DNA of 64,000 nt from an uncultured Lachnobacterium sp. (GTDB lineage: Bacteria > Bacillota > Clostridia > Lachnospirales > Lachnospiraceae): NCBI GenBank assembly GCA_900546625.1, contig URDU01000011.1:1-64000 (forward strand). The letters run 5' to 3'. Position 1 is the stretch's first letter. Each line of letters opens with the position of its first letter. This document shows positions 1 to 64,000 of this stretch, one piece after another. The notes below the pieces were generated by a model that was not told the DNA's origin, made no database searches, and worked only from the letters and a program-made list of their open reading frames with translations. The translations under genes and the position numbers were made by a program.

Positions 1-50
1 GTCTTGCCGTGGTCAACGTGGGCAATGATTGCGATATTGCGTAATTCCAT
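1..50 (-). CDS. typA: TypA/BipA ribosome-associated GTPase, N-terminal fragment
   Basis: Only the first 16 to 17 codons lie in the window; the gene runs off the left edge on the minus strand. The start reads MELRNIAIIAHVDHGKT, which is the beginning of a translational GTPase with the G1 P-loop (AHVDHGKT). The N-terminal wording fits TypA/BipA better than LepA or TetM-type ribosomal protection proteins, which begin differently. TypA binds ribosomes and supports 50S assembly and stress growth. The mobile-element debris starts within 250 bases upstream, so this gene marks the left chromosomal flank. Confidence 0.8.
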   Translation of the reverse strand, partial: MELRNIAIIAHVDHGK

Positions 51-293
51 AATATCCATCTCCAAAATAACTTGTATTTAAATATAATTCTAGTATTTAT
101 CACAGAGATAAAAACGGAAATTTAAAACTTAACAAAGGTATAAAAGTTGGTAGTGATGTTCCTAAAACAATAAATATGAACATTCCTATTCCAACTCAAA
201 AATACAAACATAGATGTTATAGTATGTAATTAAGACTTTGCTTTATAAGCGAGGTTTATTTTTTTAAATTTTAAAGAAAGGAGGACTTACATT

Positions 294-500
294 ATGGGAA
301 ATGTTAAAGAAAATTATGAAATAATGTTTACTACTTATCCAGATTTAGTAAACATCAAACAATTAACAAAAATGCTAGGTATTGGCATTACTCTTGCTTA
401 TAGATTAGTTAAAAATAATACTATTAAAGCTATAAAAGTTGGCAGAGAATATAAAATACCAAAAAGAAATGTAATATCTTATCTAACGAAAAACGATTAA
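294..500 (+). CDS. Excisionase-family DNA-binding protein (Xis)
   Basis: This is a 68-residue protein that ends in a winged-helix excisionase domain: a helix-turn-helix around residues 20-40 (TKMLGIGITLAYRLVKNN) followed by the wing IKAIKVGREYKIPKRNVISYL. Such proteins bend DNA at the attachment site and bias a tyrosine integrase towards excision in Tn916/Tn1549-like elements. The SD AAGGAGG sits about 9 bases before the ATG. The DNA is AT-rich compared with the core genes. It lies just before an integrase start, the usual xis-int order, but that integrase is broken, so this copy cannot work in cis. Confidence 0.8.
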   Translation: MGNVKENYEIMFTTYPDLVNIKQLTKMLGIGITLAYRLVKNNTIKAIKVGREYKIPKRNVISYLTKND

Positions 501-591
501 ATGACTAGATTTTTGGCTATTATAGTGGTATTATATTATCAATATTAATAGTAGGTTATATCAAGTCTGTTATTTAAAGAAAGGAGTCAAA

Positions 592-891
592 ATGGTAACA
601 GTAAGCCTACAAGAAAAGAACGGTGTATATCAAGCCGTAATTAATTATAAAGATGAAAATTGAAAGAGAAAGCAAAAATGGCTTTCTACAAAATTAAAAG
701 TTAGAGGAAATAAAAAACGAACCCACAGGCTCTGTCAGATTGGTGGCGCAGTGGAATCGGTTCTTGGCTGTCCGATTGAGGAGGAAGATTTACCAAAGTT
801 GATAGGCTTCTTAAAAAGGCAGGAAACAAACGGAAAGTTTTTCTCAAAGGCGATGCAGAAAGAGCCACTTACAGATATGGAGGAAGTGTAA
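592..891 (+). pseudogene. Chimeric remnant: tyrosine integrase start fused to DUF3847 protein tail
   Basis: The ATG at 592 has a strong SD (AAAGGAG) and begins MVTVSLQEKNGVYQAVINYK, the N-terminal arm of a Tn-type tyrosine integrase. A TGA at 661-663 interrupts it where family members have Gly (GGA), after which the same frame continues KRKQKWLSTKLKVRGNKKR. From about 715 the frame turns into THRLCQIGGAVESVLGCPI, recognisable as the C-terminus of the DUF3847 protein that normally precedes a MobA/MobL relaxase. It ends at TAA 889-891. I infer a deletion that joined the integrase start to a mobilisation module. The catalytic integrase domain is absent. Confidence 0.7.
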
Positions 892-916
892 TGGCGGAGG
901 GAGTGGTTTTTCCATT

Positions 917-969
917 CCCTTCATTGCCTTTGAATGAAGGGCGCACTTATGGACAACCAGAGGTCGTCC
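917..969 (-). other. Probable origin of transfer (oriT) of MOBQ type
   Basis: Read on the minus strand, 949 to 938 spells TAAGTGCGCCCT, the nick-region core known from RSF1010/R1162-type oriT sequences cut by MobA-family (MOBQ) relaxases. Directly 5' of it on the same strand is an inverted repeat, GGACGACC/GGTTGTCC with a 3-base loop (969-951, one mismatch), matching the known layout of repeat then nick core. A second perfect 9-bp repeat (917-925 with 933-941) flanks the other side. It lies about 200 bases before a MobA/MobL relaxase. Function is inferred from motif and position. Confidence 0.65.
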
Positions 970-1171
970 TTATAAGTTTGCCACAAGTGGCAACCGGTCT
1001 GCGCTTACGCTTGCCGGGCTCGTTCCGTCGGCGGGGCTTTCAGCCAGACCTGCTCATGCCGCAGGGGGCACTCTTGCGCAGAGGGCGTTCCGACAGCTTC
1101 ACTTCTGCCAAACCAGAAGAAGATGCTGTCGGAAATCAATGCCGGATACGGCAGAAAGGGGGAATCGTATC

Positions 1172-2893
1172 ATGGCGATATTTCACTTTACAGTAAAGAT
1201 TGTCGGGCGCAGTAAAGGAAAATCTGTCATATCCGCATCGGCATATCTTAATGGAGATGTGATGAAGAATGAGGAAACAGGCAGAATCAGTTACTATACT
1301 TCCAAAAAGGAAGTCGTCTACACCAGTCTGATGATGTGCGAAAATGCACCTTCTGAATGGCTGCATGTACCGGAAGAAAATATAAAAAGGTTTCAACAGT
1401 CTATCCGTTATAAAAGAGCGGATGATAAAGATGCCGCACTGGAAAAGTTTAAAATCACATTTCAGAAACAGCGTCTATGGAATGAGGTATTGAAGATAGA
1501 AAAAAATGCAGATGCACAGCTTGGACGCTCATTTGAATTCTCCCTGCCGAAAGAATGGAGCAGACAGGAACAGATTGATTATACAACCGAATATATTCAA
1601 AAGACTTTCGTGGACGAGGGAATGTGTGCCGACTGGAGCATACACGATAAGGGCGACGGGAACCCACATGTGCATTTACTTGTAACCATGCGACCATTCA
1701 ATCCAGATCACTCATGGGGCAACAAAGAAGTCAAGGACTGGGATTTTGTCAGAGATACTGACGGAAATATCGTGGTTGATGAATCCCACCCGGACTGGTG
1801 GCAGGATAAGAAAAATCCTGACCGGCATGGGATCCGCATTCCGGTACTTGATGAAAACGGCGTACAGAAAGTCGGGGCAAGAAACCGAAAACAATGGAAA
1901 CGGGTTCTGACCGATGCTACCGGCTGGAATAATCCAAAGAATTGTGAGTTATGGCGAAGCGAATGGGCTAGGATGTGTAACCGGCATTTATCCATAGACA
2001 ATCAGATTGACCACCGCTCTTATGAAAGACAGGGCAAATTGAAAGTCCCTACGATTCATGAGGGTGCAGATGCAAGGAAGATTGAGGAAAAATATCTCAC
2101 CGGGCAGATAAGGAAAGGTTCATGGAAGGTCGAGGAAAACCAGATGATAAAAAAACAAAATGCACTGCTGCAAAAGGTAATCACAACCTTTGGTAAGGTA
2201 TCCGGTGCATTGTCAATATGGAAGGAGTGGTTGAATGACATTAGAAGAAAGCAAAGAAGTAATTCCCATGATGGAAGCAATGATTACACGGATAGAGGAA
2301 CAGCAGAATATCATGGCAGAGATGCTTCAGGAGATACAGGAAAAAGACGAGAAGCTGATGTGCTTTCAGGAGCAGGAAGAACGATTGCAGCAATTAGAGA
2401 AAGAATTATCAGAGCTACTTCAAATCTTGCCGGATACAGAAGAACTGTTGATACTTCTGGAAGAAAAGACAGACCAGATACAGAATCTTACAGACGAGAA
2501 TCAGCAATGGCAGGAATTGGCACAGAAATTAAACAGCGAGAACCGATTATTACAGAAACAGAACAGCGAATTGCTGACATTAAACAGCAGATAGAGAAAG
2601 CGAGGAATATAGATGATAGAATACGAAAACTCAAAGAGCGACGATCAACTGGAAGAATTGCTACTGCTGACGGAGCAGATGCAGGACGAACTCGACCAGA
2701 AAGACCGGACTATCAGGGAACTGAAAGTGCAGCTCGACGAATCGCTGATCTTGAACGAGAGGTTAAACAGCGAGAACAGAGTCGGGAACATTCAAGCCTT
2801 GAAGAACGACTTGAGGAAAACAAAAGAATTATTGCAGAGCGAGAAAGAGGAAACGCACGCTGCCGAAATTATGACAGAGGAATGTCAAGATAA
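1172..2893 (+). CDS. mobL: MobA/MobL family relaxase (MOBQ)
   Basis: This 573-residue relaxase would nick one strand at oriT and lead it into the recipient. Residues 1-170 carry the MobA/MobL fold: Tyr25 in ISASAYLNG is the likely catalytic tyrosine, and His158 with NPHVH (His166, His168) forms the metal-binding motif. The start at 1172 follows the SD AAAGGGGG; an upstream in-frame ATG at 1139 lacks one. The last 220 residues are highly charged and helical, and their DNA is overlapped in another frame by a coiled-coil gene and the start of the DUF6040 gene. A candidate oriT lies upstream. No type IV secretion genes remain, so it could act only with helper functions. Confidence 0.85.
   Translation: MAIFHFTVKIVGRSKGKSVISASAYLNGDVMKNEETGRISYYTSKKEVVYTSLMMCENAPSEWLHVPEENIKRFQQSIRYKRADDKDAALEKFKITFQKQRLWNEVLKIEKNADAQLGRSFEFSLPKEWSRQEQIDYTTEYIQKTFVDEGMCADWSIHDKGDGNPHVHLLVTMRPFNPDHSWGNKEVKDWDFVRDTDGNIVVDESHPDWWQDKKNPDRHGIRIPVLDENGVQKVGARNRKQWKRVLTDATGWNNPKNCELWRSEWARMCNRHLSIDNQIDHRSYERQGKLKVPTIHEGADARKIEEKYLTGQIRKGSWKVEENQMIKKQNALLQKVITTFGKVSGALSIWKEWLNDIRRKQRSNSHDGSNDYTDRGTAEYHGRDASGDTGKRREADVLSGAGRTIAAIRERIIRATSNLAGYRRTVDTSGRKDRPDTESYRRESAMAGIGTEIKQREPIITETEQRIADIKQQIEKARNIDDRIRKLKERRSTGRIATADGADAGRTRPERPDYQGTESAARRIADLEREVKQREQSREHSSLEERLEENKRIIAERERGNARCRNYDRGMSR
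2235..2594 (+). CDS. Coiled-coil protein encoded inside the relaxase gene in another frame
   Basis: This 119-residue protein is rich in Glu, Gln and Leu with heptad-like spacing (for example LLQKQNSELLTLN near the end), indicating one long coiled coil. It lies wholly within the 3' part of mobL but in a different frame. An excellent SD, AAGGAG at 2222-2227, sits 7 bases from its ATG, which argues for real translation. The same frame resumes at 2613 in the DUF6040 gene after two stop codons. A coiled-coil ORF between the relaxase and DUF6040 suggests a role in the mobilisation module, but its function is unknown. Confidence 0.6.
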   Translation: MTLEESKEVIPMMEAMITRIEEQQNIMAEMLQEIQEKDEKLMCFQEQEERLQQLEKELSELLQILPDTEELLILLEEKTDQIQNLTDENQQWQELAQKLNSENRLLQKQNSELLTLNSR

Positions 2894-3581
2894 GCTAAGG
2901 CAGGCAGAACAGGAAAGGGACTATGCACTCTCCCATCAGAAAAAAGTAGAGATACCGGTTGAAAAGCCGGTACTCTATCAAAAGTGTGGGAATTGTAACC
3001 AGACAGCTTATCTGAGAGCGAAGGAACGGTATGATACGCAGAGATAAAAACTGGCAGGCAGATATAAAGCAAAAACAGCCATGTATGAAGCATCGATGTT
3101 TTTGCTGATATGGTATTCCGTATCGACTACTCTTTTTCAGATAATACTGTCAAAAATCTTTATTTCTGATTGCGCGGTATTCTTTGATACAATCGCAACT
3201 TTTATACAGAGCATTGCAGGGTGGATTATACTGACAGGAAAGAATGTGGCACAGATTAGTAATGGAATATCTTATCCTGTCGTTGCCGGAATTATATACT
3301 GGCTGATAAGATTATTGATTTGCGGTGGCTGTCTGGTGGGTGCAGAAATACTTTTAGCATTCATCGGGATAAAGATTGCCGGGCTATATAAGAAATACTG
3401 TTGGGATATGATTACAATACTGGTAACACTTATAAGCATGGCAATAGCAATCTATTTTGGAGATTGGATAAAGACAGTATTGCCGATCAATCTGCTATTT
3501 TTCTTATTATTCGTGCAACTGGTATATGTTGGAATCAGGTGGTATATGAAAGGCTGGCGGGATACAAGGAGTTATTATTAA
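2613..3581 (+). pseudogene. DUF6040 family membrane protein, split by an in-frame stop
   Basis: The first part (2613-3047) is a coiled coil ending in a zinc-knuckle-like CGNCNQTAYLRAKERYD. A TAA at 3045-3047 interrupts the frame, which continues without a shift as KLAGRYKAKTAMYEASMFLL and then about four membrane helices to 3581. DUF6040 proteins of Firmicutes ICEs have exactly this order: coiled coil, Cys motif, basic linker, membrane part. The stop therefore appears to be a point nonsense mutation. The downstream piece has an ATG at 3081 but no convincing SD. The start overlaps the relaxase gene by 281 bases. Confidence 0.7.
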
Positions 3582-3585
3582 AATT

Positions 3586-3624
3586 GCAAACAGATAGATT
3601 AAATATATAAATCTATCCATTTGC
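3586..3624. repeat. Inverted repeat downstream of the mobilisation genes
   Basis: The two 15-base arms, 3586-3600 and 3610-3624, pair at 13 of 15 positions around a 9-base AT loop. It lies 5 bases after the stop of the DUF6040 remnant. It may end transcription, but it has no U-run and could instead be a recombination relic. The rest of the gap up to 3757 shows nothing else. Confidence 0.5.
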
Positions 3625-3757
3625 ATATAGAATACTTTTATCTTTTGAACATTGTAAATATGATGCATAAATAGTATATTGTCAGCATAATTGATACAGA
3701 TAATAAAACGAAAAACAACATCATCTCCAAATATTGTATGATTACGGAAAGTAGAAA

Positions 3758-4654
3758 TTAAGAAATTTCCTCTGTTTTCTTCTTTCTGTATTCATTTGGA
3801 CTCATATGATAATATTGTCTAAACTTCCGGCAGAAATAGCCGGAACTTGTAAATCCGGTTTCTTCTGCAATGGAAGAAACCGATTTTTGAGTGATATAAA
3901 GTTGTTCAGCAGCCTGTGCTAGTCTGTATTGAATTAGATATGCTACCGGAGAACAGTGGATGCCAGTTTGAAAAATGTGTAAAGCTCCACTTTTGCTAAT
4001 AGATGCCGATGCCGCAATCGTCTCCAATGTAATCTCTTCCATGTAGTGATCATGAATATACTGCATCATAGCTTGTAATCTTGCTTGTTTGTGATTTAAT
4101 CGATGAATACTGTTAGAATCAGAAGTCCAGTCCATATTTTTTTGCAATATGTTCCAAAGCTGAAATAAAAGTTGTATAGTACATAATTCATTATCCGGCT
4201 TAGTTTCCTGAATAGTACAAATTTGCGACAAAAGTTGTAGCACCTGTTTTCCAAATGTGTTGGATGGACTGAAAACTTGATATGGAACAGACGAGCTTAT
4301 CACAGGAAGAATATATTTTTCGTAAATGAGGCTGTTTTCGGGTGCTAATAGGGTTGGCGAAAAAACAATATTAGGTGCAAATGTACTGCTTTGTGCTTCA
4401 AAACGATGCAGGACACCGCTATTGATAAATATGCCGCAACCTTTATGTAGTTCTATTTTACTTGTACCTATAAGGCAGAGCGCAGTACCTTCAGCAATAT
4501 AAAGAAATTCTAATTCATGATGCCAATGCCAGTCAATGCGATGGAAGTCAAATTTCCAAATATTATCAGGATAGTATGCAAATGGATAACGATTGTTGCC
4601 ATGCTGGATGGTTTCTCGTAGTGTTTCATCTGTAGTTATCTTAAAAGTCTCCAT
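3758..4654 (-). CDS. AraC-family transcriptional regulator with N-terminal cupin
   Basis: This 298-residue regulator has an N-terminal cupin sensing part (about residues 1-150, including WHWHHELEFLYIAEGTALC) and a C-terminal AraC pair of helix-turn-helix motifs (about 190-295, ending with the signature region FTSSGYFCRKFRQYYHMSPNEYR). I place the start at 4654 (METFKIT) because GAGGAAA lies 8 bases upstream; the longer reading from 4669 has no SD. It is divergent from the MFS/DUF1349 pair, the usual layout for a sugar-responsive activator of its neighbours. The inducer is unknown. Confidence 0.85.
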   Translation of the reverse strand: METFKITTDETLRETIQHGNNRYPFAYYPDNIWKFDFHRIDWHWHHELEFLYIAEGTALCLIGTSKIELHKGCGIFINSGVLHRFEAQSSTFAPNIVFSPTLLAPENSLIYEKYILPVISSSVPYQVFSPSNTFGKQVLQLLSQICTIQETKPDNELCTIQLLFQLWNILQKNMDWTSDSNSIHRLNHKQARLQAMMQYIHDHYMEEITLETIAASASISKSGALHIFQTGIHCSPVAYLIQYRLAQAAEQLYITQKSVSSIAEETGFTSSGYFCRKFRQYYHMSPNEYRKKKTEEIS

Positions 4655-4769
4655 GCTATATTTCCTCATAAATAATAAAATTTGTTATATTGTACCATAA
4701 ATATATGATTTTATACAATGACTAGATATAAAGTTTACGATATAATCACATTTATTAGAGGAGGACAAA

Positions 4770-5981
4770 ATGAAAAGCCAATATAATAAGACAATTACAG
4801 CCTGTTTTGTAGGTTATATTGTACAAGCTATCGTTAATAATTTTACACCACTGCTTTTTTTGTTTTTTCAGAAATGCTATCATATTCCAATTTCCCAAAT
4901 TACATTGTTAGTGACTTTTAATTTTGGGATACAACTACTGGTTGATTTTATTTCTGTCAGATTTGTTGATAAAATAGGATATCGGATATCAATGATTATA
5001 GCTCATGTTCTAGCAGCGGCAGGATTATTCCTTCTTACAGTTTTACCAGAGATTTTACCAGTTTCCTTTATTGGAATTTTGATTGCTGTAATGATCTATG
5101 CGGTAGGTGGTGGACTTTTGGAAGTCCTAGTCAGTCCAGTTGTTGAGGCTTGTCCATCCGACAATAAGGAAAAAGCAATGAGCCTGTTGCATTCTTTTTA
5201 TTGCTGGGGACACGCCGGAGTTGTACTCATATCAACAGTGTTCTTTTATGTAGTCGGTATAGATAACTGGAAAATATTAGCCATGATTTGGGCGGTTATT
5301 CCAATTGGAAATGCTTTTGTTTTTTCAAAGGTTCCCATTGCACCATTGCTTGAGGATGGAGATACCGGACTTGGATTAAAGGAATTGTTTCGGATGAAAA
5401 TTTTTTGGATTTTGTTGATTATGATGATATGTGCAGGAGCAAGTGAGCAAGCAGTAAGTCAATGGGCCTCTGCTTTTGCAGAAAAAGGTCTTGGAATTTC
5501 AAAGGCAGCCGGCGACTTAGCAGGGCCGATGGCATTTGCGATTCTAATGGGAATATCAAGATTGTTTTATGGTAAGTATGGTGACCGTATCAATTTGGAA
5601 CACTTTATGATTTATAGTAGTTTTTTATGTATTTTATCCTATTTAGGGATTTCATTATTCTCGATTCCGCTATTAAATCTGATTGCCTGCGCTGTCTGTG
5701 GGCTTTCAGTGGGAATCATGTGGCCTGGAACTTTCAGCAAGGCATCAGCAGCTTTGCCCAAAGGGGGAACAGCCATGTTTGCATTGCTGGCATTAGGTGG
5801 AGATATAGGTTGTTCAGGAGGTCCTACATTGGTTGGAATGGTATCAGGAGCTTTTGGGGATAACCTAAAGATGGGAATTTTGGCAGGAATTATTTTTCCA
5901 GTGTTGCTACTTATAGGAGTCATTCTTTGCAGAAGACAAAAGAAAATTACTAATTATAATACAGTGAAAAGTAGGCACTAA
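4770..5981 (+). CDS. MFS transporter, probable sugar permease
   Basis: This 403-residue protein has about twelve hydrophobic helices and no signal sequence. The motif RFVDKIGYRIS in the first cytoplasmic loop is the MFS motif A region, and a related sequence (RLFYGKYGDRIN) follows in the second half. It resembles the FucP/YfmO-like MFS sets that Lachnospiraceae keep beside carbohydrate genes. The SD GAGGAGG lies 6 bases before the ATG. A TATAAT at 4741-4746 without a good -35 fits an activator-dependent promoter, presumably driven by the divergent AraC protein. The substrate cannot be read from the sequence. Confidence 0.8.
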   Translation: MKSQYNKTITACFVGYIVQAIVNNFTPLLFLFFQKCYHIPISQITLLVTFNFGIQLLVDFISVRFVDKIGYRISMIIAHVLAAAGLFLLTVLPEILPVSFIGILIAVMIYAVGGGLLEVLVSPVVEACPSDNKEKAMSLLHSFYCWGHAGVVLISTVFFYVVGIDNWKILAMIWAVIPIGNAFVFSKVPIAPLLEDGDTGLGLKELFRMKIFWILLIMMICAGASEQAVSQWASAFAEKGLGISKAAGDLAGPMAFAILMGISRLFYGKYGDRINLEHFMIYSSFLCILSYLGISLFSIPLLNLIACAVCGLSVGIMWPGTFSKASAALPKGGTAMFALLALGGDIGCSGGPTLVGMVSGAFGDNLKMGILAGIIFPVLLLIGVILCRRQKKITNYNTVKSRH

Positions 5982-6023
5982 ATATAGCTGCTTATTAAAA
6001 TAAAAAAGAAAGTGAGAAAAAAG

Positions 6024-6623
6024 ATGGAATTTTTGAAAAACAATCCTAAATGGATACGTCAACCAAAGCAGGTACAAATTAGTGAGGATAAAGTTGTAAT
6101 TCTTACAGAAAGGGGTACCGACTTATGGGCACGCACTTATTATGGTTTTCAAAATGATAATGCTCCAGTATTTCAAGTTGAAACAACGGACAAGTACTTT
6201 TCTTTTATTGTTAAAACAGAATTCGAGAGTACCTGTCGTTTTGACCAGTGTGGTGTGGCTATGTATTTAAATAGTGATAATTGGTTTAAGGCATCTATAG
6301 AATATGAGAATAAAAAAATACAGCGATTGGGAAGCGTTGTAACCAATCATGGATATTCTGACTGGGCAACAACAGACATATCCTCTGATATTAAAAGTAT
6401 GTGGTATCGTTTTTCACGAAGGGACAGTGACTACTGTATTGAATGCAGTGAGGATGGCATAAATTTCAGACAAATGCGTATTTTCCATATGTGGGAAGGT
6501 GCAGAAAAAATTACTTATGGAATATATGCATGCAGCCCGACAGAAGGCTCATATAAGGCAACATTTTCAAATATGCAGATTACGGAATGTAAATGGGAAT
6601 CAGATGCAGACTGGCGTGATTGA
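6024..6623 (+). CDS. DUF1349 family protein (concanavalin-like fold)
   Basis: This 199-residue cytosolic protein matches the DUF1349 family, a beta-sandwich of the concanavalin A-like lectin/glucanase fold, with typical segments FKASIEYENKKIQRLGSVVTN, WYRFSRRDSDYCIECSEDG and YGIYACSPTEGSYKATF. Family members are thought to bind or act on carbohydrates but few are characterised. I chose the ATG at 6024; the GTG at 6012 lies within its SD-like GTGAG. It follows the MFS gene by 42 bases and is closed by a terminator, so the two form one operon, probably a sugar uptake and handling cassette. Confidence 0.75.
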   Translation: MEFLKNNPKWIRQPKQVQISEDKVVILTERGTDLWARTYYGFQNDNAPVFQVETTDKYFSFIVKTEFESTCRFDQCGVAMYLNSDNWFKASIEYENKKIQRLGSVVTNHGYSDWATTDISSDIKSMWYRFSRRDSDYCIECSEDGINFRQMRIFHMWEGAEKITYGIYACSPTEGSYKATFSNMQITECKWESDADWRD

Positions 6624-6695
6624 TGATATGATTTCTAAAGATAAATCTCATATGAGAATCATTATCAGTTAAATTGAATAATAAATATAAGCCAA

Positions 6696-6736
6696 AAATA
6701 ATCCCCGAAAAATTTTAGAATTTTTGGGGATTATTT
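6696..6736 (+). terminator. Intrinsic terminator after the MFS/DUF1349 operon
   Basis: The arms AAATAATCCCC and GGGGATTATTT pair perfectly, extended inward by an A/T stem with one bulged G and a TTAG loop. The right arm ends in a T-rich stretch. It can work in both directions and also faces the DUF6061 remnant. Confidence 0.85.
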
Positions 6737-6740
6737 AACA

Positions 6741-6977
6741 TTATAAATAAAGAGTGTCATCTGCATCCACCCATATTTGCATCGTTCCATCAAGATATAA
6801 TTTTGCATATTCAAGTGGTTCATCAATGGCAAGTGCGTTTAATGAACAGACTGATCCGGGTGTGGTTTTTAAATCCTTCTCAGCTTCCTAACAGTCAATA
6901 CGGAGCATATAGCCAGCACTGGTATATACATCAATGCTGTTGCGTTGTGGATTGTATTCTGCAAATATTGTTCTCAT
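6741..6977 (-). pseudogene. DUF6061-like mobile-element protein with an internal stop
   Basis: On the minus strand an ATG at 6977, preceded by GGAG, opens a 78-residue frame: MRTIFAEYNPQRNSIDVYTS, then an amber TAG at 6890-6888, then EAEKDLKTTPGSV and a tail with LEYAKLYLDGTMQIWVDA. The pattern matches the small DUF6061-type proteins common in Firmicutes conjugative elements. The stop sits where Trp (TGG) is expected, so one base change explains it. Overlapping plus-strand ORFs are antisense shadows. Confidence 0.6.
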
Positions 6978-7284
6978 CGTATCAAATCTCCTTATCGTTA
7001 AATCAATCATTTGTTGCAAAAATCAGAAGCATTTCAATCAGTTCACAATGTCACTTTTATTTTGTGTTATACTGTTTTATATAATTTTCTTGCCCTTGTT
7101 TTTGCCCTTATCAGAGTTCGTAAACACTGGTGGGACGATATAACGCAAGGGAAACAATAAGGGAAAGCTCACCTGCGATAAACTTTGTGTTTTCAAGGGA
7201 TTGAGAGATATTTGATAATAAAATATAACAGTTATTAAATCCCTTGGAATATATGAAATCTCAATTCAAGTTTGTCGAACACAT
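6978..7284. other. Intergenic stretch without an intact gene
   Basis: The 307 bases are AT-rich. I see no complete gene, only an 8-base inverted repeat (AAGGGATT near 7197, AATCCCTT near 7245) enclosing about 40 bases. It is probably debris from element decay. Short hydrophobic plus-strand ORFs here lack ribosome binding sites. Confidence 0.5.
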
Positions 7285-7800
7285 GAAAATTTGAAGTTTA
7301 CAGCGAGGTGAAAGAGGTTGCTGAAAGACTTCAAATAGATTATCATGTGGTTTTGCCTATATTAGATGGTCATGCAGGATGTGATAAGCAGTTTACGACG
7401 ATAGAGAATAATGCTTTGGATATTATAGAATTTGTAAATAGTAAATTGGGCGGTTCTGTTTTAATGATGGGAGGACTATCACTTGGAGGGCAGATTTTGC
7501 TTGAAATTTTATCTCAACGCAAAGATATATGTAAGTATGCAATAGTGGAAAGTGTACTTATGATACCTTCAAAATTTAAATATTCTATGATTAAACCGGC
7601 GTTTGGAAGTTGCTATGGCTTAATAAAGTATAAGTGGTTTTCAAAATTGCAATTCAAATCACTACGAATAAAGTCGAATTTGTTTGATGAATATTACAAA
7701 GATACTTGTGCTATTAGAAAGAGTGATATGATTGCCTTTTTACAGGAAAACTCAGTATATTCACTAAAAGATGGCATTGGAGAGTGTGAAGCAAGGAGCA
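7285..7800 (+). pseudogene. Alpha/beta hydrolase, truncated at both ends
   Basis: The frame, open from about 7285, gives roughly 170 residues from the middle of an alpha/beta hydrolase. The nucleophile elbow GLSLGG is present (Ser as nucleophile), and upstream HVVLPILDGHAG fits strand beta-4 and the following loop. The N-terminal oxyanion segment is missing, and the C-terminus, where the catalytic Asp and His should be, runs into the SD of the HAD gene. A GTG at 7308 could start translation but the product could not fold as a full enzyme. I infer a deletion remnant. Confidence 0.65.
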
Positions 7801-7806
7801 TTTATT

Positions 7807-8523
7807 ATGATTTATTTCGATTTAGATAATACGTTGATTGATTACAATTCTTCAGAGAGAAAAGCGATAGAGTTCATATTTAAAGAAAAATATGGACTGG
7901 TATTAAATAATAATCAAACAGATTATTGGAGTAAGATTTCTAGAAAGTATTTTGATTATTATTTATCAAAACAGATAACTTTCGAAGAGCAAGGAAAAAA
8001 TCGATTTATTAAAATGTTAAGTTATTGTGGGTATGTGGAAAATGAAAAGATTGCAATGGAATTGTTTGAAGAGTATCAAAAACAATTAGAAAATAGTTGG
8101 ATTTTATTTGATGATGTGGCTGATATGCTACATTCATTGGAAGGATATCGACTAGGTATCATAAGTAATGGGAAATCTATACAGCAAAGAGCAAAGTTGA
8201 GTTGTACGAACATTGAAAAATATTTTGAAATAATTCTTATTTCAGAAGAAACAGGATTTGCAAAACCTTCCGTTGATATTTTTTATGAGGCGGTCAAACA
8301 GTCAGGCGAGAAAATTGATTCAGTTATATATGTTGGTGATAATATAAAAACAGATATTTTGCCATGTGAAAAAATTGGAATGAAATGTGTACTTGTGGAT
8401 AGAAATAGTATATGTGAGAAAAATATATGTAAAATTAAGAATTTATATGAAATACATAATGTATTACTCAACGACATTGGGCAGTATAATACTGAACTTT
8501 CTATAAGAAGTTCTGCTCAATAA
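7807..8523 (+). CDS. HAD hydrolase, YjjG-like (noncanonical pyrimidine nucleotidase family)
   Basis: This 238-residue HAD phosphatase shows all four motifs: DLDNTL (residues 4-9, nucleophile Asp4), IISNGK (motif II), the Lys in ETGFAKPSVDIF (motif III) and VGDNIKTDI (motif IV). The helical cap between motifs I and II (about 15-100) and the KPSVDIF signature match YjjG-type nucleotidases, which dephosphorylate dUMP, dTMP and damaged pyrimidine nucleotides. The start at 7807 follows AAGGAG by 7 bases; the earlier in-frame ATG at 7771 belongs to the hydrolase remnant. Low GC suggests it came with the accessory region. Confidence 0.8.
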   Translation: MIYFDLDNTLIDYNSSERKAIEFIFKEKYGLVLNNNQTDYWSKISRKYFDYYLSKQITFEEQGKNRFIKMLSYCGYVENEKIAMELFEEYQKQLENSWILFDDVADMLHSLEGYRLGIISNGKSIQQRAKLSCTNIEKYFEIILISEETGFAKPSVDIFYEAVKQSGEKIDSVIYVGDNIKTDILPCEKIGMKCVLVDRNSICEKNICKIKNLYEIHNVLLNDIGQYNTELSIRSSAQ

Positions 8524-8881
8524 AAAACAAGAACTAAAAACATCTAAATATTACTATCTCAAACTTTCCATACTGAAAAGTGTGCTGAACCTTGAAAATT
8601 CAATATTTTAGCCAATAAAAAGTAAACGATGAAACGAAGGTACCTACAAAAGTAATAGCAACAAATAACAAAGACAGAGAGGAATGTGTACATTCCGTTC
8701 GGAAATCAGCCGGATTGGAATGTATGCATTCCTTTCTGGCTTTTCCTTATCTGTCACAAATCAATGAAAAAGGAGATTTTTATTATGAGAAAAGAACAGA
8801 TTACAGTAAATGCTTAATTTTTATAGATAGCTCCTACGCATTTTTACCTTTCTTTACACGGGCGTGTTAGCTGCAGAAGCA
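8524..8881. other. ICE leader scar with two hairpins and a truncated ORF start
   Basis: No full gene is present. At about 8680-8696 GGAATGTGTACATTCC forms a perfect palindrome, and near 8710-8745 a second stem (GGAATG TATG CATTCC, extended outward by GCC/GGC) follows. After AAAGGAG an ATG at 8785 starts MRKEQITVNA and stops at once. This looks like the 5' leader of an ICE gene cut off just inside the coding region, marking the right edge of the element debris. Beyond it the serine dehydratase begins. Confidence 0.55.
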
Positions 8882-9751
8882 TTAGAAAGACTGATTTAAG
8901 TAATTTTGCGCCGATTCAGTTATAGCAAGTCCGCCACAGCTTGTCTCCTTAAGGCTGGCGGGAAGCTGGTTGCCGATTCGCCGCATACTGTCAACTACAT
9001 CATCAGGAGCAATTGCACTTTTAATTCCTGCGAGTGAGAGCTGTGCAGATGTCACCGCATTGACTGCACCGTAGGAATTTCTCTTTATACATGGAACTTC
9101 TACAAGTCCAGCAACAGGATCGCATACAAGTCCGAGAAAATTTTTAAGTGAAAGAGTAGCCGCATTGATGATGGCAGAAGAATCACCGCCCTGTAAGAAG
9201 GCAAGAGCACCGGCAGCCATTGCACTTGCAGAGCCAATCTCAGCCTGACAGCCACCGGCAGCACCTGCAATAAAAGCATTCTCGGCAATAACTTTGCCAA
9301 TACCGGCAGCCACATACATAGCCTTTACCATATCGTCTTCTGCTACATCAAAATCTTCTTCGTAGCTTAACAGGACAGCAGGAAGAACACCACATGAACC
9401 GGCTGTCGGTGCGGCAACAATGCGCCTCATGCAGGCATTGGATTCACCCATTTTTATTGCCTTCTCCATTACCTTTCCCATAAAAGAACCACAGATATTT
9501 TTGCCGGATTCATTGTATGAATGAAGCAGCTCGCCATCGCCACCCGCTTTGTTGCTTGCAGAGCGCAGAGTTCCATCATACATACTGTCCGCATTTTTCA
9601 TGGCAACGTACATTTCTTTCATCATATTAAAAGAGTCCGATTCTGAACGGTCATTTTCGTACATATCAGCTTGTTGGATAATCTCCCAGATTTCCAGATT
9701 ATTATCGGTAGATAATTTAATTAAATCGTTAAGTGTGTGATATTCAAACAT
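8882..9751 (-). CDS. sdaAA: L-serine dehydratase, iron-sulfur-dependent, alpha subunit
   Basis: This 289-residue subunit of the [4Fe-4S] L-serine ammonia-lyase converts serine to pyruvate and ammonia. It contains the conserved motifs ASNKAGGDGELLHSYN, RRIVAAPTAGSCGVLPAVL, AGGCQAEIGSASAMAAG, VCDPVAGLVEVPCIKRN and a C-terminal SCGGLAITESA. Cysteines in GSCG, VCDPV and VPC are the cluster ligands. The length is normal for the two-subunit form found in strict anaerobes. It lies 102 bases downstream of the beta-subunit gene on the same strand, so the two form one operon. The enzyme is oxygen-labile, consistent with an anaerobe that ferments serine. Confidence 0.95.
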   Translation of the reverse strand: MFEYHTLNDLIKLSTDNNLEIWEIIQQADMYENDRSESDSFNMMKEMYVAMKNADSMYDGTLRSASNKAGGDGELLHSYNESGKNICGSFMGKVMEKAIKMGESNACMRRIVAAPTAGSCGVLPAVLLSYEEDFDVAEDDMVKAMYVAAGIGKVIAENAFIAGAAGGCQAEIGSASAMAAGALAFLQGGDSSAIINAATLSLKNFLGLVCDPVAGLVEVPCIKRNSYGAVNAVTSAQLSLAGIKSAIAPDDVVDSMRRIGNQLPASLKETSCGGLAITESAQNYLNQSF

Positions 9752-9853
9752 ATACTATACCTCTTACCAACTATTTGTTATTAGAATTATATAAATTGCA
9801 TTATGTTACATATCAGTTTTTGATTTTCAGTAGATTAATTTATTATATCGACT

Positions 9854-10513
9854 CTAATTACCACTGAAATAAGTAACTTTAAGCACGCCTTCGACATGCT
9901 CAAGCCATGAAATACCATCCTGTGGAATCGGCTGGTCACATTCAATAACCATAACAGCATTCTGTCCTCTTGCAGAGCGGTAAAGCTGCATTGTAGCAAT
10001 ATTGACACCTTTGTGTGCCAGCATGGAAGTTACTTCCGAAACATGTCCGGGCTGGTCCAGATTGTGTACAATCAATGTAGGATTGTCGCCAGAGAAGTTC
10101 GTGCTTATTCCATCTATCTTGTCAATATTTATGCGGGAGCCGCCAACAGATGATGCCTGTATTTCTATGGATTTGCCGCTTGTGCCAGTCAGATGAAGTA
10201 CAGCAGTATTAGGATGAGCCTCCTCAAGTCGGGCCTCTCCAAAAGAAATTCCGATGTCACGTTTACGTGCAATATCGAAGCTGTCTGCTATATGGTAGTC
10301 ATCTGGTTTCATGCCAAGAAGTCCTGCAACGATAGCCTTTTTAGTGCCATGTCCCTCGCCGGTAGCAAGAAAAGATCCGTACAACTGTATTTGAGCCTCT
10401 TTAAGAGGTTCACCTAGAAGCTGTCCAGCTATGTAGCCTATTCTGACAGCACCGGCAGTATGTGAACTTGACGGACCGACCATAATCGGACCTACAATAT
10501 CAAATAAATCCAT
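9854..10513 (-). CDS. sdaAB: L-serine dehydratase, iron-sulfur-dependent, beta subunit
   Basis: This 219-residue subunit begins MDLFDIVGPIMVGPSSSHTA, the SDH beta signature that helps bind serine, and ends in an ACT domain (about residues 148-219, LIVHNLDQPGHVSEVTSMLA) that probably senses serine. It is the first gene of the sdaAB-sdaAA operon on the minus strand, with AGGAGG about 5 bases upstream of the ATG. Both subunits are full length and look functional, unlike their mobile-element neighbours, so this pair is probably core genome caught between two accessory patches. Confidence 0.95.
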   Translation of the reverse strand: MDLFDIVGPIMVGPSSSHTAGAVRIGYIAGQLLGEPLKEAQIQLYGSFLATGEGHGTKKAIVAGLLGMKPDDYHIADSFDIARKRDIGISFGEARLEEAHPNTAVLHLTGTSGKSIEIQASSVGGSRINIDKIDGISTNFSGDNPTLIVHNLDQPGHVSEVTSMLAHKGVNIATMQLYRSARGQNAVMVIECDQPIPQDGISWLEHVEGVLKVTYFSGN

Positions 10514-11085
10514 GAAAAGCCTCCTATAAAACTGAATCTATTCTCCAAATCTTCTAAGAGCGGGAAATCTGGGAGTACAAAGTTATTATGCTCATTGTAG
10601 AGCATTTTAATAAAAAAAGATAGTTTATAAAATAAAGAAAAAAGGGCATAGCAAACAAACCACCTAATTTGCTGGTTTCAAAATTTAAATATTAACGCAA
10701 CACCTAATCAGGAAGTTGGAAGGGGATCGTCTTTTATGACATACGGTATTTGTAAACTGAAATATTCTTCTACTATAGAAAAGCGTATTATAATAGCGAA
10801 GGAGCAGAAGGCAACATGGCTGTAAAATAGATGAAATTACTGAATATGTGAAAGTAAGTTCATTTATGAAAAGATATTGATACTGGTATGATTTCATTTT
10901 CAATTACTTCAAGGACAGCCTTGCAGGAGTACTGACTTACTTCTATCCTGAGGTTACTGTGGAGAAGATGAGTTCATATCGGAAGAAGCAGTAAATGTTA
11001 TCGCATAGGCACGGAAGTTGTGGTATACTGTGTCTATGCGAGATTAAAGAAACTTACAAATCGGAAAGTTGTGGAGGTAAACAAA
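10514..11085. other. Gene-poor remnant region with a small promoter-bearing inverted repeat
   Basis: The 570 bases hold no intact gene. A fragment at about 10900-10995 (frame ending NYFKDSLAGVLTYFYPEVTV then a stop) reads like the C-terminal end of an unrecognised protein. At 11002-11012 and 11030-11040 an imperfect inverted repeat (CGCATAGGCAC/GTGTCTATGCG) encloses an extended -10 (TGG TATACT, 11024-11029), a plausible operator-promoter for the following small genes. Confidence 0.45.
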
Positions 11086-11265
11086 ATGAGTGATAGCAGG
11101 TTAAAGGGTATAGCAGTTATTTTATTTGGAATACTTTTAAGTGCAAGTAGCGCAGAAATGAATCAAACTGTATTGGGAAGTTTTGGCGATTTTCCATTTG
11201 CTCTTATCGGGATAATTGTTGGAATTGTTGGACTTGTAATGGTTTTCGAAAGCAATAAAGAATAA
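11086..11265 (+). CDS. Small two-helix membrane protein
   Basis: This 59-residue protein (MSDSRLKGIAVILFGILLSA...) has two hydrophobic segments, about residues 7-22 and 36-53, and a charged tail. GGAGG lies 9 bases upstream of the ATG at 11086; a longer reading from GTG 11020 has no SD. I do not recognise a family. It precedes a GyrI-like fragment and a nucleoside phosphorylase in the same direction and may be transcribed from the promoter inside the inverted repeat near 11024. Confidence 0.55.
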   Translation: MSDSRLKGIAVILFGILLSASSAEMNQTVLGSFGDFPFALIGIIVGIVGLVMVFESNKE

Positions 11266-11297
11266 CAACTTATACAACAGAAATAGAGATACTCAAA

Positions 11298-11549
11298 TTG
11301 AAAATTGATTGTTCGTCAGCAGAGTATCTTACGATTGATGAAGGATTATGCGTTCAAATTATGCACATAGGTTCTTTTGATAATGAGCCAGCAACCGTTG
11401 CTCTTATGGATACTTATATAGAACAAAATGGGTATGTCAATGATATTAACAAAGATAGATTGCACCACGAGATTTATATGTCTGATGCAAGAAAGGTTGC
11501 TCCAGAGAAATGGAAAACTGTAATTAGACATCCGATTAAGAAAGCGTAA
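11298..11549 (+). pseudogene. GyrI-like small-molecule-binding domain, C-terminal fragment
   Basis: These 83 codons match the C-terminal half of GyrI-like domain proteins (SOUL/AraC-effector fold): LTIDEGLCVQIMHIGSFDNE, then a helix with a long loop, and LHHEIYMSDARKVAPEKWKT near the end, including the conserved HEIYxSD strand. Full-length members have about 200 residues, so the N-terminal half is missing. The only possible start is a TTG without a clear SD. I read it as a truncated remnant. Confidence 0.65.
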
Positions 11550-11659
11550 AATCGGAATTGACCGAGCTCTTTAGAGCGAGGGATGCTTCTTGTCCGAAGG
11601 GCAAGAAGATGGAACATAGAAAGAATTTAAAAACTTGGAATTTAGGAGGAAGTTTAATT

Positions 11660-12427
11660 ATGTCTATTGTAAAAAATGAATTACCAATTTTAGAGTTTGA
11701 CACAGAACAGTTGGCAGTTCTTAATCCGACTCATGAAAACCTTGGTTTGAAACTTCCGAAGAAATGTGTGTTTGCTTTTCTTGGTGCGTACATAGATGAA
11801 TATGCTAATAAGACCAATACCAAACAGGTGTCCACTTTTGTGAGTGCCACAAAGTATTATCCAATTTACATTACAAAGTATCAAGGTGAGGAAATCGTAC
11901 TTTGCCAAGCTCCGGTTGGGGCTGCACCAGCGACACAACTACTGGATTGGTTGATTGGATATGGTGTTCGTGAGATTATCTCGGCAGGCAGTTGTGGTGC
12001 TCTCGAAAAATTCCCTGAAAGCACATTCCTTGTTCCCAGTAAGGCTCTGCGTGATGAGGGAACATCCTATCACTATGCTCCACCTTCACGATTTATGGAA
12101 ATAAGTGAAAAGGCAAGAAAAGCCATCGAAGACACTATTCGTAGACATTGTATGAAATATCAAGAGGTTATTACCTGGTCAACGGATGGATTTTATCGTG
12201 AAACCAAAGAAAAAGTGGCTTATCGAAAAAGTGAAGGCTGTGCAGTTGTAGAAATGGAATGTTCTGCTCTTTCTGCATGTGCTAATTTCAGAGGAGCAAT
12301 TTGGGGAATGATACTTTATACGGCAGATAGTCTCGCAGATGTTGACAAATACGATGAGCGAAATTGGGGCGGTAATGCATATGAATATGCTCTTACACTG
12401 TGTCTCGATGCAGTTACGAAATTGTAA
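11660..12427 (+). CDS. Nucleoside phosphorylase (PNP/uridine phosphorylase family)
   Basis: This 255-residue enzyme belongs to the trimeric/hexameric nucleoside phosphorylase family that cleaves nucleosides with phosphate. Visible motifs are GAAPATQLLDWLIGYGVREI followed by SAGSCGAL (phosphate and ribose site) and CAVVEMECSALSACA, where the Glu of EMEC contacts ribose. TWSTDGFYRE resembles the uridine phosphorylase subclass, but base preference is uncertain. TAGGAGG lies 10 bases upstream of the ATG at 11660; the frame extends upstream without an SD. Its neighbours are fragments and small proteins, so it may be acquired cargo. Confidence 0.8.
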   Translation: MSIVKNELPILEFDTEQLAVLNPTHENLGLKLPKKCVFAFLGAYIDEYANKTNTKQVSTFVSATKYYPIYITKYQGEEIVLCQAPVGAAPATQLLDWLIGYGVREIISAGSCGALEKFPESTFLVPSKALRDEGTSYHYAPPSRFMEISEKARKAIEDTIRRHCMKYQEVITWSTDGFYRETKEKVAYRKSEGCAVVEMECSALSACANFRGAIWGMILYTADSLADVDKYDERNWGGNAYEYALTLCLDAVTKL

Positions 12428-12493
12428 AACAGAGTGCAAAATTCCAGTTTGTAGAATTAAGAAAATCGGTATTTCGTGGGAGGTGTTATACAA

Positions 12494-12826
12494 ATGAAAC
12501 TGGCAGACTTATCAACTGGACCAGACTGGGGAGTATATGTTGGCTTTATAATACTTGCTGTACTTTCCATAGTTTTGATTTCTGGACATGGAAGTTGGTT
12601 AATTTCCGGATATAATACAGCTTCAAAAGAAGAAAAGGCAAAATATAATGAAAAAAAACTATGCAGAACAATGGGAATTGGAATGTCTGTTATAGCAATT
12701 CTTCTATTAATTATGGGAGTGTTTGAAAATATTTTACCGGCATTCTTTGTGTATATTGCATTGGGTATTATTTTAGCTGATGTAGTGATAATTATTGTCT
12801 TGGGAAATACAATATGTAGAAGGTGA
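12494..12826 (+). CDS. DUF3784 family membrane protein
   Basis: This 110-residue protein has three hydrophobic helices (about residues 13-30, 60-77 and 83-105). Between the first two is SWLISGYNTASKEEKAKYNE then KKLCRTMG, the hallmark of DUF3784, a small membrane family widespread in Clostridia with no known function. The start at 12494 follows GGGAGGTG by about 8 bases; an in-frame GTG at 12476 overlaps that SD. It is co-directional with the phosphorylase and Fic genes. Confidence 0.75.
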   Translation: MKLADLSTGPDWGVYVGFIILAVLSIVLISGHGSWLISGYNTASKEEKAKYNEKKLCRTMGIGMSVIAILLLIMGVFENILPAFFVYIALGIILADVVIIIVLGNTICRR

Positions 12827-12871
12827 CAAATTCAGATTTAAATTATAGGACTATGAAGCGAGGTAGTGGAT

Positions 12872-14008
12872 ATGGAAAAAGACCCGTTTAAGGAATATTT
12901 GAGGGAGTCTGAACCGGATAAAGCTCATAAGGGTTATGCTTGGAGTACGGCAATCGGACTTCAGGCGGTGGACGGACTCAAACCATCTAAATATTTGATT
13001 GATACTGCCATTCAGAATATTGAAGGCAAAATCACGATGAAAGAAGCACAGAGCCTTATCGACAGCTATTATGAAGAAAGACCAGTGCATTTGTCCGATG
13101 ATGAGCGTACCGAAGAAGCAGATAAGGTTTCGTCCCGTATCGCAGAAATTCTTTCCGAAACAGCGTTTTCATTTTCGCCAAATGAATATATCTCTATCCA
13201 CCGTAAACTCTTTCAGGGTATTTATAAACATGCCGGAAAGATTCGAGATTACAACATCACAAAGAAAGAATGGGTGCTTGATGGAGCAACCGTTATGTAC
13301 GGTAGTGCGTCCGAACTGAGAGCTACACTTGAATATGATTTTTCGCAGGAGAAAGATTTTAGCTATAAAGGGCTTTCAATGGATGAGATTATCCATCATC
13401 TTGCGGTATTCATTTCAAGATTATGGCAAATCCATATTTTCGGGGAAGGTAATACGAGAACAACGGCAGTGTTCTTTATCAAATATTTAAGGACACTAGG
13501 GTTCTCTGCGACCAATGATATTTTTGCAGAAAATGCGTGGTATTTCAGAAACGCACTTGTCCGTGCAAACTATACGAACCTGCGAAAAGGTATTCACGAA
13601 ACAACAGAGTATCTGGAAGCATTTCTCAGAAATCTGCTTTTGAACGAGGAAAATGAGCTTCATAATCGAAATCTTCATATAAGTGGACTCTTGAACGAAG
13701 AGAAAGTGGACATTGGGGATACAAAAGTGGATATTGAGAATGGAAAAGTGGATATTCAGGACAAAAAAGTGGATATTGACAGTGTACTTTCCGAAAAAGG
13801 TAGTGATTTCTCGGTAAAAACGACGATTCATATCCATAGACTTTTTGAGAAGTTTGGCTTTGATGAGGTGTTTGGAAGAAGTGCAGTTATGGAACTTCTT
13901 GAGCTGAAAGGTTCAGGTGCTTCAAAACTTCTTTCCAATTTGGTAAAGGCAGATATTATTGAACCGGTATCCGGTCACGGAAAAGGGAAATATAAATTTA
14001 AGAAGTAG
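12872..14008 (+). CDS. Fic family protein with heptad repeats and C-terminal winged helix
   Basis: This 378-residue Fic enzyme probably transfers AMP or a related group to a hydroxyl on a target protein. The active-site motif at residues 188-198, HIFGEGNTRTT, keeps the catalytic His188, the acidic Glu192 in place of the usual Asp/Asn region, and Arg196. An N-terminal stretch (about 40-70, NIEGKITMKEAQSLID) resembles the VbhA-type antitoxin helix, so self-inhibition is possible. Residues 278-302 hold four KVDI units exactly seven residues apart, and the end (about 325-378) is a winged helix. The start follows GCGAGG by 8 bases. It is likely accessory DNA. Confidence 0.85.
   Translation: MEKDPFKEYLRESEPDKAHKGYAWSTAIGLQAVDGLKPSKYLIDTAIQNIEGKITMKEAQSLIDSYYEERPVHLSDDERTEEADKVSSRIAEILSETAFSFSPNEYISIHRKLFQGIYKHAGKIRDYNITKKEWVLDGATVMYGSASELRATLEYDFSQEKDFSYKGLSMDEIIHHLAVFISRLWQIHIFGEGNTRTTAVFFIKYLRTLGFSATNDIFAENAWYFRNALVRANYTNLRKGIHETTEYLEAFLRNLLLNEENELHNRNLHISGLLNEEKVDIGDTKVDIENGKVDIQDKKVDIDSVLSEKGSDFSVKTTIHIHRLFEKFGFDEVFGRSAVMELLELKGSGASKLLSNLVKADIIEPVSGHGKGKYKFKK
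13703..13777 (+). repeat. 21-bp tandem repeat encoding KVDI heptads in the Fic gene
   Basis: Four copies of AAAGTGGAYATT recur every 21 bases, each followed by nine variable bases. The period keeps the frame, so gain or loss of a unit would change only the linker length between the Fic core and the winged helix. It is a protein-coding repeat, not a CRISPR. Confidence 0.8.
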
Positions 14009-14232
14009 TTTATAAGACTTCCTTGAAATTATCGACATGGTGTGTAGACAATCTGATGTTTTGTCTTCGGCAGTAGGATAAAGAAGATAAGGAAACAGAA
14101 CAGAAATAGATTATAAAAGGTCTGTTGGGCAGTATAGCCTAATGAAGCCCACAGAAAAAGGTTGCGTGAAGCCACATAAAAATGTATAATTAGGAGTAAT
14201 GAATTTCATATTAAAAGATATTGGAGGTACTC

Positions 14233-14946
14233 ATGTCACAGTCGGTTACGATAAAGAGTAATAAATATGGAATCAACTTAGTTTTAGATGCGGATATGCC
14301 ATTTGCTGATTTGATTAAGGCAGTTGTAGAGAAGTTTAAGGCATCCGCCAATTTTTTTAAAAACGCAAAGCTTGCCATTTCGTTTGAGGGAAGGCAGCTT
14401 TCAGATGAAGAGCAGCAGCAGATAATTGCAGCGATTGAGGAGAATACCACAATTGAGATTTTGTGCATTGTGGAGAGTGGTACCGAGCAGGAAGCCATCA
14501 TGAAGGAGCAGGTTGAGGCATTTAATGAGGCAGTGCAGAAGCAGTGCGAGAATGTTGCAACAGTCAGTGTTCCGGAGCAGTTTTACCGTGGTACGCTCAG
14601 GTCCGGTCAGGTGATTACCAGTGAGTCTTCAGTCACCATCATAGGTGATGTCAATCCGGGAGCCAAGATTATAGCTCAGGGCAATATCGTTATTCTTGGC
14701 GCATTAAAGGGCAATGTCCACGCTGGATGTACAGGGGACAGGAGCTGCTTTGTATTTGCACTTGATATGCAGCCGATTCAGATTCAGATTGGTGATCTGA
14801 TTGCGAAGAGTCCGGACAAGCCTTTGCCAAAGCACAAGATAAAGCGCAAGGAAAAGCCGGCACAGGAGCAGGCGCAGATAGCCATTGCAAAGGATGGTTA
14901 TATTTATATCGAACCAATTACTAAAAATATTTTAAATAGCATTTAG
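14233..14946 (+). CDS. minC: Septum site-determining protein MinC
   Basis: This 237-residue division inhibitor has an N-terminal FtsZ-binding domain (about residues 1-100) and a C-terminal beta-helix (about 115-205, with VTIIGDVNPGAKIIAQGNIV and ILGALKGNVHAG) that binds MinD. The start at 14233 follows TTGGAGG by about 6 bases. With minD and minE directly downstream it blocks Z-ring formation away from midcell. A poorly conserved tail (RKEKPAQEQAQ) follows the helix. It opens the core block to the right of the accessory patch. Confidence 0.95.
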   Translation: MSQSVTIKSNKYGINLVLDADMPFADLIKAVVEKFKASANFFKNAKLAISFEGRQLSDEEQQQIIAAIEENTTIEILCIVESGTEQEAIMKEQVEAFNEAVQKQCENVATVSVPEQFYRGTLRSGQVITSESSVTIIGDVNPGAKIIAQGNIVILGALKGNVHAGCTGDRSCFVFALDMQPIQIQIGDLIAKSPDKPLPKHKIKRKEKPAQEQAQIAIAKDGYIYIEPITKNILNSI

Positions 14947-14968
14947 GAACGTAGGAGGAAAAAAGTTC

Positions 14969-15760
14969 ATGAGCGAAGTAATCGTTATCACATCAGGAAA
15001 GGGTGGTGTGGGCAAGACCACAACCACAGCAAATATTGGTACAGGTCTTGCACAGTTAAATAAAAAGGTTGTTATGATTGATACTGACATCGGACTGCGT
15101 AACCTGGATGTTGTTATGGGACTTGAGAATCGTATTGTATACAATCTCGTAGATGTTGTTGAGGGCAAATGCCGTATCCGTCAGGCTCTTATCAAGGATA
15201 AGAAATATCCTGAGCTGTGTCTGCTTCCATCAGCCCAGACAAGGGACAAGGATGCTGTTACACCTGAGCAGATGGTTGAGCTTATCAATGAGCTTCGCGA
15301 GGAGTTTGACTATATTCTGCTTGACTGCCCGGCAGGTATCGAGCAGGGCTTCAAGAATGCCGTTGCAGGAGCTGACCGTGCACTTGTTGTCACTACACCT
15401 GAGGTATCAGCAATCCGTGACGCTGACCGTATCGTAGGTCTTCTCGAGGCAAATGAGATGAAGCGAATTGATCTGATTGTCAACCGTCTGCGTGTCGATA
15501 TGGTTAAGCGCGGTGATATGATGAATGTGGATGATGTAACAGAGATCCTTGCAGTCAACTTAATCGGTGCAGTACCGGATGATGAGCAGATTGTTATTTC
15601 TACAAACCGTGGTGAGCCGTTGGTTGGCTCAGACAGCCTTGCAGGAAAGGCATATATGAATATCTGCCGCCGTATCATGGGCGAGGAGGTTCCTTTACTT
15701 GATTTAAACCAGAAGCATGGTGTCTTTGAGAAGCTAAAGGATATGTTTAAGAAAAATTAA
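14969..15760 (+). CDS. minD: Septum site-determining ATPase MinD
   Basis: This 263-residue ParA/MinD ATPase has the deviant Walker A GKGGVGKTTTTANI at about residues 9-22, VVMIDTDIGLRNLDVVMGLE (A' region) and DYILLDCPAGIEQG (Walker B). The C-terminal amphipathic helix (VFEKLKDMFKK) is the membrane targeting sequence. It recruits MinC to the membrane, and MinE drives its release. It starts 22 bases after minC with AGGAGG upstream and ends 15 bases before minE. Confidence 0.97.
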   Translation: MSEVIVITSGKGGVGKTTTTANIGTGLAQLNKKVVMIDTDIGLRNLDVVMGLENRIVYNLVDVVEGKCRIRQALIKDKKYPELCLLPSAQTRDKDAVTPEQMVELINELREEFDYILLDCPAGIEQGFKNAVAGADRALVVTTPEVSAIRDADRIVGLLEANEMKRIDLIVNRLRVDMVKRGDMMNVDDVTEILAVNLIGAVPDDEQIVISTNRGEPLVGSDSLAGKAYMNICRRIMGEEVPLLDLNQKHGVFEKLKDMFKKN

Positions 15761-15775
15761 AGGGGGATACATACC

Positions 15776-16057
15776 ATGGGTATAATGGATTTATTTAAAA
15801 AGAAATCTTCTGGCAATGTTGCAAAGGACCGCCTGAAGCTGGTGCTGGTTTCCGACCGTGCAAACTGCTCATCGGAGATGATGGAGATGATGAAAAGGGA
15901 TATCATTGAGGTTATTTCCCGCTATATGGATATTGACGCGGAAGCTCTTGATGTGAAAATCACAGAGACAGAGTCTGATTCTAACAACGGAATGGTTCCG
16001 GCACTCGTTGCCAATATTCCTATCCGTGACATGAAGCATCGTCCGGATCCAAGATAG
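15776..16057 (+). CDS. minE: Cell division topological specificity factor MinE
   Basis: This 93-residue protein begins with an amphipathic membrane helix (MGIMDLFKKK), followed by the MinD-binding segment DRLKLVLVSDRANCSSEMME and a dimerisation domain ending in NIPIRDMKHR. It stimulates MinD ATPase and gives the Min system its polarity. GGGGG lies about 8 bases upstream. It is the last gene of minCDE, closed by a terminator at 16086. MinE in a Gram-positive rod indicates an oscillating, rather than DivIVA-only, Min system. Confidence 0.95.
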   Translation: MGIMDLFKKKSSGNVAKDRLKLVLVSDRANCSSEMMEMMKRDIIEVISRYMDIDAEALDVKITETESDSNNGMVPALVANIPIRDMKHRPDPR

Positions 16058-16085
16058 AGTAAATAAAATAATAGGATAAGATATG

Positions 16086-16114
16086 AGGGTCAAAGGTATT
16101 TTGACCCTTTTATT
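16086..16114 (+). terminator. Intrinsic terminator of the minCDE operon
   Basis: AGGGTCAAA and TTTTGACCCT pair around a short GGTA loop, and a T-rich run follows. It sits about 30 bases after the minE stop. Confidence 0.9.
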
Positions 16115-16133
16115 ATACTATTGAAAAAAAGAC

Positions 16134-16161
16134 TTGATTTGATATTAAAGTATGATATACT
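16134..16161 (+). promoter_or_regulatory. Housekeeping promoter of the folT leader
   Basis: TTGATT (16134-16139) and TATACT (16156-16161) are 16 bases apart. Transcription would start near 16168, about 20 bases before the riboswitch. Confidence 0.65.
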
Positions 16162-16188
16162 TTAATACGTTACAAATAAATAAATTTT

Positions 16189-16286
16189 AGCAGAGTAGAC
16201 ACATGTGCGTTAAGTGCCGGATGAACAGGGAGTTGTCACCCGGACGAAAAGAAAATCTTGCGGTACATGAGTCGCATCCCGCTGCA
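16189..16286 (+). ncRNA. Tetrahydrofolate (THF) riboswitch
   Basis: The leader carries the conserved THF aptamer words GAGTAGAC, TGCGTTAAGTG, a CCGG/CCGG hairpin arm pair, ACGAAAAG, CTTGCGG and GCATCCCGCTGC in the right order. GCAG at 16190 pairs with CTGC at 16282 to close P1, and CATGT near 16202 pairs with ACATG near 16265 as P2. The aptamer sits 60 bases before a folate transporter gene, the classic folT arrangement. TCTCCTG near 16306 could mask the SD AAAGGAGG near 16335, which would suggest control of translation; that last step is an inference. Confidence 0.88.
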
Positions 16287-16349
16287 TCCGAAGATATTAA
16301 TTATCTCCTGTTGTAGTTCGGTGAGGTCTGCAAAGGAGGTAATTTTTTA

Positions 16350-16922
16350 ATGAAAAAATTCGTTACTTTGTTCACCGATTCTGCCCGAGAGCTTAAATCG
16401 GTCAGAACCATCACAACTATGGCAATGCTTGCTGCAGTTGCCGTTATCCTTGGATATTTCTCCATCGAATATGGACAGTTTATCCGTATCGGTTTTTCCG
16501 GTATTCCAAATGGTATCGTTGATTACCTGTTTGGACCGGTTGCCGGAGCTGTTTTCCACGGAGCGCTTGACATCATCAAGTATCTGATGAAGCCTACAGG
16601 ACCGTTTTGTCCACAGCTTACACTTGTTGTAATGCTTGCAGGTGTTTTATATGGATGCTTCTTTTACAAGAAAAAGCTTACCATATGGAGAGTTCTTGCT
16701 GCGAAGTTTGTAGTAATGCTCATCTGCAATGTTATTCTCAATACTCTGTGTCTGCAGGTATTGTATGGACAGGCGCTTATGGCAATTCTTCCAATGCGTG
16801 CACTCAAGAATCTTATTATGTGGCCGATAGACTCAATCGTATTTTTCGGCATTGCAAAGGCACTGGAGCAGATTGGACTGTTCCGCACCTTCCGTAAACC
16901 GGAGCTTGCAAAGAACGCATAG
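16350..16922 (+). CDS. folT: Folate-specific ECF transporter S component FolT
   Basis: This 190-residue membrane protein has five to six helices and belongs to the folate-family S components of energy-coupling factor transporters. Typical segments are MAMLAAVAVILGYFSIEYG, GIPNGIVDYLFGPVAGAVFHGALDIIKY (the loop that binds the T component and substrate), and a C-terminal helix pair. It captures folates outside the cell and relies on shared EcfA/A'/T units encoded elsewhere. The THF riboswitch upstream strongly supports folate as the substrate. AAAGGAGG lies about 8 bases before the ATG. Confidence 0.93.
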   Translation: MKKFVTLFTDSARELKSVRTITTMAMLAAVAVILGYFSIEYGQFIRIGFSGIPNGIVDYLFGPVAGAVFHGALDIIKYLMKPTGPFCPQLTLVVMLAGVLYGCFFYKKKLTIWRVLAAKFVVMLICNVILNTLCLQVLYGQALMAILPMRALKNLIMWPIDSIVFFGIAKALEQIGLFRTFRKPELAKNA

Positions 16923-17070
16923 CCAAAATAATGCACAGACAATATAATGTACAAAATATTGCATTAAAATAATATATTAAGCATTAAATGGTGATTTATG
17001 TTAATAATTTTAAGGATAAATACCTTTAAACTGACAATTGTGAGGTATTTCGCATTTTTAATGAAAATTG

Positions 17071-17099
17071 TTGACACAATATATTGAACGTGATATTGT
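17071..17099 (+). promoter_or_regulatory. Strong sigma-A promoter of the aminotransferase leader
   Basis: TTGACA (17071-17076) and TATTGT (17094-17099) are separated by 17 bases. The predicted transcript has a leader of about 145 bases before the ATG at 17251. Confidence 0.75.
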
Positions 17100-17166
17100 T
17101 TACTTGTTCAAAATAATACACAAAAGAAAACGAACAAACAACTACATATCAATTATGAATATTTAA

Positions 17167-17208
17167 GAGCAAAGACGCTAACCGGTGAAGCACTTTGCTC
17201 TTTTTTAT
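17167..17208 (+). terminator. Leader hairpin with U-run, possible attenuator
   Basis: AGAGCAAAG and CTTTGCTCT form a perfect 9-bp stem around an 18-base loop (includes CGCTAACCGGTGAAGC), followed by six T. It lies between the promoter and the SD of the aminotransferase gene, so read-through must be controlled or partial. The upstream stretch from 16923 to 17070 shows nothing else. Confidence 0.75.
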
Positions 17209-17250
17209 TTATCAAAATCACAAAGACATTTAATTAGGAGGCAATATATT

Positions 17251-18465
17251 ATGAAATTAAAAGACACAGGATTAACAGCACAGGACATCAAAGACAAAGT
17301 AAAGAAGTATATGATTGAGACCTATGAGCGTTTCGATTTCATCGCTGAGACTGCAGAGGGCATGTATCTATATGATGAGAATGGCACACCATACCTTGAC
17401 TTTTACGCAGGAATCGCCGTAAACAATGCCGGCAGCAGAAACCCTAAGGTTGTTGCAGCAGTCAAGGATCAGGTGGATGACATCATGCATACATTTAACT
17501 ATCCATACACTATTCCACAGGCACTGCTTGCTGAGAAGGTTTGCAAGACTATCGGAATGGACAAGATTTTCTACCAGAACTCAGGTACAGAGGCAAACGA
17601 GGCTATGATTAAGATGGCTCGTAAATATGGTATCGAGAAATATGGTCCAAACAGATACCACATCGTAACCGCAAAGGATGGCTTCCACGGCAGAACCTTC
17701 GGTGCTATGTCAGCAACAGGACAGCCGGGAAACGGATGCCAGGTGGGCTTTGGTCCTATGACCTACGGCTTCTCATATGCGCCTTACAATGACTTAAAGG
17801 CATTCAAGGATGCTTGTACAGAGAATACAATCGCTATCATGATTGAGCCTGTACAGGGCGAGGGCGGTGTACATCCTGCAACACCTGAATTCATGAAGGG
17901 ACTTCGTGAGTTCTGTGATGAGAAGGGCATGCTCCTCCTTATCGATGAGGTTCAGACAGGATGGTGCAGAACAGGTGCTGTAATGAGCTACATGAACTAC
18001 GGCATCAAGCCTGATATCGTTTCTATGGCAAAGGGCCTTGGCGGTGGAATGCCAATCGGTGCTATCTGCGCTACAGAGGAGGTTTCAAAAGCATTCTCAG
18101 CAGGTTCACATGGTACAACCTTTGGTGGACATCCGGTATGCTGTGCAGCAGCACTTGCAGAGGTTGGCGAGCTGCTTGACAGAGATCTTGCCGGAAATGC
18201 AAAGAAGGTTGGTGATTATTTCGCAGCTAAGCTTGAGAATCTTCCACATGTAAAGGAAGTAAGACATCAGGGACTTTTAGTTGGTGTTGAGTTTGACGAT
18301 ACAATTTCAGGTGTAGATGTAAAGCATGGCTGCTTCGACCGCCATATGCTCATCACAGCAATCGGAAGCCACATCATCCGTATGGTTCCACCACTTATCG
18401 TAAGTGAGGAAGAGTGCGACAAGGCATTTGATATCATCAAGGAGACAGTTGAGGCTCTTTCATAG
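17251..18465 (+). CDS. Class-III PLP aminotransferase (acetylornithine/omega-amino-acid type)
   Basis: This 404-residue enzyme is a fold-type I class-III aminotransferase. Landmarks are [15 protein letters not shown] (PLP phosphate), [36 protein letters not shown] (Asp contacting the PLP ring) and [14 protein letters not shown] with the Schiff-base Lys261. Sequence style is close to ArgD (acetylornithine), but no arginine genes are nearby; a permease and alcohol dehydrogenase are. GABA, putrescine or lysine-type substrates are therefore equally possible. The start at 17251 follows TAGGAGG by 10 bases; the frame extends upstream through the leader hairpin, which is not coding. Confidence 0.85.
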
Positions 18466-18529
18466 AAGGCTTGATGCAGATAACAGAATTATATATACGG
18501 CAGAGATTTTTACTGACCGGATAAAGGAC

Positions 18530-18564
18530 AAGGGCGTCACGATTAGCTTCGTGCGCCCTTTTTT
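18530..18564 (+). terminator. Intrinsic terminator after the aminotransferase gene
   Basis: AAGGGCGTCACG and CGTGCGCCCTT pair around ATTAGCTT, followed by a T-run. The stem is GC-rich, so it should be strong. Confidence 0.9.
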
Positions 18565-18676
18565 GAACAAGGGATATAGTGGAACAAGTTTATATAAAAA
18601 CATAAGATTAAAGGGTCAAAAGATCTTCATATCAACATATTTTAAAGATGTATATAAGAAAAGCGAGGGGAACAAA

Positions 18677-19312
18677 ATGGCACATCTTGTTATTACAATA
18701 GGATGCGAATATGGCGCGAAGGGAAACCAGATTGGCAAAAAGGTTGCCAAGGATCTGGGAATCAAATTTTATGACAGAGATACTGTAGATGAAATCATCA
18801 AAGAGGTCGGTATTCCGAAGGATATCATGGAAAAGGTCGAGGAAGGTATCACTATCGCCGGAAAAGGTGCAGAGGGTGATGTCAGAGGCTCTTTCTCCAA
18901 ATATGCAGACCTCACAGAGCGTGCAATTCATGTCCAGAAAACAATAATCAGAAAATTATCAGACCGTGAGTCATGCGTGATTATCGGTCGTTCAGCAGAC
19001 TATATATTAAAGGAACATAAACCGATTTTACGTATTTTCATCTATTCACCGGATGAAGTGAGGATTGAAAACGTAATGAAGAGCCACAATTTGTCGGAGG
19101 ATGATGCAAAGCTTTTTATCACTGAAAAGGATAAGCGTTATCACAAGCGTCACATGGCGCTGACAGGAAGCAACCGAGGTGACAGACACAACAGGGATAT
19201 GCTTATAGACAGCAGCCTGCTGGGCGTGGATGGCACAGCCGAGCTTATTGAGGCGCTGGCAAGAAAAGTGGTAGAGAAAGAAAATGAGACAGAGGCTGGA
19301 GGTGACAAGTAA
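18677..19312 (+). CDS. Cytidylate kinase-like family protein
   Basis: This 211-residue P-loop protein belongs to the cytidylate-kinase-like family (AAA/CMK-like), distinct from the true Cmk. The N-terminal loop ITIGCEYGAKGNQIGKKVAK replaces the classical GxxGxGK, followed by FYDRDTVDEIIKEVGIP and CVIIGRSADYIL, then LRIFIYSPDEVRIENVM. These proteins often sit beside permeases in Clostridia and may phosphorylate nucleotides or act as regulators; the role is unknown. GCGAGGGG lies upstream of the ATG. Its stop overlaps the ATG of the next permease gene (19312), so the two are translationally coupled. Confidence 0.8.
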   Translation: MAHLVITIGCEYGAKGNQIGKKVAKDLGIKFYDRDTVDEIIKEVGIPKDIMEKVEEGITIAGKGAEGDVRGSFSKYADLTERAIHVQKTIIRKLSDRESCVIIGRSADYILKEHKPILRIFIYSPDEVRIENVMKSHNLSEDDAKLFITEKDKRYHKRHMALTGSNRGDRHNRDMLIDSSLLGVDGTAELIEALARKVVEKENETEAGGDK

Positions 19313-20835
19313 TGGAACAGAAGAAATCAGAATTTAACAAAGTCCTGAATGCCTGGGACGTGCTTGTAATCGCATTTGGAGCCATGATAGGCTGGGGCTG
19401 GGTTGTCTCAACCGGAGGCTGGATTGAAAAGGGCGGAGTGCTCGGTGCCGCAATCGGCTTCGTAATCGGTGGTATCATGATATTTTTCGTAGGAATGACC
19501 TACGCAGAGCTGACAGCAGCCATGCCTCAGTGCGGTGGTGAGCATGTATTCAGCTACAAGGCAATGGGTTCGACCGGTTCATTCATATGTACGTGGATGA
19601 TTATTCTTGGATATGTCAGTGTGGCATGCTTCGAGGCATGTGCTTTCCCGACAATCATCACATACCTGTGGCCGGGCTTTCTGAAGGGCTATCTGTATAC
19701 GGTAGCAGGCTTTGATATCTATGCTTCATGGCTTATTGTGGCAATAGTTGTCGCATTTTTAATCATGATGATAAACATTATCGGCGCAAAGACTGCAGCA
19801 ATTTTGCAGACTGTGCTCACATGTATCATTGGTGGCGCCGGAATTTTGTTGATAATTGCATCGGTAATAAACGGAACAGTTGATAACCTGGACGGACAGA
19901 TGTTTGCAAGCAGCTCTGCCGGTTTAAACGTAAAGGCAATTATCGGAGTGGCAGCACTTTCACCATTTTACTTTATCGGATTCGATGTAATACCTCAGGC
20001 TGCTGAGGAAATCAATGTTCCGGCAAAGAAAATCGGTTCAATACTTATTTTATCAGTAATTCTGGCAGTTGTGTTCTATGCACTTGTCATTGTTGCGGTA
20101 GGTCTTGTTATGAACCCACAGGCAATTGCTGATTCAGAGCAGGCAACAGGACTTGTCACAGCAGACGCAATGGCTGCCGCCTTCAACACGAAGATAATGG
20201 CAAAGGTTATAATAGTCGGTGGAATGTGCGGTATCGTAACCTCATGGAACTCATTTTTGCTCGGCGGCTCACGTGCTATGTACTCAATGGCAGAGTCATA
20301 TATGATTCCGAAGTTTTTTGCAAAGCTTCATCCAAAGCACAAGACACCAATCAACTCACTGATTCTCATCGGAGCCCTCACAATGCTTGCTCCTTTTGCA
20401 GGCAGAAAGATGCTCGTATGGATCTGTGATGCCGGTAACTTTGGCTGTTGCGCGGCGTACTGCATGGTCGCTCTTTCATTTATTATTCTTCGCAAGAAGG
20501 AGCCTGATATGCCAAGACCATACAAGGTTCCTGCATACAAGTTCTTTGGAACGATGGCAGTTATCATGTCAGGCTTCATGGTTGCAATGTACTGCATACC
20601 GGGAAGCGGTGGATCACTTATCGCCCAGGAGTGGGGCATCGTGCTTGCATGGTGTGCACTTGGTGTGGTATTTTTCATCTTCTGCAAAAAGAAATACAAG
20701 GAGTCATTTGGTACACTGGTTGAGCTCATCTCAGATGAGGATGCTGCAACACTTATGCCGGAGGCAGATGAGGTTGAACTGGATAAGGTTATCGATGCTG
20801 CAATAGACAGGGTACTTGCCAGGAAAGCCAGCTAG
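19312..20835 (+). CDS. APC-family amino acid permease
   Basis: This 507-residue protein has twelve to thirteen predicted helices and the APC signature near the start (VIAFGAMIGWGWVVSTGGWI, the unwound helix 1 that binds the amino group). GFDVIPQAAEEINVPAKKIG in the helix 6-7 region is the conserved loop of APC carriers. It probably imports an amino acid or amine by proton symport or exchange. It is coupled to the kinase-like gene by overlap. A highly charged C-terminal tail (about 465-507) follows the last helix. Substrate is not readable from the sequence. Confidence 0.88.
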   Translation: MEQKKSEFNKVLNAWDVLVIAFGAMIGWGWVVSTGGWIEKGGVLGAAIGFVIGGIMIFFVGMTYAELTAAMPQCGGEHVFSYKAMGSTGSFICTWMIILGYVSVACFEACAFPTIITYLWPGFLKGYLYTVAGFDIYASWLIVAIVVAFLIMMINIIGAKTAAILQTVLTCIIGGAGILLIIASVINGTVDNLDGQMFASSSAGLNVKAIIGVAALSPFYFIGFDVIPQAAEEINVPAKKIGSILILSVILAVVFYALVIVAVGLVMNPQAIADSEQATGLVTADAMAAAFNTKIMAKVIIVGGMCGIVTSWNSFLLGGSRAMYSMAESYMIPKFFAKLHPKHKTPINSLILIGALTMLAPFAGRKMLVWICDAGNFGCCAAYCMVALSFIILRKKEPDMPRPYKVPAYKFFGTMAVIMSGFMVAMYCIPGSGGSLIAQEWGIVLAWCALGVVFFIFCKKKYKESFGTLVELISDEDAATLMPEADEVELDKVIDAAIDRVLARKAS

Positions 20836-20970
20836 TACATTACAAAATGAAAAAATGCATTTTATAACAAAAAATTGAAAAATGGGATGTAAGAATAGGC
20901 GAAAATACTTTAAGCCGTAAAATTATATACATGAAATGAGATACAAAAATTAGGAAAGGACAGATTATAT

Positions 20971-22155
20971 ATGGAAACATTTAATTTCTCAGTGCCACAG
21001 GACATCACAGTGGGAAAGGGCAGTCTCTCAAAGCTGCCGGAAGTAGCAAAAAAGCTTGGAGGAAAGCATGCGCTAATCATTTCAGGACCGCATCTGGAGA
21101 AGATGGGACTTGTAAAAAAGGCAGCAGATTATCTGGCATCAGTTGATATAGAGGCTGATATCTTTACAGATATAGAGGCAAATCCATCTGTCACAACTGT
21201 GGAAAAAGCCACAGCAAAATACCTTGAGTCGGGAGCAGACTTTATCGTGGCATTCGGAGGAGGCTCACCGATGGATGTAGCAAAGGCAGTGGGTGTGGTT
21301 GCCAAATATGGCGGAAGTGTCACAGACTATGAGGGCGCACACAAGGTGCCGGGACCAATCGTACCGCTCATTGCAATACCAACCACTGCCGGAACTGGCT
21401 CAGAGGTAACAGCATTCTCCGTAATCACAGACCATAGCAGAAACTATAAGCTCACAGTATTCAGCTACGAGATATTGCCAAAATATGCGATACTTGATGC
21501 GCAGCTCATCACAACAGCACCGGCAAGCGTAGCGGCAGCATGCGGAATTGATGCATTTATCCATGCCGAGGAGGCATATGTATCCACAGCGGCATCGCCA
21601 TTCTCAGATGCACTGGCAGAAAAAGCGATGGCACTTATCGGAAAAAATATCCGCAGATTTGTAGCAAACAGAAACGATATCGAGGCCGCAGAAGCCATGA
21701 TGACAGGCTCACTTTTTGCAGGAATAGCATTCTCATTTGCAAGGCTCGGAAATGTGCATGCAATGAGTCATCCGGTCAGCGCATTTTTCGACGTGCCTCA
21801 CGGAGTGGCAAACGCAGTGCTGCTTCCGGTAATCGCAGAGTACAATGCACTTGCAGACCATGGCAAGTATCTCACAATCTACAATGATATAAGCCCGATT
21901 CCTGCGTATGCAGATGAATTTGAGCCTATGATGCTGGTAGATGCAATCAGGGAGCTTTGCACAGACATCGGAATCCCAGAGAATCTGACCATCGCAATCA
22001 ACAATGCAAGCAAAGCAGGAACGGTCACAAAGGAAGAGATAGAGAGCAAGATAGAGCCGATGGCTGTCGATGCCATGAAGAGCGGCAACATTGCTGTCAA
22101 TCCAAGGGCTTCATGCCAGTGCGATATTGAGATGCTGTATCGCAGAGCACTGTAA
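20971..22155 (+). CDS. Iron-containing alcohol dehydrogenase
   Basis: This 394-residue group-III alcohol dehydrogenase has the NAD(P)-binding GGGSPMDVAKAVG at about residues 94-106 and PTTAGTGSEVTAFSV. The metal site is provided by Asp and His of CGIDAFIHAEEAY and the two His of ARLGNVHAMSHPVSAFFDVPHG. Members reduce aldehydes to alcohols, including semialdehydes such as 4-hydroxybutyrate dehydrogenase substrates. AGGAAAGG lies upstream of the ATG. It follows the permease by 135 bases and is followed directly by a cupin regulator, so it may act on the aldehyde product of the aminotransferase pathway. That link is an inference. Confidence 0.9.
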   Translation: METFNFSVPQDITVGKGSLSKLPEVAKKLGGKHALIISGPHLEKMGLVKKAADYLASVDIEADIFTDIEANPSVTTVEKATAKYLESGADFIVAFGGGSPMDVAKAVGVVAKYGGSVTDYEGAHKVPGPIVPLIAIPTTAGTGSEVTAFSVITDHSRNYKLTVFSYEILPKYAILDAQLITTAPASVAAACGIDAFIHAEEAYVSTAASPFSDALAEKAMALIGKNIRRFVANRNDIEAAEAMMTGSLFAGIAFSFARLGNVHAMSHPVSAFFDVPHGVANAVLLPVIAEYNALADHGKYLTIYNDISPIPAYADEFEPMMLVDAIRELCTDIGIPENLTIAINNASKAGTVTKEEIESKIEPMAVDAMKSGNIAVNPRASCQCDIEMLYRRAL

Positions 22156-22186
22156 ACTTATAAAATGCAAAAACGGAGATATGAGT

Positions 22187-22750
22187 ATGGATTATCTGTC
22201 ACACAATGTATCTGAAAATTTAAAAAGAATACGTCAGTCAAAGGGCATGAGCTTGGACCAGGTCGCAGAGCAGACCGGTGTGAGTAAAAGCATGCTTGCG
22301 CAGATAGAAAAGGGAACAGCAAATCCATCTATCGGAGTACTTGGCAAAATCACAAGTGGTCTGCGAATTGAGTTTCAAAGACTTATAGATCCACCGAGAG
22401 TAGACTATGCGCTCATATCTCCGGATGATCTGGTCCCGACAAAGGAGCTTTTGGGACAGTACAGGGTATGGACCTGCTTCCCATACGAGGACTCAAGGGA
22501 GGTGGAGGTATATCGTATCGACGTGGAGCCGGGCGGCGTGTATACAAGCGGTGGGCACGGCGAGAAAACTCGCGAGTATCTCACAGTCACAGACGGTGTG
22601 CTGACGGTTGAGTGTCACGATCATGTGCAGGAAATCCATAAGGGGCAGGTGTATAAGTTTGAGACAGATCAGCCTCATATGTATCGTAATGATGGCGAGA
22701 GGGTGGCAAGCTGCATGTGCTTCTTTTTGGATTATACTAATATTCGGTGA
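22187..22750 (+). CDS. XRE-cupin transcriptional regulator (PuuR-like)
   Basis: This 187-residue regulator has an N-terminal XRE helix-turn-helix (about 10-65, RIRQSKGMSLDQVAEQTGVS then KSMLAQIEKGTANPSIGVLG) and a C-terminal cupin (about 105-185, VEPGGVYTSGGH). This architecture is shared by PuuR and similar repressors of amine and amino-acid catabolism. The start at 22187 has GGAG 8 bases upstream; the ATG at 22181 is too close to it. It lies 31 bases after the alcohol dehydrogenase gene, so it is probably co-transcribed and controls this group. Confidence 0.85.
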   Translation: MDYLSHNVSENLKRIRQSKGMSLDQVAEQTGVSKSMLAQIEKGTANPSIGVLGKITSGLRIEFQRLIDPPRVDYALISPDDLVPTKELLGQYRVWTCFPYEDSREVEVYRIDVEPGGVYTSGGHGEKTREYLTVTDGVLTVECHDHVQEIHKGQVYKFETDQPHMYRNDGERVASCMCFFLDYTNIR

Positions 22751-22865
22751 GAGAGGTTATCCGGTGTTTTCATTGGTTATCCTATTGCATATATAGGTTT
22801 AGCTATATATAATGATGTACGTTGAGAAACAAATTGTTTCCCAAAGATTATTCTAGGAGAACACC

Positions 22866-24593
22866 ATGCAAACATTAAAGAAATTCATCAAATACTACAA
22901 ACCCTACAAAGCAGTCTTTTTCATAGACCTGCTTTGTGCAACAATAATCAGCGCCATCGATCTGGCGTTTCCGCAGCTGCTTCGCACACTGACCAAAACC
23001 CTTTTTGCAGGAGCGCCGGGAAAAATCATTTCTTCACTGATTCCTATTACAATTGGACTTTTTGTGGCATATATCATACAGACTGCGTGCAGGTATTATG
23101 TGACCTATGCAGGGCACATGATGGGCGCGAGGATGGAGCGCGACATGAGAAAGGAGCTTTTCGACCAATATGAAAAGCTTTCTTTTTCGTATTATGATCA
23201 GAATAATTCAGGGCAGATGATGAGCAAGCTCGTATCCGATTTGTTTGATATATCGGAGCTTGCGCACCACGGACCGGAGAATCTGTTTATCTCACTTATA
23301 AAGATAATCGGTTCGTTCATTTTTCTGTTTATCATAAACCGTATGCTTGCAATTCCTATGCTTATTCTAGTGGTGCTTATGCTTGTATTTTCATATGGAC
23401 AGAATAAGAAAATGCAGGAAACCTTTATGGATAACAGGCGAAAAATCGGTGATATAAATTCGAGTCTTCAGGATACTCTGGCCGGAATAAGGGTGGTGCA
23501 GTCCTTTGCCAATGAGCGCATTGAACAGGAAAAATTTAACAGAAGCAATGAGAATTTCCTGATTTCAAAGGATGCAAATTACAGATGTATGGGAAGCTTT
23601 ATGAGCGGAAATGCATTTTTCCAGGGGATGATGTATCTTGTTACCTTGGTATTTGGCGGTTTTCTGATAGCACATGGCAGGATGGAGGTATCGGATCTGG
23701 CCATGTATGCGCTGTATATAGGCATATTTATCAGTCCTATCCAGATACTTGTGGAGCTGACTGAGATGATGCAGAAGGGACTTTCGGGCTTCAGGAGATT
23801 CTTAGAGGTGGTGGAAACTGAGCCGGAGATAGTCGATGCTTCGGATGCAAAGCCGCTCAAAAATGTAAAGGGAAATGTCTGCTATGAGGATGTTTCGTTC
23901 CACTATAGCGATGATGATACACCGGTGCTTTCACACGTATCCTTTGAAATACCGGCAGGAAAATCAATTGCGCTGGTTGGTCCGTCAGGAAGTGGAAAGA
24001 CAACAATCTGCTCACTGCTTCCGAGATTTTATGACGTAACGGATGGCAGGGTCACAATAGATGGAAATGATGTGAGAAAGCTCACGCTTGAGAGTCTTCG
24101 CTCGCAGATAGGATTGGTTTCTCAGGATGTTTATCTGTTTGGTGGAAGCATAAAGGACAACATTGCCTACGGAAAGCCGGATGCGACGATGGATGAGATT
24201 GTAGATGCGGCAAAAAAAGCAAATATCCACGATTTTATCATGGAGCTGCCGGATAAATATGATACGTTTGTCGGGGAGAGAGGCACCCGTCTGTCCGGAG
24301 GTCAGAAGCAGAGGATTTCCATTGCGAGGGTGTTCCTTAAAAATCCACCGGTGCTCATACTTGATGAGGCAACCAGTGCTCTTGACAATGAGAGCGAGCG
24401 CTTTATCCAGAAAAGCCTGGAGGAGCTGGCGAAAGACAGAACGACTATCACCATCGCCCACAGGCTTTCGACAATCAGAAATGCGGACGAAATTCTTGTG
24501 GTAGCTGATTGCGGCATCGCTGAGAGAGGCACACATGAGGAGCTTTTGGCACGGGACGGAATATATGCGCGCTATTATGATATGAGCAGGTAG
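22866..24593 (+). CDS. ABC exporter, fused membrane and ATPase domains
   Basis: This 575-residue protein is a half-size ABC exporter. Six membrane helices fill residues 1-320, and the ATPase domain (about 335-575) shows Walker A GPSGSGKTT, the Q-loop (GLVSQDVYLFGG), signature LSGGQKQR, Walker B VLILDEATSALD and the H-loop AHRLST. It probably works as a homodimer exporting lipid, drug or peptide; the family is broad and the substrate unknown. AGGAGAA lies upstream of the ATG. No partner half-transporter is adjacent. Confidence 0.9.
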   Translation: MQTLKKFIKYYKPYKAVFFIDLLCATIISAIDLAFPQLLRTLTKTLFAGAPGKIISSLIPITIGLFVAYIIQTACRYYVTYAGHMMGARMERDMRKELFDQYEKLSFSYYDQNNSGQMMSKLVSDLFDISELAHHGPENLFISLIKIIGSFIFLFIINRMLAIPMLILVVLMLVFSYGQNKKMQETFMDNRRKIGDINSSLQDTLAGIRVVQSFANERIEQEKFNRSNENFLISKDANYRCMGSFMSGNAFFQGMMYLVTLVFGGFLIAHGRMEVSDLAMYALYIGIFISPIQILVELTEMMQKGLSGFRRFLEVVETEPEIVDASDAKPLKNVKGNVCYEDVSFHYSDDDTPVLSHVSFEIPAGKSIALVGPSGSGKTTICSLLPRFYDVTDGRVTIDGNDVRKLTLESLRSQIGLVSQDVYLFGGSIKDNIAYGKPDATMDEIVDAAKKANIHDFIMELPDKYDTFVGERGTRLSGGQKQRISIARVFLKNPPVLILDEATSALDNESERFIQKSLEELAKDRTTITIAHRLSTIRNADEILVVADCGIAERGTHEELLARDGIYARYYDMSR

Positions 24594-24660
24594 GATTAAA
24601 AAACTCCCCCGGATTTATGTTATTATAGCTACATAAACTAACTATATAGGAGCAGATACT

Positions 24661-25134
24661 ATGCAGGCAATGTTCATAGATGTAGACGGCACTTTAAGCA
24701 GTCCGTGCTACAAGGTAAACGGAAAATTTCAGATAGGGATGTCGGATGTGCAGTGGGCAGACTACTGCAGGGAGCACGGTGAGGACACATATGAGTGGTG
24801 CCGCCCTGTGGTGCAGGTGAAGGAGTATGCCATGAGGGCAAAGGAAAAAGGCACAAAGCTGTATGTGCTTACCACATCAGGAACCCAAATCGAGACGGCT
24901 GCAAAGCGCAGATTTTTAGACAGATACTATGCGGGAATGTTTGATGATATCTATGCGGTGGAGCACGATGATGAAAAGGTCAGGTTCATTCTTAAAAAAG
25001 CAGCAGAGCTTGGGATTGAGCCGTCGGACTGTGAGCTGGTCGAGGATACATACCGCATACTTTTGCAGACGGTGACAGAGGGCATCAAATCCACTCATAT
25101 CACTACGATCCTAACAGGCGGGTGCGAACGGTAA
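24661..25134 (+). CDS. HAD superfamily hydrolase, short form
   Basis: This 157-residue protein begins MQAMFIDVDGTLSSP, a HAD motif I with nucleophile Asp7 and Asp9. VLTTSGTQ (about 78-85) is motif II, the Lys in DDEKVRFIL is motif III, and CELVEDTYR (about 127-135) provides the motif IV acids in weakened form. It has no large cap, as in capless HAD phosphatases. TAGGAGC lies upstream. It is placed between an ABC exporter and the flagellar operon, and context does not indicate a substrate. Confidence 0.75.
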   Translation: MQAMFIDVDGTLSSPCYKVNGKFQIGMSDVQWADYCREHGEDTYEWCRPVVQVKEYAMRAKEKGTKLYVLTTSGTQIETAAKRRFLDRYYAGMFDDIYAVEHDDEKVRFILKKAAELGIEPSDCELVEDTYRILLQTVTEGIKSTHITTILTGGCER

Positions 25135-25155
25135 TCAAAAATTTCACACTGCCTC

Positions 25156-25182
25156 TAAAGAAATAAAAAAAACATCCGATAA
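25156..25182 (+). promoter_or_regulatory. Sigma-28 (SigD/FliA) promoter of the late flagellar operon
   Basis: TAAAGAAA (25156-25163), an 11-base spacer and TCCGATAA (25175-25182) match the flagellar sigma consensus TAAAGTTT-N11-GCCGATAA almost completely. It precedes flgM by about 60 bases. Confidence 0.88.
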
Positions 25183-25245
25183 ATATGTCAAGAAGCAAAA
25201 ATTACATATTTCAAGGATGAAATATAAAAGAAAGGAGATCCTGTT

Positions 25246-25521
25246 ATGCGTATAGATGCATATAATCAGATAGCCCAGTTGTATGGCGTATCAAGAACAG
25301 CAAAGACAGCAAAGACACAAAGCGCGGCGAGGATGTCTGATCAGGTATCAATTTCGCAGGCCGGTAGGGATTACCAGATTGCGAAAAAAGCAGTATCAGA
25401 GGCTTCGGACATCAGGGAAGATAAAGTCGCTTTGCTTAAGAACATGGTAGACTCCGGACAGTATCAGGTCAGTGGAGATGATTTCGCCGGCAAGCTGTTA
25501 GAGAGGTACAACTCTCTGTAA
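25246..25521 (+). CDS. flgM: Anti-sigma-28 factor FlgM
   Basis: This 91-residue protein is mostly polar with a C-terminal helical region (DIREDKVALLKNMVDSGQYQV then DDFAGKLLERY) that fits the FlgM sigma-binding domain. It holds sigma-28 inactive until it is exported through the finished hook. It is the first gene of a late flagellar operon and lies behind a sigma-28 promoter, giving negative feedback. AAAGGAG lies 7 bases from the ATG. Confidence 0.9.
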   Translation: MRIDAYNQIAQLYGVSRTAKTAKTQSAARMSDQVSISQAGRDYQIAKKAVSEASDIREDKVALLKNMVDSGQYQVSGDDFAGKLLERYNSL

Positions 25522-25565
25522 TATGATAATCATATCATATATCAAAAGTAAAAGAGGATTTTATA

Positions 25566-26078
25566 GTGGCTAGTTTAGTGGAAGAGCTTATAAATGTGCT
25601 CACAGAGGAAGAAAAAGTATACAGAACACTCGCAGCAAACGCAGAGAAGAAGCGTCAGATAATCATAGACGCCGATATCCCTGCGCTTGAAGCAATGACT
25701 GATTTGGATCAGCAGGCGGGCGATGAGCTTCTTACAATGAGCAATAAGCAGGTTTCACTTCTCACAGACATTGCCAATGTACTGGGCAAGTCAGATGAGA
25801 AGATGACAGTCACAAGGCTGATTGGATATCTCGGCACACAGCCGGATATTCAGGCGAAGCTTACGGCAGCGCGCGACAGTCTGCTTGAAGCAGCTGCACA
25901 GATGAAAGAAATCAACGATTTAAACTCACAATTACTTGCTCAGGCAATAGAGCTTACAGAGTTTGACATTACCCTGTTCAAGAGCATGAAACAGGCGCCG
26001 GAGACCGCTAATTATGACAGAAATGCATACAATACAGGCGACCTCTTAGGCAGCAGCGGTTTTGATGCGAAGCAATAA
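25566..26078 (+). CDS. flgN: Flagellar export chaperone FlgN
   Basis: This 170-residue helical protein belongs to the FlgN family, chaperones that keep the junction proteins FlgK and FlgL export-ready. The N-terminal LVEELINVLTEEEKVYRTLA and central coiled-coil (about 75-130, SLLEAAAQMKEINDLNSQLL) are typical. The start is a GTG with AGAGGA 7 bases upstream; no ATG fits. It sits directly before two flgK genes and flgL, its known clients. Confidence 0.88.
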   Translation: MASLVEELINVLTEEEKVYRTLAANAEKKRQIIIDADIPALEAMTDLDQQAGDELLTMSNKQVSLLTDIANVLGKSDEKMTVTRLIGYLGTQPDIQAKLTAARDSLLEAAAQMKEINDLNSQLLAQAIELTEFDITLFKSMKQAPETANYDRNAYNTGDLLGSSGFDAKQ

Positions 26079-26101
26079 TCATTAACCGGGAGGACAGGGA
26101 C

Positions 26102-27811
26102 ATGGCAAATGGATTCGGAAGTTTTTATGTAGGCAGCTCCGGACTTAAAAACTCGCAGAATGCTCTTAATACAACCGCAAACAACATGGCCAATGTCAAC
26201 ACGACAGGCTATGTGCGTCAGCAGGTAAGATTTTCAGATAAACATTATATCACCAGAAATAACCCTACAGCGGGCACCAACATCCAGCAGAGCGGACTGG
26301 GCGTTTCCGTATCGGATGTGGCACATGTCAGGGATATTTTCTTAGACAAATCGTATAGGCAGGAGAATGGCCGAAAGGGCTTTTACTCGACACTCTACAG
26401 CACCACATCATATGTGGAGGATATCATGCAGGAGATGAACGGTGCACAGTTCAAGGATAGTATATCAGAGCTGTGGCAGGCATTTCAGGAGTATGGCAAG
26501 GATCCGACAAACTCTACGAATCAGAACCTTATTATCCAAAAGAGTGAGCTTTTTCTGACCAGATGCAATACGGTTTATTCTGATCTTCAGAAATACCAGT
26601 CAAATATAAACTTACAAATTAAAGACCAGGTCGATAGAATCAATGAAATCGGCGACAAGATTTATGCACTCAATCTCGAGATTCAAAAGACAGAGTCAGG
26701 CGGTGTGGAGACTGCCATGACAGCGCGTGATGCGAGGGACAGTCTGATTGATGAGCTCGCAGGCTACGCTAAGATAGAGGCTGAGGAGGATTCTACCGGC
26801 TACGTGCGCATCAAGCTCGAGGGGCAGCAGTTTGTGCAGGATAACAAGTGCAACCATATAGGCCTGACCGAGGAAAAGGGCACAGGCTTTTATACACCGT
26901 ACTGGCCTCATATCACTACACAGGAGAGCTATATGCCGGTGTTTAGCGATGTTGCATTGCCGTCAGCGCTGGCTGAAAGAGTCGGCTGCACGCAGACCAC
27001 CAACATAGCAACCAGCCTGAATAATGATATAGGAAGCCTGAAAGCACTCCTTGTATCAAGAGGCTCGGAGTATGGCACCTACGATTTCATGAGCGAGGAA
27101 AATTATAGCAAGGTGGAGGACAATGTGGTCATGGAGACACAGGCCGAGATATCATACCTCGCGCGAAACATCATGATGGCCATGAACGATATATTTTGTC
27201 CGAATACCACATACACAGCGGCCGACGGTACCACATACACGGTTTTGGATACTGCAAACTGCTCGGTAGGAGCCGATGGCAGCCTGCCACCGCATGAGCT
27301 CTTTGCAAGAGAAGGATATGACCGTTACACACAGATGGAAATAGATGGCAAACAGTTTTATGTATACAATGATGAGACAAAGGCAAACAACTCATCCTGG
27401 TACAAGCTTGGAAATGTTTCGGTAAATCCAAAGCTTGCAGCGCAGGTGACACTGATGCCGTCATACAAGCAGGACGGAGCCGCAAATTATGGTCTTGCAG
27501 ACCAGATTACAAAGGCATGGTCAGCAGAGAATCTATACATCAACCCAAAGGATACGTCAAAGTGCAATTTTGAGGGATATTATGACAAGATAATCTCGCA
27601 TCTCGGAACAAACGGCAGTATATATAAGGCGTCATCAGACACTATGACATCGACGGCAGCGGCCATAGACAACCAGAGAAACCAGATAATGGGTGTGTCG
27701 AGTGACGAGGAGCTGACGAATATGATCAAGTATCAGTCAGCATACAACGCATCAAGCCGTTTTATCACAGTAATCAGTCAGATGACTGAGCTCATAGTAC
27801 AGCTCATATAG
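26102..27811 (+). CDS. flgK: Flagellar hook-filament junction protein FlgK (first copy)
   Basis: This 569-residue protein has the FlgK/rod-hook N-terminus (FGSFYVGSSGLKNSQNALNT then NNMANVNTTGYVRQQV) and the C-terminal coiled coil (EELTNMIKYQSAYNASSRFITVIS). These ends pair to form the D0 core, with a variable middle exposed on the surface. It forms the first junction ring between hook and filament. AGGAGG lies 5 bases before the ATG. It is followed by a second FlgK-like gene, which is unusual. Confidence 0.9.
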   Translation: MANGFGSFYVGSSGLKNSQNALNTTANNMANVNTTGYVRQQVRFSDKHYITRNNPTAGTNIQQSGLGVSVSDVAHVRDIFLDKSYRQENGRKGFYSTLYSTTSYVEDIMQEMNGAQFKDSISELWQAFQEYGKDPTNSTNQNLIIQKSELFLTRCNTVYSDLQKYQSNINLQIKDQVDRINEIGDKIYALNLEIQKTESGGVETAMTARDARDSLIDELAGYAKIEAEEDSTGYVRIKLEGQQFVQDNKCNHIGLTEEKGTGFYTPYWPHITTQESYMPVFSDVALPSALAERVGCTQTTNIATSLNNDIGSLKALLVSRGSEYGTYDFMSEENYSKVEDNVVMETQAEISYLARNIMMAMNDIFCPNTTYTAADGTTYTVLDTANCSVGADGSLPPHELFAREGYDRYTQMEIDGKQFYVYNDETKANNSSWYKLGNVSVNPKLAAQVTLMPSYKQDGAANYGLADQITKAWSAENLYINPKDTSKCNFEGYYDKIISHLGTNGSIYKASSDTMTSTAAAIDNQRNQIMGVSSDEELTNMIKYQSAYNASSRFITVISQMTELIVQLI

Positions 27812-27852
27812 TTTTAGGATACGACAAGAGAGTATGAACAGGAGGAGTCAGT

Positions 27853-29706
27853 ATGGCTTCAACATTTTTTGGATTACATATAGGGTCGAGTGCTCTGAGC
27901 TCATTTCAGGTAGCGACCAATACAACAGCCAACAACATAGCCAATGTCAAGACGACCGGATACACCAGGCAGGAGGCTACCCTGCAGGCAAAGGATGCCA
28001 TAAATGTCACAGCCCGCTACGGAAGCGTCGGCACAGGTGTTACAGTCACCTCAATCAAACAGCAGCGTGACCTGTACTACGACAATAAATACTGGGAAAA
28101 CAATTCCTGCTATGGACGCTATGAGCAGAAGTTGTATTACATGGAACAGATTCAGAACTACTTTAAGGATAACGGCTCATCGGTTAAGGGCTTTTCGAGT
28201 GTTTTTTCACAGATGTTTTCAGACCTTGATACACTGCGCAGCAAGCCGTCCGACAAGACAGTGAGAAATCAGTTTATCAGCAGCGCGCAGAGTCTTTGTA
28301 CATATTTCAACCAGATGAGTGACAATCTCTCAAAGCTGCAGGATGACTGCAACGAAGAAATCAGAAACAACGTAGACAAAATCAATTCAATCAGTGAGAA
28401 AATTTCACTGTTAAATAAGGAGATTAACCAGATAGAGACAGGAACCGGTGTCGAGGCCGGCTCACTTAGGGATGAGAGGGCGAATCTCATCGACAGCCTG
28501 TCAAAGATTGTTAATGTATCTTACAACGAGACAGAGGTGCAAAACACCTATGGAGACAACCTGGGTGGCACCAATTTCTCACTCTATATAAATGGAGAGA
28601 AGGTTGTGGAGGGCAAGGATTACCGAAAGCTCATCTGTGAGTCGTCAAAGACGAAAAACAATCAGACAGACAACGCCGATTTGTATAAAATATACTGGGA
28701 AGATACTAAGATGGAGTTTTCCGCGACAGCTGGAACCGCAGGGGGAAGCCTGAAGGCTCTCTTTGAGGTGAGAGATGGTGATAACCTGGAGAACTTCAAG
28801 GGTAAGGTCACAAAGGCTGATGCGTATTCGCTCACAGTGGAGAACACATCAATAGATAATATAAAGTCACTCAATCTGCCGGATAAGGATGGCAAAATCA
28901 CTGTAAATAATATCACCTACAGCTACGACAGCTGGGAGGCACAGGTGGATGCACAGGGCAATATCAAGTCTTTAACATTTGCGCTGAGCAAGGACAAGGC
29001 CATAGCAGACCCTGACAGGGCCGTAGCAGAGGGATATATTTTGAATGCAGGCTCCGCGATAAATGCGAGGGGAATCCCTTACTACATGACACAGCTCAAC
29101 GAGTTTGTCAGAAATTTCTCAGAGATGTTCAATCAGATAGAGAGCAAGGGCCAGAATCTGAATGGAGATACACCGCCTACATTTTTTGAAGCAATCACAA
29201 GCACGGCAAAGGTATATGATTTCTCGGAATCAGCAGCCTACAGCAAGCTGCCTGACGGACAGACTGCCACAATAAACAGCAGCTCCAACACGTATTACAG
29301 GATGACAGCGGCTAATTTCTCCGTAAACAAGGATGTGATGAACGATGTATCACTTTTTGCGACTGCCACAGATTATGTCAAGACTGATTCATGCGATATA
29401 GTTGATGAGCTCAAGAAGCTGCAGTCGGAGAAAACAGTATACAGAGGTGATAAAGCGGAGTCATTCCTCGAGACGATCATCTCAAATGTATCGGTGGATA
29501 CGGAAAAGGCGGAGACTTATAACAAGCTCTACAGCAATCTGGAGCAGACCATTGCAAACCAGAGGACATCGGTATCGGGCGTAGATGAGGATGAGGAGGC
29601 ATTAAACCTCGTGAAGTTCCAGTATGCATACAATATGGCATCTAAAATCATATCGGTTATGAACCAGATGCTTGATAAGCTCATAAACGATACGGGCGTG
29701 GCATAG
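27853..29706 (+). CDS. flgK: Flagellar hook-filament junction protein FlgK (second copy)
   Basis: This 617-residue protein has the same end signatures: FFGLHIGSSALSSFQVATNT and NNIANVKTTGYTRQEATL at the start and EDEEALNLVKFQYAYNMASK with a MNQMLDKLINDTG end. The middle (about 230-470) differs strongly from the first copy. It begins 41 bases after it with AGGAGG upstream. Its C-terminus is closer to the classical FlgK form, so this copy may be the principal FlgK and the first a divergent paralogue; the sequence alone does not decide. Confidence 0.88.
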   Translation: MASTFFGLHIGSSALSSFQVATNTTANNIANVKTTGYTRQEATLQAKDAINVTARYGSVGTGVTVTSIKQQRDLYYDNKYWENNSCYGRYEQKLYYMEQIQNYFKDNGSSVKGFSSVFSQMFSDLDTLRSKPSDKTVRNQFISSAQSLCTYFNQMSDNLSKLQDDCNEEIRNNVDKINSISEKISLLNKEINQIETGTGVEAGSLRDERANLIDSLSKIVNVSYNETEVQNTYGDNLGGTNFSLYINGEKVVEGKDYRKLICESSKTKNNQTDNADLYKIYWEDTKMEFSATAGTAGGSLKALFEVRDGDNLENFKGKVTKADAYSLTVENTSIDNIKSLNLPDKDGKITVNNITYSYDSWEAQVDAQGNIKSLTFALSKDKAIADPDRAVAEGYILNAGSAINARGIPYYMTQLNEFVRNFSEMFNQIESKGQNLNGDTPPTFFEAITSTAKVYDFSESAAYSKLPDGQTATINSSSNTYYRMTAANFSVNKDVMNDVSLFATATDYVKTDSCDIVDELKKLQSEKTVYRGDKAESFLETIISNVSVDTEKAETYNKLYSNLEQTIANQRTSVSGVDEDEEALNLVKFQYAYNMASKIISVMNQMLDKLINDTGVA

Positions 29707-29722
29707 AAGCAGGAGGCATAAT

Positions 29723-31255
29723 ATGAGAATCACCAATAATATGATAATGGGAAATACCAAGACCAATATCAATTCAACAAAGGTTTTGGTAGACAAATAC
29801 AATACTCAGATGACCACCCAGAAGAAGATATCCAAGGCATCGGAGGATCCGGTTATCGCCATCAGATCGCTTCGTTTGTCGACCAGTCTGTCACACCTTG
29901 ACCAGTACAAGGATAACAATATCCCGGATGCTTCCTCGTGGATGGATGTCACAGAGACAGCCCTTAGCAACATGAAATCACTCCTCACGGATATCCGTAC
30001 ACAGTGTGTAAACGGTTCTACGGATACACTCACAGCTGAGGACAGAAATACTATATTACAGCAGCTCACAGCTCTGTCAGAGCAGGTGTATACAGAGGGC
30101 AATGCAGACTATGCAGGAAGAACGGTATTTACGGGCTACCGCACAGCGTCAAAGCTCACATTCCAAAAGGACACAAAGAGCACATATCAGATAACACAGG
30201 AGTTTTCTGCCACTGATTTGTCGGAGAAGCGGTATTATACAAATGGCGTGACTGTTCCGAATAGCATAAATGCAGCAACACCTGACTGTACCGCAGATGT
30301 CACAGAGCACAGCTTCCAGAGAATCCGTCTGGGCTACGGTAATACGACAGACGATGTGAAGCTTTCCATCGATGGAAAAGAGCTGACGCAGGGCACGGAT
30401 TATACTGTATACAAGAGTGTGTCTGATTTTGACCCTTCAAAGCTTTCAGCTGATGATACAGCATATATTCAGGAAACCGGTGAATTTGTGTTTGGTAAAA
30501 ATGTAGCTGCTTCGATTAAGGATAATGACAAGAAGCTTTCTGTCACATATGTAAAGACAGGCTTTGACAGCAGTGATGCGAGACCTGAGTATTATTACAG
30601 CTGCAAGGATATTACAAATGCTGTGACGCTTGATGCTGATGGCAATGTACCTCATGATGCAGCAGGAGACATCATATACTCCGACCCATCAAAGGTAGTG
30701 GATTTTGAGTTTTCAAGTCAGGAAATCAAATATACAGTGGCAAACAGCACCGATATCACTGTCAATACACAGGCGAAGGATGTTATGGATACAGGCATCA
30801 AGCGCGATGTGGATGAGCTGATTGATGTAGTGCAGAATGCAGTCAATGCTCACGACAAGGTTTCACAGCTAAAGAAGATGATGCAGCAACAGCAGTACTC
30901 CGACAAGGATTCACAGGCAAAGCTTAAGACTTACCTTGAGGCTGCAGAGCAGGAGGCTGACTACGCCGACAACAATTTGCAAAAGACCTACAGCCAGTAC
31001 ATCACACGCTTTGATGATCATCTGAATAAGGTAAATCTGGCGCTCACCAATTCGGGAAGCACAAAGAGCCGCCTCACTCTCATAAAGAACAGAGTTGAGG
31101 AGCAGCAGACGACCATAGAGGAGCTCAAATCAACAAATGAGGATAGGGATATTTCTGATATAATTATTGATTTTTACGCTATGTACAATGCATATCAGTC
31201 CAGCCTGACAGCGGCATCAAAGGCCAATTCACAGACACTGCTTGATTATCTGTAA
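29723..31255 (+). CDS. flgL: Flagellar hook-associated protein FlgL, enlarged
   Basis: This 510-residue protein has the FlgL/flagellin N-terminus (MRITNNMIMGNTKTNINS, KKISKASEDPVIAIRSLRLS) and the C-terminal helix (SDIIIDFYAMYNAYQSSLTAASKA). Usual FlgL has about 300 residues; here residues about 170-330 form an extra surface domain (RLGYGNTTDDVKLSIDG, EYYYSCKDITNAVTLDADG). It makes the second junction ring, onto which flagellin polymerises. It starts 17 bases after the second flgK with AGGAGG. Confidence 0.88.
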   Translation: MRITNNMIMGNTKTNINSTKVLVDKYNTQMTTQKKISKASEDPVIAIRSLRLSTSLSHLDQYKDNNIPDASSWMDVTETALSNMKSLLTDIRTQCVNGSTDTLTAEDRNTILQQLTALSEQVYTEGNADYAGRTVFTGYRTASKLTFQKDTKSTYQITQEFSATDLSEKRYYTNGVTVPNSINAATPDCTADVTEHSFQRIRLGYGNTTDDVKLSIDGKELTQGTDYTVYKSVSDFDPSKLSADDTAYIQETGEFVFGKNVAASIKDNDKKLSVTYVKTGFDSSDARPEYYYSCKDITNAVTLDADGNVPHDAAGDIIYSDPSKVVDFEFSSQEIKYTVANSTDITVNTQAKDVMDTGIKRDVDELIDVVQNAVNAHDKVSQLKKMMQQQQYSDKDSQAKLKTYLEAAEQEADYADNNLQKTYSQYITRFDDHLNKVNLALTNSGSTKSRLTLIKNRVEEQQTTIEELKSTNEDRDISDIIIDFYAMYNAYQSSLTAASKANSQTLLDYL

Positions 31256-31322
31256 GTAGTTAAACGGTACACAATGACCGGGTTATATAACGCTCGTGGA
31301 GCGGGCGAAAAGGAGGAAAGCC

Positions 31323-31787
31323 ATGAGGGCAAAAACAAGAATATTTGGGGAGATTGACATCCCACAGGACAAAATCATCACGATGGACAAGGGGATGATA
31401 GGTTTTTCGGAGCTGAAAAACTACACTCTGATATATAATTCAGAGAAGGAGAATGATAAGAAGTCTATCATGTGGCTTCAGTCGATGGATGATGGAGACA
31501 TTGCATTTCCTGTTATGACACCGGATATCATCATGCCTGACTACAAGCCGACGGTCAACGAGGATCTTCTTGCACCTCTTGGAGAGCTGAATGAGGAGAA
31601 TATGTATGTGATCGTCACTGTAAATGTACCTAGCGACATCACAAAGATTGCCTGCAATTTAAAGGCTCCTATTGTGGTCAATACCGATAGCAACAAAGCA
31701 GCACAGCTTATAGTGGAGGATGACTATAAGGTGCATTTCCCGATTTATGACATCATAAAAGGGAAAAAAGAAAGGGCGGGTGAATAG
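31323..31787 (+). CDS. fliW: Flagellar assembly factor FliW
   Basis: This 154-residue protein matches FliW: an early [21 protein letters not shown], then [10 protein letters not shown], and the central [18 protein letters not shown] and [19 protein letters not shown]. FliW binds CsrA or flagellin; when flagellin builds up, FliW leaves CsrA free to repress flagellin translation. The start at 31323 has AGGAGG 6 bases upstream; the longer frame from 31296 lacks an SD. Its stop is one base before csrA begins. Confidence 0.93.
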
Positions 31788-31788
31788 T

Positions 31789-32007
31789 ATGCTGGCTCTT
31801 ACAAGGAAAAAGGGTGAATCTCTGGTGATTAATAATGATATTGAGATTACTATTCTCGAAATCAGAGGTGACCAGATTAAGCTCGGCGTAAGTGCACCAA
31901 AGGAGGTGCCGATTTACCGCAAGGAGGTTTACACTCAGATACAGCAGGAGAACAAAAAGTCTGCGGATGCGCAGAATGCGCAGGCTCTCAAGGAGCTGTT
32001 CGGATAA
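31789..32007 (+). CDS. csrA: Translational regulator CsrA
   Basis: This 72-residue RNA-binding protein begins [20 protein letters not shown] and contains [19 protein letters not shown], the CsrA core with the key Arg/Leu residues. It binds GGA motifs over ribosome binding sites, chiefly in flagellin mRNA. It starts two bases after the fliW stop, so production of both is coupled, matching the FliW-CsrA partner switch known in Bacillus. A terminator at 32082 closes the operon. Confidence 0.95.
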
Positions 32008-32081
32008 CCTTAGGCAGCGAGGTATATGTCGAAAGTTGCGACCGAAACCAATTGAATGAGTGTTCTATCAAGGCTATAATT

Positions 32082-32126
32082 GAACCAGTACAGCGATATA
32101 ACTTTTTTCGCGGTGCTGGTTCTTTT
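32082..32126 (+). terminator. Terminator of the late flagellar operon
   Basis: GAACCAG and CTGGTTC form the base of a stem with further GTAC/GTGC pairing and an AT-rich loop, followed by TTTT. It lies 75 bases after csrA. Confidence 0.75.
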
Positions 32127-32183
32127 CGATGTGCCAAAAGCGTATAGAGAATAAAATATAATTTCAGACAGGAGGACTTCAAT

Positions 32184-32918
32184 TTGGAGAAAGTACGTTA
32201 CATGATTTCCGATGCGGCAGCCGCCGTGGATGTGGAGACTCATGTGTTGCGTTACTGGGAGGATGAGCTGGGACTTGATGTGCCCAGAAATGAACTTGGC
32301 CATAGATACTATACGAGAGACAATATAAAGCAGTTTTTAAGGATAAAGGAGCTCAAGGAGAAGGGATATCAGCTTCGTGCAATCCGCGATATGCTTCATT
32401 CCGATGCACCCGGTGAGCCGGTAAATCCACCGGAGCCTGCGGTCAGGGAAGAATCCGTACAGCCTGTAAATTACCCGAATATCGCAAATCAGGCGGTAAA
32501 ACAGGAGATGTCCGGGTATAATCCGGCATATCACGATGAGATGGACAGATATAATCATACATACAGAAGCCGCACGGCAGATGAGCGTATGGATGAGTTT
32601 CGCGAGCTGATGAGTAATATCGTGGGGAGAGCCATAGCACTGAACAATGAGGAGCTGAGTCAGCAGATATCCACTGAAGTGCAGGAGCGGATATTAAAGG
32701 AAATGAACTATCTGATGCGCGAACAGGATATTGCCCAGGAGGAGAGATATAAAAAGCTGGATGCTGCCATACGCGGAAATCTGCGCAGAAAGGGGCTTTT
32801 TGCAAGGAAAAGGAATGCGGATGGGGCTGCAGATACAAAAATAAGCACTGCAGACACCAAGGGAAAGAAGGGGCGTGATAAGACGCATACGCATGAGCTT
32901 AAGCCGGTGAGATTGTAG
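32184..32918 (+). CDS. MerR-family DNA-binding protein with long polar tail
   Basis: This 244-residue protein has a MerR-type winged helix at residues 5-72: VRYMISDAAAAVDVETHVLR then YWEDELGLDVPRNELGHRYY. The remainder is a proline-rich linker (about 75-130) and a coiled coil (about 150-195) with a basic tail. There is no metal or drug-binding domain. The start is a TTG with AGGAGG 8 bases before it. Such long MerR-like proteins in Clostridia, located beside flagellar genes, are of unknown function. Confidence 0.75.
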   Translation: MEKVRYMISDAAAAVDVETHVLRYWEDELGLDVPRNELGHRYYTRDNIKQFLRIKELKEKGYQLRAIRDMLHSDAPGEPVNPPEPAVREESVQPVNYPNIANQAVKQEMSGYNPAYHDEMDRYNHTYRSRTADERMDEFRELMSNIVGRAIALNNEELSQQISTEVQERILKEMNYLMREQDIAQEERYKKLDAAIRGNLRRKGLFARKRNADGAADTKISTADTKGKKGRDKTHTHELKPVRL

Positions 32919-32982
32919 AGCGTGTATGACAACGCTTACACTATAAAAATGAATACAATACAAAGACGATTACAACACAAAA

Positions 32983-33014
32983 AAGACGACCCATATCAGG
33001 TCGTCTTTCTTTCT
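32983..33014. terminator. Bidirectional terminator between the MerR-like and ferredoxin genes
   Basis: AAAGACGACC and GGTCGTCTTT pair around CATATCA, flanked by A-run and T-run, so it can end both convergent transcripts. Confidence 0.9.
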
Positions 33015-33029
33015 TAAGTATGCTAAAAA

Positions 33030-33200
33030 TTAGCCCTCGCTGATTGCTCCAGTTGGGCAAACACCAGCACATGTACCACAATCGAGACAAGAATCTGCAT
33101 CGATTACGTACTGTGAATCACCAGCAGAGATAGCTCCTACTGGGCACTCACCAGCACATGTACCACAGCTAACGCATGAATCAGAAATTACGTATGCCAT
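33030..33200 (-). CDS. 2[4Fe-4S] clostridial-type ferredoxin
   Basis: This 56-residue protein carries two identical cluster motifs, CVSCGTCAGECP and CLDCGTCAGVCP, each followed by a [V/T]GAIS loop. It is a small soluble low-potential electron carrier used by hydrogenase, pyruvate:ferredoxin oxidoreductase and Rnf in anaerobic fermentation. AAGGAGG lies 7 bases before the ATG. It stands alone between terminators, with its own promoter (33285 to 33257) and a palindrome in the leader. Confidence 0.95.
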   Translation of the reverse strand: MAYVISDSCVSCGTCAGECPVGAISAGDSQYVIDADSCLDCGTCAGVCPTGAISEG

Positions 33201-33219
33201 AATGAAATCCTCCTTATAA

Positions 33220-33235
33220 AATAATGATCATTATT
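33220..33235. promoter_or_regulatory. Perfect 16-bp palindrome in the ferredoxin leader
   Basis: AATAATGATCATTATT reads the same on both strands. It sits between the predicted start of transcription and the SD of the ferredoxin gene. Its AT-rich form resembles Fur/PerR-type operators, but no regulator is linked to it here. Confidence 0.55.
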
Positions 33236-33256
33236 CGCCGTTATTGGCTTATCTGC

Positions 33257-33285
33257 ATTGTAGTACAAAACGCAGAATAATGCAA
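33257..33285 (-). promoter_or_regulatory. Promoter of the ferredoxin gene
   Basis: On the minus strand TTGCAT (33285-33280) and TACAAT (33262-33257) are separated by 17 bases. Transcription would start near 33250. Confidence 0.7.
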
Positions 33286-33465
33286 TGCCAAATAAAATTG
33301 TACTTACTTTTACACAATCTTATATAAAAATTACCAAATATTGAGTAAAACTTGAAATGCTATTGTTACTATTGTATAATAAATAGAAAACTATTTTATG
33401 TGTGTGGTAGTTATGAATAGTTACAATAAAAACACATGATCATTTAGAAAAGCAGGTGTTTGCAC

Positions 33466-33522
33466 ATGGCATGTTACTGTAGCATGTGCGGTGAGGATAT
33501 AAAATGGAAACAAAAATTATAA
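33466..33522 (+). CDS. Small Cys-rich upstream ORF overlapping the Sua5 start
   Basis: An 18-codon frame, MACYCSMCGEDIKWKQKL, begins at 33466 and ends 19 bases inside the next gene. It contains two Cys pairs (CYC and CSMC). An AGCAGG-like SD lies about 9 bases upstream. It may be a leader peptide that couples translation to the gene behind it, or chance. The preceding 265 bases contain a TATAAT-like -10 near 33375 and nothing else I can name. Confidence 0.35.
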   Translation: MACYCSMCGEDIKWKQKL

Positions 33523-35012
33523 CAATAGATCAGGAAAATTTAGACCATAAGCTCATGCAGGAGGCAGGAGATTTGATTGCAGCCGGTGAGCTTGTAGCAT
33601 TTCCGACAGAGACAGTGTATGGGCTCGGCGGTGATGCTTTGGATCCGGAGGCTTCAAAGAAGATATACAGTGCCAAGGGACGTCCATCGGACAATCCGCT
33701 TATTGTACACATATCAGATTTTTCAGACCTGGAGCGCGTCGCAAAGACAGTGCCGGAGGATGCAAGGAAGCTTTCGGATGCTTTCTGGCCGGGACCTCTT
33801 ACCATGATAGTGGAGAAGGGCGATGCAGTGCCGTATGCCACAACAGGCGGCATGGATACGGTAGCTGTGCGTATGCCGAATCATCCTATAGCGCTTGATC
33901 TCATAAGAAGAAGCGGCTGCCTTATCGCGGCACCAAGTGCCAATACATCCGGCAGACCGAGCCCTACAGAGGCAGCACATGTGGCTGAGGATTTAAGCGG
34001 CAAAATAGCCATGATCATAGACGGAGGACCGGTTGGCATAGGAATAGAGTCCACCATCATTGATCTGACAGAGGATACACCTATGGTGCTGCGCCCGGGC
34101 TATATCACACCGCAGATGCTTTCAAAGATATTGGGCAAGGAGGTCATCATCGATCCGGGAATCATAGCGGCAGATGATACGAGAAAGCCAAAGGCACCCG
34201 GCATGAAGTACAAGCACTATGCACCAAAGGCAGATATGGTCATCGTGGACGGTACGAGAAAGCATGTGATTGCAAAGATAAATGAGCTTGTGGCTTCACA
34301 CAGGGATGATGGCAAAAAGATAGCAGTCATCGCAACAGAGGAGACAAAGCAGTTTTACGATGCAGATGTTGTACTGTCGATGGGAAGCAGGGCAGATGAG
34401 GATTCGATAGCCCATGAGCTTTACCGTATATTAAGGGACTGTGATGAGCTCGATGTGGACGTGATTTTCTCGGAGAGCTTCTCCACACCGCGTATAGGAC
34501 AGGCCATCATGAATCGTATGCTAAAGGCTGCAGGCCATCAGGTGATAGACACACACGTGAAGTACGACAAAATCATTTTTGTCGCACAGTCAGGCACCTG
34601 CAGAGAGCAGATGGCAAAGGGCATCATGAACGACTTTGTACTCAAGGTGCCGATGGAGATTGAGGCGAGAGGACTTGTGGTTCAGTTTCCGGAGCCGGTC
34701 AATCAGAAGGCAGAGGCAGTGCTCATAAGCAATGGCATTTCCACGGAGGGCATGGTGTCAACGCAGCTTGAGGAATCGGATATCACGGAGAGTACGATGG
34801 TGTTTACCATGGAGTCATCACAGCGCGAGCGCATTATAGAAAGCTTTGCCGATATCGACCCGGAGCAGGTTTTTGTGCTTTCACAGTATGTGGGCGATGA
34901 GCTTGAGATACTGGATCCTTACGGTGGCACGCTTCAAAGCTATGGGCTGTGCTATGAAAGCCTCAGAGCTACGCTTAAGAAGCTGGTAAGGCTCTTAAAT
35001 GCAAATACATAA
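33504..35012 (+). CDS. L-threonylcarbamoyladenylate synthase (Sua5) fused to a phosphatase-like domain
   Basis: This 502-residue protein has a YrdC/Sua5 domain (about 13-210; the RNA/ATP-binding region GRPSDNPLIVHI, AAPSANTSGRPSPTEA) and a Sua5 C-terminal domain (about 230-345, with PKAPGMKYKHYAP). It makes threonylcarbamoyl-AMP for the t6A37 modification of tRNAs. From residue 357 follows a low-molecular-weight protein phosphatase fold (IIFVAQSGTCREQMAKG to LDPYGG). The P-loop has Ala361 where the nucleophilic Cys should be, though Arg367 and the acid Asp471 remain. In Bacillus ywlC and ywlE are separate neighbouring genes. Confidence 0.88.
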   Translation: METKIITIDQENLDHKLMQEAGDLIAAGELVAFPTETVYGLGGDALDPEASKKIYSAKGRPSDNPLIVHISDFSDLERVAKTVPEDARKLSDAFWPGPLTMIVEKGDAVPYATTGGMDTVAVRMPNHPIALDLIRRSGCLIAAPSANTSGRPSPTEAAHVAEDLSGKIAMIIDGGPVGIGIESTIIDLTEDTPMVLRPGYITPQMLSKILGKEVIIDPGIIAADDTRKPKAPGMKYKHYAPKADMVIVDGTRKHVIAKINELVASHRDDGKKIAVIATEETKQFYDADVVLSMGSRADEDSIAHELYRILRDCDELDVDVIFSESFSTPRIGQAIMNRMLKAAGHQVIDTHVKYDKIIFVAQSGTCREQMAKGIMNDFVLKVPMEIEARGLVVQFPEPVNQKAEAVLISNGISTEGMVSTQLEESDITESTMVFTMESSQRERIIESFADIDPEQVFVLSQYVGDELEILDPYGGTLQSYGLCYESLRATLKKLVRLLNANT

Positions 35013-35059
35013 AAGACAAACAAATATAACACAATACAAGATAAAGGAGAACAAATATT

Positions 35060-35689
35060 ATGGGTAAGGTAGTAGTTATGGATCATCCGCTGATTCAGCA
35101 CAAGATTGGAATTATGAGAAGAACAGACACAGGCTCAAAGGATTTCAGAACACTCGTCAGCGAGGTTGCGATGCTTGAGTGCTACGAGGCAACAAGAGAC
35201 TTGGAGCTTACAGATGTGGAGATTGAGACTCCTATCTGCAAGGCCACTGTAAAGGAATTAAAGGGCAAAAAGCTTGCTGTTGTTCCTATTTTAAGAGCCG
35301 GACTCGGTATGGTGGAGGGCATGCTCGAGCTCATCCCTGCCGCAAAGGTTGGACATATCGGCATGTATCGTGATCCGGAGACAGCGGAGCCGATCGAGTA
35401 CTACTGCAAGCTTCCGGCAGACTGCGCAAACAGAGAGGTATTTGTGGTTGACCCGATGCTCGCAACAGGCGGTTCAGCAGTGGCAGCACTTGATATGCTC
35501 AAAAAGCGCGGCGTGAAAAATATTCACTTTATGTGTATAATTGCAGCTCCTGAGGGAGTAAAGAGACTCACAGAGGCACATCCTGATGTGGATGTATATA
35601 TAGGAGCGCTCGATGATCATCTCAATGAGCACAAATATATCGTGCCGGGACTCGGAGATGCAGGAGACAGGATTTTCGGAACCAAGTAA
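35060..35689 (+). CDS. upp: Uracil phosphoribosyltransferase
   Basis: This 209-residue enzyme makes UMP from uracil and PRPP. Recognisable parts are [35 protein letters not shown], the PRPP-binding [19 protein letters not shown], and [20 protein letters not shown] with [12 protein letters not shown]. All are complete. AAAGGAG lies about 10 bases before the ATG. It stands between the Sua5 fusion and dCMP deaminase, upstream of the ATP synthase, similar to the order in Bacillus. Confidence 0.97.
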
Positions 35690-35791
35690 TAAAATGATGA
35701 TAATTGTTGCCGATTACACTGAGGATTATACAGAAATATAAAACGGTAAAGAAATAGGCAGTAATAGACAGCAACGAATGGAGGCATATAT

Positions 35792-36277
35792 ATGGGAGCT
35801 TCTGAAAAGAGAAAGGATTATATCTCATGGGATGAGTATTTTATGGGCATAGCGATGCTTTCAGGCATGCGCTCGAAGGATCCGAATACTCAGGTGGGGG
35901 CATGCATAGTGGACCCGGAGCACAAGATACTCTCAATGGGCTACAACGGCTTTCCTCTCGGCTGCTCAGATGATGAGTTCACCTGGGCCAGAGAGGGAGA
36001 GGATAACAAGTATTTCTATTCTACACACAGCGAGCTCAATGCCATCTTAAACTACAGGGGCGGAAGCCTTGAGGGAGCGACCATATATGTCACCCTGTTT
36101 CCGTGCAATGAGTGCGCTAAGGCAATCATACAGTCCGGCATCAGGGAGGTAGTCTACGACAGTGACAAGTACGAGGGCACTGCCAGCGTGACAGCTTCAA
36201 AGAGGATGCTGAGGGCAGCGGGGGTTACAATTCGCAGGTATGAGCACACAGACCGTGAGGTGACGCTTGTGCTGTAG
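35792..36277 (+). CDS. dCMP deaminase family protein
   Basis: This 161-residue cytidine/deoxycytidylate deaminase has the zinc motif HSELNAI (His and catalytic Glu) and PCNEC (two Cys). Early SGMRSKDPNTQVGACIVDPE and GYNGFPLGC are typical of dCMP deaminases that feed dUMP to thymidylate synthesis. GGAGGC lies about 9 bases before the ATG. It follows upp by 100 bases and fits pyrimidine salvage. The region from 36278 to 36416 shows no gene. Confidence 0.92.
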   Translation: MGASEKRKDYISWDEYFMGIAMLSGMRSKDPNTQVGACIVDPEHKILSMGYNGFPLGCSDDEFTWAREGEDNKYFYSTHSELNAILNYRGGSLEGATIYVTLFPCNECAKAIIQSGIREVVYDSDKYEGTASVTASKRMLRAAGVTIRRYEHTDREVTLVL

Positions 36278-36416
36278 CACTTGTGGTGTAATGTACACTT
36301 ATTGGTTGTATGGATATTGCTGTCAGATTACAGCATTATACTGCAATTGTTATGTCAAATTGACGTGATTTGACATGAAACGCATTTATTTTTTATGCAT
36401 TTTACACATAAAAATG

Positions 36417-36444
36417 TAGACAAAAGCAATAAAAATGATATAAT
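36417..36444 (+). promoter_or_regulatory. Promoter of the ATP synthase operon
   Basis: TAGACA (36417-36422) and TATAAT (36439-36444) are separated by 16 bases. The predicted start of transcription is only a few bases before the first possible start codon. Confidence 0.65.
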
Positions 36445-36453
36445 AATTTGTAT

Positions 36454-36780
36454 ATGAAAAGAGATAATAAGAAAGAGGTAATGAACGCACTTATCATGGT
36501 TTTCCAGTTTGGAATCAACATGATTGTGCCGATATTTCTCTGTACACTGGCCGGTGTGTGGATTGGGAAAAAGACCGGAGCGGACTGGGTAACTGTTCCA
36601 TTATTTTTCCTTGGAGCATTTGCGGGGGCAAACAATATATACCGCATGGTCAAGAAATTCTTAAAGTCAGAGGATGATGGCAGAGCCGTCAGACAGACAC
36701 AGGTGAAGCAGAGGACTACAGAAACAGAGATATCAGACAGTTTTAGCAGGGTAGAGAAGGATGTTAAAAAGAATAAATGA
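36454..36780 (+). CDS. atpZ: AtpZ/AtpI-family membrane protein, first gene of the ATP synthase operon
   Basis: This 108-residue protein has two helices (about 12-34 and 42-64), FQFGINMIVPIFLCTLAGVW and WVTVPLFFLGAFAGANNIYR, the AtpZ pattern, and a charged tail. AtpZ/I proteins are thought to help assemble the c-ring or carry Mg2+/Ca2+. No SD precedes the ATG at 36454, and the transcript may start just before it; the ATG at 36481 has GAGG too close. The start is therefore uncertain. It overlaps the next gene by 20 bases. Confidence 0.75.
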   Translation: MKRDNKKEVMNALIMVFQFGINMIVPIFLCTLAGVWIGKKTGADWVTVPLFFLGAFAGANNIYRMVKKFLKSEDDGRAVRQTQVKQRTTETEISDSFSRVEKDVKKNK

Positions 36781-37192
36781 CGCATTGCCGGGACTTGTAT
36801 TTGGGATAGTTTTTTACGGAATTGTTGTGCAGCTTATTGGGGTATGGTTTGTCACAGACAAAATTTCATATTCTATCGGCTTATGGTATGGGATAGCGAT
36901 AGCTGTTGGTATAGCTGTCAATATCGCCACAGTCATATATGACGCGACCGCCATATATGGACAAAAGGATGCCAATCGCAGGATCGTAGCAAAATCACTT
37001 TTAAGGTATATTGTTGTTGCGGTCCTGTTATTTATATTGGGACTATTTGATTTTGGAAATCTGATAATGGCCTTTGTCGGTATGCTGGGACTCAAGATTT
37101 CAGCGTATTTACAGCCTTTATTTATGAAGGTGACAGACAGATTTTCCGGGAGAAGTGATGCATCTTCCGCCGGCGAAATGGAGACAGAGTAG
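36761..37192 (+). CDS. atpI: ATP synthase subunit I (AtpI-like)
   Basis: This 143-residue protein has four helices (about 9-30, 36-58, 78-96 and 100-120) and follows the ATP synthase I pattern, with basic residues in the loop before the third helix. It precedes atpB in the operon, the normal place of atpI, where it aids c-ring assembly. GAAGG lies upstream of its ATG within the end of the atpZ gene, so the two are coupled. Confidence 0.8.
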   Translation: MLKRINDALPGLVFGIVFYGIVVQLIGVWFVTDKISYSIGLWYGIAIAVGIAVNIATVIYDATAIYGQKDANRRIVAKSLLRYIVVAVLLFILGLFDFGNLIMAFVGMLGLKISAYLQPLFMKVTDRFSGRSDASSAGEMETE

Positions 37193-37231
37193 CAAAACCG
37201 CAGGTAAACTTAATAAGGAGGAGGTGATAAT

Positions 37232-37969
37232 GTGAATCAGGCGATTTTACTGGAAAGTAACGCAGACAATATCGACTTTATGATCCATGGTATTTTTTCG
37301 ATAAAGGTATTCGGTCAGGAGGTCTGGATTACCACATCGCATGCCTGTATCCTCATAGTGATGGCTCTTATGGTCATATTCGCTATAGTGGCAAACAGTA
37401 AGCTTAAAAAAGCTAAGGAAGTACCGGACGGCTTTCAGAATATCATCGAGCTCATCGTAGAGATGCTCGACAAGATGGTTGAGGGAACCATGGGTAAGTG
37501 GGCTCCGAGGTTTGTAAACTACATCAGCACGATTTTTATATTTATACTGATGAGTAATATCTCAGGCTTGTTTGGTTTAAGACCACCGACAGCCGACTAC
37601 GGAACCACACTGGCGCTTGCACTTATTACATTTTTCATGATCAGATTCAATAAGGCTAAGCATCAAAGCGCAAAGGATATCTGGACCGGTATGTGTTCAC
37701 CACTGCCGCCGTGGCTGCCTATATGGGCGCCAATCAACATTATCAGTGAGATTGCAATTCCTATCTCATTATCATTGCGTTTGTTCGCCAATGTGTTGTC
37801 AGGAACTGTTATCATGGCGCTGGTATATGGTCTGCTAAGGTTTATAGCCATAGCGTGGCCGTCAGTACTACATGTATACTTTGATTTGTTCTCAGGAGCA
37901 ATTCAGACATATGTATTTTGTATGCTGACAATGACATACGTTACACAGGCATGTGAGACGGATGAGTAA
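37232..37969 (+). CDS. atpB: ATP synthase subunit a
   Basis: This 245-residue membrane stator subunit forms the two ion half-channels next to the c-ring. ISEIAIPISLSLRLFANVLS contains the essential Arg of helix 4 (LRLFAN), and the last helices follow (QTYVFCMLTMTYVTQACETD). A GTG at 37232 with AAGGAGGAGG about 8 bases before it is the start. Order in the operon is atpZ-I-B-E-F-H-A-G-D-C. Confidence 0.95.
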   Translation: MNQAILLESNADNIDFMIHGIFSIKVFGQEVWITTSHACILIVMALMVIFAIVANSKLKKAKEVPDGFQNIIELIVEMLDKMVEGTMGKWAPRFVNYISTIFIFILMSNISGLFGLRPPTADYGTTLALALITFFMIRFNKAKHQSAKDIWTGMCSPLPPWLPIWAPINIISEIAIPISLSLRLFANVLSGTVIMALVYGLLRFIAIAWPSVLHVYFDLFSGAIQTYVFCMLTMTYVTQACETDE

Positions 37970-37990
37970 AACTATAAGATGTATTTTTAG

Positions 37991-38257
<267 letters not shown>

Positions 38258-38322
38258 TATATTACGGTTTGCCGCAGAGGATTACCGTGCGGCGATACAG
38301 CCAACGGAAAGGAGAGTAAAAA

Positions 38323-38840
38323 TTGTTAGCACAGGGATATACATTTTTGTTTAATCTGGATGCGCAGTTGCTCTTTGATACAGTACTTTTGGCAGTTGCA
38401 GTATTTTTCCTTTTCATGCTGATGTCATATCTGCTTTTCAACCCTGCAAGGAAGCTGTTAAAGGACAGGCAGGACAGGATAGAAAGCGATATAAACACAG
38501 CTATTGCTGACAAGGAAAGTGCCGCAGCACTAAAGGCAGAGTACGAGGGAAAGCTTAAGGACATCGATAAAGAGGCCGAAGCTATTCTCACAGAGGCGAG
38601 ACAGAAGGCGCTTAAAAACCAGAACAAGATTGTGGATGATGCAAAGGAAGAGGCTTCACGCATCATAAAGAGAGCCAGAGAAGAGGCAGAGCTTGAGAAG
38701 AAGCATGCCATGGATGATATGAAGCAGGAGATGATACAGATAGCATCGCTTATGGCACAAAAGGCTGTCGCAGCTTCGATCACCACAGACATTCAGGATA
38801 CACTCGTTGAAGAGACACTTAAGGAAATGGGAGAATCAAC

Positions 38841-38853
<13 letters not shown>
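38323..38853 (+). CDS. atpF: ATP synthase subunit b
   Basis: This 176-residue stator subunit has one N-terminal membrane helix (about 17-40, FDTVLLAVAVFFLFMLMSYL) and a long charged coiled coil with repeated Ala/Lys/Glu residues to the end. It links subunit a to the F1 head through delta. The start is a TTG with GGAG 8 bases upstream; there is no nearby ATG. It overlaps atpH by 13 bases. Confidence 0.93.
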
Positions 38854-40909
<2,056 letters not shown>

Positions 40910-40942
40910 ACGGTTGGATATTAGTAGAAGGCAGGTGGTAAA

Positions 40943-41803
40943 ATGGCTTCGATGCGAGACATAAAGCGCAGAAAAAGCAGTATTACAAGTACTCAGCAGA
41001 TCACAAAGGCCATGAAGCTCGTTTCTACCGTCAAGCTGCAAAAGGCGAGAGCACATGCGGAGGCAACAGATCCGTATTTCAACTATATGTACAGGACAGT
41101 AAGCTCGATGCTTGCAAAGAGCGGCAGCATAGAGCACCCATACTTAAAGGCCGGTGATTCGCCAAGGAAGGCGGTAGTCGTTTTGACATCAAACCGCGGA
41201 CTGGCAGGCGGATACAACAGCAATATAGTAAAGCTCATCACACACGGAGACTTCAAAAAAGAAGAGCTCGACATATACGCTGTGGGAGCAAAGGGCGAGG
41301 AGCTGCTTACGTCAAAGGGCTATCATATAGTTGAGAGTGCATCGGAGATGATGGAGGACCCGACCTACGAGGATGCTGCGGCACTTTGCAAAAGAGTGTT
41401 AAAGGCATTTACAGACGGTCAGGTGGGGGAGATTTACCTCGCATATACCCATTTCAAAAACACAGTTACACAGGAGGCGAAGCTCATAAAGCTTTTGCCG
41501 GTGGAGCTGGATGAGAATGGGGCAGATGAGAAAGAGGACTCCAATATTCTCATGAATTTTGAACCGAATCCGGAGGAGGCTTTGGAGCTTATTATTCCAA
41601 AATATGTGACAAGCCTGTTTTACGGAGCACTGGTGGAGTCATATGCCAGTGAAAACGGAGCCAGAATGCAGGCGATGGATTCTGCTACGAGCAATGCAGA
41701 GGATATGATCAGTGATCTGACATTGAAATATAACAGAGCGCGTCAGGGCTCAATCACGCAGGAGCTTACTGAGATAATTGCAGGAGCTAATGCGATAGAG
41801 TGA
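40943..41803 (+). CDS. atpG: ATP synthase subunit gamma
   Basis: This 286-residue central-stalk subunit begins MASMRDIKRRKSSITSTQQI and ends with NRARQGSITQELTEIIAGAN, the two long helices that form the rotating coiled coil. LTSNRGLAGGYNSNI lies in the Rossmann-like middle. It transmits rotation of the c-ring to the F1 head. GGCAGG lies upstream of its ATG. Confidence 0.96.
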   Translation: MASMRDIKRRKSSITSTQQITKAMKLVSTVKLQKARAHAEATDPYFNYMYRTVSSMLAKSGSIEHPYLKAGDSPRKAVVVLTSNRGLAGGYNSNIVKLITHGDFKKEELDIYAVGAKGEELLTSKGYHIVESASEMMEDPTYEDAAALCKRVLKAFTDGQVGEIYLAYTHFKNTVTQEAKLIKLLPVELDENGADEKEDSNILMNFEPNPEEALELIIPKYVTSLFYGALVESYASENGARMQAMDSATSNAEDMISDLTLKYNRARQGSITQELTEIIAGANAIE

Positions 41804-41902
41804 TACATGCATATCCGGTCATGGGAAGGCAGGCAGGTGTGTCTGTGAATGGCCAAAAAGGCGAGTGTATCATATGAATTAAAAAAGAAGGAGAAACTAT
41901 AA

Positions 41903-43294
<1,392 letters not shown>

Positions 43295-43308
43295 TGTGAG
43301 GTGATTTC

Positions 43309-43716
43309 ATGGCAGATAACATTTTTGACATAGAAATAATCACACCGGACAGGGTGTTCTACAAAGGAGAGACAGATTTCCTCGAGTTCAATACCCAAAA
43401 CGGAGAGATTGGTGTATACAAAAACCATATACCGCTCACGACAGTGCTTGCACCGGGAATCGTGACTATCCATAATGGCGATGAGGAGAAAATAGCCGCA
43501 ATCCATTCAGGCTTTGCGGAAATACTTGGAGACAAGGTCACATTTCTTGCAGAGCTTGCAGAGTGGCCTGATGAGATAGACATAGACCGCGCACAGGCCG
43601 CAAAGGAGCGGGCAGAGCAGCGCCTTTCAAACCACACAGCAGAGATTGATGTGAAGAGAGCAGAGTTTGCACTCAGGAAGGCACTTATCAGAATAGATGT
43701 GGCACATCATATGTAA
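43309..43716 (+). CDS. atpC: ATP synthase subunit epsilon
   Basis: This 135-residue subunit has an N-terminal beta-sandwich (FDIEIITPDRVFYKGETDFL and GVYKNHIPLTTVLAPGI) and a C-terminal helical pair (about 88-135). It contacts the c-ring and can inhibit ATP hydrolysis. It starts 14 bases after atpD and is the last gene of the operon, before a strong terminator. Confidence 0.95.
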   Translation: MADNIFDIEIITPDRVFYKGETDFLEFNTQNGEIGVYKNHIPLTTVLAPGIVTIHNGDEEKIAAIHSGFAEILGDKVTFLAELAEWPDEIDIDRAQAAKERAEQRLSNHTAEIDVKRAEFALRKALIRIDVAHHM

Positions 43717-43720
43717 TTAT

Positions 43721-43762
43721 AAAATCCCGGAATCTGCAGGTAAGCGGATTTCCGGGATTTTT
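43721..43762 (+). terminator. Terminator of the ATP synthase operon
   Basis: AAAATCCCGGAAA pairs with TTTCCGGGATTTTT around a 16-base loop. The T-run completes a strong intrinsic terminator. Confidence 0.93.
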
Positions 43763-43863
43763 GCAGTTTATAAAAATTGCGGATATCATGCGCATATTCT
43801 ATGGAAAATTCCGCTAAAATATGCTTTAATAGAAGATATATAGCAGTAAAGGAGATGAACGCA

Positions 43864-45453
43864 ATGGGGAGATTTGTAAATCCTGGAAACAGTGCATTCA
43901 AGGTAGCATTAGCTTCCGAGATATATATAGACAAAACAGGCTTGCTCGATTTTACCAATAGTGTGCTTGGAACAAAGCAGGCATATATATGTAATAGCCG
44001 GCCGAGAAGGTTTGGCAAGTCTATTACAGCCGATATGCTTACAGCATATTACAGCAAGGGCTGTGATTCCAGAGAATTATTTATGAACTATAACATTGCA
44101 CAGACAGAATACTTTGAGAAATATCTCAACAAGTATGATGTTATTCATCTCGATATGCAGTGGATACTAATGGATGCCGGTGCGCCGGAAAGAATATCAG
44201 GATATATAAATAAAAATGTTATATCAGAGTTGGCAGATCTGTACAAGGATATTGATTTAAGAGATCAGAAAACATTGTATGGTGCTCTATCGGTTATTAA
44301 CAGTATGACGAACAATAAATTTGTAATTATAATCGATGAGTGGGATGTTTTGATACGTGATGAAGCAGCAAATTCCTCAGTTCAGGAGGAATATATCAAT
44401 TTCCTGCGCGGAATGTTTAAGGGAAGTGAACCAACAAAGTATATAGAGCTTGCATTTCTCACAGGGATTTTACCGATAAAAAAGCTAAAGACGCAGTCGG
44501 CACTTAATAATTTTGATGAATATACCATGTTATATGCGGGACGTTTGTCCCCATACATTGGCTTTACTGAGGATGAGGTTAGAGACATATGTGATCGCTA
44601 TGGCAGGGATTTTACGCAGGTAGAGCGGTGGTATGATGGATATATGCTGGGAGATTGCCATGTATACAATCCGCGTGCCGTAGTAAATTACATGCTTCAG
44701 GGAGACTTAAAGAGTTATTGGTCAGAGACCGGGTCTTATGATGTCATAGTTCCACTTATAAATTTGGATTTTGATGGATTAAAGACCGCAATAATTCAGA
44801 TGCTGTCCGGTGGAGAAATAAAGGTGAACACCGGCAGTTTTATGAATGATACGGTTAGCTTTAAAAATAAAGATGATGTTTTAACATATCTTATTCATTT
44901 AGGGTATCTGGGATTTGACCAGAAAAAGAGTTGTGCGTTTATTCCAAATGAGGAGATACGGCAGGAGTTGACAACCGCTGTTGAGAGTACAAGATGGAAG
45001 GAGCTTATTACATTTGAAAATGAATCGCTTTTCCTTTTGGATGCGACACTTGACATGGAAAATGATATTGTAGCTGAAATGATAGGACGAATACATGATG
45101 AGTATGCATCAGGAATTCAGTATAACAATGAGAATTCTCTAAGCAGCGTCCTTACTATAGCATATCTGGGTGCAATGAACTATTATTTTAAGCCGGTGAG
45201 GGAATTGCCTACAGGCAGAGGTTTTGCGGATTTTGTTTATATCCCTAAGCCGGAATTTGCGATAGATTATCCGGCAATGGTTATTGAACTGAAGTGGAAT
45301 AAGACAGCAATAACAGCGATTAATCAAATAAGAGAAAAGCAATACATGAAGTCGATAGAGCACTATACAGGTAATATTTTGCTTGTCGGCATAAGCTATG
45401 ATAAGAAGACAAAGAAGCATCAGTGTATTATAGAAGAGTACATGAAAAAATAA
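43864..45453 (+). CDS. AAA-ATPase-like protein with C-terminal PD-(D/E)XK nuclease domain
   Basis: This 529-residue protein has the AAA-ATPase-like domain in residues 5-290 (IYIDKTGLLDF, then NSRPRRFGKSITADML in place of a normal P-loop, and FVIIIDEWDVLIRD as Walker B). The C-terminal part (about 430-520) is a PD-(D/E)XK domain with FADFVYIPKPEFAIDYPAMV and IELKW. Such genes occur in many copies in gut Firmicutes and Bacteroidetes; function is unknown, with transposition or defence suggested. The start at 43864 follows GGAG by 9 bases; an earlier ATG overlaps the SD. Confidence 0.85.
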   Translation: MGRFVNPGNSAFKVALASEIYIDKTGLLDFTNSVLGTKQAYICNSRPRRFGKSITADMLTAYYSKGCDSRELFMNYNIAQTEYFEKYLNKYDVIHLDMQWILMDAGAPERISGYINKNVISELADLYKDIDLRDQKTLYGALSVINSMTNNKFVIIIDEWDVLIRDEAANSSVQEEYINFLRGMFKGSEPTKYIELAFLTGILPIKKLKTQSALNNFDEYTMLYAGRLSPYIGFTEDEVRDICDRYGRDFTQVERWYDGYMLGDCHVYNPRAVVNYMLQGDLKSYWSETGSYDVIVPLINLDFDGLKTAIIQMLSGGEIKVNTGSFMNDTVSFKNKDDVLTYLIHLGYLGFDQKKSCAFIPNEEIRQELTTAVESTRWKELITFENESLFLLDATLDMENDIVAEMIGRIHDEYASGIQYNNENSLSSVLTIAYLGAMNYYFKPVRELPTGRGFADFVYIPKPEFAIDYPAMVIELKWNKTAITAINQIREKQYMKSIEHYTGNILLVGISYDKKTKKHQCIIEEYMKK

Positions 45454-45479
45454 TCAGATAACATTTGGGTAGCAGGATA

Positions 45480-46610
45480 ATGACTGAAGAGGAAAAGAAA
45501 ATGTCTAGAAGAAAGAGGCAGAAAAGCGGAATGATAAATAATGAAAATGAAAAAAATTTTGACTCTGCAGAGCCGAAAAATAACGATATGGAGCAGCTAA
45601 TTATCCCTCAGGAGAGCGAGCGCATCCAGCGGGCTGAGTGGATTCACGAGCAGGTGAAGCTGCAGCGTGAGGCAGAGGATGAGGCCTGGGAGAAGATCAT
45701 GGAGGAGCAGAAGCTGCTTACAGAGCGCAGGCGCTCCATAGATGCCGATATAAACAGCAACAGGGAGCTGAAGCGATACCATGAGGACTGCATGGAGGAT
45801 ATCACAGACCAGGTATATTCACTGCATGGCATATCGGTAGACAAGCTGGAGGGCATAAAAGAGTACAGGAATGCCCTGTTCCGCGGAGAAGCATTCATAG
45901 TGTTTTGCATATCAGTGATAATGGCTGCGATTGTGGCATATGCCTATGGACCGACTTCACAGCTGTGCCTGTATGTACTCATGTGTGTAGGTGCGGAGGG
46001 AGCGTTATTGTCCCGAAAGCGAAAGAATATACTGTTTTTCATCCCGCTTATCCTGATAGCGGCGGAGATGATAGGCTACAAGCTGTATCCGCAGTATCTG
46101 GAGTATGTCACGATGGCGGGAGAGGCACTGGCACTGCTTCTTATGATGATAGGCACTGTGGGATACTTTGTGCACAATCCATACCGCAAGGACAGAAAGA
46201 ATATAAAGGCTGCAAAGTCAGACCTTAAGGAACTACATAAGGTGGCCAAAAAAAGTGTAAAGAAAAATAAAAAGAGCCGCATAAAGAACGAAGCAAAAGA
46301 AGCAAAGCTTGCGGCAAAGCAGGCCAAAAGAGAGACAAAGGCTGCCATAAAGGAGCAGAAGAGGCAGAATAAGCTCGCAAAGAAGCAGGCCAAGTACGAG
46401 CTTAAGGAGAAAAAGCGACAGCAGAAGAGTGAGCGTGTTGAGCTTAAGCATGAGCTGAAGAAGACTCAGCTCATGGATAAGGTGAGAAGATTTACACCGA
46501 AGGAGCAGAATAGTGAAAGCACCTCTTCGGCAGAGAGCATAGATAACAACATTACAGAAAACAATATCATAGAGAATAACATCATTGATATAGAGCGCAA
46601 GGTCAATTAA
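45480..46610 (+). CDS. Four-helix membrane protein with charged cytoplasmic ends
   Basis: This 376-residue protein starts with a charged region (about 1-125, containing the coiled-coil segment EQVKLQREAEDEAWEKIMEE), has four membrane helices (about 130-230, such as AFIVFCISVIMAAIVAYAYG and FFIPLILIAAEMIGY), and ends in a long Lys/Glu/Gln-rich tail made of KQAK-, KKQ- and EKKR-like repeats. I do not recognise a family. The start is uncertain between 45480 and 45501; both have weak SDs. It converges with asnB, 13 bases from its stop. Confidence 0.6.
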   Translation: MTEEEKKMSRRKRQKSGMINNENEKNFDSAEPKNNDMEQLIIPQESERIQRAEWIHEQVKLQREAEDEAWEKIMEEQKLLTERRRSIDADINSNRELKRYHEDCMEDITDQVYSLHGISVDKLEGIKEYRNALFRGEAFIVFCISVIMAAIVAYAYGPTSQLCLYVLMCVGAEGALLSRKRKNILFFIPLILIAAEMIGYKLYPQYLEYVTMAGEALALLLMMIGTVGYFVHNPYRKDRKNIKAAKSDLKELHKVAKKSVKKNKKSRIKNEAKEAKLAAKQAKRETKAAIKEQKRQNKLAKKQAKYELKEKKRQQKSERVELKHELKKTQLMDKVRRFTPKEQNSESTSSAESIDNNITENNIIENNIIDIERKVN

Positions 46611-46623
46611 TCATGGATGAGCA

Positions 46624-48471
46624 TTAGGCAGACAGCTGATACTTCTCCATCCAGTAATTAATCTGGATGAAATATGCGATAAGCTGCGGACCTGCCATGA
46701 GCTGGCCAAACCACGGACTGCCGTATTCTGCCGGTGCCTTTAAAAATTCGCGCGTTTTGTCAGTATCAATAAGAGTGCGCACAGGGGCGTTAGGGGAGTC
46801 TAATATCTCCTCCATTCCCTTTATAAGGAGAGCTTCATATCCGGGATGATAAGTCTTTGGATATGGGCTCTTTTTTCTGTGCAAAAGCTCAGGTGGCAGG
46901 ACATCTGAAAAAGCATCGCGAAGCAGAGTTTTTTCCACGCCGTTTTGATATTTCATATGCCAAGGCACATTAAAGACATACTCAATGATACGATGGTCGG
47001 CAAAAGGTACACGGGCCTCAAGCTCGGAGTACATGCTGGTGCGATCCATGCGGTCAAGAAGCGTCTGCATGAACCATTTGATATTGAGATATCCGATTAT
47101 GCGGCGGCTTTCGTCCTCACCGGCCTCGCCGTAAAGGAGAGGTGCTTTTGACCTGGATTCTTCATATCGAAAAGCCTGATAACCGGATAAATCAAGCTCC
47201 AAACCCACATCATCGCGCAAAAGAGCAAGGCGTGGAGCGACATCCGATGACCATGGGAAGCCATATCTTTCCAACAGCTCTTTGCGGTAAAACCACGGAT
47301 ATCCGCCAAAGATTTCATCAGCACACTCACCGGTAAGAGCTACCTTGTTTTTTCGGCTGACGAGGCTGCAGAAATATAAAAGTGACGAGTCCACATCGGT
47401 CATGCCGGGCATATCCTTTGCATCGACTGCGGCAAAGAGCGCCTTGAAGAGAGAGTTCTCATCACACTCGAGATAGGAGTGGGCTGTCTCATACTCCTCA
47501 AGCATACGATTGACATAGGGCAGATCCCTCTCCGGCTGGAAGGCGTTTGCCTTAAAATACCTGTCATTGTCCTTAAAGTCGAAGGAAAAAGTGTTGAGTG
47601 TTTTACCGCGTGTGTTCATATAGTTTGCGGCGATGGCGGTCACGATGCTTGAATCGATGCCGCCTGACAGAAAAGTACATACCGGCACATCGGAAACCAT
47701 CTGCCTTTTTATAGCATCCTCCACCAGAAAGCGTGTGTGGGCAACGGTATCCCGATAGCTCTCGGTGTGTTCCCGGCTTGTAAGCTCCCAGTAGATTTCA
47801 TCATGCAGCCCATCCCGGGAGTAAATCATGAAGTGTCCCGGCAAAACCTCAAACAAATCCTTAAACAGGGAAAGTCCGCTCGTGTGCGCAGGCCCGATAG
47901 CAAGAAGCTCCTGCAAGCCCTGCTTATCAAGCTCAGGCTTTACTGCAGGGTGAGCAAAGCAGGCCTTTGGCTCGGAGCCAAACACCAGAGAATCCCCACG
48001 GATGGCATAAAAAAGCGGTTTGACACCTACGCGGTCGCGGTATAAAAGCAGCCGGTTTTTAGCCGCATCCCATATGGCAAATGCAAAAATGCCGTTTAAA
48101 CGGCTGACAAAATCAGCGCCCCAATGGATGTAGGCGTACAGAATAACCTCTGTGTCTGAGGTTGTGGAGCATACAAAGCCGTTTTCGGACAGCTCGGGAA
48201 TCAGCTCATCAGTGTTGTAAATTTCTCCGTTATAGCAGATAGTGTAATCATAGCCATTGTGGGTGCGCGTCATGGGCTGGTCGCCGCACAGGATATCACG
48301 GATGGCCAGACGGCTGTGCGACAGACCGATATGCTTTTTAAGGAAGCGGCCTCTTGCATCGTTGCCGCGGTGGGCGAGCACAGCACGCATTTTCTCAAGA
48401 CGAAAGTTCCAGTAGTCGGTGTTTTCTTCAAAGTTCTCTTTAAAATTGCAGAATCCGGCAATACCACACAT
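46624..48471 (-). CDS. asnB: Asparagine synthase (glutamine-hydrolysing)
   Basis: This 615-residue enzyme converts aspartate, glutamine and ATP to asparagine. The N-terminal glutaminase starts MCGIAGFCNF with catalytic Cys2 exposed after Met removal; RLAIRDILCGDQPM follows. The synthetase domain contains the PPi loop LSGGIDSSIVTAIAA and the region GECADEIFGGYPWFYR. The length fits the long AsnB form of Clostridia. It is a single gene on the minus strand between two plus-strand groups. Confidence 0.95.
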   Translation of the reverse strand: MCGIAGFCNFKENFEENTDYWNFRLEKMRAVLAHRGNDARGRFLKKHIGLSHSRLAIRDILCGDQPMTRTHNGYDYTICYNGEIYNTDELIPELSENGFVCSTTSDTEVILYAYIHWGADFVSRLNGIFAFAIWDAAKNRLLLYRDRVGVKPLFYAIRGDSLVFGSEPKACFAHPAVKPELDKQGLQELLAIGPAHTSGLSLFKDLFEVLPGHFMIYSRDGLHDEIYWELTSREHTESYRDTVAHTRFLVEDAIKRQMVSDVPVCTFLSGGIDSSIVTAIAANYMNTRGKTLNTFSFDFKDNDRYFKANAFQPERDLPYVNRMLEEYETAHSYLECDENSLFKALFAAVDAKDMPGMTDVDSSLLYFCSLVSRKNKVALTGECADEIFGGYPWFYRKELLERYGFPWSSDVAPRLALLRDDVGLELDLSGYQAFRYEESRSKAPLLYGEAGEDESRRIIGYLNIKWFMQTLLDRMDRTSMYSELEARVPFADHRIIEYVFNVPWHMKYQNGVEKTLLRDAFSDVLPPELLHRKKSPYPKTYHPGYEALLIKGMEEILDSPNAPVRTLIDTDKTREFLKAPAEYGSPWFGQLMAGPQLIAYFIQINYWMEKYQLSA

Positions 48472-48567
48472 AAAAATTCATATCTCCGTAAAATCAGATT
48501 TTATTTATATTATGCTCAAAAGAGGATAGTGTTAATTAGGCAATTGGCAGTAAATATGAAAAAGTGT

Positions 48568-48627
48568 TTGACAAAAACAAAAATATGGAGTAACATAACG
48601 GTGTTATCCAAGATAACGTTGTTATGT
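48568..48627 (+). promoter_or_regulatory. TetR promoter with overlapping palindromic operator
   Basis: TTGACA (48568-48573) and TAACAT (48591-48596) are 17 bases apart. A 35-base palindrome at 48593-48627 (ACATAAC...GTTATC, CAA, GATAAC...GTTATGT, 13 of 16 pairs) covers the -10 and start site, as expected for autorepression by the TetR protein encoded 50 bases downstream. Confidence 0.8.
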
Positions 48628-48676
48628 TATCTAAAACATAAATCCAAGGCAGCATATCAGGGGGGAGTCCGGCACA

Positions 48677-49306
48677 ATGGCAGCATCAGACAAAATGCAC
48701 AGCAGCGAGACAAGAAAGCAGCTTATAAGCAGTGCGAAGGCAGAATTTACAGACAAAGGCTTTGCAAAGGCATCTTTGCGCAGTATATGTAAAAAAGCCG
48801 GTGTTACAACAGGTGCACTGTATTTTTTCTTTAAGGATAAGGATGAATTGTTTTGTGAGGTAGTTGGAGAACTGCTTGAGCATCTGAATACGATGATAAA
48901 GGAGCATCATGCATTTGAGCTGGAGGAATCGCAACTAACAGCCGGAGATTTTCATGACAGCACAAGTGATTATGAGGCTATGAAGCTTATAGTTCATGAG
49001 CTTTATCAGAACAGAGAAGAGACATTGTTGCTGCTTACCGGTGCGCAAGGCTCGACAATGGAGCATGTGACGGACAGGATAGTTGACATGATGGATGAAC
49101 ACAATGCCATTTTATGCGAGGCGATGTGCAGGGCAAACGGAGTGCCAATGGTTGATAAAAAGGTAGTGCACTGGATGTCGCATTCACAGATTGATATGTT
49201 TATTTTTATGGTGACACATATTGATAATGAAAAAGAAGCAATGGATTTTGCAGAAAAAGGAATGAAGTATCTGCTTGCAGGCTGGTATGCTATAGTAAAA
49301 TCATAG
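48677..49306 (+). CDS. TetR/AcrR family regulator
   Basis: This 209-residue repressor has an N-terminal TetR helix-turn-helix (about 10-58: LISSAKAEFTDKGFAKASLR and CKKAGVTTGALYFFFKDKDE) and a divergent helical C-terminal ligand domain. GGGGGAG lies upstream of the ATG. A strong palindrome over its own promoter implies autoregulation. The following ABC/FtsX pair, 290 bases downstream in the same direction, is a likely target, as TetR genes often control drug or peptide export; this is an inference. Confidence 0.88.
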   Translation: MAASDKMHSSETRKQLISSAKAEFTDKGFAKASLRSICKKAGVTTGALYFFFKDKDELFCEVVGELLEHLNTMIKEHHAFELEESQLTAGDFHDSTSDYEAMKLIVHELYQNREETLLLLTGAQGSTMEHVTDRIVDMMDEHNAILCEAMCRANGVPMVDKKVVHWMSHSQIDMFIFMVTHIDNEKEAMDFAEKGMKYLLAGWYAIVKS

Positions 49307-49593
49307 CCTGTGGGTATTAAGTAGACAGGGTCTTTCGCATATATGACAAAAGGCGGAAGACCTAAAAAAATCCGGCATGGTTAGATAAAACTAATAGAGA
49401 TAATACATATATAATTTAAGTAGCATACATATAACACAAGTGATACACGTATAATTCGGCTATCACAGAGAAAATCAGGCAACACATAGTGAATCAGGCA
49501 ACGAAAATATAATCAAATAGGTTAATATCTTCCCTGAATATATCAAAGGGAAGCTTTAATAATAACACTAAATGTTGAAAGAGAGGATATCAT
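49307..49593. other. Gap between TetR and the ABC exporter genes
   Basis: No gene is visible. A GGTCTTTCGC/GCGGAAGACC stem lies near 49329-49361 without a U-run, and CTTCCCT/AGGGAAG forms a small stem near 49529-49553, 40 bases before the ABC gene. The region is very AT-rich with repeated ATAATT/ACATATA words. Confidence 0.5.
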
Positions 49594-50310
49594 ATGTCAG
49601 AAGAAGAGAGAAAGTTCTTAGAAATAGTGGATTTGAAAAAGGGCTTCGGAAGCGGCGAGACGCGCCAGGAGGTGCTGCGCGGCATGAATTTTTCCGTGGC
49701 AAAGGGTGAGTTCTGTGTGCTGCTCGGACCGTCGGGCTCCGGAAAGTCCACACTGCTCAATATAATCGGAGGCATAGACAGCGCCGATTCGGGATATATC
49801 AGCATAAATGGTGACAAGCTGAAGGATATGAGCGAGAAAAAGCTCACACAGTACCGCAGAAAGCACCTGGGATACGTATTTCAGATGTACAACCTGATTG
49901 CCAATCTGAATGTAAAGGAAAATATAGAGGTAGGTGCATATCTGTCAGACAACGCACTGGATATCGATGAGCTGCTTCACACGCTGGGCCTTTACGAGCA
50001 CCGCTACAAGCTTCCAAACCAGTTATCAGGCGGACAGCAGCAGCGTGTGTCAATAGGGCGTGCTATCGTGAAAAATCCGGATATACTGCTCTGCGATGAG
50101 CCGACAGGAGCACTTGATTACAACACCTCAAAGGAGATTTTGAAGCTCATAGAGGATGTCAACAAAAAGTACGGAAACACCATAATCATGGTCACACACA
50201 ATGAGGCCATCAAAAACATGGCGGACCATGTGATAAAGCTACGAGACGGAGCCGTGCGCCACAACGATATCAATACTAATAAGGTTTCAGCCGAAGAGCT
50301 TGAATGGTAA
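49594..50310 (+). CDS. ABC transporter ATPase, MacB/LolD/BceA type
   Basis: This 238-residue ATPase has Walker [11 protein letters not shown] (about 49-58), the Q-loop [20 protein letters not shown], signature [14 protein letters not shown] and Walker [12 protein letters not shown], with H-loop VTHN. The [12 protein letters not shown] and DEPTGALD wording fits the MacB/LolD subclass that pairs with FtsX-type permeases. AGAGAGGA lies upstream. The permease follows 14 bases later. The pair probably exports or releases a lipophilic or peptide substrate. Confidence 0.9.
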
Positions 50311-50324
50311 GGAGGATTTGACCT

Positions 50325-52694
50325 ATGAGCAGGAAAAAGATAAAAAATCCTCTGATAAAGCGTATACCAAAGGAAATTATCGGTGACTGGAAGAAATATC
50401 TCGTTGTATTTCTTTTCCTCGTGCTGACAATCGGCTTTGTATCCGGAATGTATGTGGCAAACGACAGTATGCTCACCTCTGCGGATGAGGGGGTAAGTAA
50501 ATACAAGCAGGAGGATGGACATTTTGAGCTTAAGGATAAGGCTGACAGCGGGCTTGTTACGGCTATCGAGTCAGGCGAGGTAAAAACAGCTTCAGACGAA
50601 AAAGACAGCGATAGCAGCAAAACTTCTGTCACGCTCTACGAGAATTTCTATCGCAATGAGACCGAGGACTACGACGCAGACGGCAAAAAGGACGGAACCA
50701 TCCGTGTATACACAAAGACCGGGGATATCAACCTTGCATGTCTCATCGAGGGCTCTTTTCCACAAAATGAGAACGAAATCGCTGTGGACAGAATGCATGC
50801 AGACAACGTGGGGATGAAGGTCGGTGACACAATAAAGGTCAGTGGAAAAGAATTCAAGGTATCGGGCCTTATCGCATATGTCAATTACTCCACACTGCAT
50901 GAAAAGAAGACCGATATGATGTTTGATGCGATAAAGTTTGATGTGGCAATGGTGACAAAGGAGGGCTTTGAGCGCCTGGACAAGAGCATTCACTATACAT
51001 ATGCATGGAAATACGAGGATGAGCCGGCTGACGACATAGAGCAGAAGGAAAAATCAGATGACTTTCTGGAGGCGATGGTGTCACAGGTGATGGCAGCAGG
51101 CAATGAGGTGGAGGACTACACACCGCGCTACTCAAATCCGGCAATCAATTTTGCCACGGACGATATGGGCTCAGACAAGGCCATGGGAGGAGTGCTTTTA
51201 GACATTCTTATCGTGATAATCGCATTCATTTTTGCAGTGACCATAAGCAACACGATAGCAAATGAATCATCAGCGATAGGCACGCTTCGTGCGTCGGGCT
51301 ACACAAAGGGAGAGCTTATCAGGCATTACCTTTCAATGCCTGTCATTGTGACATTTCTGGCAGCAGTAGTAGGAAATATACTGGGCTATACGGTATTCAA
51401 GGATGTGGTTGTGGGCATGTATTACAACAGCTACAGCCTGCCGACATATCACACAATCTGGAATCCGGGCGCATTCATAAAAACAACGCTTGCTCCGGTA
51501 ATTATCATGCTTGTTGTAAATCTTATCGTAATAATCCGTATGATGCAGCACACACCGCTTCAGTTCCTGCGCCATGACCTTAAGAAAACAAAGCGTAAAA
51601 AGGCAATGCGGCTTCCTCGCTGGAGCTTCATGAGCCGTTTCAGACTGAGAATCATGTTCCAGAATGTGGCAAACTATCTGATACTTTTTGTGGGAATATT
51701 TTTCATCATGGTAATGCTCGCGATGGCAGTCGGTATGCCGGATACACTTGATTATTACAAGAAAAATACCGACAGTATGATGTTTGCAAAATACCAGTAC
51801 GTGCTCAGATCCTACGTCGATGCAGACGGAAACGTGCTTGAAACCGACAACAGTGATGCAGAGAAATTTGACATGACATCGCTCTTAAGGCGGACAGATG
51901 AGTTTGACGAGGAGGTGTCTGTCTACGGAGTGGAAACAGACAGTGCATACGTAAAGCTTAAGGACATGGATTCGCTTAAGGATAACGAGGTGTACATATC
52001 GGATTCATTTGCAGACAAATATAGTATAAAACCGGGCGATACAATAAAGCTTGATGCACAGTACGAGAAAAAAACGTACAAATTCAAGGTGAAGGGAACC
52101 TACGATAAATCCCAGAGCATCGCGGTATTTATGCCTATAGAGCATTTCGCGGATACCTTTGATTTTGCAGATGGCAGATTCAGCGGATTTTTGTCAGACA
52201 CAAAAATAAAGGATATCGATGAGAGCAATATCGCGACAACAATTACGATACGCGACATCACCAAAATGGCAGACCAGCTCGATCACTCCATGGGCTCATA
52301 CATGCAGTACTTCCAGGTGCTTTGCATACTGCTCTCAGCCGTCATGATATATCTGCTCACGAAGCTCATCATCGAGAAAAATGAGACAGCCATATCAATG
52401 ACCAAGATTTTAGGCTACGATAACAGAGAAATTGCAAGCCTTTACCTGGTCTCAACATCAATTGTGGTGGTCATCTCAGATATCATCAGCGTAGTGCTTG
52501 GTGCAAAGGTGATGGATATTGTATGGCGCATAATGCTGCAAACCTTCAGCGGATGGTTTTCATTCCATATGACACCTGTCGGCTATGTAAAGATGTTTGC
52601 GTTCGTGCTCATCGGTTACCTGATAGTGACAGTATTTGATTTCAGGAGAATAAAGAGGATTCCGATGGACATGGCACTAAAGAATGTTGAATAG
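50325..52694 (+). CDS. FtsX-like ABC permease with large extracellular domains
   Basis: This 789-residue permease has an N-terminal helix (about 26-46), a large extracytoplasmic domain (about 50-285), three helices including ILIVIIAFIFAVTISNTIAN, then a repeat of this plan (helix near 455-475, extracellular part to about 655, three final helices). The duplicated FtsX/MacB_PCD plan matches permeases that work with MacB-type ATPases. AAGGAGG lies upstream. Exact substrate unknown; resistance to peptide antibiotics is a common role. Confidence 0.88.
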   Translation: MSRKKIKNPLIKRIPKEIIGDWKKYLVVFLFLVLTIGFVSGMYVANDSMLTSADEGVSKYKQEDGHFELKDKADSGLVTAIESGEVKTASDEKDSDSSKTSVTLYENFYRNETEDYDADGKKDGTIRVYTKTGDINLACLIEGSFPQNENEIAVDRMHADNVGMKVGDTIKVSGKEFKVSGLIAYVNYSTLHEKKTDMMFDAIKFDVAMVTKEGFERLDKSIHYTYAWKYEDEPADDIEQKEKSDDFLEAMVSQVMAAGNEVEDYTPRYSNPAINFATDDMGSDKAMGGVLLDILIVIIAFIFAVTISNTIANESSAIGTLRASGYTKGELIRHYLSMPVIVTFLAAVVGNILGYTVFKDVVVGMYYNSYSLPTYHTIWNPGAFIKTTLAPVIIMLVVNLIVIIRMMQHTPLQFLRHDLKKTKRKKAMRLPRWSFMSRFRLRIMFQNVANYLILFVGIFFIMVMLAMAVGMPDTLDYYKKNTDSMMFAKYQYVLRSYVDADGNVLETDNSDAEKFDMTSLLRRTDEFDEEVSVYGVETDSAYVKLKDMDSLKDNEVYISDSFADKYSIKPGDTIKLDAQYEKKTYKFKVKGTYDKSQSIAVFMPIEHFADTFDFADGRFSGFLSDTKIKDIDESNIATTITIRDITKMADQLDHSMGSYMQYFQVLCILLSAVMIYLLTKLIIEKNETAISMTKILGYDNREIASLYLVSTSIVVVISDIISVVLGAKVMDIVWRIMLQTFSGWFSFHMTPVGYVKMFAFVLIGYLIVTVFDFRRIKRIPMDMALKNVE

Positions 52695-52819
52695 GTAAAA
52701 AGTGACGAAAATTGTCTAATCATTGATAAACTGTTGTATAATTTATGATAAAATGATAATATTGTCTCATAAGTTAAAAAACCAAAGTAATAACAATAAT
52801 TTATGAGAGGTGATTAAAA

Positions 52820-54508
52820 ATGAAGCAGGGGGCAAATAAAAAAAGAGGTACATTTGCAACCAAAATCATAGCGATGGTTATTTTAGCAATTGTGACTTCA
52901 AATGTAATTTGTATGGTATTCATTCTTGAAAGCTCTAAAAAACAAATTACAGACAGTGTCAAGCATACAATGGTAGATGTTATTAATACAACGTCAAAAA
53001 TTATGGAAAATGAGATTAGTAATTCAGGTGTTGATGATCTGGATTATGATGGTTATGCCAATAATCTTTCAGGTGTAAAGCTTGAAGGCATGGACAGTGC
53101 ATACATGTATGTGGTTCAAAATGATGGCACAATGCTTTATCATCCTACAAAGGAAAAGGTTGGACAGCCTGTTGAGAATGCTGTAATTAAAGGCGTTGTA
53201 CAACAGCTTCAGGATGGCAAAAAACCGGGCACGACTGTTGTAGAATATGATTTCAATGGAACAACAAAGTATTCGGCATATACGATTTTGAACAATGAAA
53301 ATATACTTGTGCTTACAGCAGATGAGTCTGAGGCGCTTGCAGGAATCACTACTGTAACAGGAGTTGCCGTTGGAATCAGTGCTATTGTTGTGCTGCTTGC
53401 TATTATTATATGCTTCATACTGGGACGCAGGCTTATGAGTCCGCTCGTAAAGGTCAGCACAATAATTGAAGAAATTGCCAATGGTGATATCAACGCAGAT
53501 TTTGGCATGGTCAAGGAGTCAAATGATGAGATAGGCCTGATTATAGAAAAGATGAAGGAGCTCACGCAGTCACTTGGAAATATAGTCGGAAAGATAAGAA
53601 ATTCCAGTGACACAATGTCAGCAAACAGCTATGAGCTTAATGACACAAGCAGTCAGACACTTGCTGCAAATAACGAGATATCCAAGGCAGTCGAGGATGT
53701 TGCAGAGGGCTCTACAGGCATGGCAGCATCTATTTCCAAGATTAATGAAAATCTTCTGGAGATGAGCAATGAGACAAAGGATATAAACGAGTCTGTCAAT
53801 GAAATTAGAAATCAGACGGTAGCAGTGCAGGATAGCAGCAAAATCATGAATAATAAGATTAAATCCATGCAGAACAGCAGCCAAAAGATGGATGAGGGTA
53901 TCTCAGCAATTTCAAAACGCATAGAAACTGTAAATACTACGGTTGACAAGGTGAGCAATATTGTCTCTGTCATTGAGGAAATATCCAGTGAAACCAATCT
54001 TTTGTCACTCAATGCATCTATAGAGGCAGCCAGGGCCGGCGATGCAGGAAAAGGCTTCGCAGTGGTGGCACAGGAGATTCGAGTACTTTCAGACAATACC
54101 AATACGGAGCTTGAGAATATCAAGCAGATAATATCATCACTGGTTGAAGAGTGCAGGTATTGTGTTCAGGCATCCGGCACCATCGTCGAGGATAATGCCA
54201 AGCAGAAGGAAGAGATTAAGGCAGTACTTGATGAATTTGGCTCACTTGATGAGCAGATTCAAAAGACAGCAGAAAAAGCTGATGAAATCGAAGAGCTAGT
54301 CACTGCGATGATTGAACTGAACGATGACATCACTAAGAGCAGCAACAGCCTGACAGACGTCAGCGCAGCAAATGCCGCAGCAACTGAAGAGATGAATGCC
54401 AATATCGAGGAGCTCAATGCGATGATGCACGGAGTCTCAGAAATGGCAGGACACATGAATGATGAGTCTGATGGATTGAAGGAAGCATTATCGTTCTTTC
54501 ATAATTAA
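52820..54508 (+). CDS. Methyl-accepting chemotaxis protein with Cache-type sensor
   Basis: This 562-residue receptor has a first helix (about 14-33), an extracellular single-Cache domain (about 35-185, with AYMYVVQNDGTMLYHPTKEK), a second helix (about 186-206), HAMP (about 207-258) and the signalling domain. The conserved hairpin tip EISSETNLLSLNASIEAARA is intact. Ligands of such Cache domains are small acids or amino acids. It fits the flagellar genes in the window. AGAGGTG lies upstream of the ATG. Confidence 0.93.
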   Translation: MKQGANKKRGTFATKIIAMVILAIVTSNVICMVFILESSKKQITDSVKHTMVDVINTTSKIMENEISNSGVDDLDYDGYANNLSGVKLEGMDSAYMYVVQNDGTMLYHPTKEKVGQPVENAVIKGVVQQLQDGKKPGTTVVEYDFNGTTKYSAYTILNNENILVLTADESEALAGITTVTGVAVGISAIVVLLAIIICFILGRRLMSPLVKVSTIIEEIANGDINADFGMVKESNDEIGLIIEKMKELTQSLGNIVGKIRNSSDTMSANSYELNDTSSQTLAANNEISKAVEDVAEGSTGMAASISKINENLLEMSNETKDINESVNEIRNQTVAVQDSSKIMNNKIKSMQNSSQKMDEGISAISKRIETVNTTVDKVSNIVSVIEEISSETNLLSLNASIEAARAGDAGKGFAVVAQEIRVLSDNTNTELENIKQIISSLVEECRYCVQASGTIVEDNAKQKEEIKAVLDEFGSLDEQIQKTAEKADEIEELVTAMIELNDDITKSSNSLTDVSAANAAATEEMNANIEELNAMMHGVSEMAGHMNDESDGLKEALSFFHN

Positions 54509-54539
54509 TGTCAGGTAATCATAATTGAATTTGCAACGT

Positions 54540-54583
54540 AAATCAGTCATAAAAGCAGTAAAATGCTTTTGTGGCTGATTTTG
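54540..54583 (+). terminator. Terminator after the chemoreceptor gene
   Basis: AAATCAGTCATAAAAGCA pairs with TGCTTTTGTGGCTGATTT with two wobble pairs around a GTAAAA loop, and T-rich sequence follows. Confidence 0.88.
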
Positions 54584-54657
54584 GTATTTACAGGATTATT
54601 GATTATATCAGCAAAAACACGTATTATATGATAAAAAGAAGAATGAGGTATTAAAAA

Positions 54658-55158
54658 ATGACAGACAATTTTGAATTTAGAAGTATAAACCCAGACGAGG
54701 TAGAACAGGCAATAGCAATTGAGCAGATATGTTTCCCACCGAATGAGGCATGTTCTCCAAAGGCAATGACAGAGAGAATTGCAAAGGTACCACAGCTATT
54801 TCTCGTGGCAATTGACAAATCAACCGGTAAGCTGGCGGGCTTTTTAAATGGTGTGGCAACAGACGAGGAAAAGTTCAGGGATGAGTTCTTTACGGACATC
54901 GATTTATGCGATGAAAACGGTAAGAATGTGATGCTTCTGGGCCTTGACGTGCTTCCGGAGTATCGTGGACAGGGCCTTGCCAGAGAGCTCGTGTACCGCT
55001 ACAGTCAGCGTGAAAAGGCAAACGGACGAAAAAAGCTGTTTCTGACATGCTTAGAGCAGAAGGTGGAGATGTATAAGAAGTTTGGATTGCAGGATCTGGG
55101 GATTGCTGACTCTACCTGGGGTGGAGAAGAGTGGCATGAGATGGTGCTAAAGGGATGA
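54658..55158 (+). CDS. GNAT family N-acetyltransferase
   Basis: This 166-residue GNAT enzyme has acetyl-CoA binding motif A in VMLLGLDVLPEYRGQGLARE (the Q/RxxGxG/A pattern) and a C-terminal motif B region (LEQKVEMYKKFGLQDLGI). It acetylates an amine or amino-terminal group; the substrate is unknown. It resembles arylalkylamine-type GNATs (early IEQICFPPNEACSPKAMTER). It is followed closely (10 bases) by the small partner gene of the helicase, so it may share a transcript with it. Confidence 0.85.
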   Translation: MTDNFEFRSINPDEVEQAIAIEQICFPPNEACSPKAMTERIAKVPQLFLVAIDKSTGKLAGFLNGVATDEEKFRDEFFTDIDLCDENGKNVMLLGLDVLPEYRGQGLARELVYRYSQREKANGRKKLFLTCLEQKVEMYKKFGLQDLGIADSTWGGEEWHEMVLKG

Positions 55159-55168
55159 ATGTGATAAC

Positions 55169-55492
55169 ATGGAAAATAAAGTATCAGATAACGTTATAGA
55201 AAAAAATTATAGGGAGTGCCTTAAATTCAATGAAATCAACGAAAGCAAAGTCGATAATTTAGACATGGTAACAGCAAAGGCTGCCCTTGAAAATCTGTAT
55301 GAGCTATACAAAAATAGCATATCAACAGGTCGTTTCACACAGGATAAGGACTATGTAGTAAGGTGTGCTGACCTGGTGATATTGGCTGAGGAGAACAAGG
55401 ACAGCTTGTTTTATGAGGCATGGCGCATATGGTTTAGATACTTTGTATCGATGGGCTATGCCGGATGGAATGAGCTGTGGGAGGCAGTATGA
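55169..55492 (+). CDS. Small protein coupled to the helicase-nuclease gene
   Basis: This 107-residue acidic, helical protein (CLKFNEINESKVDNLDMVTA; then RFTQDKDYVVRCADLVILAE; DSLFYEAWRIWFRYFVSMGY) has no recognisable family. Its TGA overlaps the ATG of the next gene in ATGA, so the two are made together and may work as a pair. It could be a binding partner or regulator of the helicase protein. The SD is weak: GTGATAA with no clear GGAGG. Confidence 0.55.
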   Translation: MENKVSDNVIEKNYRECLKFNEINESKVDNLDMVTAKAALENLYELYKNSISTGRFTQDKDYVVRCADLVILAEENKDSLFYEAWRIWFRYFVSMGYAGWNELWEAV

Positions 55493-58400
55493 ACCAAATT
55501 TGCAGGGATATTTTCAGAGCCATACATGAGGGTAAATGGCTGAAAATAGAATATCGAAACAAGGCAGATCAGGTGACGAAATATTGGATAGGGATAAGAG
55601 ACCTTGATCCGAGAAGTCGAACTATGAAGGTTGATGGACTTCATCTGGGACAGCTTACGATTGGAGAATATGACAGGATATTTATCGATTCAATATTGTC
55701 TACTGAGATAATAGAGGGAACATACTGCCCTGAAAATAGGTTACTTGTTGAAGATATTGAGATGCATCCAGAGCGTTACAAAAATATATTTGACAGCTCA
55801 GCAAATTTAAAAATACTAAATTATCTTGAGATATGTAATAAGCTTGATACGACTCCGTATATCACAGATTATGATTTGATTCATTACATTGACAGAGAGC
55901 GGATTAACTGTTGTATGTATCAGCTTACAGACCAGCAGTTCAGGGAAGTGGTTGCTCAATTTCAGTATTTTTCATCGCGGGAAAAAAGAAAAAGCGGATC
56001 ATTAAAAGTTAAGAGGCTGGCAATAAATGTCCTGAGTATAAACACTAATAAAGGACTCTATGTTCTTGCATATAGAAATCTAAATCTTGATGTAAAAAAT
56101 CATATTTTTAAACCAGATGAGGAGATTACAGTGTGTACGCAGTTTTCTATAGATGGAAAACAGGAAAATGCAAGGAAATTTCTAGATGCCGATGAATATG
56201 AGCTTTTGGAGGATTTTGAGAAAAATCTGGAAAAAATAAAGGATGCAATAACTGAGCATGGTGGCAACAAATCCATAGTAGATGATATGCCGTATGTTAT
56301 TGGACTTGGCATGGACGTGGTTCTCAATCTGCACGAAGAATATAAAGCAATTATGGATATGTTTGAGGCTGATAATGTGACATATCCAATAAAGGCTTTT
56401 TTTGGAGAGCTTCTTGAGAGACCAAGAAGGACAAAAGCATATCCGATTGCTCTGATTAATAAAAATATAAATCTGGATCAGCTGCTTGCGATAAACAATG
56501 CTATGAAATATCCTCTTGCATATATTCAGGGACCACCCGGCACTGGCAAAACAAATACTATAATAAACACGATAGTAACAGCTTTTTTTAACAATGTCAC
56601 AGTGCTGTTTGCATCATATAATAATGTCCCGATAGATAATGTTTTTGAAAAGCTCTCATCCATGAAGTATCGCGGGAAGACAATCCCATTTCCGGTGCTT
56701 CGCCTGGGGAATACAGAAAAAGTAATGGAGGCAATTAAATATATTAATGAGCTGCGTACACAGGTGCAGTCATTGCAGATTTTTGCTTCTACACTTGATA
56801 AGCGGAAGGATGATCGTATAGACAGGGCAAAACGTTTGTCTGCGCGTCTAAAGGAATATGAGGAAATTCTGGATTTAAAGGAGAGAAAAGAGACACTTAC
56901 ACATCTGATGAAATATCAGGAACATATGAAAAATACTATGAAGCTATTGCCGTTTCAGACAGATCTGCAAGGCTATCAGATGCAGAAGCTTGATAAAAGG
57001 ATAGCTGCTATCGGTGAGATATCGGATGCTGATGCTATGCAGCTTCTGGATAGAAATGAGGATGAATTTTATCAGTATCTGTTTTACACGTCTGCGCGCT
57101 ATATAAAGGCGCTCGAGGAACCTAAATTCCAGGAGCTTAGACAGATACTGGATTCTGATGAGACACCAGAGAAGCTGGTGAATGAGTTTAACAAATATAT
57201 GCGTAAATCTGAAAATGTAAGAAAGCTTCAGCGAGTTTTTCCTATAATCATAACGACATGCATTTCTGCGCATAAAATAGGTGAGCCTGAGCCTTTATTT
57301 GATATGACAATTATGGATGAGGCAAGTCAGTGTAATGTGGCAATCTCACTTGTGCCTATAATCAGAGGAGAAAAACTGATGCTGGTGGGAGATCCGCAAC
57401 AGCTAAATCCGGTTATCCTGCTTGGAGAACTGACAAACAAAAAGCTTCGTCGCAGGTATCATGTATCAGATGAGTACGATTATAGGGAAAATTCAATCTA
57501 TAAAACGTATCTTGCATGTGATGCAGTAAGTGATGAGGTGCTTCTGAGAAATCACTACAGATGCAATAAAGAAATAATAGGCTTTAACAATAAAAAATAC
57601 TATAACTCAAAGCTCAAGATACAGTCAAAGAGTAAGGAGCCTGAACCGCTTGTCTATATGGATGTGAAAAGCGATAACACACAGATAAAAAATACTTCGC
57701 CGGCTGAGGTTGAGGAAGTGGTGGAATATGCGCTTTTAAATAAAGATAAAAGCATTGCTGTTATTACGCCGTTTGTCAATCAAAAGCAATTGATTGAAAA
57801 TGCAATAAAGCAGAATAAGCTGAGCAATCTTGTCTGTGGAACGGTTCATGCATTTCAGGGCGATGAGAAGGATGTAGTACTGTTTTCTACAGCAATCTCT
57901 GAAAGGACAAGCTCAGGTACATATAACTGGCTTAAAAATAATAAGGAACTCATAAATGTTGCGACATCCAGAGCAAAGGAGAAGCTGGTACTTCTCACAA
58001 ACGGAAAAGAACTGGAAAGACTGCATGCAGGACAAACTGATGATGATTTGTACGAGCTGGCGCAGTATATAAAGACAAATGGCCACTCAAAAATCACTGA
58101 AAAGCATATAAGCTCACGAGCTCTGGGAATACAACCGTTCTCGACAGCTACAGAAAATGCTTTTCTCGAAAATCTTACTCATGCTCTTGAAAATATCTGG
58201 CTTTCGCAGAGCAAATATGTAATACACAAGGAGGTTGCCATATCACAGGTATTCAGAGATAACATAACCTATGATGATTTGTTTTACATGGGACGTTTTG
58301 ATTTTGTCGTATACGAAAAACAAGGCAGAAGCGAATTGCCAATACTTGCCATAGAATTGGATGGAAAAGAACACTTTGAGGATGCGGTGGTGAAAGAGCG

Positions 58401-58527
58401 GGACAGAAAGAAAAATGCGATATGTAAGGCACACAACATGGAAATTATCCGGGTGGAAAACTCATATGCGAGAAGATATAATCATATCAAAGGAATATTG
58501 ATGGATTATTTTTCAAGGGTGCATTAA
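55489..58527 (+). CDS. WYL-like / superfamily 1 helicase / nuclease fusion protein
   Basis: This 1012-residue protein has three parts. Residues about 1-75 look like a WYL-type ligand domain (GKWLKIEYRNKADQVTKYWI). A UPF1-like SF1 helicase follows: Walker A GPPGTGKTNTI at 348-358, Walker B MDEASQCN with Asp610, GDPQQLNPV, HYRCNKEI, and motif V/VI (GTVHAFQGDEKDVV, NVATSRAKEKLVL). The end (about 885-1012) fits a Vsr/DUF559-like nuclease fold: RFDFVVYEK (Asp938) and AIELDGKEHFED (Glu956, Lys960). It overlaps a small gene by four bases. A 12-codon ORF (58540-58578) with GGAGGAG follows. A defence function is inferred. Confidence 0.8.
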   Translation: MNQICRDIFRAIHEGKWLKIEYRNKADQVTKYWIGIRDLDPRSRTMKVDGLHLGQLTIGEYDRIFIDSILSTEIIEGTYCPENRLLVEDIEMHPERYKNIFDSSANLKILNYLEICNKLDTTPYITDYDLIHYIDRERINCCMYQLTDQQFREVVAQFQYFSSREKRKSGSLKVKRLAINVLSINTNKGLYVLAYRNLNLDVKNHIFKPDEEITVCTQFSIDGKQENARKFLDADEYELLEDFEKNLEKIKDAITEHGGNKSIVDDMPYVIGLGMDVVLNLHEEYKAIMDMFEADNVTYPIKAFFGELLERPRRTKAYPIALINKNINLDQLLAINNAMKYPLAYIQGPPGTGKTNTIINTIVTAFFNNVTVLFASYNNVPIDNVFEKLSSMKYRGKTIPFPVLRLGNTEKVMEAIKYINELRTQVQSLQIFASTLDKRKDDRIDRAKRLSARLKEYEEILDLKERKETLTHLMKYQEHMKNTMKLLPFQTDLQGYQMQKLDKRIAAIGEISDADAMQLLDRNEDEFYQYLFYTSARYIKALEEPKFQELRQILDSDETPEKLVNEFNKYMRKSENVRKLQRVFPIIITTCISAHKIGEPEPLFDMTIMDEASQCNVAISLVPIIRGEKLMLVGDPQQLNPVILLGELTNKKLRRRYHVSDEYDYRENSIYKTYLACDAVSDEVLLRNHYRCNKEIIGFNNKKYYNSKLKIQSKSKEPEPLVYMDVKSDNTQIKNTSPAEVEEVVEYALLNKDKSIAVITPFVNQKQLIENAIKQNKLSNLVCGTVHAFQGDEKDVVLFSTAISERTSSGTYNWLKNNKELINVATSRAKEKLVLLTNGKELERLHAGQTDDDLYELAQYIKTNGHSKITEKHISSRALGIQPFSTATENAFLENLTHALENIWLSQSKYVIHKEVAISQVFRDNITYDDLFYMGRFDFVVYEKQGRSELPILAIELDGKEHFEDAVVKERDRKKNAICKAHNMEIIRVENSYARRYNHIKGILMDYFSRVH

Positions 58528-58691
58528 TGGAGGAGACCTATGTGGAGTGATTTACCAGAAGAAAAAAAGGAAGAGTAAAAATGTCTGACCGGCTGATTTT
58601 ACAAAATCATAGACAACTGCAAAAATGAATAACTATTTTATGTGGATGTTTCTCAAGTTACCAGAATACAATAAATATAAGGAAAAATAAC

Positions 58692-59033
58692 ATGAACATA
58701 CAAATTTTCGGAACAAAGAAATGTAATGACACAAAGAAAGCTCAGCGATTTTTCAAGGAGCGTGGGATAAAGTTTCAGTTTATCGACATGAAGGAAAAAG
58801 GCATGAGCAAAGGAGAATTTAATTCTGTTGCCCAGGTGAATGGCGGTCTTGACAATATGATCAACTGGGATGGCAAAGATAAGGATTTGCTGGCACTTAT
58901 AAAGTACATAGCAGATGAGGACAAGCTGGATAAAGTACTTGAAAATCCGCAGGTGATTAAGACACCGGTGGTTAGAAACGGCAGGCAGTCAACAATCGGG
59001 TACCGGCCGGATGTATGGAAGACATGGAAATAA
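58692..59033 (+). CDS. ArsC/Spx family protein
   Basis: This 113-residue protein has the thioredoxin-like ArsC/Spx fold: IQIFGTKKCNDTKKAQRFFK at the start, with a single Cys (Cys11), a cis-Pro loop (KTPVVRNG) and C-terminal YRPDVWKTW. With one Cys and no CxxC it is neither a classical Spx redox switch nor a clear arsenate reductase, and it belongs to the uncharacterised YffB/ArsC-like group. AAGGAAA precedes the ATG. Confidence 0.85.
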   Translation: MNIQIFGTKKCNDTKKAQRFFKERGIKFQFIDMKEKGMSKGEFNSVAQVNGGLDNMINWDGKDKDLLALIKYIADEDKLDKVLENPQVIKTPVVRNGRQSTIGYRPDVWKTWK

Positions 59034-59065
59034 CACTAAAGTAAATGAAAGGCAGGAAATTATAT

Positions 59066-59335
59066 ATGTATTATGTACCGGATGGCACCGAGCAGTGCGG
59101 TTATTATGAGTGTAAAGAGTGTGGAAGCAGGTTTCTGGATTTAAAAATTGCACCAACATTGGTATGTCCATACTGTGGAGAAGAGGCAGATATGGAGATA
59201 GGACCTGATGAGGAGATGCCAAAAGTTGTAGAATCTGCGAAGCTTATTCAGATGGTTAGAGGTGCTGAAGAGGTAGAGAAGATGGATAAGCTGTTATCGC
59301 TTGCGGTGACAGGTGGCGATTTTAGCTGGATATAA
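59066..59335 (+). CDS. Small zinc-ribbon protein
   Basis: This 89-residue protein has two Cys pairs, CKECG (about 16-20) and CPYCG (about 34-38), separated by 13 residues, forming a zinc ribbon, and an acidic helical tail. I chose the ATG at 59066 (MYYVPDGTEQ) because GGCAGG lies 9 bases before it; the ATG at 59045 has no SD. Function is unknown. Neighbours are ArsC/Spx-like and Abi genes. Confidence 0.6.
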   Translation: MYYVPDGTEQCGYYECKECGSRFLDLKIAPTLVCPYCGEEADMEIGPDEEMPKVVESAKLIQMVRGAEEVEKMDKLLSLAVTGGDFSWI

Positions 59336-59441
59336 GAATGCAGATATTTGTAGACGCAGACACATGTCCGGCAGATGGTACACAGCTGAAAATATCGACC
59401 GTATACTGATGGAGATATTAAGCTAGTATTAAGCTTGTGTC

Positions 59442-59470
59442 TTGACAGAAACATAAATTGTAAATAAAAT
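59442..59470 (+). promoter_or_regulatory. Consensus promoter of the Abi leader RNA
   Basis: TTGACA (59442-59447) and TAAAAT (59465-59470) are separated by exactly 17 bases. Transcription would start near 59477. Confidence 0.8.
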
Positions 59471-59476
59471 GTAAAT

Positions 59477-59580
59477 TTTGCTTCTGAGAGATTGTTTTTT
59501 CCTGTGAGATGAATATAATAAGATTAACAGAACCCAACACGCCTCTCAACGATGCGGACCACGTTGGGTCTTTTAATTTT
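59477..59580 (+). ncRNA. Structured leader RNA of the Abi gene (abiF-motif candidate)
   Basis: The predicted transcript runs about 100 bases before the Abi start. Its 3' end is a hairpin with ACCCAAC (59532-59538) paired to GTTGGGT (59563-59569) and a T-rich tail, resembling a terminator. A conserved RNA of this kind upstream of Abi_2 (abiD/abiF) genes is known as the abiF RNA motif; position and shape match, but I cannot score it against the family model here. It may act as an RNA antitoxin or attenuator. Confidence 0.6.
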
Positions 59581-59595
59581 AAGGAGAAATGTCAA

Positions 59596-60474
59596 ATGGG
59601 AGATATGAAACAGCATCAGCCGCCTTTGACAATTGAGGAACAGATAGAAAATCTTAAGAGTATAGGGTTGGTTATCAAAGATGAGGAATATGCACAAAGA
59701 ATATTAAACGATATATCATATTTCAGATTGATAAAGGCATATAGCATAAATTTGAAAACAAAGAATGGTATTTATAAAAAAGATGTTACATTTGAACAGA
59801 TTGTTGAATTGTATTTGTTTAATTCGAATTTTAGACAACTTATATTTCCGGAAATTGAAAAAATAGAAATAAATGTAAGGTGTCGTATTGCTAATTATTT
59901 TGCAGAAACCTATGGTGTTTTGGGGTATTTAGAGGCAGAAAATTTTGTGAATTTTAAATATCATAAATCTTTTTTAAATGATGTCGAGGAAATTAGACGT
60001 AATTCAAAAGCTCCGTTTGTCAGGAATTTTCGTGAGAATTATGAAGAAGGTCAATTGCCAATATATGCTCTTGTGGAAATTTTTAGTTTCGGGACTTTGT
60101 CAAAGTTTTATAAGAATATGAAAAATCCAGATAAAAAAGCTGTTGCAAAAATGTTTGATATTGGATATACATATCTGGAAAGTTGGTTAGAGAGTGTTTC
60201 TTATGTTAGAAATATATGTGCTCATTATGGTCGTTTGTATAATGCAAAATTAGCAAAGACACCGAAATTATATAAAGAATATTCAGAAGCAGGAATTGGA
60301 AATAATCGTATTTTTGGTGTGTTAATATGTATTAAGCAAATATTGAAAAACGACACTCACTGGAATGATTTTGTTGAGAATATAGAATTACTTTTTAAAA
60401 GATATAAAAAGGTTGAATTCAAGACAATGGGATTTCCTGAAAATTGGAGAGAATTATTGGAAGTTAAAAATTGA
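59596..60474 (+). CDS. Abi_2 (AbiD/AbiF) abortive infection protein, HEPN type
   Basis: This 292-residue protein begins TIEEQIENLKSIGLVIKDEE and contains LNDISYFRLIKAYSINLK, PIYALVEIFSFGTLSKFYKN and the HEPN RNase-type motif RNICAHYGRLYN (Arg, four residues, His). It matches the AbiD/AbiF family of phage-abortive proteins, thought to act as toxins that cut RNA. The start at 59596 follows AAGGAG by 9 bases; the upstream frame to 59509 covers the leader hairpin and is not coding. The gene is AT-rich compared with neighbours. Confidence 0.88.
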   Translation: MGDMKQHQPPLTIEEQIENLKSIGLVIKDEEYAQRILNDISYFRLIKAYSINLKTKNGIYKKDVTFEQIVELYLFNSNFRQLIFPEIEKIEINVRCRIANYFAETYGVLGYLEAENFVNFKYHKSFLNDVEEIRRNSKAPFVRNFRENYEEGQLPIYALVEIFSFGTLSKFYKNMKNPDKKAVAKMFDIGYTYLESWLESVSYVRNICAHYGRLYNAKLAKTPKLYKEYSEAGIGNNRIFGVLICIKQILKNDTHWNDFVENIELLFKRYKKVEFKTMGFPENWRELLEVKN

Positions 60475-60477
60475 GCC

Positions 60478-60515
60478 GGCTTGAACAGAGATGTTCCAAT
60501 CGGCCTTTTTGCGTT
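60478..60515 (+). terminator. Terminator after the Abi gene
   Basis: GCCG and CGGC bracket an inner GAAC/GTTC stem, followed by CTTTTTG. It lies right after the Abi stop codon. Confidence 0.75.
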
Positions 60516-60538
60516 AAGGAAGATTGGAGAGGCACCAT

Positions 60539-60808
60539 ATGAAACCAAGGACAGCAAAGAGCATGGAGCTATATGATATATTGCTTAGGCGCGGGTATCC
60601 GGAGCCGTTTTGCGATGAGATAACAAAAAACCTAAATACCGACTGGACAGCTCAAAGGATGATAGGATATCTGTCACACTATAAAAAGCTTCCCATGGAG
60701 GAAATCGCCGATGAAATGCTTGCGATACTCAGCGACCGCAACCGCATAATGCAAAAGCATGAGCTTGAGGAGACAAATGCAAGATGGAATGAATACTTAA
60801 ACAGATAA
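60539..60808 (+). CDS. Conserved small helical protein of unknown function
   Basis: This 89-residue protein reads MKPRTAKSMELYDILLRRGY, then PEPFCDEITKNLNTDWTAQR, and looks like a family of about 90 residues conserved in Clostridia without a known role. It is helical with a charged C-terminus (ETNARWNEYLNR). The SD GGAGAGG lies about 8 bases before the ATG. It is followed 16 bases later by a receiver-like protein, so they probably share an operon. Confidence 0.65.
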   Translation: MKPRTAKSMELYDILLRRGYPEPFCDEITKNLNTDWTAQRMIGYLSHYKKLPMEEIADEMLAILSDRNRIMQKHELEETNARWNEYLNR

Positions 60809-60824
60809 AGTCAGGAGGATTAAC

Positions 60825-61208
60825 ATGAGAGTACTGAATATCGAAGATGATACATTTAAACACAATGATATTTGCAAAGCCCTGTCAGGATGTGGGATTA
60901 AAGATGTCGAATGGTCCAATAATCTCGCGGATGGCTGGAAACAGATTAAAAACTCAATGGAAAGTAATAACCCGTATGATCTGATAATTACTGATATGTA
61001 TTATCCAAACGAACCGGGTGGCAGAGAGGAACAATCAGGAGATGTTCTGATTGACAGAGTGATTAAGAATAAAATCACAATACCTGTAATTCTCTGTTCC
61101 AGCGTGAATCTTAAATACCCGGAAATATATGGCTGTGTTTATTATAGCAGGGAAAGAAACTGGGAGGCAGATATGCAGAAGCTTGTAAATAGTCTTGTGG
61201 CAGGATGA
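60825..61208 (+). CDS. Stand-alone response-regulator receiver protein
   Basis: This 127-residue protein has a CheY-like fold without an output domain: LNIEDDTFK (acidic pocket, residues 4-12), the phospho-acceptor Asp in LIITDMYYPNE (about Asp53-57), and VILCSSVN with a switch Ser near strand 4. No histidine kinase is adjacent. It may relay a signal to an unlinked partner or regulate the small neighbour. AGGAGG lies about 7 bases before the ATG. Confidence 0.75.
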   Translation: MRVLNIEDDTFKHNDICKALSGCGIKDVEWSNNLADGWKQIKNSMESNNPYDLIITDMYYPNEPGGREEQSGDVLIDRVIKNKITIPVILCSSVNLKYPEIYGCVYYSRERNWEADMQKLVNSLVAG

Positions 61209-61210
61209 TA

Positions 61211-61672
61211 CTAATAAATCTCAAGCTTCTGATCAACCAGTGATTCACCTTCATATACAAGCTTAAGTGTGAAGAAATTTTCTTCATTTTCAAGCAGGAG
61301 CTTTAAGAAGATAGCGTCGCCTTCCCAGGTAGGAAGTGTGGGCACGATAGTTTTATCCACCCATTTGAGGTCACCTTCGTTGCATGTTATAAGCTTGCCG
61401 GAAAATTCATCAGCGGTGAAAAGACACATCAATTCAGGCTCCTGTTTATCACTTATAAAAGTTATGAGTGCGCGGAAACGGTATGATGTGAGTGTGAGCC
61501 CTGTTTCCTCTTTGACTTCGCGGAGCAAGCATTCTTCGGGTGATTCACCATTCTCGGCGTGACCGCCAACACCAATCCATTTTCCTTCATTTATATCATT
61601 TTCTTTCTTAATACGATGAAGCATGAGATATTGTCCATCGTGTTCTATGTAGCATAGAGTAGTTATTTTCAT
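61211..61672 (-). CDS. NUDIX hydrolase, MutT-like
   Basis: This 153-residue enzyme has a complete Nudix box within residues 37-59: GGHAENGESPEECLLREVKE followed by ETG, with the metal-binding EVKEE glutamates. The early WIGVGGH segment and the short LYxV fold suggest an 8-oxo-dGTP or related nucleotide diphosphatase. It is transcribed opposite to the receiver gene, ending 3 bases from its stop. The gene has GGAGG upstream on the minus strand. Confidence 0.88.
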   Translation of the reverse strand: MKITTLCYIEHDGQYLMLHRIKKENDINEGKWIGVGGHAENGESPEECLLREVKEETGLTLTSYRFRALITFISDKQEPELMCLFTADEFSGKLITCNEGDLKWVDKTIVPTLPTWEGDAIFLKLLLENEENFFTLKLVYEGESLVDQKLEIY

Positions 61673-61975
61673 GATGTACCTCCGTCAGATGATTATAACA
61701 TAAAATGTGCGTGGGAAGACAGGAAAAATATCTATCTGCATAGCAGCCTAAATTTTCCCTGAAAAATTTATAATAAGCTTATTTATTTTTAAAACTTGAT
61801 ACAAAAACTATTGAGAAATTGTATGAAGTTGGACTACTAAATACAGTAGATATGGTGTAAAATGATTCTTATAGTAAAGTCGGGACATTATCAAATGCAA
61901 TAGAACTATGGGAATATAAGGGAATGTATATAACAATTATACGATATAAATTTTATAAGAAGAGGGAATATCATT
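61673..61975. other. Intergenic region before the LacI gene
   Basis: The 303 bases are AT-rich. One frame is open in two short pieces (about 61788-61857 and 61861-61975) but shows no start, SD or recognisable domain. No clear promoter consensus or terminator stands out, apart from the SD AAGAGGG of the next gene. Confidence 0.4.
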
Positions 61976-63964
61976 ATGGCAAAAAAGGTTACTATAAAAG
62001 ATATAGCTGATATGGCAGGGGTTTCAATCGCAACCGTTTCGCATGTTATAAACAGAACAAGATATGTGAGTCCGGACCTTGTTGAAAAAATAGAAAATAT
62101 TATTATAGAAACCGGATATCATAAAAAAATAGAAGAAAAAGAAAGACGACTCAAGGTTGGAAGGCAGTCGGAAATAGTTGCAGTTATTCCAAATGTTGAA
62201 AGTACGATTTATCGTGATATGGTGGGATATTTAAAAAAATATGTTAGCATTCAGGGTTATCAGTTTTATATTGCAATTACGGACAATGATATTAAAGAAG
62301 AGGCTCAGGTACTGGAAGGACTGATACAGAATAAAAAAACAGCAGGTATTATACATGTACCAGTCAGTGATGTTGCGGCAGATTATAAAAAGCTGATTGA
62401 ATCTGGAATTCCATTTGTCTGCATGGAAAGAAATATTTTGGGAGATGGTATAGACTCTGTTGAATTTCGAGATAGAGAAGCCATTTTCAAGGGAACTGAT
62501 TATCTGTTAGAATGTGGTCATAAGAATATTTTGTTTTTAAGAGAAAGCTTGAAGAGTACGACGAGAGATGAAAGAACACGAGGCTTTCTACTTGCATTAG
62601 AAGAACATGGAATCAATACAAATGATGCAAATATTTCAGACATTAATATCGAATCCGGAGCTGATAACTGTATTTTGGAAATACAAAAGGCAATGAGACG
62701 ATATATGCCAACTGCAATTATGGCAGGAGGAAATAGAATTACTTTATATCTTATGAAAACTATGAGGGATAGAGGAATTGAATGTCCTGAAGAGATATCG
62801 GTTGTTGGATTTGGTGATGAGGGATGGTCGGAGTTAACATATCCACCATTGACGATTTTAAAGAGAGATGTTGAAGGGCTGAGCAGACGAGCAGTAAATA
62901 TGCTTTTTGAAAAGATAAATACAGGACATGTGATTGAACAGGATTATTATGCCGATGTAGAGTTGATAATAAGAAAATCCACAAGAATGTTGGATAATGG
63001 ACCTTTTGGAGAAGAAGCAGCTACACCGGAATCAATAGTCATAACAAAAGAGGAAAAGAGCCGTTTGCGTGCTGGAAATTTCCGTGTGGCAATTTCGTTT
63101 CATTATACAGGAACATCATGGGCGGAATTACACGAAAAGGGAATCCGCGATGAATTGGAACAATATGGAATTGATATTATATCAGTAACAGATGCACATT
63201 TTGATGCATCTTTGCAAAATGCACAGCTTGAAGGCATTCGTTTACAGAAACCGGATGCTGTAATTGCAATTCCGGCTGATGATAAAGAAACAAAAGAACA
63301 ATTCCGTGAATTGGCAAAGGTGTCAAAGCTTGTTTTCCTGAGTAATGTCCCTGAGAATATGGAAAAAAATAGTTATGTTTGCTGTGTGTCTGTTAATGAG
63401 ATTGAAAATGGAATTAATGTCGGCAGAATGATGGGGCAGTACTGTAAAGGAAAACACGTGGAAGCCGGATTTATCATACATGGAGCGGTCTTTTATGGTA
63501 CGCGTGCCAGGGATGAGGCTGCGGAAAGAATTATTTCAGAACAATACAAAAATATAGATATTAAGGCAATAAGAGGCTTTGGAGAAATTGAAAATGCATA
63601 TCAGGTTTGCAAAGATATGATTACTGAGAATCCACAAATTAAAGTCTTGTATGTAAGCTGGGATAGACCGGCGCTGTTGGCAATTAAGGCGTTGAAAGAG
63701 ATGCATAGAGAAGACATCGCTATATTTACAACTGATTTAGATTATAAAATTGCACAATTTATGGAAAGTGGTATTGTAAAGGGATTAAGTACTCAAAGAC
63801 CTTATGAGCAGGGAAGAACAGCTGCGCATGTGGTAGCGAAATCTTTATTAAGTAATGATGTGCCAAAATATGTTGGAGTGCAGCCGTATGTTGTGGATGC
63901 TAAGCAGCTAGGAAGGGCATGGAAGGATATTTTTCATGAGGGAATGCCAGAAGAAATGAAATAA
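61976..63964 (+). CDS. LacI-family regulator with two tandem sugar-binding modules
   Basis: This 662-residue protein has a LacI helix-turn-helix (residues 1-55: VTIKDIADMAGVSIATVSHV then INRTRYVS), a first periplasmic-binding-like module (about 62-345: IVAVIPNVEST, ISVVGFGDEGWSEL, PPLTILKRDVEGLSRRAVNM) and then a second one (about 373-650: VAISFHYTGTSW, PDAVIAIPADDKE, VLYVSWDRPALLAIKA, IAIFTTDLDYKIA). Normal LacI proteins end after the first module. The second resembles the ABC-type sugar-binding proteins, so the regulator may sense two ligands. No target operon lies in the window. Confidence 0.9.
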   Translation: MAKKVTIKDIADMAGVSIATVSHVINRTRYVSPDLVEKIENIIIETGYHKKIEEKERRLKVGRQSEIVAVIPNVESTIYRDMVGYLKKYVSIQGYQFYIAITDNDIKEEAQVLEGLIQNKKTAGIIHVPVSDVAADYKKLIESGIPFVCMERNILGDGIDSVEFRDREAIFKGTDYLLECGHKNILFLRESLKSTTRDERTRGFLLALEEHGINTNDANISDINIESGADNCILEIQKAMRRYMPTAIMAGGNRITLYLMKTMRDRGIECPEEISVVGFGDEGWSELTYPPLTILKRDVEGLSRRAVNMLFEKINTGHVIEQDYYADVELIIRKSTRMLDNGPFGEEAATPESIVITKEEKSRLRAGNFRVAISFHYTGTSWAELHEKGIRDELEQYGIDIISVTDAHFDASLQNAQLEGIRLQKPDAVIAIPADDKETKEQFRELAKVSKLVFLSNVPENMEKNSYVCCVSVNEIENGINVGRMMGQYCKGKHVEAGFIIHGAVFYGTRARDEAAERIISEQYKNIDIKAIRGFGEIENAYQVCKDMITENPQIKVLYVSWDRPALLAIKALKEMHREDIAIFTTDLDYKIAQFMESGIVKGLSTQRPYEQGRTAAHVVAKSLLSNDVPKYVGVQPYVVDAKQLGRAWKDIFHEGMPEEMK

Positions 63965-64000
63965 TGCCGGATAAAATTAAATATCTAAAAAGAAATATAT

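Follow-up and report, generated by a model that had tools for sequence, protein, structure and literature searches.

The window, the 64,000-nucleotide stretch of contig URDU01000011.1 (assembly GCA_900546625.1, an uncultured Lachnobacterium sp.) analysed here, contains a 107-codon gene that overlaps by ATGA a 1012-codon gene for a protein with helicase and nuclease parts. The overlap raises the question whether the two genes form one defence system, as the original prediction had it, or whether the large gene stands alone, and what it might then do. In our best reading, the large gene is real, conserved and stand-alone, a variant of the helicase-nuclease kind of defence, with DNA repair as a live rival. 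The features discussed below all lie on the plus strand; G001 is the nearest genome compared, with 33% of sampled 31-letter words in common with the window.

54658-55158, +: GNAT acetyltransferase gene, left flank in common with G001 (98%)
55169-55492, +: 107-codon gene, putative conserved left flank of slot 1 (sequence comparison)
55489-58527, +: WYL-like/UPF1-like SF1 helicase/DUF2726 nuclease gene, 1012 aa, putative cargo of slot 1
55489-55743, +: WYL-fold module, residues 1-85 (predicted fold)
55744-56466, +: family-specific middle region, residues 86-326, no above-cut-off Pfam domain in the window protein
56467-57420, +: AAA_11, helicase domain 1, residues 327-644 (Pfam; conservation; nearest solved folds)
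56530-56553, +: Walker A within AAA_11, including Lys354
57517-58002, +: AAA_12, helicase domain 2, residues 677-838 (Pfam)
58144-58488, +: DUF2726 nuclease, residues 886-1000, with Asp938, Glu956 (58354-58356) and Asp958 (Pfam; conservation)
58692-59335, +: right flank of slot 1, formed by ArsC-like and zinc-ribbon genes (97% identity to G001 168166-168841)
59361-60518, +: second variable slot, occupied in the window by AbiD (59509-60474), in G001 by a PDC-S02 nuclease candidate

The small gene and the slot

The start coordinates given earlier are correct and the ATGA overlap was confirmed, with a GGGAGG site at 55479-55484 inside the end of the small gene. Overlap and site would suit a true two-gene system, in which translational coupling would let the 107-residue protein regulate the helicase-nuclease or switch it on, but the distribution of the small gene makes this very improbable. 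In tblastn searches the small protein was absent from all 80 helicase genome loci, of which 76 are informative, with at least 330 bases upstream, and four too short. It was found in one of 40 relatives and, among the loci compared, only in G001. Across 396 Lachnospiraceae genomes the small gene occurs in two (G001 and G416) and the helicase in 31, and none has both. G001 has the small gene at the corresponding position (91% identity) with no helicase behind it, and a different frame of 43 codons starts at the same ATG as the helicase in the window. Metagenome copies of the small protein carry several different tails exactly from the helicase-start junction on, some of which may be assembly errors; no viral contig contained the small gene. 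Because the small gene is absent from helicase loci and stands without the helicase in G001, the two-gene reading fails, and the small protein was rejected as the partner it had been taken for. Since the 43-codon frame of G001 shares the ATG and the metagenome tails diverge there, the overlap appears to be a property of the slot edge. By sequence comparison, the small gene is a putative fixed left flank, whose end would offer a ribosome-binding site and ATGA to an incoming gene. A start-stop overlap is no proof that two genes form one system if the first of them marks the constant border of a variable slot.

The slot was read against one comparison genome, G001, to which its flanks are collinear at 93-97%. 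On the left, the stretch collinear between window and G001 (93-96%) begins at the ABC transporter genes, includes the GNAT gene and extends up to where the small gene ends. The likeness stops within five bases of the helicase start and resumes seven bases before the ArsC-like gene, 3.2 kb further on in the window and 23.5 kb in G001. By PADLOC, the slot of G001 holds a type II methyltransferase (E 3.5e-147) and restriction endonuclease (E 1.2e-59), KwaB (E 3.1e-119) behind a 192-aa frame, an MzaC-like gene (E 4.9e-57), a weak MzaD-like match, a further MTase_II (E 6.6e-91), Vsr (E 1.7e-21), mREase_IV (E 4e-134) and the MutT-like PDC-S07 (E 3.7e-46). Further methyltransferases, a recombinase-like gene (by eye) and several other frames with no PADLOC match are also present. 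With known defence genes filling the same slot, the defence-like setting of the original prediction holds. Because G001 has the small gene without the helicase and defence genes in the same slot, the helicase-nuclease can be placed, on this comparison, as probable stand-alone cargo of a defence hotspot, with the coupled small gene as its flank.

The 43-codon frame of G001 has no PADLOC match. Our guess is that it is the broken start of the mREase_IV gene, which is plausible because the best two PADLOC stretches of that gene begin at profile position 248. After the zinc-ribbon gene follows the second slot, where G001 has the PDC-S02 candidate (E 5.7e-147, PADLOC) and the window AbiD. The start of the gene at 60524 (window 60519-60570) recurs in G001 as short copies at 168129-168175 (ahead of ArsC), 168878-168929 (behind the zinc-ribbon gene) and about 170112 (ahead of the gene itself); they border exchangeable pieces and are possible recombination seeds.

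Domains and conserved residues of the large protein

The predicted content of the large protein, WYL-like, UPF1-like SF1 helicase and nuclease parts, proved right, the nuclease being DUF2726 by Pfam and the WYL part a predicted fold. Both AAA_11 and AAA_12 are present, as are the Walker A motif and the acidic motif II (Asp610/Glu611), and DUF2726 scores 31.6 bits, above the Pfam cut-off of 24.7, with an acidic active site. Walker A (348-354), Asp610, Glu611, Asp938 and Glu956 are invariant in 63 of 63 relatives, and Asp958 is kept in 60. Glu956 had been singled out together with Lys960; the former choice stands, whereas Lys960 as a catalytic residue was imprecise. Because Lys960 is kept in 53 of 63 relatives and the other positions are near-fully conserved, Asp938, Glu956 and Asp958 look like the putative active site of the nuclease, which we take to be of the PD-(D/E)XK type. 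By structure comparison, the nearest solved folds of the motor are SETX, IGHMBP2 and UPF1, whereas the best PDB sequence matches of the profile are Dna2.

Residues 1-85 are predicted to form a WYL-type fold. A profile search gave no Pfam WYL match in the window protein, which stays below the cut-off, and weak ones in 13 of 63 relatives (best E 0.0056). Trp17, Tyr22, Trp33 and His52 of the WYL pocket are invariant. In PafB an Arg pair binds ssDNA, and ssDNA binding to the WYL domains activates PafBC (PMC11804915, drawn on in excerpt, as are the other PMC sources below); Phe65 and Ser68 of the large protein align at this pair in a weak profile alignment (P 0.09). The two PDB sequence matches of the N-terminal profile (E 0.38 and 1.2) were not accepted as real. 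A profile search of 398 genomes of the phylum gave one true distant relative of the N-terminal half; a second match (E 8e-4) was dropped as chance, its frame resembling a methyltransferase by eye.

Several minor features of the gene and its relatives were observed. Behind the helicase, a good ribosome-binding site precedes a frame of 12 codons (window 58540-58578); no such frame was seen by eye at this place in the seven relatives compared. Proteins P0002, P0038 and P0069, representing two diverged helicase alleles, have one in-frame deletion in common, of about 67-70 residues (475-478 joined to 546), which removes part of a helical insert and shows similar short words at the join by eye. Four metagenome proteins (P0035, P0056, P0065, P0049) have other N-terminal parts joined to the helicase at differing points, which suggests decayed recombinants or assembly chimeras.

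Distribution and neighbourhoods of the helicase

Within the genus, 7 of 24 genomes carry a full-length helicase. The 31 carriers among the 396 Lachnospiraceae genomes (7.8%), each genome at least 90% complete, comprise 29 full-length copies, one truncated at a contig edge and one whose two parts lie on separate contigs; genomes with partial matches only, at about 30% identity, were not counted. Broken remnants alone were found in G366 and G155. The tree mixes families, with Emergencia and Oscillospiraceae rows among the Lachnospiraceae, where metagenome-bin labels may be wrong. Residence on plasmids or phages was rejected: 72,556 plasmid and 50,697 phage records held no copy covering 80% of the large protein, and the one viral contig, L106, is identical to genome locus L069. 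These two therefore count as one phage-setting case, in which major head, tail sheath, hub and baseplate genes lie directly upstream of the helicase. In a viral structure library, the 50 matches listed were helicases, replicases or unnamed entries.

After removal of 12 near-duplicates from the 80 helicase loci, 68 non-redundant loci were compared, with genes called by a simple longest-frame script that also called some spurious antisense frames. Conserved housekeeping synteny, which the original prediction had set against itself, was not seen: among 772 neighbour genes no family occurs in more than nine of the 68 loci. A conserved partner was likewise rejected, since the most recurrent neighbour family is an ABC ATPase in nine loci only. 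Restriction-modification, Vsr or type IV restriction-like neighbours were found by BLAST with G001 genes in five of 68 loci (L019, L022, L061, L073, L077). Locus L019 additionally holds AIPR, and L077 has two serine-recombinase-like genes (BLAST and by eye), a DNA methyltransferase-like gene and a GmrSD_N gene. In L001 (Roseburia faecis, 85%) conjugation-like frames were noted, and TetR-ABC-permease genes lie near the helicase there as in the window; several neighbour names, among them the recombinases and the conjugation-like frames, were given by sight only.

The PADLOC test (E <= 1e-10) covered 150 of the 239 genes near the helicase (66 loci), which together hit 179 families. As a control, 139 genes were taken from 11 regions of helicase-bearing contigs no closer than 35 kb; they hit five families (mad3 in 4 genes, mad8 in 3, AriA in 2, DRT in 1, ATPase-Toprim in 1). 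Because a single generic ATPase accounts for 27 of these 179 and each family is represented by three of the 150 genes at most, this contrast is inflated and the enrichment a modest signal. The commonest Pfam families near the helicase, among the 25 of 150 families listed, are mostly ordinary, such as chemotaxis receptors, cyclophilin, HSP70 and PheT domains.

Known systems and candidate functions

As the original prediction had left the protein unassigned, so the definitions of named defence systems tested here gave no assignment. The PADLOC and NCBIfam candidates were rejected, their matches spanning the helicase or helicase-nuclease parts only, with all NCBIfam scores below cut-off. Hhe, ProA and PDC-S37 match in helicase and nuclease parts, but Hhe (64.2 of 2000 bits) and ProA (106.7 of 1500) fall far below the NCBIfam cut-offs. 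The best PADLOC scores are those of Mokosh over the helicase (MkoA E 7.4e-53, residues 327-864 only; MkoC E 1.3e-49). One type of Mokosh contains a kinase. Neither a kinase nor a PLD domain was found in the large protein at Pfam E <= 1, whereas Mokosh is listed with PLD-like domains (PMC10952713). Nhi of staphylococci resembles the large gene in being a single gene with nuclease and helicase, whose product nicks and unwinds DNA (PMC12904381), but Nhi-like proteins are listed with a NERD nuclease (PMC10952713), for which the large protein, with DUF2726 and a WYL-like fold, gave no Pfam match at E <= 1. In Hachiman (HamAB) a sensor helicase drives an effector nuclease (PMC12278908); there, however, two proteins are involved, and here a single one with an SF1 motor. 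HamB has no PADLOC match to the large protein at E <= 1, and the 68 loci have no recurrent partner. Dna2 likewise joins a UPF1-like motor to a nuclease, but its nuclease precedes the motor, whereas that of the large protein follows it. WYL folds have been described in transcription regulators and in certain Pif1 helicases; the Pif1-WYL fusions of thermophiles (PMC9964779) also have a WYL domain on an SF1B helicase, but C-terminal to a Pif1 motor, whereas here it is N-terminal to a UPF1-like motor plus nuclease. A WYL-like fold on a helicase-nuclease was not met in the open-licence literature searched.

We somewhat favour the reading that the large gene is cargo of a defence hotspot and that its product, a helicase-nuclease with a WYL-like module, acts against invaders as a single protein, because of the defence-filled slot in G001, the patchy spread, the phage and mobile settings, the restriction-modification neighbours and the conserved motor and nuclease residues. 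Counting against it are the mostly ordinary Pfam neighbours and inflated PADLOC contrast, the seeming replacement of the PafB-type Arg pair by Phe65/Ser68 in a weak alignment, RecQ adjacency in several branches, which points to DNA repair, and the identity above 50% and nearly constant length of the family, unlike many defence genes, which change fast.

DNA repair is the main rival. The protein could be an accessory Dna2-type enzyme, retained in a subset of strains, that trims ssDNA flaps or stalled forks with RecQ or SbcCD; we consider this unlikely, yet it stays alive because the RecQ adjacency, which had not been predicted, exceeds chance. In five of 68 non-redundant loci a RecQ gene is found on the strand of the helicase and no more than 1.5 kb from it (distances 16, 30, 165, 318 and 1477), in four tree branches once the sisters L024 and L031 are joined, against about 0.07 loci expected by a rough random-placement estimate. 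Of 23 RecQ-family matches in the 36 helicase-bearing genomes, 22 of them above the family cut-off, three lie this near, each in a different genome (G123, G213, G324), where about 0.04 would be expected; locus and genome counts may share genomes, and the expectation assumes random placement. SbcC and SbcD genes occur within about 8 kb in four of 68 loci, a protein resembling the C-terminal extension of helicase-adjacent RecQs (L021, 628-742; L036, 677-796) adjoins the helicase in L012 and the L060 group and lies about 3.5 kb away in L073, and Dna2 is the best PDB sequence match. On the other hand, about 92% of the sampled Lachnospiraceae do without the helicase, 15 of the 36 helicase-bearing genomes, some incomplete, have no RecQ match at E <= 1e-40, and a slot in common with defence genes and a prophage setting are atypical of repair genes. 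It is improbable that the enzyme is RNA-directed, its UPF1/IGHMBP2/SETX-like motor travelling along RNA or R-loops and its nuclease acting on RNA-DNA hybrids when the cell is infected or stressed. The nearest solved motor folds do include SETX-, IGHMBP2-, UPF1- and Sen1-RNA complexes, and an NCBIfam IGHMBP2-family match reaches 143 bits, below the cut-off of 349, but the motor family does not decide the substrate, Dna2 is best by sequence, and DUF2726 is termed a restriction-endonuclease-fold DNase, found fused to an abortive-infection domain (PMC3710099).

Under the anti-invader reading, a mechanism can be proposed by analogy with PafBC (PMC11804915) and Hachiman (PMC12278908). The WYL-like and middle regions might restrain the motor and respond to a signal of infection or of damaged nucleic acid; the motor would then load onto single-stranded DNA, invading or damaged, and pass it to the C-terminal DUF2726 nuclease, which would cut. 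RNA might also serve as the substrate. It is by analogy that we infer sensing from the WYL-like fold. Elsewhere, a WYL-type ligand pocket gates transcription factors, its usual ligand being ssDNA. A more specific version is conceivable but rather doubtful: a new one-protein immune effector in which the pocket directly gates the UPF1-like motor and restriction-type nuclease and reads a non-ssDNA ligand; the effector would spread as a single gene among defence slots and prophages and, in certain lineages, couple to RecQ. The family is compact, conserved at full length and present in common gut bacteria, and with the WYL-like fold sitting on a helicase-nuclease, one protein suffices to test whether a WYL module can gate an effector directly.

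Some further neighbours and relatives were recorded. SbcC lies directly upstream of the helicase in the sister loci L058 (3940-8001) and L046 (3970-7950), with a one-base overlap in one. The RecQ-extension-like protein of about 190 aa (L012 4047-4634, L060 11010-11567, L073 3881-4441) is without a Pfam or NCBIfam match. G001 has, at C1 589256-591421 (L089), a 908-aa frame that is about 30% identical across the motor and nuclease parts, and frames of about 900 aa that score like it occur in many genomes of the family; they may form a separate helicase-nuclease family.
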